The notes beneath the pieces are model-generated. The model saw nothing but the letters and a program-made list of their open reading frames with translations. It ran no database searches and had not been told where the DNA came from. Both the position numbers and the translations under genes were made by a program. 44,093 nt of DNA from an uncultured Reyranella sp. (GTDB lineage Bacteria > Pseudomonadota > Alphaproteobacteria > Reyranellales > Reyranellaceae), in the NCBI GenBank assembly GCA_937919085.1, contig CALFRN010000234.1:1-44093 (forward strand). The letters run 5' to 3'. Shown here one piece after another: positions 1 through 44,093 of the stretch (position 1 is the stretch's first letter; each line of letters starts with the position of its first letter).

Positions 1-2
1 CG

Positions 3-188
3 CCGACGCGCGAGCAGCTTTTCGTGCTGTCGCGCGCGGTGCTGGGAGCGGTCCGCGCCGCCGTTCTGGAAGAGCAGCCTTTCCTTCGCAGCCGCAGTTT
101 CGAGGACGAACTCGTGCGGATGATCGTGGCCTGCCTCGGCGAGATCACGGCCGCGGCCGGTCCCGATCAGAGTCGAACCAGCGCTTGA
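3..188 (+). CDS. TetR/AcrR-family regulator, C-terminal fragment (cut by window edge)
   Basis: The reading frame is open from the window edge to a TGA at 186-188 and gives 61 residues. The visible part is amphipathic helix (VLGAVRAAVLEEQPFL, then FEDELVRMIVACLGEI), which resembles the last helices of the ligand-binding and dimerisation domain of TetR-family repressors. The DNA-binding N-terminus lies outside the window, so the family call rests on helix pattern only. Its last 44 bases overlap the 3' end of the convergent marR-type gene. It could be the tail of another all-helical regulator. Confidence 0.55.
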   Translation, partial: PTREQLFVLSRAVLGAVRAAVLEEQPFLRSRSFEDELVRMIVACLGEITAAAGPDQSRTSA

Positions 189-603
189 GTCGGTCGAGCA
201 AAGCGAACAGCGTGCGCTGATCCTTCTCCGGCCAGTCGGCGAAGGCGCGCGCCAGTCCCGGCATGAGCGCGGTGATGGCGGCACGATGCTTGGCAAGCCC
301 GGCCGGCGTGAGTGCGAGCAGCTTGGAGCGGCCGTCGCCAACGTTGGCGCGCTCGCGCAGCCAGCCCCTGGCCACCAGCTTCTGCACCGTCTTGGTGACG
401 CCCGGCTGCGGCTGCTGAAGTGCCCGGGCAACGCCGGTCACCGTCCGCGCCTCGTCCGGCCGGTGACTGAAGTGATTGAGCAGCACGAACTGCGGCATCT
501 GCAGGCCGAGCGGTTTCAGCGCCCGGTTGGCTTCGGTCGAGGCCAACTGGTCGATAATGCCGATCCAGTTGACGGTGCGGAAGGAAAGTGGCGGCTCGGT
601 CAC
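145..603 (-). CDS. MarR-family transcriptional regulator
   Basis: The 152-residue protein has the normal MarR length and layout: an N-terminal dimerisation helix, a winged helix-turn-helix (about residues 55-100, with VTGVARALQQPQPGVTKTVQKL as the recognition region and a GDGRSKLLALTPAG wing), and a C-terminal helix. The start is GTG at 603, and the string GTGA makes it overlap the TGA of the upstream nitroreductase-like gene, so the two are probably translationally coupled and transcribed together. The natural inference is that it represses this operon through the three palindromes at 1762-1828 and so controls itself. MarR dimers commonly bind such short inverted repeats and release them when they bind a phenolic or other small ligand. 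Confidence 0.9.
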   Translation of the reverse strand: MTEPPLSFRTVNWIGIIDQLASTEANRALKPLGLQMPQFVLLNHFSHRPDEARTVTGVARALQQPQPGVTKTVQKLVARGWLRERANVGDGRSKLLALTPAGLAKHRAAITALMPGLARAFADWPEKDQRTLFALLDRLKRWFDSDRDRPRP

Positions 604-1745
604 GCGGTCATGAAACTCGACAATGCCCGTCGGGGCGACGGGCCGGGATCGCCAGCATAACCCAGCCTGAAGAACATCTGCAGCGTGGCGTAGGCCGGCG
701 CGCCGGTTTGCCTGTGCATGGTCGCGCGCAAGTCGGCCATTTCAGGATACTCCTGCAGTGTCTGGCTGTGGGGCTGCAGCGCAACGCCCAGTGCCGTCGC
801 AGCGAGTTGCAGGCGCACGAAGGCACGACCGACGGCGATCTGCGTTTCGCGCGTGTTGTCGACACTGGTGATCCAACCGAAGGCGCGGGCGCTGGCATAG
901 CCCGCCATCACATAGTCGAGGCCACCCTGCCAGGCGAGCGTGCCCGGCGTCATCGCCTTTTCGGCCGTCATGGCGCCGGCGTGGCGCAGCGCCCAGATCA
1001 TCGGCCCCTTGAGCGAAATGCCGTCGCGGTTGGCGGCGATCTCCGCCGCACCGACGCGCACGACGTCGATGCTTTCCTTGTGGGTGCGCGGCAGGTTCAT
1101 TTCGAGTTCGGAGCCAGCTATGGCGAGTCCGCGCAGGCGGTCGACGCTCTCGGCATCGTCGACGAGGACAAGTGGCAAAGCCGACGCTGCGTGGCCGGTC
1201 AGCAGCGCTGCCTTGTGCGCGGGATCGAGAAGACGGGCTTCGAACCCGCCCTTCACCGTACGCCGCCGCGGCACCTGGGCGAACAGGGGATCGAGAGCGA
1301 TTCCGGGCTGCTTGGTGAAGGCGACGCGTGCGACCGGCTTGCCGGGACGCCACGGTCCATCGGGAAAGAGCGCAGCCTCGGTCCGGTAGCCTTCGGCGGC
1401 CGCGGCCATCGCGAGGATCTCCAGGAAGCAGCCATGGCCGATCAGGATCTGGCGCGAGTAGGGATCGGTCTGGGGCAGCAGCCGCCCGGTATCGACGTGA
1501 AGCACGATGGTATCGGGCCGGGAGAGGTCGACCGCCCAAGACTGGAGATTGTGCGGGTTGGGCGCAAGGAGTGCCCAGGCCAACGCCCGGCGTCGCGGGT
1601 CCGTCTCGGCCGGATCGGGTCCGCTCCAACCCTCAATGGCTGTCGACGGCATGGCATCAAGGCGCGGCACGGCGACCGCGGCGCCAGCCGCCACCACCAC
1701 GCCCCCGCCCAGCACCCTGAGAAACGTTCTTCGCGGAAAAGCCAT
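600..1745 (-). CDS. Tat-exported nitroreductase-family (Acg-like) flavoprotein
   Basis: The 381-residue protein begins with a twin-arginine signal (FPRRTFLRVLGGG, then a hydrophobic stretch ending AVAVPRLDA), so it is probably exported folded with its cofactor. The mature part has the layout of nitroreductase-like proteins of the Acg/Rv3131 type: APNPHNLQSWAVDL near the N-terminus resembles the flavin-binding 'S.HN.QPW' segment, and the C-terminal part (QIAVGRAFVRLQLAATALGVALQPHSQ) resembles the second nitroreductase half. The ATG at 1745 is preferred over one 20 codons upstream because GGAGG precedes it by a normal distance and the Tat motif then falls at residues 5-6. It is coupled by GTGA overlap to the MarR gene downstream. 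The substrate is unknown; quinones or nitro compounds would fit the family. Confidence 0.78.
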   Translation of the reverse strand: MAFPRRTFLRVLGGGVVVAAGAAVAVPRLDAMPSTAIEGWSGPDPAETDPRRRALAWALLAPNPHNLQSWAVDLSRPDTIVLHVDTGRLLPQTDPYSRQILIGHGCFLEILAMAAAAEGYRTEAALFPDGPWRPGKPVARVAFTKQPGIALDPLFAQVPRRRTVKGGFEARLLDPAHKAALLTGHAASALPLVLVDDAESVDRLRGLAIAGSELEMNLPRTHKESIDVVRVGAAEIAANRDGISLKGPMIWALRHAGAMTAEKAMTPGTLAWQGGLDYVMAGYASARAFGWITSVDNTRETQIAVGRAFVRLQLAATALGVALQPHSQTLQEYPEMADLRATMHRQTGAPAYATLQMFFRLGYAGDPGPSPRRALSSFMTA

Positions 1746-1761
1746 CGGGACCTCCATAGTT

Positions 1762-1828
1762 ATTCCATGGAATGGATACATATTCCTTGGAATATTAATA
1801 GGCAAGCAGAAACATTCCTTAGAATGTT
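1762..1828 (-). promoter_or_regulatory. Three tandem palindromic operators, probably for the MarR regulator
   Basis: Three copies of one 12-base palindrome lie in the 85-base gap before the nitroreductase-like gene: ATTCCATGGAAT at 1762-1773 (perfect), ATTCCTTGGAAT at 1782-1793, and ATTCCTTAGAAT at 1814-1825, the last extended to AACATTC..GAATGTT (1811-1828). Their centres are 20 and 32 bases apart, close to two and three helical turns, so bound dimers would sit on one face of the helix. Assigning them to the MarR protein encoded at the end of this operon is an inference from position. Confidence 0.75.
1777..1805 (-). promoter_or_regulatory. Predicted sigma-70-type promoter of the nitroreductase-marR operon
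   Basis: Read on the minus strand, TTGCCT (1805-1800) and TATGTA (1782-1777) are separated by 17 bases. The middle palindrome fills the spacer, the promoter-proximal one covers the expected transcription start, and the distal one abuts the -35 element. A leader of about 25 bases with GGAGG then precedes the ATG at 1745. The hexamers are imperfect, but their placement relative to the operators supports the call. Confidence 0.5.
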
Positions 1829-1830
1829 AC

Positions 1831-2490
1831 CTAGACCGCATGGGGCAACTGCACCGACAGCAGGACGCCGAATTCGCGGGCGAGATCGCAGCTCACGCGG
1901 GCATGGACCTTGCCCTGCTTGTCGAAGAAGCGACCGGCGGGCGTTACCGGGAAAACGCCCTCGTGCCAGACGCCGGGATGAATGTAGATGCCGAAGCTGC
2001 CATCGGACCACAGGGCCACGAACGCCTCGGGTTCGAGATCGTCGCCAGGCATGGCCACCGGCACGACGAAGGGCTGGCGGTCGAGCGGCCAGAAGAGCTG
2101 GCCGCCGTCGGGATGGTAGTTGCAGTGCCACAGCAGCACGCGATCCTGGGACAGCGCCACGCCCGGCGCGGCCGTTTCGGGCAGCTCGCGGAAACCGATG
2201 ACGTAGTGGCCGCCGACGGCCTCGTTGCGGCCGATCAACTGATTGCCCCGCCATTCGCAGGCGAAGACGCCCTCGGTCGTGCCGCCTTCAATGCCGGTTC
2301 CGGCGTCGAGCCGGCGCGAACCGGTGAGCGGCCAGGGCACGATCTCGATCTTGTGACGCTGGGGATCGCGCACGATCTCGCCATAGCCCTCGATCGACTC
2401 GTGATCGGCGCGGATCAGCGGGACGTCGAGAAGCCTGAGGTCCGGCGGAATATCTGGATTGAGATAGTCGAAGACGACGCCGTCGCTCAT
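1831..2490 (-). CDS. Ureidoglycolate lyase (AllA)-like protein
   Basis: The 219-residue protein carries segments matching the AllA/ureidoglycolate lyase cupin family: ADHESIEGYGEIV near residue 30 (family: F..YGDVI), HPDGGQLFWPL near residue 128 (family: H..G.Q.F.P), and IYIHPGVWHEGVFPV near residue 175 (family: YH.G.WHHP). The family releases urea from ureidoglycolate during purine use, but several subfamilies have other or unknown substrates, and this protein is longer than the roughly 160-residue E. coli enzyme, mainly in its N-terminal half. It starts 22 bases after the lysyl-tRNA synthetase gene on the same strand, so co-transcription is likely. No other allantoin genes are visible nearby, which leaves its true substrate open. 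Confidence 0.7.
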   Translation of the reverse strand: MSDGVVFDYLNPDIPPDLRLLDVPLIRADHESIEGYGEIVRDPQRHKIEIVPWPLTGSRRLDAGTGIEGGTTEGVFACEWRGNQLIGRNEAVGGHYVIGFRELPETAAPGVALSQDRVLLWHCNYHPDGGQLFWPLDRQPFVVPVAMPGDDLEPEAFVALWSDGSFGIYIHPGVWHEGVFPVTPAGRFFDKQGKVHARVSCDLAREFGVLLSVQLPHAV

Positions 2491-2511
2491 GCCGCGCCTC
2501 CCGGCTGCCCC

Positions 2512-4125
2512 TCAGGCCGCCTTGCCCAAATCCTCGCCCGCCAGCGCACGCTCGATCAGACGCACGACATTGTCGCGACCGAACAGCTTGATGAACGCAC
2601 CCATGCGCGGCCCCTGCTCGCTGCCCAGCAGCACCTCGTAGAGTGCCTTGAACCACTGGCGCAGCTCCTCCTTGGCGAAGTGGCGCTTACCAGCCTCGTA
2701 GACCTCGTTCTGGATGAACTCCGCGCTCTCGCTTTCCGGAATACCGCGAAGCGTCTCGGCCAGATCGGCAAGCGCGGCGCGTTCCTTGCCCGTGGGCAGG
2801 CGGAACTGCTTCGTCGACTTCACGAAATCCTGGTAGTAGGCGACGGCGCCTGACAGCAGCCGGTCGAGATAGGGCGCGGTCTCCGGCGTCGCGCCCGGCA
2901 CGTAGCGGCGCAGGTACTGCCACAACACGTCCTTGTCTTCGGTGTTCGCCACACTCGCCAGATTGAGCAGCATGCCGAAGTTGATGCCGGCGGCCGAGTT
3001 GGCCGGCATTTGGCCGTCGTGAATGTGGAACGCCGGGTTGTCGGTGATTTTGGCGGCCTCGTCCTTCGGCAGCTTCTCGACGAACGCAAGATATTCGTCG
3101 ATGGCGCGCGGGATGACGTCGAAAAACAGCCGCTTCGCCCGCCGCGGCGCCTGGTACATATAGAGGGCCAGCGATTCGGGCGGCGCATAACGCAGCCATT
3201 CCTCGACCGAGAGCCCGTTGCCTTTGGACTTGGAGATCTTCTTGCCTTCCTCGTCGAGGAAGAGTTCGTAGTTGAATCCCTCTGGCGGCTTACCTCCCAG
3301 TATCCGCACGATCTTGGCGCTCAACTCGGCCGAGGAGATGAGATCCTTGCCATACATCTCGTAGTCGACGTCGAGCGCGAACCAGCGGCCGGCCCAATCG
3401 GCTTTCCACTGCAGCTTGACGTTGCCGCCGGTGACCGGCGTCTCGACCAGGGAGCCGTCCTCGTCGCGATAGACGATGGTGCCGGCATCGACGTCGGTCT
3501 TGACGACGGGTACCTGCAGCACTCGGCCGGTCTTGGGACTGATCGGCAGGAAGATCGAATAGGTCTGCTGCCGTTCCTCGCCCAGGGTCGGCAGCATCAC
3601 CGCCTGGACTTCGTCGTAGTGCCGCAACATGGCCAGCAGCATGGGATCGAAGCGACCCGACTTGTACCAATCGGTCGCCGATTGGAATTCGTACTCGAAA
3701 CCGAAGGAATCGAGGAAGGCGCGCAGGCGGGCATTGTTGGCGGCACCGAAACTCGGATGTTCGTTGCTGAACGGGTCGGGCACGGCCGTCAGCGGCTTAC
3801 CGAGATGGGCGGCCAGCATCTCCTTGTTCGGCACGTTGTCCGGCACCTTGCGCAGGCCGTCCATATCGTCGGAGAAACAGAATAGCCGGGTCGGCACATC
3901 GCACAGGTGACGAAACGCCTGGCGGACCATGGTCGTGCGCACGACTTCGCCGAAGGTGCCGATATGCGGCAGGCCCGAGGGGCCGTAGCCGGTCTCGAAC
4001 AGCACGTAGCCCTTCCCTGGGCCCTCGCCCGGCGGTTTGCCGCCGATGCGCGCGACAATCTTGCGGGCTTCTTCAAAGGGCCACGCGCGCGCGGCTTCGG
4101 CAAGGGAACGATCAATCAGGGACAT
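2512..4125 (-). CDS. lysS: Lysine--tRNA ligase, class I
   Basis: The 537-residue protein is a class I (archaeal and alphaproteobacterial type) lysyl-tRNA synthetase, which charges tRNA-Lys in the cytoplasm. It shows the HIGH-type motif as [10 protein letters not shown] near residue 52 and the KMSKS-type motif as [12 protein letters not shown] near residue 293, with a long helical anticodon-binding C-terminus. Length is normal for the family. The start codon, followed by [19 protein letters not shown], fits homologues. This enzyme type (sometimes named lysK) replaces the class II form in most alphaproteobacteria, which supports the taxonomic reading of the window. It is divergent from the MFS gene at 4218 and heads the minus-strand set that continues into the AllA-like gene. 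Confidence 0.95.
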
Positions 4126-4217
4126 GAGGCGAACAAATTAGGTGCGGTGCAGCATGGCGTCAATGTCGTGGCGACATTGCTCACCTGTAGACACGGGGCC
4201 ACAGTGCCGTCGCTCAC

Positions 4218-5417
4218 ATGGTCCGCAACCCTCTCCTCGTCGCAATCGGTGGTCTGCTGGCGATGGCGGCCGGCGTCGGCGTCGGGCGCTTCGTCTATAC
4301 GCCGATCCTGCCGTCGATGGTCGAGGCGTTGACACTGACAAAGTCGCAGGCGGGTCTGATCGCATCGGCGAATTTCGTCGGCTACCTCGCCGGGGCAATT
4401 TTGGCGGCGTTTCGGCTGCCGGGCTCGCGCCGGTCATGGTTGATGGGCGCGCTCGCGGTCAGTGCAATCTGCCTGGCGGGAATGGGCATGACGACGGCGA
4501 TGATGGCTTTCATCGTGCTGCGACTGGTTGCCGGCGCCGCCAGCGCTTTCGCCCTGATCTTCAGTTCCGCGCTGGTGCTTGAGCGGCTGGCCGTTGCCGG
4601 CCGCAGCTCTCTGTCGGCTGTACATTTTGCCGGCGTCGGCAGCGGCATTGCCATTTCGGCGGCGTTGGTGGCGATCCTGATGAGCCAGGGAGCGGCCTGG
4701 AACACGCTGTGGTTCGCAAGCGCCGCCCTCGCGCTCGCCACGAGCGTCGCTGTTGCCTGGATGGTCCCACCCGATTCCAGCGGCGCAGGCAGCACGCCAC
4801 CCCCGGCAAGAACGGCGATTTCTGCCGATTTCATGACTCTCACCGCCGCCTATGGGCTGTTCGGCTTCGGCTACGTCATCACCGCCACCTTCATCGTCGA
4901 CATGGTGCGCGGGGCATCGGACATCGCCCACCTCGAACCCTATGTCTGGGTGCTGTTTGGATTGAGCGCAGTGCCATCGGTGGCGTTGTGGACTCGGCTC
5001 GGACGGTCGTGGGGTGCCCTGCGAACCTTTGCCGTCGCAAGCCTCGTCGAAGCCGGGGGCGTGGCGGCCAGCGCGCTCTGGCTGCACACGACCAGCGTGA
5101 TCATCGCCGCGGTCGTCGTCGGCGGCACTTTTATGGGCATGACCGCACTCGGCCTGATCGCGGCGCGCGAGAGCAACGGCGGCGACCCGCGGAGCCGAAT
5201 CGCGCTGGTCACGGTCTCGTTCAGCGCCGGCCAGATCCTGGGGCCCGCCTTCGCAGGCTACGTCTACGATTCGACCGGCAGCCTCGCGACACCCTCGCTC
5301 GCGGCCTCCGCTGCGCTCGTGGGCGCGGCAATTCTGTCTGTCGTGGCCGATGCTCAACGGCGCGGTGCCGCCAGAACCGCCAACGCTTCCCTGGCCGCAC
5401 GCAGGCCCGAGCCATAA
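4218..5417 (+). CDS. MFS transporter, YbfB/YjiJ family
   Basis: The 399-residue protein has about twelve hydrophobic segments and opens with the pattern of YbfB/YjiJ-type major facilitator proteins: GVGVGRFVYTPILPSMVEAL, then SQAGLIASANFVGYLAGA. These are inner-membrane carriers with poorly known substrates. The last membrane segment (AASAALVGAAILSVVAD) is followed by a tail, AQRRGAARTANASLAARRPEP, whose DNA is the exact complement of amine-oxidase coding sequence from the convergent pseudogene. The tail is therefore probably not ancestral and was gained when the stop was lost or the 3' end was rearranged. There is no clear ribosome site before the ATG at 4218. Confidence 0.85.
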   Translation: MVRNPLLVAIGGLLAMAAGVGVGRFVYTPILPSMVEALTLTKSQAGLIASANFVGYLAGAILAAFRLPGSRRSWLMGALAVSAICLAGMGMTTAMMAFIVLRLVAGAASAFALIFSSALVLERLAVAGRSSLSAVHFAGVGSGIAISAALVAILMSQGAAWNTLWFASAALALATSVAVAWMVPPDSSGAGSTPPPARTAISADFMTLTAAYGLFGFGYVITATFIVDMVRGASDIAHLEPYVWVLFGLSAVPSVALWTRLGRSWGALRTFAVASLVEAGGVAASALWLHTTSVIIAAVVVGGTFMGMTALGLIAARESNGGDPRSRIALVTVSFSAGQILGPAFAGYVYDSTGSLATPSLAASAALVGAAILSVVADAQRRGAARTANASLAARRPEP

Positions 5418-6427
5418 GCAGGCCCCGGTCGCATAGGGATCCTGGCCCCATCTGGTGGCGTGTGATCTGGCCACGACGCCGCGCAGACCGTCGCCATAAA
5501 TTTCCGCCAGCGCAGAGACCGCGAAGGTGACCGCGGCTCGCGCCTCTTCCTCTTCAAGGGCGCGAGCCTGCGCGCCACCGACAAAGACGACCGCTGCATC
5601 ATGATTGGCCGGCAGCTCGATGGCATCGAAGGCAAGGCCCTTGTGCGTCAGCGCGGTCACGTTGCGGCCGGCCGGCGCATCGATCACCCGGCGCGAAGCC
5701 AGTGCCACCTTGCTAAACGACGCCATCGGCAGCTGGGTAATCGCCTCGCGCCTGGCGGTACTCAGTTGGGGAGCAAATCCGACCTTGCCGGTCGCCAGTA
5801 CGCCTGTCGGCAGAGTGATAATGACCGCCCGGGCACGGATCTGACCCGCGGTGGTCTCGACGATCGCCTGGGCACCTGTCGAATCGATGCGAACGACGCG
5901 GGCGCCCAGCTTTACCGGCACCTTGGCGCCCCAGCGCGCAATCATCGCGCCCAGGCCTCCGGCAATGACGTATTGCGGCTCCGCATCGGGCTGGCGCCCG
6001 TAGCCTCGTGAGCGACCTTCTCGAAGCGGGCATAGTCATCCTGCGAGAACTCGTAGCCCGCGATGTAAATGACCTGCTCCGATCGGTCGAGGATCGCCTT
6101 GGCCGGCGCCTCGCGCACGATTGCCATGGCCGGATTGGCCTTGCCGGCTTCGATTCGTTGCGCGCCATGATCGAAAGGAAAGCCGAAGGTGGTGCTATCG
6201 GTGAAGGCCCGCCCGCCGATACGGTCGCGTGCCTCGATTACCTGAACGCTCTTGCCCGCCGACATCAGCGCCCGCGCCGCAGTAAGGCCGGCGACACCGG
6301 CACCGACGATGGCCACGTCGGGATCGGCGGCCTGCGCCGGTGAAACAAGCGCCATGCCGAGCGGTGACATCAACAGGCTGCGGCGGCTGAACGGAGTAAT
6401 CGAAGGCCATTGTATGCTATCGGACAC
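5354..6427 (-). pseudogene. Flavin-containing amine oxidase, frameshifted and 3'-truncated
   Basis: From a GTG at 6427 (with GGAGGGGAGG upstream) the frame encodes a Tat-like leader (SRRSLLMSPLGMAL) and a perfect FAD-binding start (DVAIVGAGVAGLTAARAL), then RDRIGGRAFT. Near 6003 one base is missing: the continuation YGRQPDAEPQYVIAGGLGAM and then IARWGAKVPVKLGARVVRID lies in another frame. Near 5420 a second shift moves HATRWGQDPYATG into the frame reading AYGSGLRAAREALAVLAAP, which stops at 5354. The C-terminal FAD motif (GEAT and beyond, about 60 residues in relatives) is absent, replaced by the 3' end of the MFS gene. Two frameshifts and a lost end make a functional protein unlikely. If the frameshifts were sequencing errors the missing C-terminus would still stand. 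Confidence 0.82.
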
Positions 6428-6430
6428 GAA

Positions 6431-9217
6431 ATGGCGTCCTCCCCTCCAACCTGGCCGGCCCTGATCGCAACCGCACGCGGCGCGCTTTGGTGTACGGCGG
6501 ACGGCCGCATCGAGCGCCTGCCGGCCGCCGATGCAATCCGACGGGCCGCAGGTACCCGGCCACTGGTTTGCCACGCGCCCGCAGTAGCAGCACGACTGGG
6601 CCTCGATGATCTGGCGGCCTTCGACCTGCTGGAACTCTACGCCTTCGTGCGACCGGCGACTTTCTGCCTGCCGACGCCATGCGGCCTCTGCGAGGCGCTC
6701 GACCTGCCGGCACCGAGGACACCGGAGGAAGACGTAGCGGCCTTGTCCCACGTTGCGCGGGCCCTGCTCGACGAGTTGGACGACATGGCTGCCCTGGCCT
6801 CTACGGACCTGAAGGATACCGCACTTTCGATGGCGCGCGGCCAGTGGGCATGGGGCGAGGCAGTGATCGCCGCGCTTGGCATCGATCAGCCGCCGAAAAG
6901 GCCTCGGCCCGGCGCCGGGCTCGACGTCTGGCGTGCCTTGCCGCAGTGGGAAGAGCCGCCACCCGCTTCGCCTCCGGGATCGGCGCCGGTCGAGCCGCGC
7001 GAGGCGCGACTTCGGCTGGCGCAGATGATTTCGGCCGGTGCGAACATGGCCGAGGCACGGCCGACCCAGAGCGACTACGCGTCCGCCGCATCGCAGGCGT
7101 TCGCGCCGCGCGAGGCAGAGGACAGGCCCAAGGTCGTGCTGGTGGAAGCCGGCACCGGCGTCGGCAAGACCCTGGGCTATGTGGCACCCGCCAGCCTGTG
7201 GGCGGAGAAGAACGGTGCGCCGGTGTGGATCGCCACCTACACCCGCAACCTGCAGCGCCAGATCGACAACGAACTCGATCGCCTGCACCGCGACAGCGCG
7301 GAGAAGCGCCGCCGCGTTGTGATCCGCAAGGGCCGCGAGAACTATCTCTGCCTGCTGAATTTCCAGGAGGCAGTGCAGCGCAGCGGCCTGCAGCCGGAGA
7401 ACGCCGTCGGCCTCGGCCTGCTGGCGCGCTGGGCGCTGGCCAGTCGCGACGGCGACATGATCGGAGGCGATCTGCCGGCGTGGCTGCTCGATCTCGTTGG
7501 CCGCAGCCGCGTCACACGGCTCGCCGACCGGCGCGGCGAATGCATCTATTCGGCGTGCGAGCACTACCGGAAATGCTTCGTCGAACGCACGATCCGTCGT
7601 GCGCGCCAGGCCGACATTGTCATCGCCAACCACGCCCTGGTGATGATCCAGGCGGCGATGGGCGGTCTTGACGACGCAACGCGCCCATTGCGCTACGTGT
7701 TCGACGAGGGTCATCACCTGTTCGACGCCGCCGACGGCGCGTTCGGTGCACACCTGAGCGGTGTCGAGGCCTCCGACCTCCGACGCTGGATCCTGGGCGC
7801 CGAGGGACGACGCGGCAGCCGCGCCCGTGGATTGGAGCGGCGGGTCAGCGATCTCCTGGGCGACGATGCCGAGGCGCTGAATGCGCTAAAGCGCCTGCTC
7901 GATCTGGCCCAACAACTGCCCGCGACCAACTGGCAAATCCGCCTGGCCGACGGCACGGTACTGGGACCGGCCGAGGAATTCCTGGCGCTCGTTCGCCAGC
8001 AGGTTCGCGCCCGCTCGGTCGGCGAGGACCAGGGCTTTGGCCAGGAATGCGACGTGCGTCCACTCAATCCCGGCCTGCAAGACGCGGCAGACCGACTGGC
8101 GGCGGCGCTGGAAAAAATGCTGGTGCCGGTGCGCCACCTGCGCCAGGCGTTGCGTGCCAAACTCGAGAGCGAGGCCGACACGCTCGACTCGGGCCAGCGC
8201 GGCCGCATCGAGGGCGTGGCGCGCTCACTCGCCAACCGCTGCGAACTGACGCTCGAAGCCTGGCGCGCCATGCTGCGCGGTCTGCACAACGACGCTGACC
8301 CGGTGTTCGTCGACTGGTTCGCGGTCGAACGCAGCCAGGGCCGCGAAACCGATGTCGGCATGTACCGCCACTATCTCGATCCCACCGAGCCGTTCGTGAA
8401 TTCGGTGATCCGGCCGTCTCATGGCGCCGTCATAACCTCGGCCACGTTGCGCGACTCGCTGGGGGTACCGACCGCCGCCAACGACGAAGCGCCGGACACG
8501 AGCGCCGATTGGGCGGTCGCCGAGGCCCGCACTGGCACCATACACTTGCTGCTGCCGGCAATGCGGGCCTCGATGGCCTCGCCGTTCGATTACGCCGACG
8601 CCACGCGGGTGCTGATCGTCAAGGACCTGAAGCGCGACGATTCCGACCAGGTTGCCGCAGCCTACCGCGAGCTCTTTCTTGCCAGCGCTGGTGGGGCACT
8701 GGGCCTGTTCACCGCCATCGGCCGGCTGCGCGCCGTGCATCAGCGCATCGCGCCAGCGCTCGAAGAGGCGGGTCTGCCGCTTTATGCCCAGCATGTCGGC
8801 GGCATGGATGCCGCCACCCTGGTCGATATCTTCCGCGCTGAAGAGCATTCCTGCCTGCTCGGCACCGACGCGGTACGCGACGGCGTCGACGTACCAGGAC
8901 GTTCGCTCCGGCTGATCGTGTTCGACCGCGTGCCATGGCCGCGACCCGACATCCTCCATCGCGCGCGCAAGGCCGCCTGGAAGGCGGCCGGCGCGGGTGC
9001 CACTGCCTACGACGATCTGCTGGCGCGTCTGCGTCTCAAGCAGGCATATGGCCGCCTGATCCGCCGCGCCGACGATCGCGGCGTATTCGTGATGCTGGAC
9101 TCGCGGCTGCCGACGCGGTTGCTCGGTGCGTTTCCACCCGGCGTCAGTATCGAACGCGTGGGGTTGGCCGAGGCCGTGGCGGCGGTGCGGAATTTTCTGC
9201 CGCCCGCAGATGGATGA
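6431..9217 (+). CDS. DinG/Rad3-type Fe-S ATP-dependent DNA helicase
   Basis: The 928-residue protein is a superfamily 2 helicase of the XPD/DinG group, expected to unwind DNA or R-loops 5' to 3'. Walker A is EAGTGVGKT near residues 239-247 and motif II is DEGH at 425-428, a variant of DEAH. Four cysteines (307, 371, 376, 382) sit where the family holds its iron-sulfur cluster, in NYLCLLNF and CIYSACEHYRKCF. Motif VI is QAYGRLIRRADDRG near the C-terminus. About 230 residues precede Walker A; they hold LLELYAFVRPATFCLPTPCG and may be a degenerate exonuclease-like domain, which I cannot prove. The ATG at 6431 lies only 3 bases from the divergent pseudogene's GTG; an in-frame TTG at 6410 is a less likely start. 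Confidence 0.88.
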   Translation: MASSPPTWPALIATARGALWCTADGRIERLPAADAIRRAAGTRPLVCHAPAVAARLGLDDLAAFDLLELYAFVRPATFCLPTPCGLCEALDLPAPRTPEEDVAALSHVARALLDELDDMAALASTDLKDTALSMARGQWAWGEAVIAALGIDQPPKRPRPGAGLDVWRALPQWEEPPPASPPGSAPVEPREARLRLAQMISAGANMAEARPTQSDYASAASQAFAPREAEDRPKVVLVEAGTGVGKTLGYVAPASLWAEKNGAPVWIATYTRNLQRQIDNELDRLHRDSAEKRRRVVIRKGRENYLCLLNFQEAVQRSGLQPENAVGLGLLARWALASRDGDMIGGDLPAWLLDLVGRSRVTRLADRRGECIYSACEHYRKCFVERTIRRARQADIVIANHALVMIQAAMGGLDDATRPLRYVFDEGHHLFDAADGAFGAHLSGVEASDLRRWILGAEGRRGSRARGLERRVSDLLGDDAEALNALKRLLDLAQQLPATNWQIRLADGTVLGPAEEFLALVRQQVRARSVGEDQGFGQECDVRPLNPGLQDAADRLAAALEKMLVPVRHLRQALRAKLESEADTLDSGQRGRIEGVARSLANRCELTLEAWRAMLRGLHNDADPVFVDWFAVERSQGRETDVGMYRHYLDPTEPFVNSVIRPSHGAVITSATLRDSLGVPTAANDEAPDTSADWAVAEARTGTIHLLLPAMRASMASPFDYADATRVLIVKDLKRDDSDQVAAAYRELFLASAGGALGLFTAIGRLRAVHQRIAPALEEAGLPLYAQHVGGMDAATLVDIFRAEEHSCLLGTDAVRDGVDVPGRSLRLIVFDRVPWPRPDILHRARKAAWKAAGAGATAYDDLLARLRLKQAYGRLIRRADDRGVFVMLDSRLPTRLLGAFPPGVSIERVGLAEAVAAVRNFLPPADG

Positions 9218-9300
9218 TGACGTCGCCTCTGCATCCGCAAATCTGTCCAGAATGAGGCACGCCGATGCGCAATGCTTGACTTTGCAGCAAGGTGCCGACT

Positions 9301-9317
9301 TGCTCTTTTGAAGAGCA
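9301..9317. promoter_or_regulatory. 17-base perfect palindrome upstream of the G6PDH gene
   Basis: TGCTCTT-TTG-AAGAGCA has perfect 7-base arms and ends 31 bases before the ATG at 9349. It lies in the 131-base gap between the helicase gene and the sugar operon. A role as repressor operator or as a weak hairpin is possible; no run of T follows, so a classical terminator is unlikely. No regulator gene adjoins it. Confidence 0.4.
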
Positions 9318-9348
9318 CTCGAGATCACACGACTGGGGGAGAAATCGC

Positions 9349-10763
9349 ATGGGCACGACCGATCAGCGGAGCAACGGCGGCAAGAAAGCGGGCGATGTCC
9401 TGGTCATTTTCGGCATCACCGGCGATCTAGCTCGGGTGATGACGTTTCACTCGCTTTACCGGCTGGAAGCCCGCGGCCTGCTCGACTGTCCGATCGTGGG
9501 TGTCGCAGCCGAGGACTGGCCCCGTGACCGGCTGATCCAGCGTGCCCACGACTCGATCGTGGCGACGGGCGAGAAGATCGACCCCAAGATCTTCGACCGT
9601 TTTGCCGCCCGGCTCTCCTACATTAGTGGCGACTTCGCCGACACATCGACATTTCAACGCGTCGCGACCGCGATCAAGGGCAAGGCAAGGCCGGTCTTCT
9701 ACCTCGAAGTCCCGCCTTTCCTGTTCGGCACCGTGGTCAAGGGATTGCACGGCGCCGGCCTCACGGAGAATGCCCGGGTCGTCGTCGAAAAGCCCTTCGG
9801 CCACGACCAGGCGTCGGCGCGCGCCCTGGCGACCGAACTCCACCAGTATGTCGACGAATCACAGATCTTCCGGATCGACCACTTCCTGGGGAAGATGGGT
9901 CTCGAGGAGATTCTGTTCCTGCGCTTCGCCAACACCATCCTCGAGCCGGTGTGGAACAGGAACTACGTGGCCTGCGTCCAGATCACCATGGCCGAGGATT
10001 TCGGCGTCGAAACACGCGGCCACTTCTACGATCCGGTCGGCGCGCTCCGCGACGTCGTGGTCAACCACCTGATGCAGGTCGTCGCAGCAACCGCGATGGA
10101 ACCTCCGTCGGGCGGCGATCCCTCGACGCTGAACGACTCAAGGCTCGCCCTCTACCGCGCGATCAACACCGCCGATCCCGTCAATTACGTACGCGGACAG
10201 TACGACAGCTACCTTGAGACCAAAGGCGTCGCCGCCAAGTCGACGACCGAGACTTATACCGCGCTCCGCCTCGACATCGACAACTGGCGCTGGTCGGGCG
10301 TGCCCTTCTTCATTCGCACCGGCAAGCATCTGCCGGTGCTGCAGACCGAGGTCCGCCTGGTTTTCAAGGCGCCGCCTCGGCTTGGCTTCGCCCGTTTGCA
10401 GAAGCCCAAGATGGAACCCAACGCCATCGTCGTGAAGCTCGACCCCTCAACCGGAGTCCGCTTCACCCTCGACGCCCACCGCGCGACGTCGGCCGCTCCC
10501 GAAGCTATCACGCTTGACATGGAGTTCGCCAACGAGGGCGGCGAGGGCGCCACACCATACGAAGTGCTGTTGCAGGCTGCGATGATCGGCGAGAGCACGC
10601 GCTTCACCCGCCAGGACGGTGTCGAGGAGACCTGGCGCATCATGCAGCCGTTGCTCGATGCCCCGCCGCCTGTCCATCTCTACACCAAGGGTTCATGGGG
10701 GCCCGCCGCTGCCGACGAACTGGTGGCCGACTACGGCGGCTGGCACGGGCCGTGGATCGAATC

Positions 10764-10767
<4 letters not shown>
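9349..10767 (+). CDS. zwf: Glucose-6-phosphate dehydrogenase homologue
   Basis: The 472-residue protein belongs to the G6PDH family, which oxidises glucose 6-phosphate to 6-phosphogluconolactone with NAD(P). The nucleotide loop is FGITGDLA (residues 21-28), EKPFGHD is at 147-153, and the substrate and catalytic motif RIDHFLGK is at 175-182 with its His in place. The usual Lys that follows the loop (E. coli GDLARRK) is replaced: here it reads GDLARVM, then TFHSLYRLE. This marks a divergent subfamily and may change substrate or cofactor handling. The ATG at 9349 has GGGGGAG upstream; an earlier ATG would add 19 atypical residues. Its stop overlaps the start of the GH15 gene (ATGA), so it leads a coupled operon. 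Confidence 0.88.
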
Positions 10768-12652
<1,885 letters not shown>

Positions 12653-12656
<4 letters not shown>

Positions 12657-14215
12657 GCGACTTTGACGTCATCATCATCGGCAGCGGCGCCGGGGGCGGC
12701 ACGCTGGCCCACCATCTCGCACCTTCGGGCAAGCGCATCCTGATGCTGGAACGCGGCGACTGGCTTCCGCGTGAACCCGAGAACTGGCGATCCGAGAACG
12801 TGTTCGTCGAGAATCGCTACGTCTCGCCCGACACCTGGTACGACGCCCACGGCAAGCCGTTCCAGCCGCAGAGCCACTATTTCGTCGGCGGTGCCACCAA
12901 GATGTTCGGCGCCGCACTGTACCGCATGCGGCGCGAGGATTTCGGCGAGCTGCGCCATCACGACGGAATGTCGCCTGCCTGGCCGATCAGCTACGACGAG
13001 ATGGAGCCCTACTACACCAGGGCCGAACAGCTCTATCAGGTGCATGGTGCACGTGGCGAGGATCCGACCGAACCTCATGCAAGCGCGCCCTACCCCTTCC
13101 CTGCGCTTGCCCATGAGCCGCGTATCCAGCGCTTGGCCGACGATCTCGCCAAGGCAGGGTACCGCCCCTTCCACACGCCCTGCGGCGTCATGCTGGATGC
13201 CGCCAACATGCCGTACAGCAAGTGCGTGCGCTGCATGAATTGCGATGGCTTCCCCTGCGTGCTGAGCGCCAAATCGGATGCCGAGGTGATCGCCGTGCGG
13301 CCGGCCCTCGAACATCCCAATGTGACGCTGCGCACCAATGCTCGCGTGGTCAGGCTCGATACCAGTGCCTCGGGCCGCGAAATCACCGGCGTGGTCGTCG
13401 ACCACGGCGGCAAGACCGAAACGCTCCGGGCCGACATCGTGGTGGTAGCCTGCGGTGCGGCAAACTCCGCTCGCCTGCTGCTGGCCTCGGCGAACGACAA
13501 GCACCCCAATGGGCTGGCGAATGGTTCCGACATGGTCGGCCGGCACTACATGTTCCACAACAGCGCGGCGGTCCTGGCGCTATCGGAGGAAGAGAACCCG
13601 ACCGTCTATCAGAAGACGCTCGGCCTCAACGACTTCTACTTTGCCGGCAAGGAGTTCGACTATCCACTGGGAAACATCCAGATGGTGGGCAAGTCGCAGG
13701 CACCGATGTTCCGCGGCGAGCGGCCGATCGAGACGTTGCTGGCGCCGATGTGGTCGCTCGACTGGATCGCCCGTCATGCCGTCGACTTCTGGCTGACGAC
13801 GGAAGACCTGCCCGCGCCCGACAACCGCGTAACCTTGGGCCGCGATGACCGGCTGACGCTCGCCTATACGCCGAACAACCAGGTCCCGAAGAAGCAGCTC
13901 TACGAAAAGCTGAAGTCGATGCTGGGGCACCTCGGCATGAAGACCGACCATCTGCTGCCGCGCCACGCCTATCTCAAAAACGACATCTCGGTGGCCGGCG
14001 TCGCCCATCAGGCCGGCACGTGTCGCTTCGGCGCCGATCCCGCAACGTCAGTGCTGAACACCGACTGTCGCACGCACGAGATTGACAATCTCTACGTTGT
14101 CGACACCAGCTTTTTTCCCAGCATCAGTGCCGTCAACCCCAGCCTGACCGCCATCGCCAACGCACTCCGCGTCGGCGACCACCTGCTCGTACGGCTGGGC
14201 GCAAAGGCAACCTGA
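12653..14215 (+). CDS. GMC-family FAD oxidoreductase
   Basis: The 520-residue protein is a glucose-methanol-choline oxidoreductase. The FAD dinucleotide motif is IIGSGAGGGTLAHHLA (residues 6-21), followed by the family's substrate domain and a C-terminal signature in NPSLTAIANALRVGDHLL; HQAGTCRFG holds the active-site His region. A segment CVRCMNCDGFPC near residue 190 resembles the Cys-rich stretch of membrane sugar and gluconate dehydrogenases of this family, but no small or cytochrome subunit follows, so its electron acceptor is unknown. There is no signal peptide. Its ATG overlaps the GH15 stop, making it third in the operon with G6PDH and GH15; oxidation of a sugar or polyol is the reasonable inference. 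Confidence 0.88.
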
Positions 14216-14613
14216 GGCTGGCTGGCATCGAGGGGCCCCGCCACCCCTACTTCGCGGTCGGGGCAAATCGCGATCGGACCCTCTCTCAATTATTGTCCCC
14301 GGCACGCACCGGCTGGAAATGCTCGAAAGAGTCCGATGCCTTGGGGCACTCCCGCCGGCCCAATCGATCTGGCCCTCCTCCTCGGTCTGGCGCGCAAGGC
14401 CGCATGCGCCGACCTGACGGCGCGAAGAGTTGGGAGCCACTGGCGCAGACTGCGCGCAATTCATCCCAAGCCGTGACTCCTGATACTGTTCCCGTCGTTC
14501 GTTCCACATGCGACGCTGCCTGCGCATTCGTCGAGGACCAGGATCAGCCCCGCCTTCGACGTGGTGCCGGTGCGGCCAGGTACGGCGACTGATCAACAGT
14601 AGAGGAATCCGAC
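14216..14613. other. 398-base stretch with no supported gene
   Basis: Short open frames exist on both strands but none has a ribosome site, family resemblance or convincing codon pattern. No strong hairpin with a T run ends the sugar operon here. A ribosome site (GAGGAATCC) near the end belongs to the LLM gene. It may hold a promoter or be decayed sequence. Confidence 0.5.
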
Positions 14614-15651
14614 ATGAAGCTGGGCCTGGCGATCGGTTATTCCGGTGCGCATCTTGATATTCCGGTGAAGCTGGTGCAGCGCGCCGAAGAGCTTGGTTAC
14701 GATTCGGTATGGACAGCCGAGGCCTATGGTTCCGATGCGGTGACACCGCTCGCCTTCCTGGCCGCCCATACCAAGCGCATTAAACTCGGCACCGGCATCA
14801 TGCAGCTTGCCGCCCGCACACCCGCCAATGCCGCGATGTCGGCGGCGACGGTCGATGCCATGGCCGGTGGCGGCCGCTTCATCGCCGGCCTCGGCGTGTC
14901 GGGGCCGCAGATCGTCGAGGGCTGGTACGGGCAGCCCTGGGGCAAGCCCTACTGGCGTATCCGCGACTACGTCACGATCATGCGCAAGATCTTCAAACGC
15001 GAAGCGCCTGTCACCCACGACGGTCGCGAGATCGCGCTACCCTACACCGGACCGGGCTCGGCAGGACTCGCCAAGCCGTTGAAATCGATCCTGCACATGA
15101 ACTCCGATCTGCCAATCTATCTCGCCACCGGCAACGAGGCGACGGTCAAGCTTACCGCCGAGATCGCCGACGGCTGGCTGCCCATGGGATTTACGCCCGG
15201 GGCGATGGAGGAGTACCGGCCGTGGCTGGAAGAGGGTTTTCGCCGCGCCGGCAACGGCAAGAGCCTGAAGGATTTCACCATTCAGGCGTCGGTGCACGTC
15301 GAAGTCGACGACGACGTGTCGGGCGCTCTGGCGCGACTGAAGCCCGAGGTGGCGCTTTATGTCGGCGGCATGGGACACAAGACCAAAAACTTCCACAATG
15401 ACATCATGGTGCGCCGCGGCTTCGGCGATGCCGCCCAGCGCATTCAGGAACTCTATCTGGCGGGCCGCAAGGACGAGGCCATTGCGGCAGTTCCCGATGA
15501 ATGGGTCGACATGAAATCCCTCGTCGGGCCACCTGAGCGCATCCGCCATCGCTACCGCGCATGGGAAGACTCAGGTGCCGACTCGCTCAGCGTCCGTTCC
15601 CGTCAGCCCGAGGCTATCGAGGCGATGGCGAAGGCTGCACGGCTGAACTGA
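14614..15651 (+). CDS. LLM-class flavin-dependent oxidoreductase
   Basis: The 345-residue protein is a TIM-barrel luciferase-like monooxygenase or F420-dependent reductase. Family features are the N-terminal RAEELGYDSVWTAEAYG, the IKLGTGIMQLAARTPA strand-turn, VDAMAGGGRFIAGLGVSGPQ and ATGNEATVKLTAEIADGWLP. The DAVTP and PANAAMSA segments resemble the F420-binding subgroup more than FMN-dependent alkane or nitrilotriacetate enzymes, but cofactor assignment is uncertain. The ATG at 14614 follows AGAGGAATCC at a good distance. It stands alone; the DUF2254 remnant follows directly. The substrate is unknown. Confidence 0.88.
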   Translation: MKLGLAIGYSGAHLDIPVKLVQRAEELGYDSVWTAEAYGSDAVTPLAFLAAHTKRIKLGTGIMQLAARTPANAAMSAATVDAMAGGGRFIAGLGVSGPQIVEGWYGQPWGKPYWRIRDYVTIMRKIFKREAPVTHDGREIALPYTGPGSAGLAKPLKSILHMNSDLPIYLATGNEATVKLTAEIADGWLPMGFTPGAMEEYRPWLEEGFRRAGNGKSLKDFTIQASVHVEVDDDVSGALARLKPEVALYVGGMGHKTKNFHNDIMVRRGFGDAAQRIQELYLAGRKDEAIAAVPDEWVDMKSLVGPPERIRHRYRAWEDSGADSLSVRSRQPEAIEAMAKAARLN

Positions 15652-15660
15652 CGGCACGAG

Positions 15661-16158
15661 CATCTTCGCCACGAAAGGATCCGTCATAACGCGTTCTTCA
15701 TCGGCCACGACAGGACCTATGAGGAGGATCCGAGATTCGGACTCGTCGCCCTGTCGGAGATCGCCGCTCGGGCGCTGTCGCCCGCCGTCAACGATCCCGG
15801 AACCGCGATCGACATCATCGGCACCTTCGTCCGGCTCTTCGCGCTCTGAGTGGCGCCGCTCGACGACGACGAGAAGGTTGCGACGGAAGCGAAGTATGAC
15901 CGCGTCCGGGTCCCGGCACTCGCACTGCGCGAGATGTTCGACGACGCCTTCACCGCCATTGCACGTGACGGCGCTGGCACGCTCGAAGTGGTCATCCGGC
16001 TGCAAAAAGCCTTCATCTCGCTGTCGACGATCGGCCACGAGGAGCTGAACCGCGCGGCACGGCGGCACTCGAGGCTTTCGTTAGCGCGCGCCGATCTGGC
16101 GTTGAAGTTGCCCTATGAACTCGACCGGATCCGCGCCCTCGCCAGCCGGGTCGCATAG
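15661..16158 (+). pseudogene. DUF2254 membrane protein, C-terminal remnant with internal stop
   Basis: One frame reads FGLVALSEIAARALSPAVND and then PGTAIDII, a hallmark of the DUF2254 C-terminal region, followed by a TGA at 15847-15849 and then, still in frame, 102 more family-like residues (LREMFDDAFTAIARDGAGTL, ending LPYELDRIRALASRVA). The membrane-spanning N-terminal half of the family, several hundred residues, is missing, because the LLM gene ends at 15651. It is therefore a truncated gene with one later nonsense change. A GTG just after the stop could start a small product, but nothing suggests it is used. Confidence 0.68.
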
Positions 16159-16362
16159 GTTCGGCGCCGCCTTGCCCGGCGCCTGCCCGTGCCGCCCCTT
16201 GGTCGGTCCCGGCGATGGCCAAGGACCGCCCGGCGGAACCAACAGGGAGCCTTGGGAAACTTCCGGACCATTGGAGGCTCGGTCGTGGTCGTTCCCGCTA
16301 CCGGAATGGAGGAACGCGAAATAGAGTGCCTCCCAGAAACTGCAACCGGAGGCACGTCCAAG

Positions 16363-17358
16363 ATGACCAAGCTGAATCTCCCCCGCCGCCGCGCCCTAAT
16401 TCTCTCAAGCGGCGCGCTGGCAACCCCGATGCTCGCTTCAGGGGTCGCGCGAGCGGCAGACGATTGGCCGAACAGGCCGGTCAAATACATCGTGGTGTTC
16501 CCGGCGGGCGGCCCGACCGACACGCTGTCGCGCATCGTCTGCCGGGAGCTCGAAAAGCTCACCAACCAGACTTTTGTCATCGAAAACAAAAGCGGCTCGG
16601 GTGGCGTGGTTGGTGCAGATGCCATCGCCAAATCGGTACCCGACGGCTACACGATCGGCCTTTACACCATCGCAGCGCACGCGATCGCGCCGACGCTCTA
16701 CGCCAAACTGCCGTTCGACGCGGCCAAGGACTTCACCGGCATCTCGATCCTGTGGGAAGTGCCGAACATGCTGATGACCCGGATCGACTTCCCGGCCAAC
16801 ACGGTGCCCGAGCTTATCGCGCTCCTGAAGGCCAATCCGGGCAAATATTCCTTCGCTTCCTCCGGTCCGGGTACCAGCCCGCAGATCAGCGGCGAGTTGT
16901 TCAAGAGCATGGCCGGGGTCAACATCCTGCATGTGCCCTATCGCGGCAGCGCACCCGCCCATCAGGACATCCTGGCGGGTCAGGTCGATATGATGTTCGA
17001 CAATATCCCCGGCCCGCTCGGCTTGATGAAGGGCGGCAAAGTTAAAGGCTTCGCCGTGACTTCGGCCAAGCGCCATCCGGCCGCGCCCGACATCCCGGCC
17101 ATGGCGGAGTTCCTGCCAGGCTACGAGATCACCTCGTGGGGCGGCATCTGCGGCCCGGCCGGCATGCCGCCGGCGATGGTGGAGAAGCTTTCCGGCCTTC
17201 TCAAGAAGGCACTGGAGAGCGAGGCGCTGAAGGAAGCCTTCGACAAACAGGGCGCCCAGCGGATTTGGCTGAGCCCCGCCGACACTGCGAAGTATCGCGC
17301 TGCCAACGAGGCGAAGCTGGCACCGGTGATCAAGGCCTCGGGCGCGAAGGTCGAATAA
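16363..17358 (+). CDS. Tripartite tricarboxylate transporter substrate-binding protein (Bug/TctC family)
   Basis: The 331-residue protein has an export signal with an Arg-rich start (LPRRRALILSSGALATPML, ending GVARAADDWP), which may be Tat or Sec. The mature part matches Bug periplasmic receptors: WPNRPVKYIVVFPAGGPTDT, ENKSGSGGVVGADAIAKS, PDGYT, ILHVPYRGSAPAHQDILAGQ and FDNIPGPLGLMKGGK. These bind carboxylates such as citrate, tartrate, adipate or aromatic acids for a TctAB permease. No TctA or TctB gene is in the window, so it is an orphan receptor, as is common in this family. The ATG at 16363 follows GGAGGCACG. Its TAA abuts the stop of the convergent MaoC gene in TAATTA. Confidence 0.92.
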   Translation: MTKLNLPRRRALILSSGALATPMLASGVARAADDWPNRPVKYIVVFPAGGPTDTLSRIVCRELEKLTNQTFVIENKSGSGGVVGADAIAKSVPDGYTIGLYTIAAHAIAPTLYAKLPFDAAKDFTGISILWEVPNMLMTRIDFPANTVPELIALLKANPGKYSFASSGPGTSPQISGELFKSMAGVNILHVPYRGSAPAHQDILAGQVDMMFDNIPGPLGLMKGGKVKGFAVTSAKRHPAAPDIPAMAEFLPGYEITSWGGICGPAGMPPAMVEKLSGLLKKALESEALKEAFDKQGAQRIWLSPADTAKYRAANEAKLAPVIKASGAKVE

Positions 17359-17790
17359 TTACGACGGAAACTCGACCATCGCTTCGCCAACGGCCACCGG
17401 TTCGTCTTTCTGGTTGCGCACCACGACGTCGAGCAGGACCCACCGGGATTTTTGCATCGTCTGACGGGCCTTGATGGTGCCGGCCGGCCGGATGGTATCG
17501 CCCGGCCGGACCGGCTTCACCCATCGCGTCTCCAGGCGCCGGTGGACCGCACCTGGTGGAATCCAGTCGGTGATCATGCGCGAGATCAGGCCGAAGCTGT
17601 TCATCCCGTGCATGATGATGCCGCCGAAGTTGGTTCGGCCGAAATCGCTCTTCATGTAGTCGTCGTCGAGATGCAGCGGATTGTAGTCGAGCGAGGCATC
17701 GCAGAAGAGGCGGATCGACTCGCGCGAAACGGCAAAGGACGGCCCATCGATCGTGTCGCCGTCGCTCAACCTGTCGAAATCGTTGTTCAT
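17359..17790 (-). CDS. MaoC-family hotdog dehydratase (catalytic-type subunit)
   Basis: The 143-residue protein is a single hotdog-fold MaoC-like enoyl-CoA hydratase. It keeps the hydratase 2 motif with acid and base: DYNPLHLDDDYMKSDFG near residues 36-52 and GGIIMHGMNSFGLIS after it, with Asp and His in the positions that act on the acyl-CoA double bond. It starts 11 bases after the second MaoC gene on the same strand, so the two form one operon and perhaps one heteromeric enzyme. The ATG at 17790 follows GGGGAAATC. The substrate is probably a 2-enoyl-CoA made during acid or aromatic breakdown, an inference from family and from the neighbouring carboxylate receptor. Confidence 0.85.
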   Translation of the reverse strand: MNNDFDRLSDGDTIDGPSFAVSRESIRLFCDASLDYNPLHLDDDYMKSDFGRTNFGGIIMHGMNSFGLISRMITDWIPPGAVHRRLETRWVKPVRPGDTIRPAGTIKARQTMQKSRWVLLDVVVRNQKDEPVAVGEAMVEFPS

Positions 17791-17801
17791 GATTTCCCCA
17801 C

Positions 17802-18278
17802 TTACGCCGGCCGGATGGTCTGGCCACGGCCGGAGCAGATGACCTGATCGTGCTGGTTGAAGAAGACGTTGTCGTGGACGACGAACAGCCTCTGTCGCTT
17901 GATGAATTTGTCGAGCGCGCGTGCCTCGAGGCGGATGGTGTCGCCGGGTCGGGCGTGGATGTTGTAGCTCCACGACTGGCCGGCATTGATCGTGCCCGGA
18001 CTGCGCATCCAGTCGTCGGCCGGCGTACAGGAAAACATCAGCAGGATGTGGATCGACGGCGGTGCCACGAGGCCGCCATGCGGGCCGGCTTTCGCGGCTT
18101 TTTCATCGAGATAGAGCGGATTGGTTTCACCGACGGCCTTGCAGTAAAGCGCGATTGCCTGCTGTGTCAGCGTGTAGGGCAGCGTCTTGCGCGGTTCGCC
18201 CGGCACGATGTCGTCCCAGCCCTTGCGCAGGTTGGCGTCTTTCCAGAAATCGGTCTCGAAGCCTTGCGCTTGCACCAT
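17802..18278 (-). CDS. MaoC N-terminal-like hotdog protein (possible partner subunit)
   Basis: The 158-residue protein resembles the N-terminal MaoC or FAS1-dehydratase-like hotdog domain: LYCKAVGETNPLYLDEKAAK and then GPHGGLVAPPSIHILLM. In place of the catalytic D..NP.H of its neighbour it reads ETNPLY, so both acid and base seem lost, as in non-catalytic halves of two-domain hydratases. It is the first gene of the operon, with AGGAGAG before the ATG at 18278, and is divergent from the IclR gene across a 57-base gap holding the palindrome at 18296-18332. I infer a structural or CoA-binding role beside the 17359-17790 product. Confidence 0.82.
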   Translation of the reverse strand: MVQAQGFETDFWKDANLRKGWDDIVPGEPRKTLPYTLTQQAIALYCKAVGETNPLYLDEKAAKAGPHGGLVAPPSIHILLMFSCTPADDWMRSPGTINAGQSWSYNIHARPGDTIRLEARALDKFIKRQRLFVVHDNVFFNQHDQVICSGRGQTIRPA

Positions 18279-18295
18279 CGCTCGCCCTCTCCTAG

Positions 18296-18332
18296 TGTTC
18301 GCCAGACGAACATTTTAAGTGTCTGGCGAACA
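18296..18332. promoter_or_regulatory. Nested inverted repeat between MaoC operon and iclR-type gene, probable IclR operator
   Basis: TGTTCGCCAGAC (18296-18307) and GTCTGGCGAACA (18321-18332) are perfect 12-base inverted arms around a 13-base AT-rich centre. The left arm continues as CGAACA (18308-18313 region), so TGTTCG-ccaga-CGAACA is itself a palindrome of the size IclR-family dimers bind. The element fills most of the gap between divergent starts at 18278 and 18336, so one protein could control both directions. Binding by the adjacent IclR protein is inferred. Confidence 0.75.
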
Positions 18333-18335
18333 ACA

Positions 18336-19136
18336 GTGGCAGTCCCCCGAAAGCCTGACAAGGCCGCCGCGCCGCCAAAGGAAAGCGACGGCTTCGTGCG
18401 CGCCATTGCCCGCGGATTCGGCGTCGTGGAGGCGCTGGGGCATCCTCCCGGACGCCATACGCTCTCCGAGGTGGCGCGGCTGGCCGGCCTGACGCGCGCG
18501 ACGTCGCGACGGATACTCGCGACCCTGGTGGCGATGAGGTATTGCGCAAGCGACGGCCGCTATTTCCAGCTGAGACCGCGCGCGCTGAGGCTCGGCCTGT
18601 CGTATCTGAATTCGCTGCCGTTCTGGGCGGCATCGCAACGTACGGTCGAGACGCTACGTGACGAAACGGCGGAATCCTGCGCGTTGGCGGTTCTCGACGA
18701 AACCGACATCGTCTATGTTCAGCGCTGGCCGTCGCGCCGCATCCTCACCACCAGCCTGGGAGTCGGCAGCCGGTTGCCGGCCCATGTCGTATCGCTTGGT
18801 CGGGTCCTGCTGGCGGCAGCCCCGGCGGCAGACCTCGACCTGTTCTTCGCCCGCGTCAACCTGGAGCGGCTGACTGCACGCACCATCATAGATCCGCGGT
18901 TGCTGCGAAGGGAACTCGCGCGAATAGCTGACCTCGGACATGCGTGGGTAGACGGCGAACTCGATCCGGCGATCTGCGGCCTGGCGGTTCCCGTCCGCAA
19001 TACCCGCGGGCAAGTCGTCGCTGCCCTGAGCATCAACACGATCTCCGGGAAGTTGACGGAATCCGGCGCCCGGCGCCGCTTTCTGCGCCCGCTCCAACAG
19101 GCGGCGCGGGATATCCAGATGCAGATGACGGCGTAG
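18336..19136 (+). CDS. IclR-family transcriptional regulator
   Basis: The 266-residue protein has the IclR two-domain form. The winged helix-turn-helix covers about residues 20-85 (RAIARGFGVVEALG, HTLSEVARLAGLTRATSRR, LATLVAMRYCASDGRYFQL), and the C-terminal ligand domain holds CALAVLDETDIVYVQRWPS, SLGRVLLAAAPAADLD and LAVPVRNTRGQVVAALSI. The best start is GTG at 18336, at the end of the palindrome; no in-frame ATG is near. IclR proteins of this group often govern aromatic or dicarboxylic acid use, which would suit the neighbouring MaoC genes and Bug receptor. It probably regulates itself and the MaoC operon. Confidence 0.92.
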   Translation: MAVPRKPDKAAAPPKESDGFVRAIARGFGVVEALGHPPGRHTLSEVARLAGLTRATSRRILATLVAMRYCASDGRYFQLRPRALRLGLSYLNSLPFWAASQRTVETLRDETAESCALAVLDETDIVYVQRWPSRRILTTSLGVGSRLPAHVVSLGRVLLAAAPAADLDLFFARVNLERLTARTIIDPRLLRRELARIADLGHAWVDGELDPAICGLAVPVRNTRGQVVAALSINTISGKLTESGARRRFLRPLQQAARDIQMQMTA

Positions 19137-19267
19137 ACGCGGCTGCCTCCCTATATCAGGTCGACGTCCCCGCGCCGGGCTGCCCGGGGTCCTTTCCGCA
19201 CCGAATGGCAAACCTTTCGCAGGTCTCGCGTTAACTGCGTGACATATTCCCGAAAGGAACTCGGCCC

Positions 19268-19945
19268 ATGAAACTCAAAGCTCTCGGCGCACTGTCTATC
19301 GGACTGCTCTCGGCCGCCTGCCAGGCCGATTACAATCCGAAAGTCAGCGCCGCCTATGGCACTGGCATTTACCAGGCTTCCAACCAGGCCTGTGTCGACT
19401 ATGGCTTCGTCCCCAAAACGGCGGCTTACAGCCGCTGCGTGACCCGCGAGCAACAGGCCCGCAACGATTATCGCCCGAGCCCGGGCTACGCCCCCACCCT
19501 GATCGCCACGGACGCAAGCAATGCTTGTTATTCCTATGGCCTGACTGTCGGCACGGCCCCCTACGAGCGCTGCGTCGCACGTGAGGTCGACGCCCGCACC
19601 TACCGTGAGGCAGCAGGCCAGCCTCCTTATCGTATCGACCAGTACGGCTACCGGGTCGATGCCCAAGGCTACCGCGTCGATGCGAACGGCTATCGACTGC
19701 AGACCTCGGCCGCACCCGTTCCGACCTATCGTACCGACGCCCAAGGCTACCGGATCGATTCCGAGGGCTATCGCGTCGATGCCAACGGCTATCGAATGGC
19801 TGGCCAGCCGGCTTATCAGCCAACCTACCAACCGGTCCAGGAACAGCAGGTCTACCGCGACGAATTCGGCAACCGCTACGATTCGCAAGGCAACCGAGTC
19901 AACGCCAGCGGCCAGATCATCCCGATGCGCGCGAGCTACAACTGA
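19268..19945 (+). CDS. Envelope protein with duplicated Cys motif and GYRVDA-type repeats
   Basis: The 225-residue product has an export signal, MKLKALGALSIGLLSAACQA. The Cys is preceded by SAA rather than a strict lipobox, so lipoprotein processing is plausible but not certain. Two copies of a Cys-pair unit follow (ACVDYGFVPKTAAYSRCVTRE near 41-61 and ACYSYGLTVGTAPYERCVARE near 85-105). Then a run of 7- to 8-residue repeats, such as YRIDQYG, YRVDAQG, YRVDANG, a Pro spacer, YRTDAQG, YRIDSEG, YRVDANG, and degenerate copies to the end. The repeats are rich in Tyr, Arg, Asp and Gly and probably form an extended or beta-like surface. I do not recognise a named family. CGGCCC and AAAGGAAC precede the ATG. 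Confidence 0.75.
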   Translation: MKLKALGALSIGLLSAACQADYNPKVSAAYGTGIYQASNQACVDYGFVPKTAAYSRCVTREQQARNDYRPSPGYAPTLIATDASNACYSYGLTVGTAPYERCVAREVDARTYREAAGQPPYRIDQYGYRVDAQGYRVDANGYRLQTSAAPVPTYRTDAQGYRIDSEGYRVDANGYRMAGQPAYQPTYQPVQEQQVYRDEFGNRYDSQGNRVNASGQIIPMRASYN

Positions 19946-20011
19946 ACGCACTCGCGCCAGAGATCAATCCGAGCCGCCACTTCGGTGGGGGCTGCATTCG
20001 AGGGTTAAGCG

Positions 20012-20515
20012 ATGAACCTCTGGTTCCCGGCTTTGGTTCTTGCAACCGCGATCGGTATCGGCATCGGCATCGGCAGCGCACACAGTTTGCTGCCGATGCC
20101 AGACCAACCCGGGACGCCAACGCGTGAGAAACGTTCGTCCTTACCCCTGCCTGCTACTCCTGCGAACAACTCCGCTTCGACGGCTGTCCGGTCGCCTGCA
20201 CTTGCAACAACGATGATCGTAAAAACGTCACGGAAACCGGTCCCGCTTTTGCGAGACGGCCCGCCAAGCTGGCTCGACCCCGACGACGACGCGCGTAATT
20301 CGGCGGATGTCAATGGAGCCGATGTCAATGGAGCCACGGAGGCGGGGAGGATCGCGAACGAGGCTGCTGCAAGGGCTGCGATCGAGGCTGACGGATATAC
20401 GGGCGTGCGCGCCGTCAACCGCCAGTCTGGTGGTGCCTGGAGTGCCCACGCCCAGCGCGGGCCGACCGTGGTGTCGGTAAGGGTCGATGCCAACGGCTCC
20501 GTCTCGACGGATTGA
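20012..20515 (+). CDS. Small membrane-anchored or secreted hypothetical protein
   Basis: The 167-residue product begins with one hydrophobic segment (FPALVLATAIGIGIGIGSAH), a low-complexity Gly-Ile anchor, followed by a Pro, Ser and Thr-rich linker of about 70 residues. A short tandem repeat (DVNGADVNGA) precedes a compact C-terminal region, AARAAIEADGYTGVRAVNR and then TVVSVRVDANGSVSTD, that has the helix-strand-strand look of PepSY-like small domains. That comparison is by pattern only. It lies 66 bases after the repeat protein on the same strand and may be co-transcribed. GGGTTAAGCG precedes the ATG, a weak ribosome site. Function unknown. Confidence 0.6.
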   Translation: MNLWFPALVLATAIGIGIGIGSAHSLLPMPDQPGTPTREKRSSLPLPATPANNSASTAVRSPALATTMIVKTSRKPVPLLRDGPPSWLDPDDDARNSADVNGADVNGATEAGRIANEAAARAAIEADGYTGVRAVNRQSGGAWSAHAQRGPTVVSVRVDANGSVSTD

Positions 20516-20778
20516 ATCATCAGGAGGGCTGCGTCACTTGGGCGTCGTGGTTCCGCACCGGCAGGTCGGTCCCATTCAGCAAGTCATGATCGTCGACTGC
20601 GACCGCAACGTGATGCAAACCTACTACCGTAACGAGTTCGCCCGGCGCAATTGGCGCCCGCGCAATTGGCCGTTGGCCATGCTCATCTGCAAGTTCGTGG
20701 CTGTCCCCAGCACATAGAAGTTCTCTGGCGATTTGACTCATGCCAGCGGGGATTTGGCAGTCATGCTATTAGTTCCAG

Positions 20779-21873
20779 ATGCCTGCCAAAAAAGTCCTGG
20801 TCGCCGGCGCCACCGGTCTCGTCGGCTTCGCCGCAATGAAGCACTTCGCAACCGCGACTGGCTGCGAGGTGATCGCCGTCTCGCGCCGCCGGCCGAGCGA
20901 AACCCACGGCGCCCGCTGGCTTGCCCTCGATCTCTCCGACGCCGCAGCGTGCGCCAGGCTGGCGCCAGAGTTCGCCGGCGTCACCCACATTGTCTATGCG
21001 GCGCTTCATGAGCTGCCGGGATTGGTCGCGGGTTGGCAGGAGGACGAGCAGATCAGGACCAATGAGCTGATGCTGAAGAACCTGCTCGGACCGCTCGAGC
21101 GCGCGGCGCCAGGGTTGCGGCATGTGACGCTGCTGCAGGGCACCAAGGCCTACGGCGTGCATGTCCGGCCAATCGCGGTGCCAGCGCGCGAAAACCGCTC
21201 GGAGATGCACGAGCAGCCGAACTTCTATTGGAACCAGGAACGCTACCTGCGCGAAGCGCAACAGGGCAAGGCATGGGTATGGTCCATCCTGCGGCCGGTG
21301 TTGATCGTGGGCGCTTCCGTGGGCAGCGCCATGAATGTGATTCCGGCACTCGGTGTCTACGCGGCCATGCAGCGGCGCGCGGGCAAGACCAAGCTGGACT
21401 ACCCGGGTGGCGTAGGCCGCGTTGCACAGGCGGTCGATGCCGACCTGCTGGCGCGCTGCATCGCCTGGTCGGGCGAAGCGGCGGCAGCACGCAACGAGAT
21501 CTTCAACGTCACTAATGGCGACGTATTCGTATGGCCTAACGTCTGGCCGGCCATTGCCGACGCGTTGGGTCTTGCTGCCGGCGATCACGTGCCACTAGCG
21601 CTCGATCGGGAAATCCGGCCACGTGAGGCCGAGTGGGCGGAGATTTGCGCTACCCAAGGGCTGAAGTCGGGAACGCTGAAGGACTTCGTCGGGCTTTCCT
21701 TCGAATATGCCGACTATACGATGGGCTACGGTCGCGACAGGCCGGGGCCGGCGGCGATTGTCTCGACCATAAAGCTGATGCAGGCCGGCTTCACCGAGGT
21801 GATGGACACCGAGGCGATGTTCCGGAAATGCTTTGCCGAGATGCAGGCCAAGCAGCTGTTGCCGCCGCCGTAG
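20779..21873 (+). CDS. PRISE-like (progesterone 5-beta-reductase/iridoid synthase-like) SDR
   Basis: The 364-residue protein is an extended short-chain dehydrogenase. The NAD(P) loop is VLVAGATGLVGFAAMKHF (residues 6-23), followed by SRRR, typical for NADPH. It carries GTKAYGVH and NFYWNQERYL near 150-159, which matches the NFYYxxED-type active site of PRISE enzymes, and later RPVLIVGASVGSAMNV and FNVTNGDVFVWPNVWP. PRISE proteins reduce activated C=C bonds of enones. It is 20 bases upstream of a NicC-like monooxygenase on the same strand, so the two probably work in one pathway. The natural substrate is unknown. Confidence 0.85.
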   Translation: MPAKKVLVAGATGLVGFAAMKHFATATGCEVIAVSRRRPSETHGARWLALDLSDAAACARLAPEFAGVTHIVYAALHELPGLVAGWQEDEQIRTNELMLKNLLGPLERAAPGLRHVTLLQGTKAYGVHVRPIAVPARENRSEMHEQPNFYWNQERYLREAQQGKAWVWSILRPVLIVGASVGSAMNVIPALGVYAAMQRRAGKTKLDYPGGVGRVAQAVDADLLARCIAWSGEAAAARNEIFNVTNGDVFVWPNVWPAIADALGLAAGDHVPLALDREIRPREAEWAEICATQGLKSGTLKDFVGLSFEYADYTMGYGRDRPGPAAIVSTIKLMQAGFTEVMDTEAMFRKCFAEMQAKQLLPPP

Positions 21874-21893
21874 ACTCGTTGCAGGAAAACCGC

Positions 21894-23033
21894 ATGACCG
21901 GACGCAAATTCAACGTCGCCATTGTCGGCGCCGGCATGGGCGGACTGGCCGCCGCTGCGGCACTGCGCCTCAAGGGCATCGACGTCACCGTCTACGAGCA
22001 GGCCAGACAATTCGCGCGGGTGGGCGCCGGCATCCAGATCGGCTGCAATGCCATGCATGTGCTGCGCGGCCTCGGCCTCGAGGCGCGACTTCGCGCACAG
22101 GCATTCTATCCGCGCTCGTGGAACAACCGTGACTGGCGGACCGGCGAAGTCCTGTTTGACATGGTCTTCGGCCCCACCGCCGAGGCAAAGTACGGCGCGC
22201 CATATCTGGTGGCCCATCGCGGCGATCTGCATGAAGCCCTAGCCAGCATTGTGCCCGACGAGGTGATCAGGCTCGACCACAGGCTCATCGGCATCGAGCC
22301 CGCCGCGGGTGGCGGCGTGCGGATCGCCTTCAACAACGGCTGGAGCGCGGAGGCCGACGTGGTGATCGGTGCCGATGGCGTGCATTCGGCCGTGAAGTCG
22401 ATCTTGTTCGGAGAGGTACCGCCCAACGTCACAGGGCGCATCGCCTATCGCACTACTTTTCCGGCGAAGCTGCTGAACGGTTTCGAGATGGACGAGTGCG
22501 CCAAATGGTGGGGCGAGGACCGCCACATCGTGATGTATTACGTCAAGCCCGACCGCTCGGAGGTCTATTTCGTCACCAGCCAGCCCGAGCCCGAGTTCGG
22601 CTTGGAGTCGTGGTCGGCCGAGGGCGATGTTGCGGTGCTGCGGGCGGCGTTCGAGGGTTTCCATCCCTCGGTGCAGCGCGTGTTGGCTGCCTGCCCCTCC
22701 GTCCACAAGCGGATCCTCGTCGATCGCGAGCCGCTGGCAGAATGGAGCGCGGGAAACGTCGTGCTTCTGGGCGATGCCGCCCATCCCATGACGCCATACA
22801 TGGCACAGGGGGCGGCCATGGCGATCGAGGATGCCGCGGTACTTTCACGCTGCCTTGGCGGCGCTGACCGCGACGGCGTCGCTGCGGCACTGGCAACCTA
22901 CGAGGCCACGCGCAAGGAACGGACGTCGCGTATTCAGCTCACTTCGCGCCAGAATTCATGGCTCAAGGGCGTAACGGATACCGACTGGGTCTATGGCTAC
23001 AACGCCTGGACGGCACCGCTGGCGGCGTTCTGA
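21894..23033 (+). CDS. FAD-dependent monooxygenase, 6-hydroxynicotinate 3-monooxygenase (NicC)-like
   Basis: The 379-residue protein is a class A flavin monooxygenase. The FAD loop is VAIVGAGMGGLAAAAALRLKG (starting near residue 8), the DG motif is VIGADGVHSAVKS near 160 and the GD motif is VLLGDAAHPMTPYMAQGAA near 290. Its C-terminus, DTDWVYGYNAW, closely resembles the end of NicC-type 6-hydroxynicotinate 3-monooxygenases, so a decarboxylating hydroxylation of an N-heteroaromatic or phenolic acid is a fair guess; salicylate hydroxylase is the wider alternative. The ATG at 21894 follows TTGCAGGAAAACCGC. It is coupled in order with the PRISE-like gene and ends just before a hairpin terminator shared with the next gene. 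Confidence 0.87.
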   Translation: MTGRKFNVAIVGAGMGGLAAAAALRLKGIDVTVYEQARQFARVGAGIQIGCNAMHVLRGLGLEARLRAQAFYPRSWNNRDWRTGEVLFDMVFGPTAEAKYGAPYLVAHRGDLHEALASIVPDEVIRLDHRLIGIEPAAGGGVRIAFNNGWSAEADVVIGADGVHSAVKSILFGEVPPNVTGRIAYRTTFPAKLLNGFEMDECAKWWGEDRHIVMYYVKPDRSEVYFVTSQPEPEFGLESWSAEGDVAVLRAAFEGFHPSVQRVLAACPSVHKRILVDREPLAEWSAGNVVLLGDAAHPMTPYMAQGAAMAIEDAAVLSRCLGGADRDGVAAALATYEATRKERTSRIQLTSRQNSWLKGVTDTDWVYGYNAWTAPLAAF

Positions 23034-23046
23034 CGGAAGGCCAGGC

Positions 23047-23090
23047 AAAAAAAGCCCGGCCGCGCGTTCCGAAGATCGCGCGACCGGGCT
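23047..23090 (-). terminator. Rho-independent terminator of the small minus-strand gene
   Basis: AGCCCGGCCGCGCG (23053-23066) pairs with CGCGCGACCGGGCT (23077-23090) with one mismatch and a 10-base loop. Seven A at 23047-23053 give a U tract on the minus strand. It sits between convergent genes, so the hairpin may also slow the plus-strand operon, though that side lacks a T run. Confidence 0.85.
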
Positions 23091-23122
23091 CCTGGACGCC
23101 CCCTCTAAACTCGTGCCGTGAT

Positions 23123-23338
23123 TTACTTGAGACTGTTGGCGATTCCCTTGAAACCGGCCTGCGTCTTTCCCGCGATCTCCTGGAGCTGGCCACCGGCGCC
23201 GGCGAAACGCTGGGCCGCATCGGGGACCTGATAGCCAAAAATCGTGTCCGGCAACGTGAACGGAATGGCTCCGCTGACGCCGGCATAGATAAAGCCCACG
23301 AAAGCCAACTTGATGCCCCAACCGAACAGAGTACGCAT
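23123..23338 (-). CDS. Small membrane protein, function unknown
   Basis: The preferred start at 23338 gives 71 residues (MRTLFGWGIKLAFVG...). CAGGGAAC lies at normal distance before this ATG; an ATG two codons earlier (23344) is the alternative. One membrane helix (LFGWGIKLAFVGFIYAGVSG) is followed by a short soluble region with DAAQRFAGAGGQLQEIAGK, which could pack as an amphipathic helix. A strong terminator follows directly downstream, which supports real expression. I do not recognise a family. Confidence 0.62.
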   Translation of the reverse strand: MRTLFGWGIKLAFVGFIYAGVSGAIPFTLPDTIFGYQVPDAAQRFAGAGGQLQEIAGKTQAGFKGIANSLK

Positions 23339-23407
23339 GAACATGTTCCCTGATGACGGTCTCGATTGTAGTTGCGCCGCCACTGTCGAAACAGTCATCT
23401 GATCGTA

Positions 23408-24295
23408 TCAATTGTTGCCCGGGCTCCGGACACTGCCCGAAAAGCCCGCACGTACATGATCGGCGAGGTCGCGGGCGGCGGCGCTGAGGCCTTGCGCGGC
23501 GTAGAGGTTGATGCGGAATTCCGGCAACGGCGGCAAGCGGGCCTCGCGTGCCGCTGCGCCACTCAGGATCTCGAAACGCTCGGGCACCGAGGAGCGCAGC
23601 AACGGCGCGACCGCGAGACCGGCCTCGAGGACGGCATGGACCGGTTCCATCCGGCTCACCTCGCACACGGCACGCCAGTCACGCCTGATCCGGCCCAACG
23701 CCTCGATCGCCACCGGCCGGAAAACGCAGGAGGGCGCGCCGAGCGACACCGGCAACGGATCCTTCAGATGCGCATCGCCGCCCGGGGCGCCGACCCAGAC
23801 AAGACGGTCGGTGCGCAGCGTCTCGCCATGACGACCGCAATCGGCCTCGGTGGTGAGGGCGATGTCGACTCCTCCCGACTTCAAGGCGTCGCGCACGATC
23901 TTGGAGTCCTCGCACACAAGACTGACGCGGACGCGCGGCTGGGCCTTAGCGAAGCGGCGCAGCACACCCGGCACGAATGAGCCCACGAGATCGTAGGGCA
24001 CGCCGAGACGGACCTCGCCCTCGAACGACGGCGTGCGCATCGACGACCAGACTTCGTCGTTCATCGCCAGCAGCCGGCGCGCCTGCGCCAACAGGCGTTC
24101 CCCGGCCGGCACCAGCACCAGCCGCCTCCCCGCACGTTCGAACAGCCGGCAGTCGAGCGCTTCCTCCAGCCGCCGGATCTGCTGGCTGGCTGCCGCCTGG
24201 GAGACACCGAGTGCGGCCGCCGCGCGCGTCACGCCGCCGCTTTCGACGACCGTGAGAAAGGCACGCACCAGTGCCATGTCGAGATCCTTGCGCAT
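23408..24295 (-). CDS. LysR-family transcriptional regulator
   Basis: The 295-residue protein has the LysR layout: helix-turn-helix at about residues 8-65 (MALVRAFLTVVESGGVTRAA, ALGVSQAAASQQIRRLEEAL, LFERAGRRLVLVPAGERLL) and a periplasmic-binding-like co-inducer domain (EVRLGVPYDLVGSFVPGVLR, then LVCEDSKIVRDALKSGGVDI). The latter SGGVDIAL stretch is typical. It diverges from the dapA homologue across an 80-base AT-rich gap, so classical LysR control of that gene is likely. The inducer is unknown. Confidence 0.93.
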   Translation of the reverse strand: MRKDLDMALVRAFLTVVESGGVTRAAAALGVSQAAASQQIRRLEEALDCRLFERAGRRLVLVPAGERLLAQARRLLAMNDEVWSSMRTPSFEGEVRLGVPYDLVGSFVPGVLRRFAKAQPRVRVSLVCEDSKIVRDALKSGGVDIALTTEADCGRHGETLRTDRLVWVGAPGGDAHLKDPLPVSLGAPSCVFRPVAIEALGRIRRDWRAVCEVSRMEPVHAVLEAGLAVAPLLRSSVPERFEILSGAAAREARLPPLPEFRINLYAAQGLSAAARDLADHVRAGFSGSVRSPGNN

Positions 24296-24329
24296 CCCAA
24301 TACATAATCATTTCCGAACATTTATATCA

Positions 24330-24343
24330 AAAACATTCGTTTT
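24330..24343. promoter_or_regulatory. AT-rich inverted repeat in lysR-dapA gap
   Basis: AAAAC-ATTC-GTTTT is a perfect 5-base inverted repeat in the middle of the 80-base gap between divergent starts (24295 and 24376). The gap is markedly AT-rich compared with the rest. LysR proteins bind AT-rich T-N11-A dyads near such sites, so this is a candidate box, but the match is short and could be chance. Confidence 0.3.
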
Positions 24344-24375
24344 AATTGTTTAGCGAAGCATCCTAGCGTGACCGC

Positions 24376-25260
24376 ATGACAACAAAGATCTCCGGGCTGT
24401 GGCTGCCCCTGATTACGCCTTTCAAGGACGGCGTGGTCGATTTCGCGAGTTACGAACGATTGATCGGGCATTACATCGGCCTTGGCGTCGATGGCCTGTT
24501 TCCGCTCGGCACCACGGGCGAATCTCCGACGCTCGACGAGGCCGAGATCGACGAGCTGGTCGATCGCACGGTCGCCGTTGCTGCCGGGCGCGTGCCGGTG
24601 TTCGTTGGCGTCGGCGGCAACGCCACGCACAAGATAGAAAGGACGCTGCGCCGGCTCGAGCGTTACGCTTTCGAAGGCATCGTGTCGGTCTGCCCCTACT
24701 ACAACCGGCCGGGCCAGGATGGCCTGATCGCGCACTTCCAGGCCGTCGCGGCCGCCACCGACCGCGACGTGGTCATCTACAACATCCCCTACCGCACGGC
24801 GGTGAACCTCTCCAACGACTCGCTGCTCGAACTCAGCCGCGCGCCCAACATCGTCGGTGTGAAGGACAGTTCGGGCTCGATCGCGCAGTCGCTCGAACTG
24901 CTGCAGCGCAAGCCGACGGATTTCGCGGTACTGACCGGCGAGGATGCGCTCTACTTCACCATGATGGCAAACGGCGGCGACGGCGGCATCCTGGCGGCGA
25001 GCCACCTGTTGACCGACCGCTTCGTCGATGTCGGACGACGCTTTGCCGCCAACGATCTCGCCGGCGCACGAACGGCCTGGACGCCCCTGGCGTCACTGGT
25101 GCCGCTGCTGTTCACCGAGGCCAACCCGATGCCGATCAAGTACTGCCTGTGGCGGCAGGGCCTGATCGCCTCTCCCGAATGCCGCCTGCCGCTGACGAAG
25201 ATTTCCGACGATCTCGCGCGGCGGCTCGATCTGGTTCTGCTCGAACGCCGCGCCGCCTAG
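24376..25260 (+). CDS. Dihydrodipicolinate synthase (DapA)-family aldolase
   Basis: The 294-residue TIM barrel belongs to the Schiff-base aldolase family of 4-hydroxy-tetrahydrodipicolinate synthase. It keeps [18 protein letters not shown] (Thr-Thr of the proton relay), the catalytic Tyr and Arg in [13 protein letters not shown] near residues 137-149, and the Schiff-base Lys in GVKDSSGS near 165. Sequences with YNIPYRTAV rather than YNVPGRTG are often lysine-pathway enzymes of alphaproteobacteria or paralogues acting on other 2-oxo acids. Its control by a divergent LysR suggests a catabolic paralogue rather than the housekeeping dapA, so I give no symbol. Its TAG shares the CTAG string with the stop of convergent mscL. 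Confidence 0.82.
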
Positions 25261-25679
25261 CCTCGCGCTTTCAGAAGATCGCGGATCTCGCCCAGCAGCA
25301 CTTCTTCACGCGTGGGCGGTGGTGGTGCCTTGGGCACGGCCGCATCTTCCCTCGACATGCGGTTGATGCCCTTGATGATCAGGAAGAGCACCCACGCGAT
25401 GATGAGGAAGTTGACCGTTACCGTGATGAAGTTGCCGTAGCCCAGCGTGGCGCCGGCTTTCTTGGCGGCGTCGTAGGTTGCGGCTTGGCTCGACGCCTCG
25501 GTGAGGCCGACGAAGTAGTTGGTGAAATCGAGACCGCCGAAGATGCGTCCGATCACCGGCATGATGAGGTCGTTCACCAGCGAGTCCACAATCTTGCCGA
25601 AGGCAACGCCGATGATGACGCCGACGGCAAGGTCGACGACGTTGCCGCGCATCGCGAACTTCTTGAACTCCTGGAGCAT
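25257..25679 (-). CDS. mscL: Large-conductance mechanosensitive channel
   Basis: The 140-residue protein is MscL, the pentameric inner-membrane valve that opens under osmotic downshock. It begins [20 protein letters not shown], the conserved amphipathic S1 helix and start of TM1 with the tight-packing Gly and Ala residues ([12 protein letters not shown]); TM2 is [20 protein letters not shown], and the C-terminal charged helix is [16 protein letters not shown]. The ATG at 25679 follows GGAGGG. Length is normal. Its stop codon overlaps that of the dapA homologue. An AEC transporter lies 17 bases upstream on the same strand. Confidence 0.96.
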
Positions 25680-25696
25680 GTCGCCCTCCGTTGTTG

Positions 25697-26635
25697 TCAG
25701 GATACACCCAGCCACACCAGCAGGGCGGAAACCGTGATCACCGAGAACGCCGTCGACAATAGCACGGCAGCGGTGTTGCGCTCGACCGAGATGTTGAACT
25801 GCTTGGCCAGCACGAAGGCATTGGCGGCGGTCGGAAGTGCCGCCATGAGAAGTGCGACCTGGCCCGGCACCGACCTGAGATCGACGAAGAACGGCAGGAT
25901 GAACGCCGCCAGCAGCGGCTGAAGCAGTAGCTTGATGATCGTGGCCAGTCCGGCCTCCGCCAGCCCGCTCTTGATCGACTTGTCGGAGAGAAAGAGTCCG
26001 ATGGCGAACAGTGCGCACGGCGCCGCCGCGGCACCCAGGAGATCGATCCATTTCTCGAGCGGCGTCGGCACCGGCACGCCGATCGCCGAGGCGGCGATGC
26101 CGAGCATGATCGACAACGGCAGTGGATTGCGTGCCACATTGAAGGCCGCGCGCAGGAAGGTCTTCAGCGGTCCGTGGCCCGCCGCCACCTCGAGCTCGAT
26201 CAGCATGACGCCGAACACCATCGCTAAAATGGCGGTGACGATGACCGTGAGCATAGCGGGAGGCAGGCCGGCCTCGCCAAAGGCCGCAAGGCAGATCGGC
26301 ACGCCCATGTAGCCGACATTGCCCCATGAAGCGGCGATTCCCTGCAGGCTCATGGCAGCGAGACCACCACGACTCGCCAGACGCGTGCTGACCATGCCGA
26401 CCGCGAAGGTCGCCACGACGGCGAGGCCGAAGCCCAGGGTCAGGCCGGGATCGAGCACCGAATGCACCGGGGTGCGCGCCAGAGTGCCGAAGAACAGCAC
26501 CGGCAGGGCGAAATAGCTGACGAAGGCATTGAGCGCGGTGGTCGCCTCGGCACCGAGAATGCGCCAGCGTCCGGCAAGGTAACCCGCCAGGATGACCCCG
26601 AAGATCGGAAACGCGACGTTGAGAATGGCCTGCAC
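25697..26635 (-). CDS. AEC (auxin efflux carrier) family transporter
   Basis: The 312-residue protein has about ten hydrophobic helices in two five-helix halves. It opens with [20 protein letters not shown] and [24 protein letters not shown], and later has [21 protein letters not shown] and [15 protein letters not shown], all typical of the AEC family. Characterised bacterial members move malate or malonate, so a carboxylate is the likely cargo. It lies upstream of mscL with a 17-base gap; whether they are co-transcribed is unclear as mscL has its own good ribosome site. Confidence 0.9.
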
Positions 26636-26682
26636 GGGGCGGGGAAGGTCCGATTTTTTGGCTACGATGAACGATTAAGAAT

Positions 26683-26712
26683 TTGACATAAATAGCACAA
26701 ATAACTTAATAT
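26683..26712 (+). promoter_or_regulatory. Strong-looking sigma-70-type promoter
   Basis: TTGACA at 26683-26688 and TAATAT at 26707-26712 are 18 bases apart in a strikingly AT-rich stretch of an otherwise GC-rich window. It points at the small secreted protein gene starting at 26771, leaving a leader of about 50 bases with CCAAGGAG before the ATG. Confidence 0.6.
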
Positions 26713-26770
26713 TTTCTCAATATGTAATGGCCGCGCCGTCCCCTTCGCCAGCGGCCAAGGAGAATCACAC

Positions 26771-27145
26771 ATGCGTCTCTTGATCGTCGGTGCCGCCGCC
26801 TTGGCCGCGCTCGTTTTTGTTGTGCCTTCCTTTGCCCAGACCTCAGACGCTCCGATGCCCGAGCCAACGGCCAAGCCGGCTGCGAAGGCCAAGGCCAAGC
26901 CCCAGACCGCTGCCTCGTGCCAGAAGCTGAAATCCGCTTCCTCTCGCACGGCCTGCCTGAAGAAGGTTCAGGTCGCGAAGGCGCAGCCGCCGAAAGCCAA
27001 GAAGGCCAAGAAGCCAGTAGCGAACGCGACGCCGAAGCAGCCGGACTCCGCGCAGCTTGCGCCGCCGGCCCCCGTTCAGGCGCCGGTCGCAGCGCCGTCC
27101 TCGGGTCCCGTGGCCGTCCCGCCGCTGCCGTCGAAGACGATCTAG
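26771..27145 (+). CDS. Small secreted Lys/Ala/Pro-rich protein
   Basis: The 124-residue product has a clear Sec signal (MRLLIVGAAALAALVFVVPS, cut after FAQ). The mature part is low-complexity, rich in Ala, Lys and Pro (AKPAAKAKAKPQTAA, KAKKAKKPVANATPK), and basic. One short segment, SCQKLKSASSRTACLKK, has two Cys 14 residues apart and looks like a small ordered loop similar in pattern to PsiF-type Cys motifs. A strong promoter and CCAAGGAG precede it. The sequence suggests a periplasmic protein binding acidic polymer or membrane, but the role is unknown. Confidence 0.68.
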   Translation: MRLLIVGAAALAALVFVVPSFAQTSDAPMPEPTAKPAAKAKAKPQTAASCQKLKSASSRTACLKKVQVAKAQPPKAKKAKKPVANATPKQPDSAQLAPPAPVQAPVAAPSSGPVAVPPLPSKTI

Positions 27146-27174
27146 TCACCGGCACCTCGAATTGGGCTAGTCTC

Positions 27175-27198
27175 CGCTCTCCCAACCAGGGGAGAGCG
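27175..27198 (+). promoter_or_regulatory. GC-rich hairpin enclosing the ribosome site of the sulfurtransferase gene
   Basis: CGCTCTCCC (27175-27183) and GGGAGAGCG (27190-27198) form a perfect 9-base stem with a 6-base loop, ending two bases before the ATG at 27201. The only ribosome site, GGGGAGAG, lies in its loop and right arm. Translation would need this stem to open, so it may act in control; alternatively it is a terminator stem of the upstream gene, though no T run follows. Confidence 0.55.
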
Positions 27199-27200
27199 CT

Positions 27201-28067
27201 ATGGCCGGGCATTCCGCCGCCGTAATTTCGACCGATGAGCTGGCCCGCCGCCTGGGCGCGCCGGCGCTCCGGATCTTCGACTGCACCACCTATCTGAAGC
27301 CCGGTCCCGACGGCCGCTATATCGCCGAGAGCGGCCGGTCGAATTACGACAAGGGCCATGTGCCGGGCTCGGCCTATCTCGATCTTCAGGCCGATCTGTC
27401 CGACAAGACCTCGAAGCTCCGCTTTACGCTGCCGTCGCTGGAGGCGCTGACCGAAGCCTTCGCCGCCAAGGGCGTCGGCCATGGAACATTCGTGGTGCTG
27501 TATAGCCACGCCTCGCCGGTCTGGGCCAGCCGCGTCTGGTGGATGCTGCGGGCGATCGGCTTCGACGACGTCGCGATCCTCGATGGCGGCCTCGACAAAT
27601 GGAAAGCCCAGAACCGGCCGCTGGAAACCGAAGCTACCGTCCATCCGCCGGCGACGCTTACGCTCCGTGCCCGGCCGGAGATCTTCATCGACAAGACCGC
27701 GATCAAGGGGGCGATCGGCGACAAGACAACACTGACGCTCAACGCCCTCGGCCACGACCAGCACAAGGGCGCCGGCGGCGTCGTCTACGGTCGCGCCGGC
27801 AGAATTGCCGGCTCCTCCTGCGTGCCTGCAGCCAGCCTGTTCGGACCGGACAAGGCCTTGAAACCCATCGCCGATCTGCGAGCCGCCTTCGAAGGCGTGG
27901 GCGTCGCCCCGGACAAGCGCGTGCTGGTCTATTGCGGTGGTGGCATTGCCGCCACGCTGGATGCCTTCGTGCTTACGGCGATGCTGGGCCACAGGAACGT
28001 ATCGGTGTACGACAATTCTATGCAGGAGTGGGCCAACGACCCCGCCCTGCCGATGGAAACCGGCTGA
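27201..28067 (+). CDS. Thiosulfate/3-mercaptopyruvate sulfurtransferase (tandem rhodanese)
   Basis: The 288-residue protein has two rhodanese domains, the first inactive and the second active. Visible marks are YDKGHVPGSAYLDLQADLSD in domain 1, WWMLRAIGFDDVAILDGGLD at the linker, and the catalytic loop LVYCGGGIAATLDAF near residue 235, with Cys as persulfide carrier. The loop reads CGGGIAA; mercaptopyruvate enzymes usually have CGSGVTA and thiosulfate enzymes CRxGx[R/T], so the former is closer. It is the first gene of a unit with a DUF1330 protein (12-base gap) and an unknown protein. Confidence 0.9.
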   Translation: MAGHSAAVISTDELARRLGAPALRIFDCTTYLKPGPDGRYIAESGRSNYDKGHVPGSAYLDLQADLSDKTSKLRFTLPSLEALTEAFAAKGVGHGTFVVLYSHASPVWASRVWWMLRAIGFDDVAILDGGLDKWKAQNRPLETEATVHPPATLTLRARPEIFIDKTAIKGAIGDKTTLTLNALGHDQHKGAGGVVYGRAGRIAGSSCVPAASLFGPDKALKPIADLRAAFEGVGVAPDKRVLVYCGGGIAATLDAFVLTAMLGHRNVSVYDNSMQEWANDPALPMETG

Positions 28068-28079
28068 AGAGGAACGAAG

Positions 28080-28373
28080 ATGCCCGCATACATCATCGTC
28101 GAGATCGAGACGACCGACGAAGCGCTTATGGCCGAGTACCGCAAGCACACGCCCGGCCTGGTCGGCAAATTCGGCGGCAAGTTCATCGTGCGCGGCGGCA
28201 AGACCCGGACGCTCGAAGGCGGCTGGACGCCGGCCCGCGTCGTCGTGCTCGAATTTCCAGACTATGCCACGGCCGAACGCTTCTACGATTCGGAAGAGTA
28301 CAAGCCGGTGCTTGCCATGCGGCTGAAGGCTGGCAAGTCCAAGGCAATCCTGGTCGACGGCCACAATGGCTAA
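28080..28373 (+). CDS. DUF1330 family protein
   Basis: The 97-residue protein fits the DUF1330 family, a ferredoxin-like alpha-beta fold forming dimers. It has the usual start MPAYIIVEIETTDEALMAEY, the central strand FGGKFIVRGGKTRTLEG, and ARVVVLEFPDYATAERFYDS with EEYKPVLAMR following. Function of the family is unknown. It overlaps the next gene by 8 bases (ATGGCTAA) and follows the sulfurtransferase by 12, so the three genes are one operon. AAGAGGAACGAAG precedes its ATG. Confidence 0.9.
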   Translation: MPAYIIVEIETTDEALMAEYRKHTPGLVGKFGGKFIVRGGKTRTLEGGWTPARVVVLEFPDYATAERFYDSEEYKPVLAMRLKAGKSKAILVDGHNG

Positions 28374-29439
28374 CGAGGGGGCTGATACCGCCGCCTTCAA
28401 GGCGGTCGGCACGCTCTACAACGCCTTGATGACGGCGCTGGTGCTGGGTCTAGTGACCCGTCGCGGCGAAGACGTCGCGCGTGAGTATGTGCTGCGCCAT
28501 TTTCGTCGCCAGCATCTGGAAAAGTTCCTGCCCGGACTTCAGAAACTCGGCCTGGCCGGCGAGTCCGATGCGCCCGCCTGCGCACTCTATCACTATCACT
28601 CCAATGCGCTGGGTGGCGTTAAGACGGGTTACATCCGCGAAAGCGACAAGAAGGCCTGGGTGCGATATCCGCCGCCGCGCTGGATTTGGAAAGGCACGGC
28701 GATTGCCGCCGTACCGCATTCTGTCTCGGCCGCCATGCTCCATGGCTGGCATGGCCACAACGGAGTGTCGCTCAAGAACCCGGGGCTGGGCTTTGTCTGC
28801 ACCGGCATGACGGTCGACGGCTTTCCGGGTCTGGAGGGCTATTACATCGACCATGGCCGGCCGCTGAAGGAAGAGGAGCGCGTGCGCTTCGCCTACGGCA
28901 GCGAGGAGATGCCACGCGTCGACTGGAACGCACAGCCCAAACTCGAGACCGCGAACTGGCCGGAGGAGCGACGCCTCAAGACCTTCCGCGCCTATGCGCT
29001 TGAGTACCTGCGCACCATGCTGCCCACCTTGCAGGAGTTGCTGGGTCCGACGGACACGGTGAAGGAGCTGGGCCGCGTCGCCCGCTTGGTCGGCCTGCAG
29101 TTCCATGAGGAGACCGCCCGCGAGATGGACCTGCCGACCGACGTCGAACGCGGCGACATGGCCAGCGCCCGCGACTTCGCACGCTGGCTTTCAGCCGTGA
29201 TGGCGGCGAGCGGCGAGGATGTCGCGATCGAAGAGAAGGATGGCGCCGTGTTGGTGCGAATGGCCGGCTGGCGCGCGGTGCGTGAACTCACGCTGGCCGA
29301 TCCACTGCTGGCATTCGACGCGTGGAACGAACTCTGGCTCGGCGCCGCGGCGGCGCACGACCGGTTTCTCGCGATTCAGACTTCTCGCGCGCTCGGCGAC
29401 AAGGGCTGGTCCATCGCCTGGCGAATCGCGCCGAGATAG
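28366..29439 (+). CDS. Uncharacterised protein, third in the sulfurtransferase operon
   Basis: The 357-residue soluble protein has no signal or membrane helix and I do not recognise its family. It is helical at the N-terminus (AFKAVGTLYNALMTALVLGLV), has a central region rich in aromatics and Gly (VRYPPPRWIWKGTAIAAVP, LHGWHGHNGVSLKNPGLGFV, EGYYIDHGRPLKEEERVRFA), then an alpha-helical tail. The HGWHGHNG stretch with clustered His could bind metal, which is speculative. Its translation is coupled to DUF1330, and its 3' end overlaps the convergent Nudix gene by 64 bases. A role in sulfur or amino-acid derivative chemistry would suit the neighbours only by context. Confidence 0.75.
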   Translation: MANEGADTAAFKAVGTLYNALMTALVLGLVTRRGEDVAREYVLRHFRRQHLEKFLPGLQKLGLAGESDAPACALYHYHSNALGGVKTGYIRESDKKAWVRYPPPRWIWKGTAIAAVPHSVSAAMLHGWHGHNGVSLKNPGLGFVCTGMTVDGFPGLEGYYIDHGRPLKEEERVRFAYGSEEMPRVDWNAQPKLETANWPEERRLKTFRAYALEYLRTMLPTLQELLGPTDTVKELGRVARLVGLQFHEETAREMDLPTDVERGDMASARDFARWLSAVMAASGEDVAIEEKDGAVLVRMAGWRAVRELTLADPLLAFDAWNELWLGAAAAHDRFLAIQTSRALGDKGWSIAWRIAPR

Positions 29440-29798
29440 CCGGCTGGCAGCAAGTGGCCGGCGATCGACGGTGTGAGCTGGGTCACCGGCTCCCAGCTCA
29501 TTTCCAGATGCTCGTCGCTCAACGCGACGTCATCTCTGCCGGTCACGCGGCAGGCGAAGGGCAGGATGCGCACGAAGCGCCGCGGCAGCACCTCAAACAG
29601 ATGTTCGTCGAGCGCCGCGCCGACTTCGACCGCGAGCCCGGTCTCCTCGCGTACCTCGCGGATGAGTGCCGCGCGATGATCCTCGCCGGGTTCAGGCCGG
29701 CCACCCGGCAGATCCCATTCGCCACGCCTGTTCAACAGCAGCAGCACGCGGCCTTCACTCAGCACGACGCCCTTGACCGACAGCGGGTGGGTATTCAT
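29376..29798 (-). CDS. Nudix hydrolase
   Basis: The 140-residue protein carries a full Nudix box, GRPEPGEDHRAALIREVREE followed by TGL, near residues 31-53, with the REXXEE metal-binding helix intact. The family splits nucleoside diphosphates linked to another group. The N-terminal strand is LSVKGVVLSEGRVLLLLNRRG with WDLPGG following. The preferred start is ATG at 29798; an in-frame GTG at 29816 would add six residues. The last 64 bases overlap the convergent unknown gene, unusual but within the range for real antisense overlaps. Confidence 0.88.
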   Translation of the reverse strand: MNTHPLSVKGVVLSEGRVLLLLNRRGEWDLPGGRPEPGEDHRAALIREVREETGLAVEVGAALDEHLFEVLPRRFVRILPFACRVTGRDDVALSDEHLEMSWEPVTQLTPSIAGHLLPAGYLGAIRQAMDQPLSPSAREV

Positions 29799-29823
29799 GG
29801 GCGAAGCATAACCCACAAAGAAG

Positions 29824-29851
29824 AAGGGCCGGGGATTTCTCCCCGGCCCTT
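29824..29851 (-). terminator. Hairpin terminator after groEL
   Basis: AAGGGCCGGGG (29824-29834) pairs perfectly with CCCCGGCCCTT (29841-29851) with a 6-base loop. On the minus strand it follows the groEL stop by about 23 bases and is followed by CTTCTTTGT, a modest U-rich run. Confidence 0.8.
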
Positions 29852-29874
29852 CCTATTTCTGGCTGTCGACTGGA

Positions 29875-31524
<1,650 letters not shown>

Positions 31525-31570
31525 CTATTCCTCTTGAATGTTCAGGTTGATCGGTTGGACGAAGAGGCGC

Positions 31571-31885
31571 TCAGGCGGCCTTCTTCATCGCGGCGGAACC
31601 TTCGATGATTCCCATGATGTCGGATTCCTTCATGATCAGGAGATCCTCGCCATCGAGCTTGATTTCGGTGCCCGACCACTTGCCGAACAGGATGCGGTCG
31701 CCCTTCTTGACGTCGAGCGGAACGAGCTTGCCGCTTTCATCGCGAGCACCCGGGCCGACGGCGACGATCTCGCCTTCCATCGGCTTTTCCTTGGCAGTGT
31801 CAGGGATGATGATTCCACCCTTGGTCTTGCCTTCTTCTTCGACGCGCTTGACCACGACACGGTCGTGGAGCGGACGGAACTTCAT
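31571..31885 (-). CDS. groS: Co-chaperonin GroES
   Basis: The 104-residue protein is GroES, the lid of the GroEL cage. It begins [20 protein letters not shown], includes the mobile loop [17 protein letters not shown] that contacts GroEL, and [15 protein letters not shown]. The ATG at 31885 follows TTGGAGGAAGACAC, a strong ribosome site, and is preferred over an upstream GTG-type extension that would run into the CIRCE element. It is the first gene of the groESL operon under the control described for 31951-31975. Confidence 0.99.
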
Positions 31886-31950
31886 GTGTCTTCCTCCAAT
31901 GTAGCTGTTAGCCCTGCACGGCCGGCCGGCCGCACCGAATAAATCGCAAT

Positions 31951-31975
31951 CAGCACTCACCATCGATGAGTGCCA
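31951..31975. promoter_or_regulatory. CIRCE element (HrcA operator) of groESL
   Basis: GCACTC (31953-31958), nine bases (ACCATCGAT), and GAGTGC (31968-31973) form the core of the CIRCE inverted repeat; outer bases CA/CC replace the consensus TTA/TAA. CIRCE is bound by HrcA, which represses groESL without heat stress. It sits between the predicted promoter and groES. Confidence 0.9.
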
Positions 31976-31986
31976 AAGGCGTGCAG

Positions 31987-32015
31987 CATGTAGGGTTGTT
32001 GGGGATATGAGTCAA
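31987..32015 (-). promoter_or_regulatory. Predicted groESL promoter
   Basis: On the minus strand TTGACT (32015-32010) and TACATG (31992-31987) are 17 bases apart, placing the transcription start near 31981 and the CIRCE at about +6 to +30. The CCTTGAC and CCCTACAT strings also resemble RpoH-type heat-shock promoter parts, so double control is possible. Confidence 0.55.
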
Positions 32016-32155
32016 GGCACTGACGGAAGGTCGCTTCGCAGTAGCAGCAATCTCCCGTGAACGCTGCTAAGGCTTTGATATAAATAGAGAATATTTGATT
32101 TCTTGGAAAGTTGGAGTGACTATTCCTTTGCACGCGTAGTGTCAAGGAGTGCCCA

Positions 32156-32422
32156 ATGGACCGCAGCTTTGTTGTACAGCTCAACGATTACCGGATTACG
32201 ACTGCCGAAATACTCTACTGGATGCCCGACCATAAGCACCTTCTTCAAAGCTTTGTCTGGCAGCACCTCGATCTGGCACCCCGCTTTCCGGCCCTCACCA
32301 AATTTCTCGACTTCTGGCAGAGCAATCTCGACGGCAGGCTGCACAAGGTGCGGGTGGCGAATGCCGCGCTGATAAAGCCGGCCGAGTTCAAGTTCGCTTC
32401 GGGTCTATACGAACTGCACTGA
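32156..32422 (+). CDS. Usg-family protein
   Basis: The 88-residue protein closely resembles the short alphaproteobacterial Usg family: LNDYRITTAEILYWMPDHKH, LLQSFVWQHLDLAPRFPALT, FLDFWQSNLDGRLHKVRVAN and ALIKPAEFKFASGLYELH. Its function is not established. CAAGGAGTGCCCA precedes the ATG. Its 3' end overlaps the convergent nitronate monooxygenase gene by 18 bases. Confidence 0.82.
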   Translation: MDRSFVVQLNDYRITTAEILYWMPDHKHLLQSFVWQHLDLAPRFPALTKFLDFWQSNLDGRLHKVRVANAALIKPAEFKFASGLYELH

Positions 32423-33379
32423 TCTCCGCGCCGCAGCGTATTCCGCCGCGGTACGCTCGATCAGCTCGGCCACCGACGGCACGTCGGTGACGCCCGACAC
32501 CGAATGCCCGGCGCTCCAGATATCCTTCCAGCGCTTGGCATCTGGCCGGTCACGCTCCGCGGCGTTGATATCCTTGGCGATGTCGATGGCGCCGCGCACC
32601 GGCAGGTTGTCGGGATCGAGGCCGGCCGCCGCGATCGAAGGCCGCAACATATTGGTTTCAAGCCCGGTGAAGGCGCGGGTCAGCAAAACGTCGTCGACCC
32701 GGCTCTTCACCAGCATCTGCTTGTATTCGTCCTTGGCCAGGCTCTCGCGGGTGGCAATGAACTTGGTGCCCATGTAGGCAAGATCGCAGCCCAGGGTCTC
32801 GGCAGCGGCGACCGCATGGCCGTCGGCCATGCCACCTGCCATCACCACGATGCCATCCCAGAACGCCCGGACCGCGCGCACGAAGGCGAAGGGATTGACC
32901 CAGCCGGTCTGGCCGCCGGCCCCTGCCGTCAACAGCACCAGCCCGTCGACACCAGCGGCGACGGCTTTCTCGGCGTGACGCACCGAAGCCACATCAGCGA
33001 AGACGAGACAGCCCGCGTCCTTGAGCGGCTTCAGCACCGGTTCGGGCGAGCCCACGGAGGTGATTACCAGCTCGACCCTGGCGCGCAACACGGCTGCCAG
33101 GTCATCGGGCACCCGCAGGTTGGAGCGATGAACGATCAGGTTGGGACAGAGCGGCGCCGGGGCACGACCGGTCTCGTCGGCAGTGCGCCTGAGATCGTCG
33201 GCCATCGCGGCCAGCCAGCCGTCGAGTTCCTCGACCGTGCGGCAGTTGGCGGTCGGAAACGAGCCGATGACGCCGGCGCGGCAGGCCGCCTTCACCAGCG
33301 CCGGCCCCGATACCAGAAACATCGGGGCCGCGATCAGCGGCAGACGGAGACGCGCCTTGAGGGCGGCAGGCAGCGACAC
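32405..33379 (-). CDS. Nitronate monooxygenase-family flavoprotein
   Basis: The 324-residue TIM-barrel protein belongs to the nitronate monooxygenase and 2-nitropropane dioxygenase family. It has LPLIAAPMFLVSGPALVKAA at the start, FADVASVRHAEKAVAAGVDG, the phosphate-binding LTAGAGGQTGWVNPF with VMAGGMADGHAVAAAETLG, and DLAYMGTKFIATRES. Such FMN enzymes oxidise nitroalkane anions, but many members are annotated only by homology and may act on enoyl or aldehyde substrates. The start is GTG at 33379, one base after the TGA of the GST gene, so the two are coupled. It ends convergently on the Usg gene. Confidence 0.87.
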   Translation of the reverse strand: MSLPAALKARLRLPLIAAPMFLVSGPALVKAACRAGVIGSFPTANCRTVEELDGWLAAMADDLRRTADETGRAPAPLCPNLIVHRSNLRVPDDLAAVLRARVELVITSVGSPEPVLKPLKDAGCLVFADVASVRHAEKAVAAGVDGLVLLTAGAGGQTGWVNPFAFVRAVRAFWDGIVVMAGGMADGHAVAAAETLGCDLAYMGTKFIATRESLAKDEYKQMLVKSRVDDVLLTRAFTGLETNMLRPSIAAAGLDPDNLPVRGAIDIAKDINAAERDRPDAKRWKDIWSAGHSVSGVTDVPSVAELIERTAAEYAAARRSVQFV

Positions 33380-33380
33380 G

Positions 33381-34007
33381 TCAGGCCGTGGCGGTGAGGC
33401 CTTCCTGCTCCAGAACGCGCTTCACCGCGGGACGTGCCTTCATGCGCGCGTAGTGCGCGGCGACGTTCTTGGGCAGCGGCATCTTCATGCGGCCGGACGC
33501 CCAGAACTCGACGTAGAAGAGTGCGGCATCGGCGACCGAGAACTTGTCGGCAAGATACTCCTTGCCCTCCAGTGCCTTGTCCATCAGCGCCAGGCCATTC
33601 TCCATGATCTCCTTGCCGCGCGCCTTGACCTTGTCATGGTCGGCTTCGGTCGGCGCGTAGTTCATCGGCCGGAACATGCGCGAGAAACCCTGCATGTGCA
33701 TGGTCGAGACGGCGTAGTCCATGGCTTCGAGGGCGCGCGCCTCGCCGTCGGCGTCGGTCGGCAACAGCCCCGTCTCCGGATTCTTGCGGGCAAGCCACAC
33801 GGCGATCGCCGGGAACTCGGTCAGCGTCGAGCCGTCGCCGCGCGTCAGCGTCGGCACCTTCGACTTGGGATTGATCTTGGTGAAGTCGGGTCCGTACTGC
33901 TCCTGCTTCGCACCGTCGATCTTGTGCACGTCGTAGGGCTTGCCGATTTCCTCGAGAATGACGTGGATGCCGAGCGAGCAGGCACCGGGCATGTAGTAGA
34001 GCTTCAT
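33381..34007 (-). CDS. Glutathione S-transferase, beta-like
   Basis: The 208-residue protein is a GST with a thioredoxin-like N-terminal domain starting MKLYYMPGACSLG (Tyr5, Cys10 as in beta-class GSTs) and the glutathione-binding KSKVPTLTRGDGSTLTEFPA near residues 48-67. A helical C-terminal domain follows, including DKALEGKEYLADKFSVADAA. It conjugates or transfers glutathione to electrophiles. It is the first gene of a pair with the nitronate monooxygenase. AGGGAGAATCTC lies before its ATG. Confidence 0.94.
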   Translation of the reverse strand: MKLYYMPGACSLGIHVILEEIGKPYDVHKIDGAKQEQYGPDFTKINPKSKVPTLTRGDGSTLTEFPAIAVWLARKNPETGLLPTDADGEARALEAMDYAVSTMHMQGFSRMFRPMNYAPTEADHDKVKARGKEIMENGLALMDKALEGKEYLADKFSVADAALFYVEFWASGRMKMPLPKNVAAHYARMKARPAVKRVLEQEGLTATA

Positions 34008-34082
34008 GAGATTCTCCCTTGAGTTCAGGTGTCAATTTCGAACGGGCGACGCTAGCATCCAAGGGCAACGGGGGAAATCACA

Positions 34083-34859
34083 ATGCCGGGAACCAGCCTG
34101 CGTCCGCTCATCGGGACCAAACCCACCAAGATCGGCACGTTTCTGTTCGAGTTTGCTACGCCCGGCATCGGCCAGATCCTGAAAGCGGCGGGCGCCGAGT
34201 TCGCCGTGCTCGACATGGAACACACCGGCTTCGGCTTCGACACGGTGCGCGGCGTCGTGCGTTACCTGCAGGCTGCCGGCCTGCCGTCGATCGTGCGTGT
34301 GCCATCGCAATCCCGTCATCACATCTCGCGGGCGCTCGACGCCGGTGCCGACGGCGTCATGGTGCCGATCGTGTCGTCGGTCGAACAGGCCAAGGCCGTG
34401 CTCGAAGCAGCCAAGTACTGGCCCGACGGCACGCGCGGCGTGGCGCTGGGCCTCGCCCACGAACGCTTCGCCATGCGCCGCGAGCCATTGCTGCCACGCT
34501 TCGCCGAACAGAATGCCCGCACCGCGATCATCCTGCAGATCGAGGATCCGCGCGGCGCGGCAGCGTCCGACGAGATTGCCGCGATGCCGGGCGTCGACAT
34601 GCTGTGGCTCGGCCACAACGATCTCTCCGTGGCGCTTGGCGAACCCGGCGCCTTCGATCATTCCGACTTCGTGTTGGCCGAGCAGGCGACGATCGCCGCT
34701 GCGAAGAAGCACGGAAAATCGGCCGGCCGGCTCGCCGCCGACGCCAGGCAAGGCGCCGAGTTCGTCCGCATGGGCTACGACTTCGTCTCGATCGCGGGTG
34801 ACGTCTGGCTGCTGCAGCAGGCTTTTGCCGCCGGTGTCGAGACCGTCAGGCGCGGATGA
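34083..34859 (+). CDS. HpcH/HpaI aldolase or citrate-lyase-beta-type enzyme
   Basis: The 258-residue protein is a class II pyruvate aldolase-like TIM barrel. Marks are IGTFLFEFATPGIGQILKAA, FAVLDMEHTGFGFDT, the metal region ILQIEDPRGAAASDEIAAMP with the ligand Glu, and LWLGHNDLSVALGEPG with the Asp. HpcH/HpaI enzymes split 2-oxo-3-deoxy or 4-hydroxy-2-oxo acids from aromatic or sugar-acid pathways. GAAATCACA precedes the ATG. Its 3' end overlaps the convergent P450 by 14 bases. Alternative members act on malyl-CoA-type substrates, but their CoA site pattern is not seen. Confidence 0.87.
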   Translation: MPGTSLRPLIGTKPTKIGTFLFEFATPGIGQILKAAGAEFAVLDMEHTGFGFDTVRGVVRYLQAAGLPSIVRVPSQSRHHISRALDAGADGVMVPIVSSVEQAKAVLEAAKYWPDGTRGVALGLAHERFAMRREPLLPRFAEQNARTAIILQIEDPRGAAASDEIAAMPGVDMLWLGHNDLSVALGEPGAFDHSDFVLAEQATIAAAKKHGKSAGRLAADARQGAEFVRMGYDFVSIAGDVWLLQQAFAAGVETVRRG

Positions 34860-36051
34860 CGACCGGCAATGACCGAATACCGCGGATAAAATTGGAGTAG
34901 AGCCGTACCGGCGGCCCTGCAATCTCGATCGCAAGGTCGCGCTTCAACATCTCCTCCCACAGGATTCTGATCTGCATCTCGGCCAGCCGGTCGCCGACGC
35001 AGCGATGGATACCGGCGCCGAATGCCAGGTGCTGGCGCGCCTTGGGCCGGCCAACGATGAAGCGCTCCGGCTGGTCGATCGCGGCCTCGTCGCGATTGCC
35101 GGAGACGTACCACATCACCACCTTGTCGCCGCGGGCGATCGCCTTGCCGCCGAGTTCGGTTTTCCTGGTCGCCGTGCGCCGCATGTGGATCACCGGCGTC
35201 TGGTAGCGGATGATCTCTGACACGAGACTGGGAAGCAGCGCCGCATCCGCCTGCACCTTGGCGATCTCGCCGGGATTCTCGACCATGGCGATGAGCCCGC
35301 CGGTCATCGAATTGCGGGTCGTGTCGTTGCCGCCCACGATCAGCAACCCGAAGGTGCCGATGAACTCGCGCAACGGCAGGTTCTGCGTCGCTTCGGCATG
35401 GGCCATCATCGAAATCAGGTCAAACCTGGGCGGCAGCGCGGCGCGCTCCTTCCACAGCGCCTCCATGATCTCGGCCATCCGCATCAGTTCGGCCATGCGT
35501 TCGGCCTCGCTTTTCACCACGGCATCGGCGTCTTCGACATTGGCGATCGCCACGTCCGACCAGTGGGTGAGCTTGCGCCGGTCGGCCCACGGGAAGTCGA
35601 ACAGGGTGGCCAGCATCATGGCGGTGAGTTCGGTCGAGACGCGGTCGACCCAGTCGAACGTCTCGTTGCGCGGCAGGCCATCGAGCACAGCCACGGTACG
35701 CTCGCGGATCGTGCCGGCCATGTTGGCGAGGTTCGACGGCGCCACGATCGGCGCAACGGTCCTGCGCTGCGCGGTGTGGCGCGGCGGGTCCATACGGATG
35801 AAGTTGGGTAGTTCCGAGCCCTTGGCCTGGTCGGCGATCTGGATGCCGCCCAGTTCGGAAGCCGACGAGTAGGTGCCGTGATCGAGCTCGACCTTCATGA
35901 TGTCGGCATAGCGGGTCACCGACCAGTAGGGCCCGTAGGGGCTGTCGGCGTGGCGATGCACGGGATCGTCCTGCCGCAACCGTGCAAAATGCGGCCGCCA
36001 CGCATCCTCGCGATAGAGGCGCGGATCGGCGACATTCATGTCCTCAGCCAT
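34846..36051 (-). CDS. Cytochrome P450
   Basis: The 401-residue soluble bacterial P450 has IVGGNDTTRNSMTGGLI near 241-257 (the I-helix acid-Thr oxygen activation pair), ExxR within LVSEIIRYQTP, MDPPRHTAQRRTVAPI near 100, and the heme loop FGAGIHRCVGDRLAEMQ near 345, with the Cys ligand. Its redox partners are not encoded next to it. The sequence looks like the CYP families seen in terpenoid, alkane or steroid users, but the substrate is unknown. It is convergent with the aldolase gene and divergent from kup. Confidence 0.95.
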   Translation of the reverse strand: MAEDMNVADPRLYREDAWRPHFARLRQDDPVHRHADSPYGPYWSVTRYADIMKVELDHGTYSSASELGGIQIADQAKGSELPNFIRMDPPRHTAQRRTVAPIVAPSNLANMAGTIRERTVAVLDGLPRNETFDWVDRVSTELTAMMLATLFDFPWADRRKLTHWSDVAIANVEDADAVVKSEAERMAELMRMAEIMEALWKERAALPPRFDLISMMAHAEATQNLPLREFIGTFGLLIVGGNDTTRNSMTGGLIAMVENPGEIAKVQADAALLPSLVSEIIRYQTPVIHMRRTATRKTELGGKAIARGDKVVMWYVSGNRDEAAIDQPERFIVGRPKARQHLAFGAGIHRCVGDRLAEMQIRILWEEMLKRDLAIEIAGPPVRLYSNFIRGIRSLPVVIRA

Positions 36052-36156
36052 GGTCTAAAGCCGCCTTGGGAGGGGTTTCGAGTCAAGCGCTTTCGTCGCA
36101 GCGGCCCTCGATTTGGCGCGTTGACAGGCGGAAGGTGCGGGCGCACACCGACGCCC

Positions 36157-36177
36157 CGCCGCCATCTTTTGGCGGCG
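36157..36177 (+). promoter_or_regulatory. Hairpin just before the kup start
   Basis: CGCCGCCA (36157-36164) pairs perfectly with TGGCGGCG (36170-36177) around a 5-base loop, ending 9 bases before the ATG at 36187. The GGCGG in the right arm is the only purine-rich site at ribosome-binding distance, so folding may limit translation. Function as a switch is unproven. Confidence 0.4.
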
Positions 36178-36186
36178 TTCCGCATC

Positions 36187-38130
36187 ATGGCCACAGCCGA
36201 ACCCATATCACCCTCCCCGCCCCAGCCGCCGGCCGCTACAGGCAGCGGTGGCAACGGTCATTCTGCCCCCGGCGGTGCCGCCGCCGGCCTGGTGATGGGC
36301 GCGCTGGGCGTGGTGTTCGGCGATATCGGCACCAGCCCGCTCTACGCACTGCGCGAGACCTTTGTTCACGGTTCCGGCATGGCACCGACGCCGGAGCATG
36401 TGCTGGGTGTGCTGTCGACGCTGTTCTGGGCGGTGACCCTTACCGTCACCATCAAGTACGTCGTGCTGATCATGCGCGCCGACAACAAGGGCGAAGGCGG
36501 CGTGTTGGCGCTGGCGACGCTGGCAACGCACGGGCTGAACGGGAAGGCGCGCCGGGTCCGCCTTGCCGTCGTGGTCCTCGCGGTGATCGGCCTCGCGCTG
36601 TTTTACGGCGATGCCATCATCACACCGGCCATCTCGGTGATGAGCGCCGTCGAGGGCCTGTCGGCGATCACGCCGGCCTTCACCCCGCTGGTCGTGCCGC
36701 TGGCACTGGTCATCCTGGTCGGGCTATTCATGCTGCAGGCGCGCGGTACCGCCGATGTCGGCCGGTTATTCGGGCCGGTGATGCTGGTGTGGTTCGTGAT
36801 CCTGGGCGTGCTCGGCGCCTGGCAAGTCGCCAAGAACCCCGCCGTTCTGGCGGCGGTCAATCCGCTCTATGCCTACTACCTGATCTCCGACCAGGGCCTC
36901 GGCATCTTCTGGGCCTTCGGTTCGATCGTGCTGGCCGTTACCGGCGCCGAGGCACTTTACGCCGACATGGGCCATTTCGGACGCAAGCCGATCCGGGTTG
37001 CCTGGCTCGGCCTGGTGATGCCCGGACTGCTGCTCAACTACTTCGGCCAGGGCGCGATGGTCATCGAGAACCCTGAGATCGTCGGGCAGGTGTTCTTCGA
37101 GCTGGTGCCGAAGGATTACATCCTCGTGCTGGTGGTGATCAGCACCTGCGCCACCGTTATCGCCTCGCAGGCGGTCATCACCGGCGTGTTCTCGCTGACC
37201 CGCCAGGCCATCCAGCTCGGCTACCTGCCGCGCATGGAAATCATGCACACCTCCGAAACCGCGATCGGCCAGATCTACATCCCGCGGGTAAACTGGATCC
37301 TGATGGGCGGTGTCGTCACCCTGGTCGTGGGCTTCGGTTCCTCGGGCGCGCTGGCCGGCGCCTACGGCCTCGCCGTCACCGGCGCCATGCTGGTCGATGC
37401 GGCGCTTGCAATGGCCGTGGCGATCCTGGTGTGGCGCTGGCGGCCGGTACTGGCCGTGGCTGTGTTCGGCTTCCTGGCCATTCCCGACCTCGCCTTCTTC
37501 ATCGCCAATGCGCTGAAGATCCCCGACGGCGGCTGGCTGCCGCTGGTGGTGGCGGCCTTCATTTACTTCACCATCACGACGTGGCGGCGCGGTCGTCACC
37601 TGGTCGCCACCGAGCTCAGCGAAGGCTCCCTGCCGCTCCGTCAGTTCCTCGAGCGCATGGAGCGCGTGCCTGATCGCGTCGCCGGGACCGCCGTGTTCCT
37701 GACCGCGGACGCCAGCCACACGCCGGCCGCCTTCCTGCACAACCTCAAGCACAACAAGATCCTGCACGAGCGCATAATCATGCTGCAGGTCGACACCATG
37801 GAAGTGCCGCGCGTGGCCGACGCCAACCGCGTCGAGGTCGAGCGCCTCGGTAAGGGTTTCCACACCGTGGTCGCCCACTACGGTTTCACCGAACAGCCCG
37901 ACGTGCCGGCGGCGCTTCGCGCCTGCCGGCCGCACGGCATCGCCTACGACGAGATGGAGACCAGTTTCTTCCTCGGCCGCGAGACGCTGGTGCCGGCACA
38001 GCGCTCGCGCCTCGGCAAACTGCGCCGCGACTGGTTCATCACGCTGTCGCTGTCGGCGTCGGCCACCAAGATCTTCTTCCGCATCCCGCCTAACCGCGCT
38101 ATCGAACTGGGCAACCAGATCCAGGTGTAA
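36187..38130 (+). CDS. kup: Kup/Trk-type low-affinity potassium transporter
   Basis: The 647-residue protein is a Kup (KUP/HAK/KT) K+ uptake carrier. It has an N-terminal Pro- and Gly-rich cytoplasmic leader, then GALGVVFGDIGTSPLYALRE, the family's signature, and twelve membrane spans to about residue 460 (GLALFYGDAIITPAISVMSA, LAVTGAEALYADMGHFGRKP, NYFGQGAMVIENPE), with a soluble C-terminus from about residue 480. The ATG at 36187 is at the end of a short hairpin. Length matches proteobacterial Kup. An alpha/beta hydrolase gene follows after 3 bases. Confidence 0.97.
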   Translation: MATAEPISPSPPQPPAATGSGGNGHSAPGGAAAGLVMGALGVVFGDIGTSPLYALRETFVHGSGMAPTPEHVLGVLSTLFWAVTLTVTIKYVVLIMRADNKGEGGVLALATLATHGLNGKARRVRLAVVVLAVIGLALFYGDAIITPAISVMSAVEGLSAITPAFTPLVVPLALVILVGLFMLQARGTADVGRLFGPVMLVWFVILGVLGAWQVAKNPAVLAAVNPLYAYYLISDQGLGIFWAFGSIVLAVTGAEALYADMGHFGRKPIRVAWLGLVMPGLLLNYFGQGAMVIENPEIVGQVFFELVPKDYILVLVVISTCATVIASQAVITGVFSLTRQAIQLGYLPRMEIMHTSETAIGQIYIPRVNWILMGGVVTLVVGFGSSGALAGAYGLAVTGAMLVDAALAMAVAILVWRWRPVLAVAVFGFLAIPDLAFFIANALKIPDGGWLPLVVAAFIYFTITTWRRGRHLVATELSEGSLPLRQFLERMERVPDRVAGTAVFLTADASHTPAAFLHNLKHNKILHERIIMLQVDTMEVPRVADANRVEVERLGKGFHTVVAHYGFTEQPDVPAALRACRPHGIAYDEMETSFFLGRETLVPAQRSRLGKLRRDWFITLSLSASATKIFFRIPPNRAIELGNQIQV

Positions 38131-38133
38131 GAG

Positions 38134-38832
38134 ATGGCGCGCCCCACGCTCGTATTGCTGCCCGGTCTCCTCGCGACACGGCGCGTCTTCGGGCCGCAGA
38201 TCGAAGCCCTCTCCGACGTCGTCGACATCGTGGTTCCCGAACTCTGGCACCACGATTCGATGGCGGCCATGGCCGAGGCCGCGCTGGCCGAGGCACCACC
38301 GCGCTTCGCGCTCGCCGGTTTCTCGATGGGCGGCTACGTCGCCTTCGAGGTGATGCGCCGCGCCGCCCACCGCGTCGAACGCCTGGCGCTGATCGACACC
38401 CAGGCGACGCCCGACTCGCCCGAAGCGACGGCGCGCCGCCATGGCCTGATCGAACAGACCAAGCTCGGCCGCTTTCATGGCGTTCAGCCCTCCCTGCTTC
38501 CGATGATCCTTCACCCTTCGCACATCGCCGACCCGGCGATCGCCCAGCCCATTCTCGACATGGCGCTGGAAGTGGGCGCCGAGGGTTTCGTCAACGAAAC
38601 GCGCGCAACCATGGAACGGCACGACAGCCGTCACCTGCTGGTCAATATCGACGTCCCCACAGTGGTGATCGTCGGCCGCCAGGATCTGACGACGCCGCTG
38701 GCGCGATCTCAGGAGATGGCCGCCGACATTTCGACCTCGCGGCTGGTGGTGCTCGAGGACTGCGGCCACATGGCGCCTCTGGAAAGACCGGCCGAAGTCT
38801 CGGCCGAACTCAGGAGATGGTTGAGCACATGA
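38134..38832 (+). CDS. Alpha/beta hydrolase
   Basis: The 232-residue protein has the hydrolase fold with the nucleophile elbow GFSMGG (Ser near residue 66), an acid in VIVGRQDLTTPLARSQEM, and a His in LEDCGHMAPLERPAEVSAEL, so the full triad is present. LVLLPGLLATRRVFGPQIEA is the oxyanion region. It starts 3 bases after the kup stop and is likely co-transcribed. The substrate is unknown; esterases and small-ester hydrolases share the pattern. A GNAT gene overlaps its end by ATGA. Confidence 0.92.
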   Translation: MARPTLVLLPGLLATRRVFGPQIEALSDVVDIVVPELWHHDSMAAMAEAALAEAPPRFALAGFSMGGYVAFEVMRRAAHRVERLALIDTQATPDSPEATARRHGLIEQTKLGRFHGVQPSLLPMILHPSHIADPAIAQPILDMALEVGAEGFVNETRATMERHDSRHLLVNIDVPTVVIVGRQDLTTPLARSQEMAADISTSRLVVLEDCGHMAPLERPAEVSAELRRWLST

Positions 38833-39230
38833 ACACCGTGTACGCCCGCGAGGATTATCTCGGCGCCGACGAATACATCGACGTCGTGCGCAAATCCGGC
38901 CTCAACCGGCCGGTCGAGGACCGCGCTCGCGTCGAGCGCATGCTGGCCCATGCCAACCTGATCCTGACTGCCCGCCAGGACGGCAGGCTGGTGGGCTTCG
39001 CCCGCTCGCTGACCGATTTCTCCTTCTGCTGCTATCTCTCCGACCTCGCCGTCGACAAGGCCTGCCAGGGCCAGGGCATCGGCAAACGCCTGATCGAAGA
39101 GACCCGTACGGCAGCGGGCGGCACCCTCACCACGACGCTGCTGCTGTCGGCGCCCACGGCCATGACCTACTACCAGGGCATCAAGATGCCCCAGGCCGAC
39201 AACTGCTTCCTCTACCGCCGGGAGCGCTAG
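38829..39230 (+). CDS. GNAT-family N-acetyltransferase
   Basis: The preferred start, ATG at 38829 (overlapping the hydrolase stop as ATGA, with AGGAG 12 bases before), gives 133 residues; an ATG at 38817 is the alternative. The acetyl-CoA site is YLSDLAVDKACQGQGIGKRL near residues 72-91 (Q/RxxGxG/A). AAGGTLTTTLLLSAPTAMTY and YQGIKMPQADNCFLYRR follow. Substrate unknown. It is third in the kup transcript. Confidence 0.88.
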   Translation: MNTVYAREDYLGADEYIDVVRKSGLNRPVEDRARVERMLAHANLILTARQDGRLVGFARSLTDFSFCCYLSDLAVDKACQGQGIGKRLIEETRTAAGGTLTTTLLLSAPTAMTYYQGIKMPQADNCFLYRRER

Positions 39231-39252
39231 AGTCGCCCGAAGCGGGACATTT

Positions 39253-39651
39253 TCAGAATTCGCTTTCGTCCCGGTTACGCGGCGCAACCGACTTCAACAA
39301 GGCCACCATGAGAGTGTCGCTGGCCCGGGCGATATGGCCGATCTGGCGGCCGCGGTAGAGTACCGGCCGGACCTTCGGGTTGTTCACGCGCTGGGCCGCG
39401 GCGTGCAGGATATCGGTCCGCCGCCACTCCAGCCGGTCGCGGCAGCCGAAATCGAACTGGGCATCCTGCGCACGCCAGCGATGGGCGGCGCGGCGGTCGA
39501 TCCCGGTGCGCGCGGCCGCTTCGCTCATCGAGCCCCAACGGAAAAGATGGCGCAGGAAATCACGCTTGCGGTGCGCCAGGCTGGGCCGCTTCGGCGGCGT
39601 GTACCAGACCACTTCCGGATAGCCGCCGGGCGGCGGATCGCTGATTTGCAT
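39253..39651 (-). CDS. Terminase-small-subunit-like helix-turn-helix protein (orphan)
   Basis: The 132-residue protein has an N-terminal helix-turn-helix (FLRHLFRWGSMSEAAARTGI, DRRAAHRWRAQDAQF) and a C-terminal segment PVLYRGRQIGHIARASDTLM followed by VALLKSV, which closely resembles the end of phage terminase small subunits (family: PVFY.G..VG...YSD.LL.FLL). The large subunit and other phage genes are absent, so it is either a relic or a domesticated DNA-binding protein. The ATG at 39651 follows AAGGAGGAG, a strong ribosome site, and an AT-rich upstream region suggests its own promoter. Confidence 0.7.
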   Translation of the reverse strand: MQISDPPPGGYPEVVWYTPPKRPSLAHRKRDFLRHLFRWGSMSEAAARTGIDRRAAHRWRAQDAQFDFGCRDRLEWRRTDILHAAAQRVNNPKVRPVLYRGRQIGHIARASDTLMVALLKSVAPRNRDESEF

Positions 39652-39796
39652 CGGCTCCTCCTTAAATAGGAGATAAAATACAATTCCTATATTTACGAGT
39701 CTATATCCGGCCAGTTGGCCCCTTGACGTGAATCAAGGCAGCAGCCGCAAGTGCCAGACAGGGTGCATTGTCGCAATATTTTCCAGGAATCTTCGC

Positions 39797-40204
39797 ATGC
39801 CGCACAGTCACGCCGTCGTCTGGATGGACACGAAGGAAGCGCGCGTGTTTCGCTTCAATGCCGAGGACGTAGAGCGCCAGCGCATCAAAGCCCACAGCCC
39901 GTTCCGCAAGGTTCACCACAAGGCCGGTGTCATCGGCGCCGGGCATCAGCAGCTCGATCGCGACTATTTCGATCATATCGTCGACGCCCTGCGCGGCGCG
40001 GACGAATGGCTGCTGGTCGGGCCAGGCGGTGCCAAGGACCAGCTCGTACATCACGTCGAGGCGCACATCGGCTGGCTGAAGGAAAAGCTGTTCGCGGTCG
40101 AAGCGATGGACCATCCGACCGACGGCGAACTCCTGGATCACGCCCGGCGCTTCTTCAAGGCGGCGGACAAACTGCAGCCGAACTCGCCACCCGCGGCGGG
40201 ATAG
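39797..40204 (+). CDS. eRF1-like 'translational machinery' protein
   Basis: The 135-residue protein matches a small alphaproteobacterial group called translational machinery proteins: HAVVWMDTKEARVFRFNAED, KVHHKAGVIGAGHQQLDRDY, LLVGPGGAKDQLVHHVEAHI and EAMDHPTDGELLDHARRFFK. Their fold is thought to be that of the eRF1 and RNase-H-like domain, though no activity is known. The ATG at 39797 is preferred over an extended form 23 codons upstream, because homologues begin with MxHxHAVVW. CAGGAATCTTCGC precedes it. It stands between the terminase-like orphan (divergent) and the MerR gene (convergent). Confidence 0.8.
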   Translation: MPHSHAVVWMDTKEARVFRFNAEDVERQRIKAHSPFRKVHHKAGVIGAGHQQLDRDYFDHIVDALRGADEWLLVGPGGAKDQLVHHVEAHIGWLKEKLFAVEAMDHPTDGELLDHARRFFKAADKLQPNSPPAAG

Positions 40205-40216
40205 GCGATCTCCACG

Positions 40217-40630
40217 TCAGGCGACGGGATGCGATAGGGCGTTCACGATCGGACAGTCCGCCGCACCGCCCTTCTGGGAACAGGCCGACACCAGCGGGGC
40301 CAGGGCCTTCTCCATGCGCGCCAGTTCCTCCTGGCGCCGGCGGATGTCGGCCAAATGACGGGCAGCGATGGCGTAGACATCGCGGCAGCTGCGCGGCCTG
40401 GCCTCATCCATCCCCAGCATGCTGCGGACTGCATCGAGCGGGAAGCCGAGGCCAACGGCCCGCCGGATGAAGGTCAGCCGTTCGACGTCTTCGGTGCGGT
40501 AAAGCAGGTACCCTGCCGCCTTGCGCGCCCCGGGCAGGAGGCCCATGCGCTCATAGCTGCGGATCGTTTCGAGTTTGACGCCGGACATCTTCGACAGAAC
40601 GCCGACGGTAATCGTAGCAAGCGCGGACAT
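40217..40630 (-). CDS. MerR-family regulator with the mercury(II) cysteine triad
   Basis: The 137-residue protein is a MerR-type activator: helix-turn-helix TVGVLSKMSGVKLETIRSYE and GLLPGARKAAGYLLYRTEDV, then a dimerisation helix LARMEKALAPLVSACSQKGG. The Cys are at residues 82, 117 and 126, exactly those that bind Hg(II) in Tn501 MerR, with loop ACSQKGGAADCPIV matching ACHARKGNVSCPLI. No mer genes are in the window, so it is an orphan sensor or controls a distant target. It starts ATG at 40630; an in-frame extension upstream is not supported. Other thiophilic metals are possible. Confidence 0.86.
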   Translation of the reverse strand: MSALATITVGVLSKMSGVKLETIRSYERMGLLPGARKAAGYLLYRTEDVERLTFIRRAVGLGFPLDAVRSMLGMDEARPRSCRDVYAIAARHLADIRRRQEELARMEKALAPLVSACSQKGGAADCPIVNALSHPVA

Positions 40631-40690
40631 GGCGGCTTTGCCTTCGGTAACCGTGTCATGGAGCGCCCCGAACCGGGAACGCCTGAGATA

Positions 40691-40705
40691 TTGCCGCAGC
40701 GGCAA
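40691..40705. promoter_or_regulatory. 15-base palindrome upstream of the merR-type gene
   Basis: TTGCCGC-A-GCGGCAA is a perfect palindrome with 7-base arms, centred 68 bases before the ATG at 40630 in the 113-base gap after the IalB-like gene. MerR-family operators are dyads of this length set between promoter elements 19 to 20 bases apart; I cannot place clear -35 and -10 boxes around it. It could also be a hairpin after the IalB gene. Confidence 0.35.
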
Positions 40706-40743
40706 CGAGGAAGACTAAAGAAGACTTCCGGCCTTCGGCGGCG

Positions 40744-41229
40744 TCAACGCTTCTGCTGCGCGGCGACCGCTTGGCGGTACTGAGCATCGAATCCCGCGAG
40801 GCTCTGCCGGAAGGGCCCGGCCATGCTGTCGTCCTGCAGGCTGATCTGCACGACGATCTGCGAGCCGGTCCGCATCTGCTTCAGCAACTCGGCTGACTTT
40901 TCCTGGACGTAGGAACATTCGCCGCTGCCGGCGCAGATGTCGGTCGAGATGAAGGGATTGCCGTCGACCTGAAGGCTGGCCCGCTTGCCCACGCCGTCGC
41001 CGACCACTGTGAGGGTGGTGTAGGCGGCCGAATAGCTCACGATCAGGAAGGTGCCGAGGAGGTTGTTGGGCCCGCCGTCGATCATGTTGGACACGGTGCA
41101 ATCGCGGCCGCGCTCGGTGTTGCAGTTCATGACCCACCGGTCCGGTGGCTGGTTCTGGCCTATGCCCTGAGCCATTGCGGACGACGCCACGAACAGGGCG
41201 CTGACCGCGCAGAGAGCGAATCGCATCAT
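40744..41229 (-). CDS. IalB (invasion-associated locus B)-like periplasmic protein
   Basis: The 161-residue product has a Sec signal (MMRFALCAVSALFVASSAMA, cut before QG) and an IalB-type domain: WVMNCNTERGRDCTVSNMID, FLIVSYSAAYTTLTVVGDGV, CAGSGECSYVQEKSAELLKQ, with paired Cys that probably form disulfides. IalB proteins of Bartonella assist erythrocyte entry, but homologues in free-living alphaproteobacteria have an unknown envelope role. The ATG at 41229 is chosen from three close ATGs (41238, 41229, 41226), all behind AAGGCGAG. Confidence 0.82.
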   Translation of the reverse strand: MMRFALCAVSALFVASSAMAQGIGQNQPPDRWVMNCNTERGRDCTVSNMIDGGPNNLLGTFLIVSYSAAYTTLTVVGDGVGKRASLQVDGNPFISTDICAGSGECSYVQEKSAELLKQMRTGSQIVVQISLQDDSMAGPFRQSLAGFDAQYRQAVAAQQKR

Positions 41230-41394
41230 GTGAATCATCTCGCCTTGTTGTATTCCGGCGATCCATACCAGCTTGCGCCGGCTCCGCCCACCTCGCTCCT
41301 CGGCACGACCTTGGGTCACGGCCGGCGTTTGCAAAATTGGGGCACGATGGCCATGCTGCCAATTACCCTACTCCCGACCAAGGATCCCAGCACA

Positions 41395-41967
41395 ATGTCC
41401 GACTCCGCCATCAAGCTCGTCGCTTTCTGCGGCAGCCTGCGCAAAGCCTCGTTCAATCGCCTCGCCCTGAACGCCTTTTCCGAGCGCCTGCCGTCCGGCG
41501 TGTCACTTTCGACCATCGAGATCGGCGACTGGCCGCTGTACGACGCGGACATCCAGGCCAAGGGCTTCCCGCCGGCTGTCGAGGTCGCGCAGAAGGCCAT
41601 GATCGCCGCCGACGGACTCGTTCTGGTCAGCCCCGAATACAACTACGGCATCTCGGGCGTGCTCAAGAACGCCATCGACTGGCTGTCGCGCACGACCCCA
41701 CAGCCCTTCGCCGCCAAGCCGGTGGCGCTGTTCGGCGCCTCGATGGGGGTGCTCGGCACCGCGCGAGCCCAGTATCAGCTTCGCCAGACCCTGGTCTTCC
41801 TCGACGGCCGCCCGGTGAACAAGCCCGAGGTCATGATCGGCCAGGCGCAGAACAAGTTCGCCGACGGCAAGCTCACCGACGAGGCCACGGGAAAGATCCT
41901 GGCCGATCTCGGCGCCGCGCTGACACTTGCGGTCCGCCAGTCCAAGGCGGCCGCAAGCGTGAAGTAG
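41395..41967 (+). CDS. NAD(P)H-dependent FMN reductase
   Basis: The 190-residue flavodoxin-like protein has the FMN-reductase signature CGSLRKASFNRLAL near residues 12-25, and LVSPEYNYGISGVLKNAIDW near 79-98, followed by PFAAKPVALFGASMGVLGTA. It reduces FMN or quinones and often supplies flavin to monooxygenases. The ATG at 41395 follows AAGGATCCCAGCACA; an upstream in-frame ATG would add 55 poor residues. No flavin-dependent partner overlaps it, although an FAD monooxygenase lies 2 kb downstream on the other strand. Confidence 0.93.
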   Translation: MSDSAIKLVAFCGSLRKASFNRLALNAFSERLPSGVSLSTIEIGDWPLYDADIQAKGFPPAVEVAQKAMIAADGLVLVSPEYNYGISGVLKNAIDWLSRTTPQPFAAKPVALFGASMGVLGTARAQYQLRQTLVFLDGRPVNKPEVMIGQAQNKFADGKLTDEATGKILADLGAALTLAVRQSKAAASVK

Positions 41968-41994
41968 GTCGCAAGACGCTCCTGGCACCAACCA

Positions 41995-42044
41995 TGTCAT
42001 CCTGAGGCAAAGCCGAGGGATCCTTCGCTTCGCTCAGGATGACA
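41995..42044. repeat. Dispersed inverted repeat (TGTCATCCTGAG ... CTCAGGATGACA)
   Basis: Perfect 12-base arms at 41995-42006 and 42033-42044 enclose 26 bases containing GGATCCTTCGCTTCG. Such elements recur widely in bacterial genomes; spurious translations reading HPERSEGS and VILSEAKDPS, both seen here, betray them. It separates the FMN reductase from the methyltransferase and could act as a transcription stop, though no T run is present. Its copy number elsewhere in this genome is not visible. Confidence 0.75.
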
Positions 42045-42052
42045 ACACTTCC

Positions 42053-42793
42053 ATGACCCAGAACATCTACGACAACGACGCGTTCTTTTCGGGCTACAGC
42101 CGACTGCCCCGCTCCGTCGAGGGCCTCGACAGCGCGCCGGAGTGGCCGACATTGCGTTCCATGTTGCCCGACCTGCAGGGCCGCAGTGTCGTCGACCTCG
42201 GCTGCGGCTTCGGCTGGTTCTGCCGCTGGGCGCGCGAGGCGGGCGCCAGCCACGTCCTTGGACTGGACGTCTCGGAGAACATGCTGACGCGTGCCCGCGA
42301 GACGACGCCCGACCCGGCGCCCAATCCGGTGATCGTCTACGATCGCGCCGATCTCGAACGGCTGGAGTTGCCGGCCGGGTCGTTCGATCTCGCCTACAGT
42401 TCGCTGGCCCTGCATTATGTCGAGAATCTGCGGGCACTGATCAAAAGCGTGCATCGCGCGCTGGTCCCGGGCGGCCATCTGGTCATTTCGGTCGAGCATC
42501 CGGTCTACACCGCGCCCGACCGGCCCGGCTGGATCAAAGACGGGTCGGGCCGCGAAATCTGGCCGCTCGATCGCTATCTGGACGAAGGCCCGCGCTCGAC
42601 CGACTGGCTGGCCAAGGGCGTGCTCAAGCAGCACCGCACCGTCGGCACCTACCTCAATCTGTTGCTGGAACAGGGGTTCGCCTTGTCCCGGGTCGTGGAG
42701 TGGGGACCGACCGAGGCACAAATTGCCCAGTACCCGCAGTGGGCGGTCGAACGTCATCGTCCGCCCTTCCTGCTGGTGTCGGCCCGCCGCTAG
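42053..42793 (+). CDS. Class I SAM-dependent methyltransferase
   Basis: The 246-residue protein has motif I VVDLGCGFGWFCRWAREAGA near residues 46-65 with LGLDVSENMLTRAR after it, an acidic-loop DRADLERLELPAGSFDLAYS, and RALVPGGHLVISVEHPVYT, as in UbiE/SmtA-type small-molecule methyltransferases. The C-terminal region (GTYLNLLLEQGFALSRVVEW) caps the substrate site. The acceptor is unknown. It starts 8 bases after the dispersed repeat and shares its stop codon string CTAG with the convergent FAD monooxygenase. Confidence 0.9.
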   Translation: MTQNIYDNDAFFSGYSRLPRSVEGLDSAPEWPTLRSMLPDLQGRSVVDLGCGFGWFCRWAREAGASHVLGLDVSENMLTRARETTPDPAPNPVIVYDRADLERLELPAGSFDLAYSSLALHYVENLRALIKSVHRALVPGGHLVISVEHPVYTAPDRPGWIKDGSGREIWPLDRYLDEGPRSTDWLAKGVLKQHRTVGTYLNLLLEQGFALSRVVEWGPTEAQIAQYPQWAVERHRPPFLLVSARR

Positions 42794-44004
42794 ACCGGTG
42801 TCGTCTTCACGTGCTCGGGTTGGACGCCCATGCCCATGAGCCTTGCCGGAAGGCGGCGCAGCAGCGCAAAGCGATCCAGCAACCGGGCCGGCCACGGCAC
42901 CTTGATCGGACCGGTGCCGGCCAGAGTTGGCGCGATGATCCTGTTCTGCAGGAAAATCTGGGCTGCCTGAGTCATGCGGACAGGCCGCATGCGATAGACC
43001 TGCACCGCGGCGAGATCCGAATCCGACAGACGTCCCTCACGCAACGGCGCCGCCAGCATGTTCGACGCGGCCACCGCGTCCTGAACGGCGATGTTCACGC
43101 CAACGCCGCCGATCGGCGACATGGTGTGGGCGGCATCGCCAATGCATAGCACACCCGGCTTCCACCACTTCTCGAGGCGCTCGACCGCGACCGTCAGAAG
43201 CTTCAGATCGTCGACCGTCTTGAGTTCGTCGATCCTGTCGGCCAGGAACGGCATCAGCCGCACGATGGTCGCGCGGAACTTCTCGATGCCGGCGGCCTTC
43301 ACAGGCTCGGCCGATCCCTTGGGAATGACGAAGGCGCACTGCCAGTAGTCGCCACGGTCGATCATGACCATCAGGCTGCCCGTATCGAACCGGCCCATCG
43401 TCTCGGTCGAATCGGTCTTCTTGTGGGTGAGCCGGAACCACAGGACATCCATCGGTGCACCCAGCACGTCGAGCTTGAGGCCGGTCTGCTCGCGCACCGT
43501 CGAATGCCGGCCATCGGCGCCGACCACGAGATCGGCGCGGATCTCCTGCGCTTCGCCGGCGACGGTCGCACGCACACCGACGACGCGGCCGCCTTCCTCG
43601 ATCAGCTCATGTGCCTCGCCATGCATCGACAGCGTGAAACCCGGCCAGCGCCTGCCCTGGGCGGCGACGAAGTCGAGAAAGTCCCATTGCGGCATCAAGG
43701 CGATATAGGGCGCGCGAACCGGCAGATGGGAGAAATCGGCGACCTGGACCTTCTGGTCGCCGAACTGGGCGCCGAATCGCGACAGCTTCTGGTGCGGCAG
43801 CTTCAGGAAATCGTCGAGGGCACCGATTTCGTGAAGAACCTGCATGGTCGACGGATGGATGGTGTCGCCGCGAAAATCGCGCAGGAAGTCGCCGTGCTTC
43901 TCGAGCACCACGACCCTGACGCCGGCGCGCGCAAGCAGCAGGCCGAACACCATGCCCGCCGGGCCACCGCCGACGACGCAGCATTGAGTCTTGATCGTCG
44001 TCAT
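42790..44004 (-). CDS. FAD-dependent monooxygenase (PHBH/UbiH-like)
   Basis: The 404-residue protein is a class A flavin monooxygenase: CCVVGGGPAGMVFGLLLARA (residues 8-27), RGDTIHPSTMQVLHEIGALD near 45, the DG motif VVGADGRHSTVREQTGL near 162, and the GD motif LCIGDAAHTMSPIGGVGVNI near 288. The arrangement resembles PHBH/PheA-type hydroxylases of aromatic or polyketide substrates. The ATG at 44004 follows GGGGAGAGTCCA. It could work with the FMN reductase only if it were two-component, but its own FAD sites suggest single-component action with NAD(P)H. Confidence 0.92.
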   Translation of the reverse strand: MTTIKTQCCVVGGGPAGMVFGLLLARAGVRVVVLEKHGDFLRDFRGDTIHPSTMQVLHEIGALDDFLKLPHQKLSRFGAQFGDQKVQVADFSHLPVRAPYIALMPQWDFLDFVAAQGRRWPGFTLSMHGEAHELIEEGGRVVGVRATVAGEAQEIRADLVVGADGRHSTVREQTGLKLDVLGAPMDVLWFRLTHKKTDSTETMGRFDTGSLMVMIDRGDYWQCAFVIPKGSAEPVKAAGIEKFRATIVRLMPFLADRIDELKTVDDLKLLTVAVERLEKWWKPGVLCIGDAAHTMSPIGGVGVNIAVQDAVAASNMLAAPLREGRLSDSDLAAVQVYRMRPVRMTQAAQIFLQNRIIAPTLAGTGPIKVPWPARLLDRFALLRRLPARLMGMGVQPEHVKTTPV

Positions 44005-44093
44005 TGGACTCTCCCCAGATCGGACAACCCGCATCGTGGCGCGGCAAGATGCTTCGGTCCACGCCGAAGGACAGGATCGGCCCCCCATGCTAG

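Follow-up and report, generated by a model that had tools for sequence, protein, structure and literature searches.

The 85-bp gap in front of the acg gene of an uncultured Reyranella sp. contains three palindromes. In view of their conservation, their co-occurrence with marR and the co-variation of their letters with the recognition helix, these palindromes are very probably operators of the MarR-family protein whose gene comes last in the operon; this protein would thereby repress acg-marR, its own transcription unit. This had been put forward in a sequence-only reading of the same DNA, and that part of the proposal stood. "The window" refers throughout to the whole stretch of 44,093 nucleotides that was analyzed. 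The gap occupies positions 1746–1830, between acg and a ureidoglycolate-lyase-like gene, and the minus-strand gene order is lysS, ureidoglycolate-lyase-like gene, gap, acg and marR (Table 1). The palindromes are of the type ATTCC(NN)GGAAT and start at positions 1762, 1782 and 1814, giving start-to-start distances of 20 and 32. Direct reading bore out the earlier description of these spacings around a 17-spaced promoter, as well as the overlap of the two genes by GTGA, the four bases at 600–603 being common to the end of acg and the start of marR. The term "helically phased", used in the same description, is fair wording, as the spacings amount to about two and three turns; binding may be cooperative. 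The promoter hexamers are weak, with 4/6 (−35-like) and 3/6 (−10-like) matches by our own count, the −10 region is A/T-rich in relatives, and the ATG of acg at 1745 lies downstream of this putative minus-strand promoter. A simple promoter and terminator scan made no call for the region, and a repeat search of positions 1600–1900 at default settings detected no repeat.

Table 1. Genes and candidate regulatory features at the acg-marR locus of the window
Feature	Position	Strand	Description
lysS	2512-4125	-	
Ureidoglycolate-lyase-like gene	1831-2490	-	stop codon at 1831-1833
O3	1814-1825	read on +	ATTCCTTAGAAT; upstream of -35
-35-like TTGCCT	1800-1805	-	read directly
O2	1782-1793	read on +	ATTCCTTGGAAT; inside -35/-10 spacer, touches -10
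-10-like TATGTA	1777-1782	-	17-base spacer (1783-1799) to -35
O1	1762-1773	read on +	ATTCCATGGAAT; perfect palindrome, 3' of -10, start-site region
Shine-Dalgarno-like GGAGG	1751-1755	-	read directly
acg	600-1745	-	381 aa; Acg/Rv3131-family FMN-binding oxidoreductase; Tat-like leader (MAFPRRTFLRVLGGG)
marR	145-603	-	152 aa; MarR-family regulator; overlaps acg

A loose count of motif matches within the window, with up to two mismatches allowed, gave 8 against 3.35 expected and is by itself unimpressive as evidence against chance. The stricter pattern ATTCYNNRGAAT has only 13 occurrences in the whole genome of 4.9 Mb, three of which fall inside one 64-bp stretch, and the palindrome cluster was confirmed as real and beyond chance. 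None of the other 10 genomic sites has a neighboring copy within 60 bp, i.e. there is no second cluster in the window's own genome. The two-base form was used for these counts, as a genome pattern with three central bases (ATTCCNNNGGAAT) misses the window's sites. A wider regulon in this genome was considered and dropped, since the remaining sites are single and eight of the 10 fall in open reading frames 100 aa or longer in one of the frames (L085 and L087 lie outside). What emerges is apparently a regulon of one operon, serving a widespread enzyme family whose function is uncertain, with the operator given in many species.

The acg product scored 233 bits against NF047509 (cut-off 199), which places it in the Acg/Rv3131 family, and 24.4 bits against the Pfam Nitroreductase model PF00881, just over the cut-off of 23.5; its sole PDB match was 2ymv (E 2.7e-6). 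Because of the Tat-like leader at its start, Acg may act outside the cytoplasm. A strict RR leader pattern was found in 59 of 85 acg rows; the window has RR, and 21 of the 26 misses, mostly from Reyranella relatives, have RK or KR, which is unusual for a Tat signal. The acg stop codon falls within ATGA or GTGA in 42 of the 75 marR-bearing rows. At one locus (L006, G028:C542) the acg match is in two pieces with residues about 288–326 absent, owing to an internal deletion or an assembly fault. The MarR protein scored 47.9 bits against the winged-helix model PF12802 (cut-off 27), and its AlphaFold model (pLDDT 95.5) displayed the MarR fold, with helices at residues 6–32, 36–46, 55–62, 66–78, 100–120 and 126–146 and a wing at 82–98. 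Among the Foldseek matches listed were MftR, MarR, MepR, MexR, HpaR, SlyA, HcaR and other regulators. As judged by sequence only, the protein also has a palindromic operator at its own promoter, in keeping with the MarR family. The window MarR contains no cysteine, which argues against a hydroperoxide-oxidation switch of the OhrR/EstR type, and a cysteine redox switch was dropped as a candidate for this reason; any Cys was found in 5 of 46 MarRs of class A (the ATTCC class, see below; TTTCC type counted in).

In the switch that we infer, each palindrome would be occupied by one MarR dimer, and the dimers would lie on much the same face of the double helix. Since O2 fills the −35/−10 spacer, O1 spans the start region and O3 is just upstream of the −35, the occupied sites would exclude RNA polymerase from the acg-marR promoter. 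A ligand would free MarR from the DNA, upon which acg and marR would be made together, and newly made MarR would then close the promoter again. The sequence-only reading suggested an inducer related to the nitroreductase substrate; this is guesswork, because nitroreductase activity of the Acg/Rv3131 family is disputed (PMC11841060, in excerpt).

With the MarR protein as query, 41 loci were retrieved, most of them from records titled Reyranella or uncultured Alphaproteobacteria. In 40 of them acg is directly upstream of marR, and the remaining one (L043) begins at a contig end, without acg. Upstream DNA was readable in 38 of the 40, with L009 and L020 cut inside acg. One check suggested in the sequence-only reading was for conservation of the motif in relatives that keep the gene pair, and it came out in favor of the proposal: in all 38 readable loci the ATTCC-type motif is present two or more times, in front of acg in 33 and in front of a different, operon-heading gene in 5, a copy being defined by at least 8 of 10 arm letters, which admits TTTCC arms and weak copies (one in L030). 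In the five longer operons (L036, L037, L039, L042 and L044), an extra gene heads acg-marR, and a palindrome pair, 21 apart, precedes this heading gene in every case; the gene belongs to DUF4386, a membrane-protein-like family, in L042 and L044, the two of the five that were scanned. Alignment of 41 class-A rows, including the window and class-wide finds, showed a pair spacing of 20 in 30 rows, 21 in 10 and 23 in one, with O1 aligning with the gene-proximal copy in the 40 other rows. A third site was observed in 20 of the 41, located 30–34 bp upstream of the O2 position, the commonest distances being 33 (11 rows) and 32 (6 rows). Since the pair spacing of 20–21 is nearly constant and the third site occurs in roughly one row out of two, the conserved core is, as judged from this alignment, the O1–O2 pair, about two helical turns apart, and the triple arrangement is one version of it. 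The "sharp, redundant" off-state that had been envisaged is a conjecture, the core having only two copies. Of 39 class-A rows, 23 have a TTG, possibly the −35, 18 bp before the center of O2 (the first operator), and in 16 it is elsewhere or absent; in the other classes it lies 14–16 bp before the first-operator center in 17 of 21 rows. At four loci (L007, L008, L014 and L028) about 1.7–1.8 kb separates the ureidoglycolate-lyase-like gene from acg, and the O3–O2 distance is unchanged.

Within the order of the window's genome, 35 of 76 genomes have both acg and marR, and the other 41 have neither. This distribution is patchy, yet the two genes are never apart, which suggests that they may have been lost or transferred jointly. 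The tandem motif was found in 32 of the 35 genomes with marR versus none of the 41 without it (Fisher test, 2.4e-18, kinship ignored), and by coordinates it immediately precedes acg in 31 of these 32, the copy in G003 being near a contig end. The three genomes missed have degenerate copies (G006 and G074) or are cut by a contig end (G068). Because acg and marR never part there, the order cannot separate an acg-linked from a marR-linked motif. A blind search for the tandem pattern in 385 alphaproteobacterial genomes matched 12, nine of them in front of acg, i.e. in the window's own genome, in one of its family and in seven others; in the seven, marR is next after acg in six, and a contig end follows in the seventh. 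The remaining three matches were on one strand only, and the stretch read there contains neither acg nor marR. An acg-like gene is present in 49 of the 385 genomes of the class, and all 49 loci were read: nine are without a MarR-like frame in the 3.1–4.2 kb read (hmmsearch in six frames, with L184 as the positive control), G139 is cut off by a contig edge, and marR lies behind acg in the others. In L129 (G082:C87) the marR match is in two pieces in different frames, the result of a frameshift or a sequencing error, and the operator pair is present. A tandem palindrome beating 100 shuffles was found at none of the nine marR-less acg loci versus 60 of the 75 rows with marR, the marR-less acg genes being distant (28–43% identity) and hence an imperfect control. 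The near-misses among the marR-less loci were L237 (p 0.04) and L236 (p 0.06); rows L027, L168 and L171 were excluded as duplicate MarR, and L128, at a contig end, stands outside the marR counts. The 15 marR-bearing rows that failed comprise L007, where the sites are present and were missed by the scorer; the five longer operons; L189, L191, L193, L196 and L240, in which two copies are visible by eye only; L175, L183 and L242, each with a single palindrome; and L232, with a single palindrome of another type.

Distant acg-marR operons carry the same kind of pair written in other letters: TTTCC-GGAAA in L038 and L172, GTTTAAC-GTTAAAC with 17 MarRs, a GATATC-centered type with seven, and two single-case types, TTAGTTAGCTAACTAA and the TAGTAAGG type. 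Among the 60 pairs detected in all, 34 are spaced by 20, 18 by 21 and eight by 19 or 22–25. The letters vary with MarR positions 66, 67 and 71, which lie within the predicted helix 66–78, at the place of the recognition helix in the AlphaFold model. These positions are Q-P-K in 44/44 members of class A (ATTCC), K/R-G-N in 17/17 of class B (GTTTAAC), and K/R/N, T/A and H/N in 7/7 of class C (GATATC), where the labels were set by eye for the five longer-operon loci, L007, L175 and L242 (A), L189, L193, L196 and L240 (B), L191 (C), and L183 and L232 ("other"), and L192 (GTAAGG type) was given a class of its own. L242, the ATTCC-type member that diverges most (33% identity), has Q66, P67, T70 and K71 together with one ATATTCCATGGAATAT palindrome. 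On a MarR tree built without the recognition-helix columns, a quick tree of few columns, the operator classes are distributed near-clade-wise (7 changes, minimum 6); since classes follow clades, the co-variation of operator and helix is in part due to shared ancestry and is not phylogeny-free. On balance we lean toward the view that acg-marR of Alphaproteobacteria constitutes a natural re-coding series, in which the geometry (two operators, usually two turns of the helix apart, with the first between −35 and −10) would be kept while the letters (ATTCC, TTTCC, GTTTAAC, GATATCG, GTAAGG and TTAGTTAGC) would be rewritten several times, together with a handful of residues where the recognition helix begins. 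Such a series, if true, could reveal a code from which the specificity of MarR proteins can be read. The clade-specific regulator–operator pairs are ready-made material for testing how recognition helices read DNA, and they also suit tests of joint change in a local repressor and its operator with control being kept.

A conserved motif taken alone implies only that some palindrome-reading factor exists, and the palindromes might be operators of another regulator encoded elsewhere, the adjacent MarR being incidental. We regard this as improbable given the confinement of the tandem motif in the order to genomes with marR, the lack of a significant tandem palindrome at the nine marR-less acg genes, and the variation of the operator letters with the recognition helix of the very MarR encoded next to them. 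It is a shade less probable still that O3, and perhaps the other palindromes, is an RNA element acting as terminator of the upstream ureidoglycolate-lyase-like gene and not an operator. O3 is indeed a short inverted repeat located a few bases past the stop codon of that gene, and on the minus strand a few T come next; however, its stem is A/T-rich and no terminator was called by the scan. Moreover, an O3–O2 distance of 32–33 bp is found in L007, L008, L014, L028, L033 and L035, where the lyase-like gene is absent or about 1.7 kb off, and in L029, where the gap to this gene is longer, and the letters of O3 are those of the operators, with T2, C4, G9, A11 and T12 invariant in 20/20.

MarR could also be an activator or a dual regulator working from O3, with O1 and O2 as autorepression sites, and the weak −35 and −10 and the location of O3 upstream of the −35 in 20 of the 41 class-A rows would suit such a role. 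Against it, the pair that is generally kept occupies the spacer and the start region, where a bound protein normally blocks polymerase, and classes B and C show the same pair behind a TTG-type −35; we give activation from O3 as little credence as the terminator. The preferred reading remains that MarR would repress acg-marR from these palindromes.

Among the open-licence PMC papers listed by literature searches, none dealt with an acg-marR system, its operator letters or MarR in Reyranella. The mycobacterial proteins Acg (Rv2032) and Rv3131 (PDB 2ymv; PMC11841060) belong to the same enzyme family as the window acg product; in the excerpts of PMC11841060 the mycobacterial acg and Rv3131 genes are under DosR, with a linked MarR unmentioned, whereas the window acg is linked to marR. 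According to excerpts of PMC5201249, OhrR of Agrobacterium tumefaciens is likewise a local MarR-family repressor with a palindromic operator, but it has a single operator (TACAATT-AATTGTA) and senses through cysteine, in contrast to the two or three operators and the cysteine-free MarR described here. EstR of the same species, in the same excerpts, is likewise a MarR repressor from an alphaproteobacterium and acts on the neighboring enzyme gene, estC, and on itself; two palindromes, one of them on the −10, have been footprinted over promoter elements, and the predicted window operators also lie over the promoter. EstR/estC differs in having two promoters in the estR–estC intergenic region and the operator GTTATCGCGATAAC, and EstR senses hydroperoxide via Cys16, a residue type that the window MarR does not contain. 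MftR of Burkholderia thailandensis (PDB 8ylf/8ylg), which has the same winged-helix MarR fold and was solved on operator DNA, is the best sequence match of the window MarR and, as 8ylg, its best fold match among the matches listed (28% identical over the fold alignment). Judged from sequence, the system thus belongs to a familiar kind, the local MarR repressor that controls its own transcription, here with multiple operators, and what it adds is the probable natural re-coding series with its clear evolutionary record.
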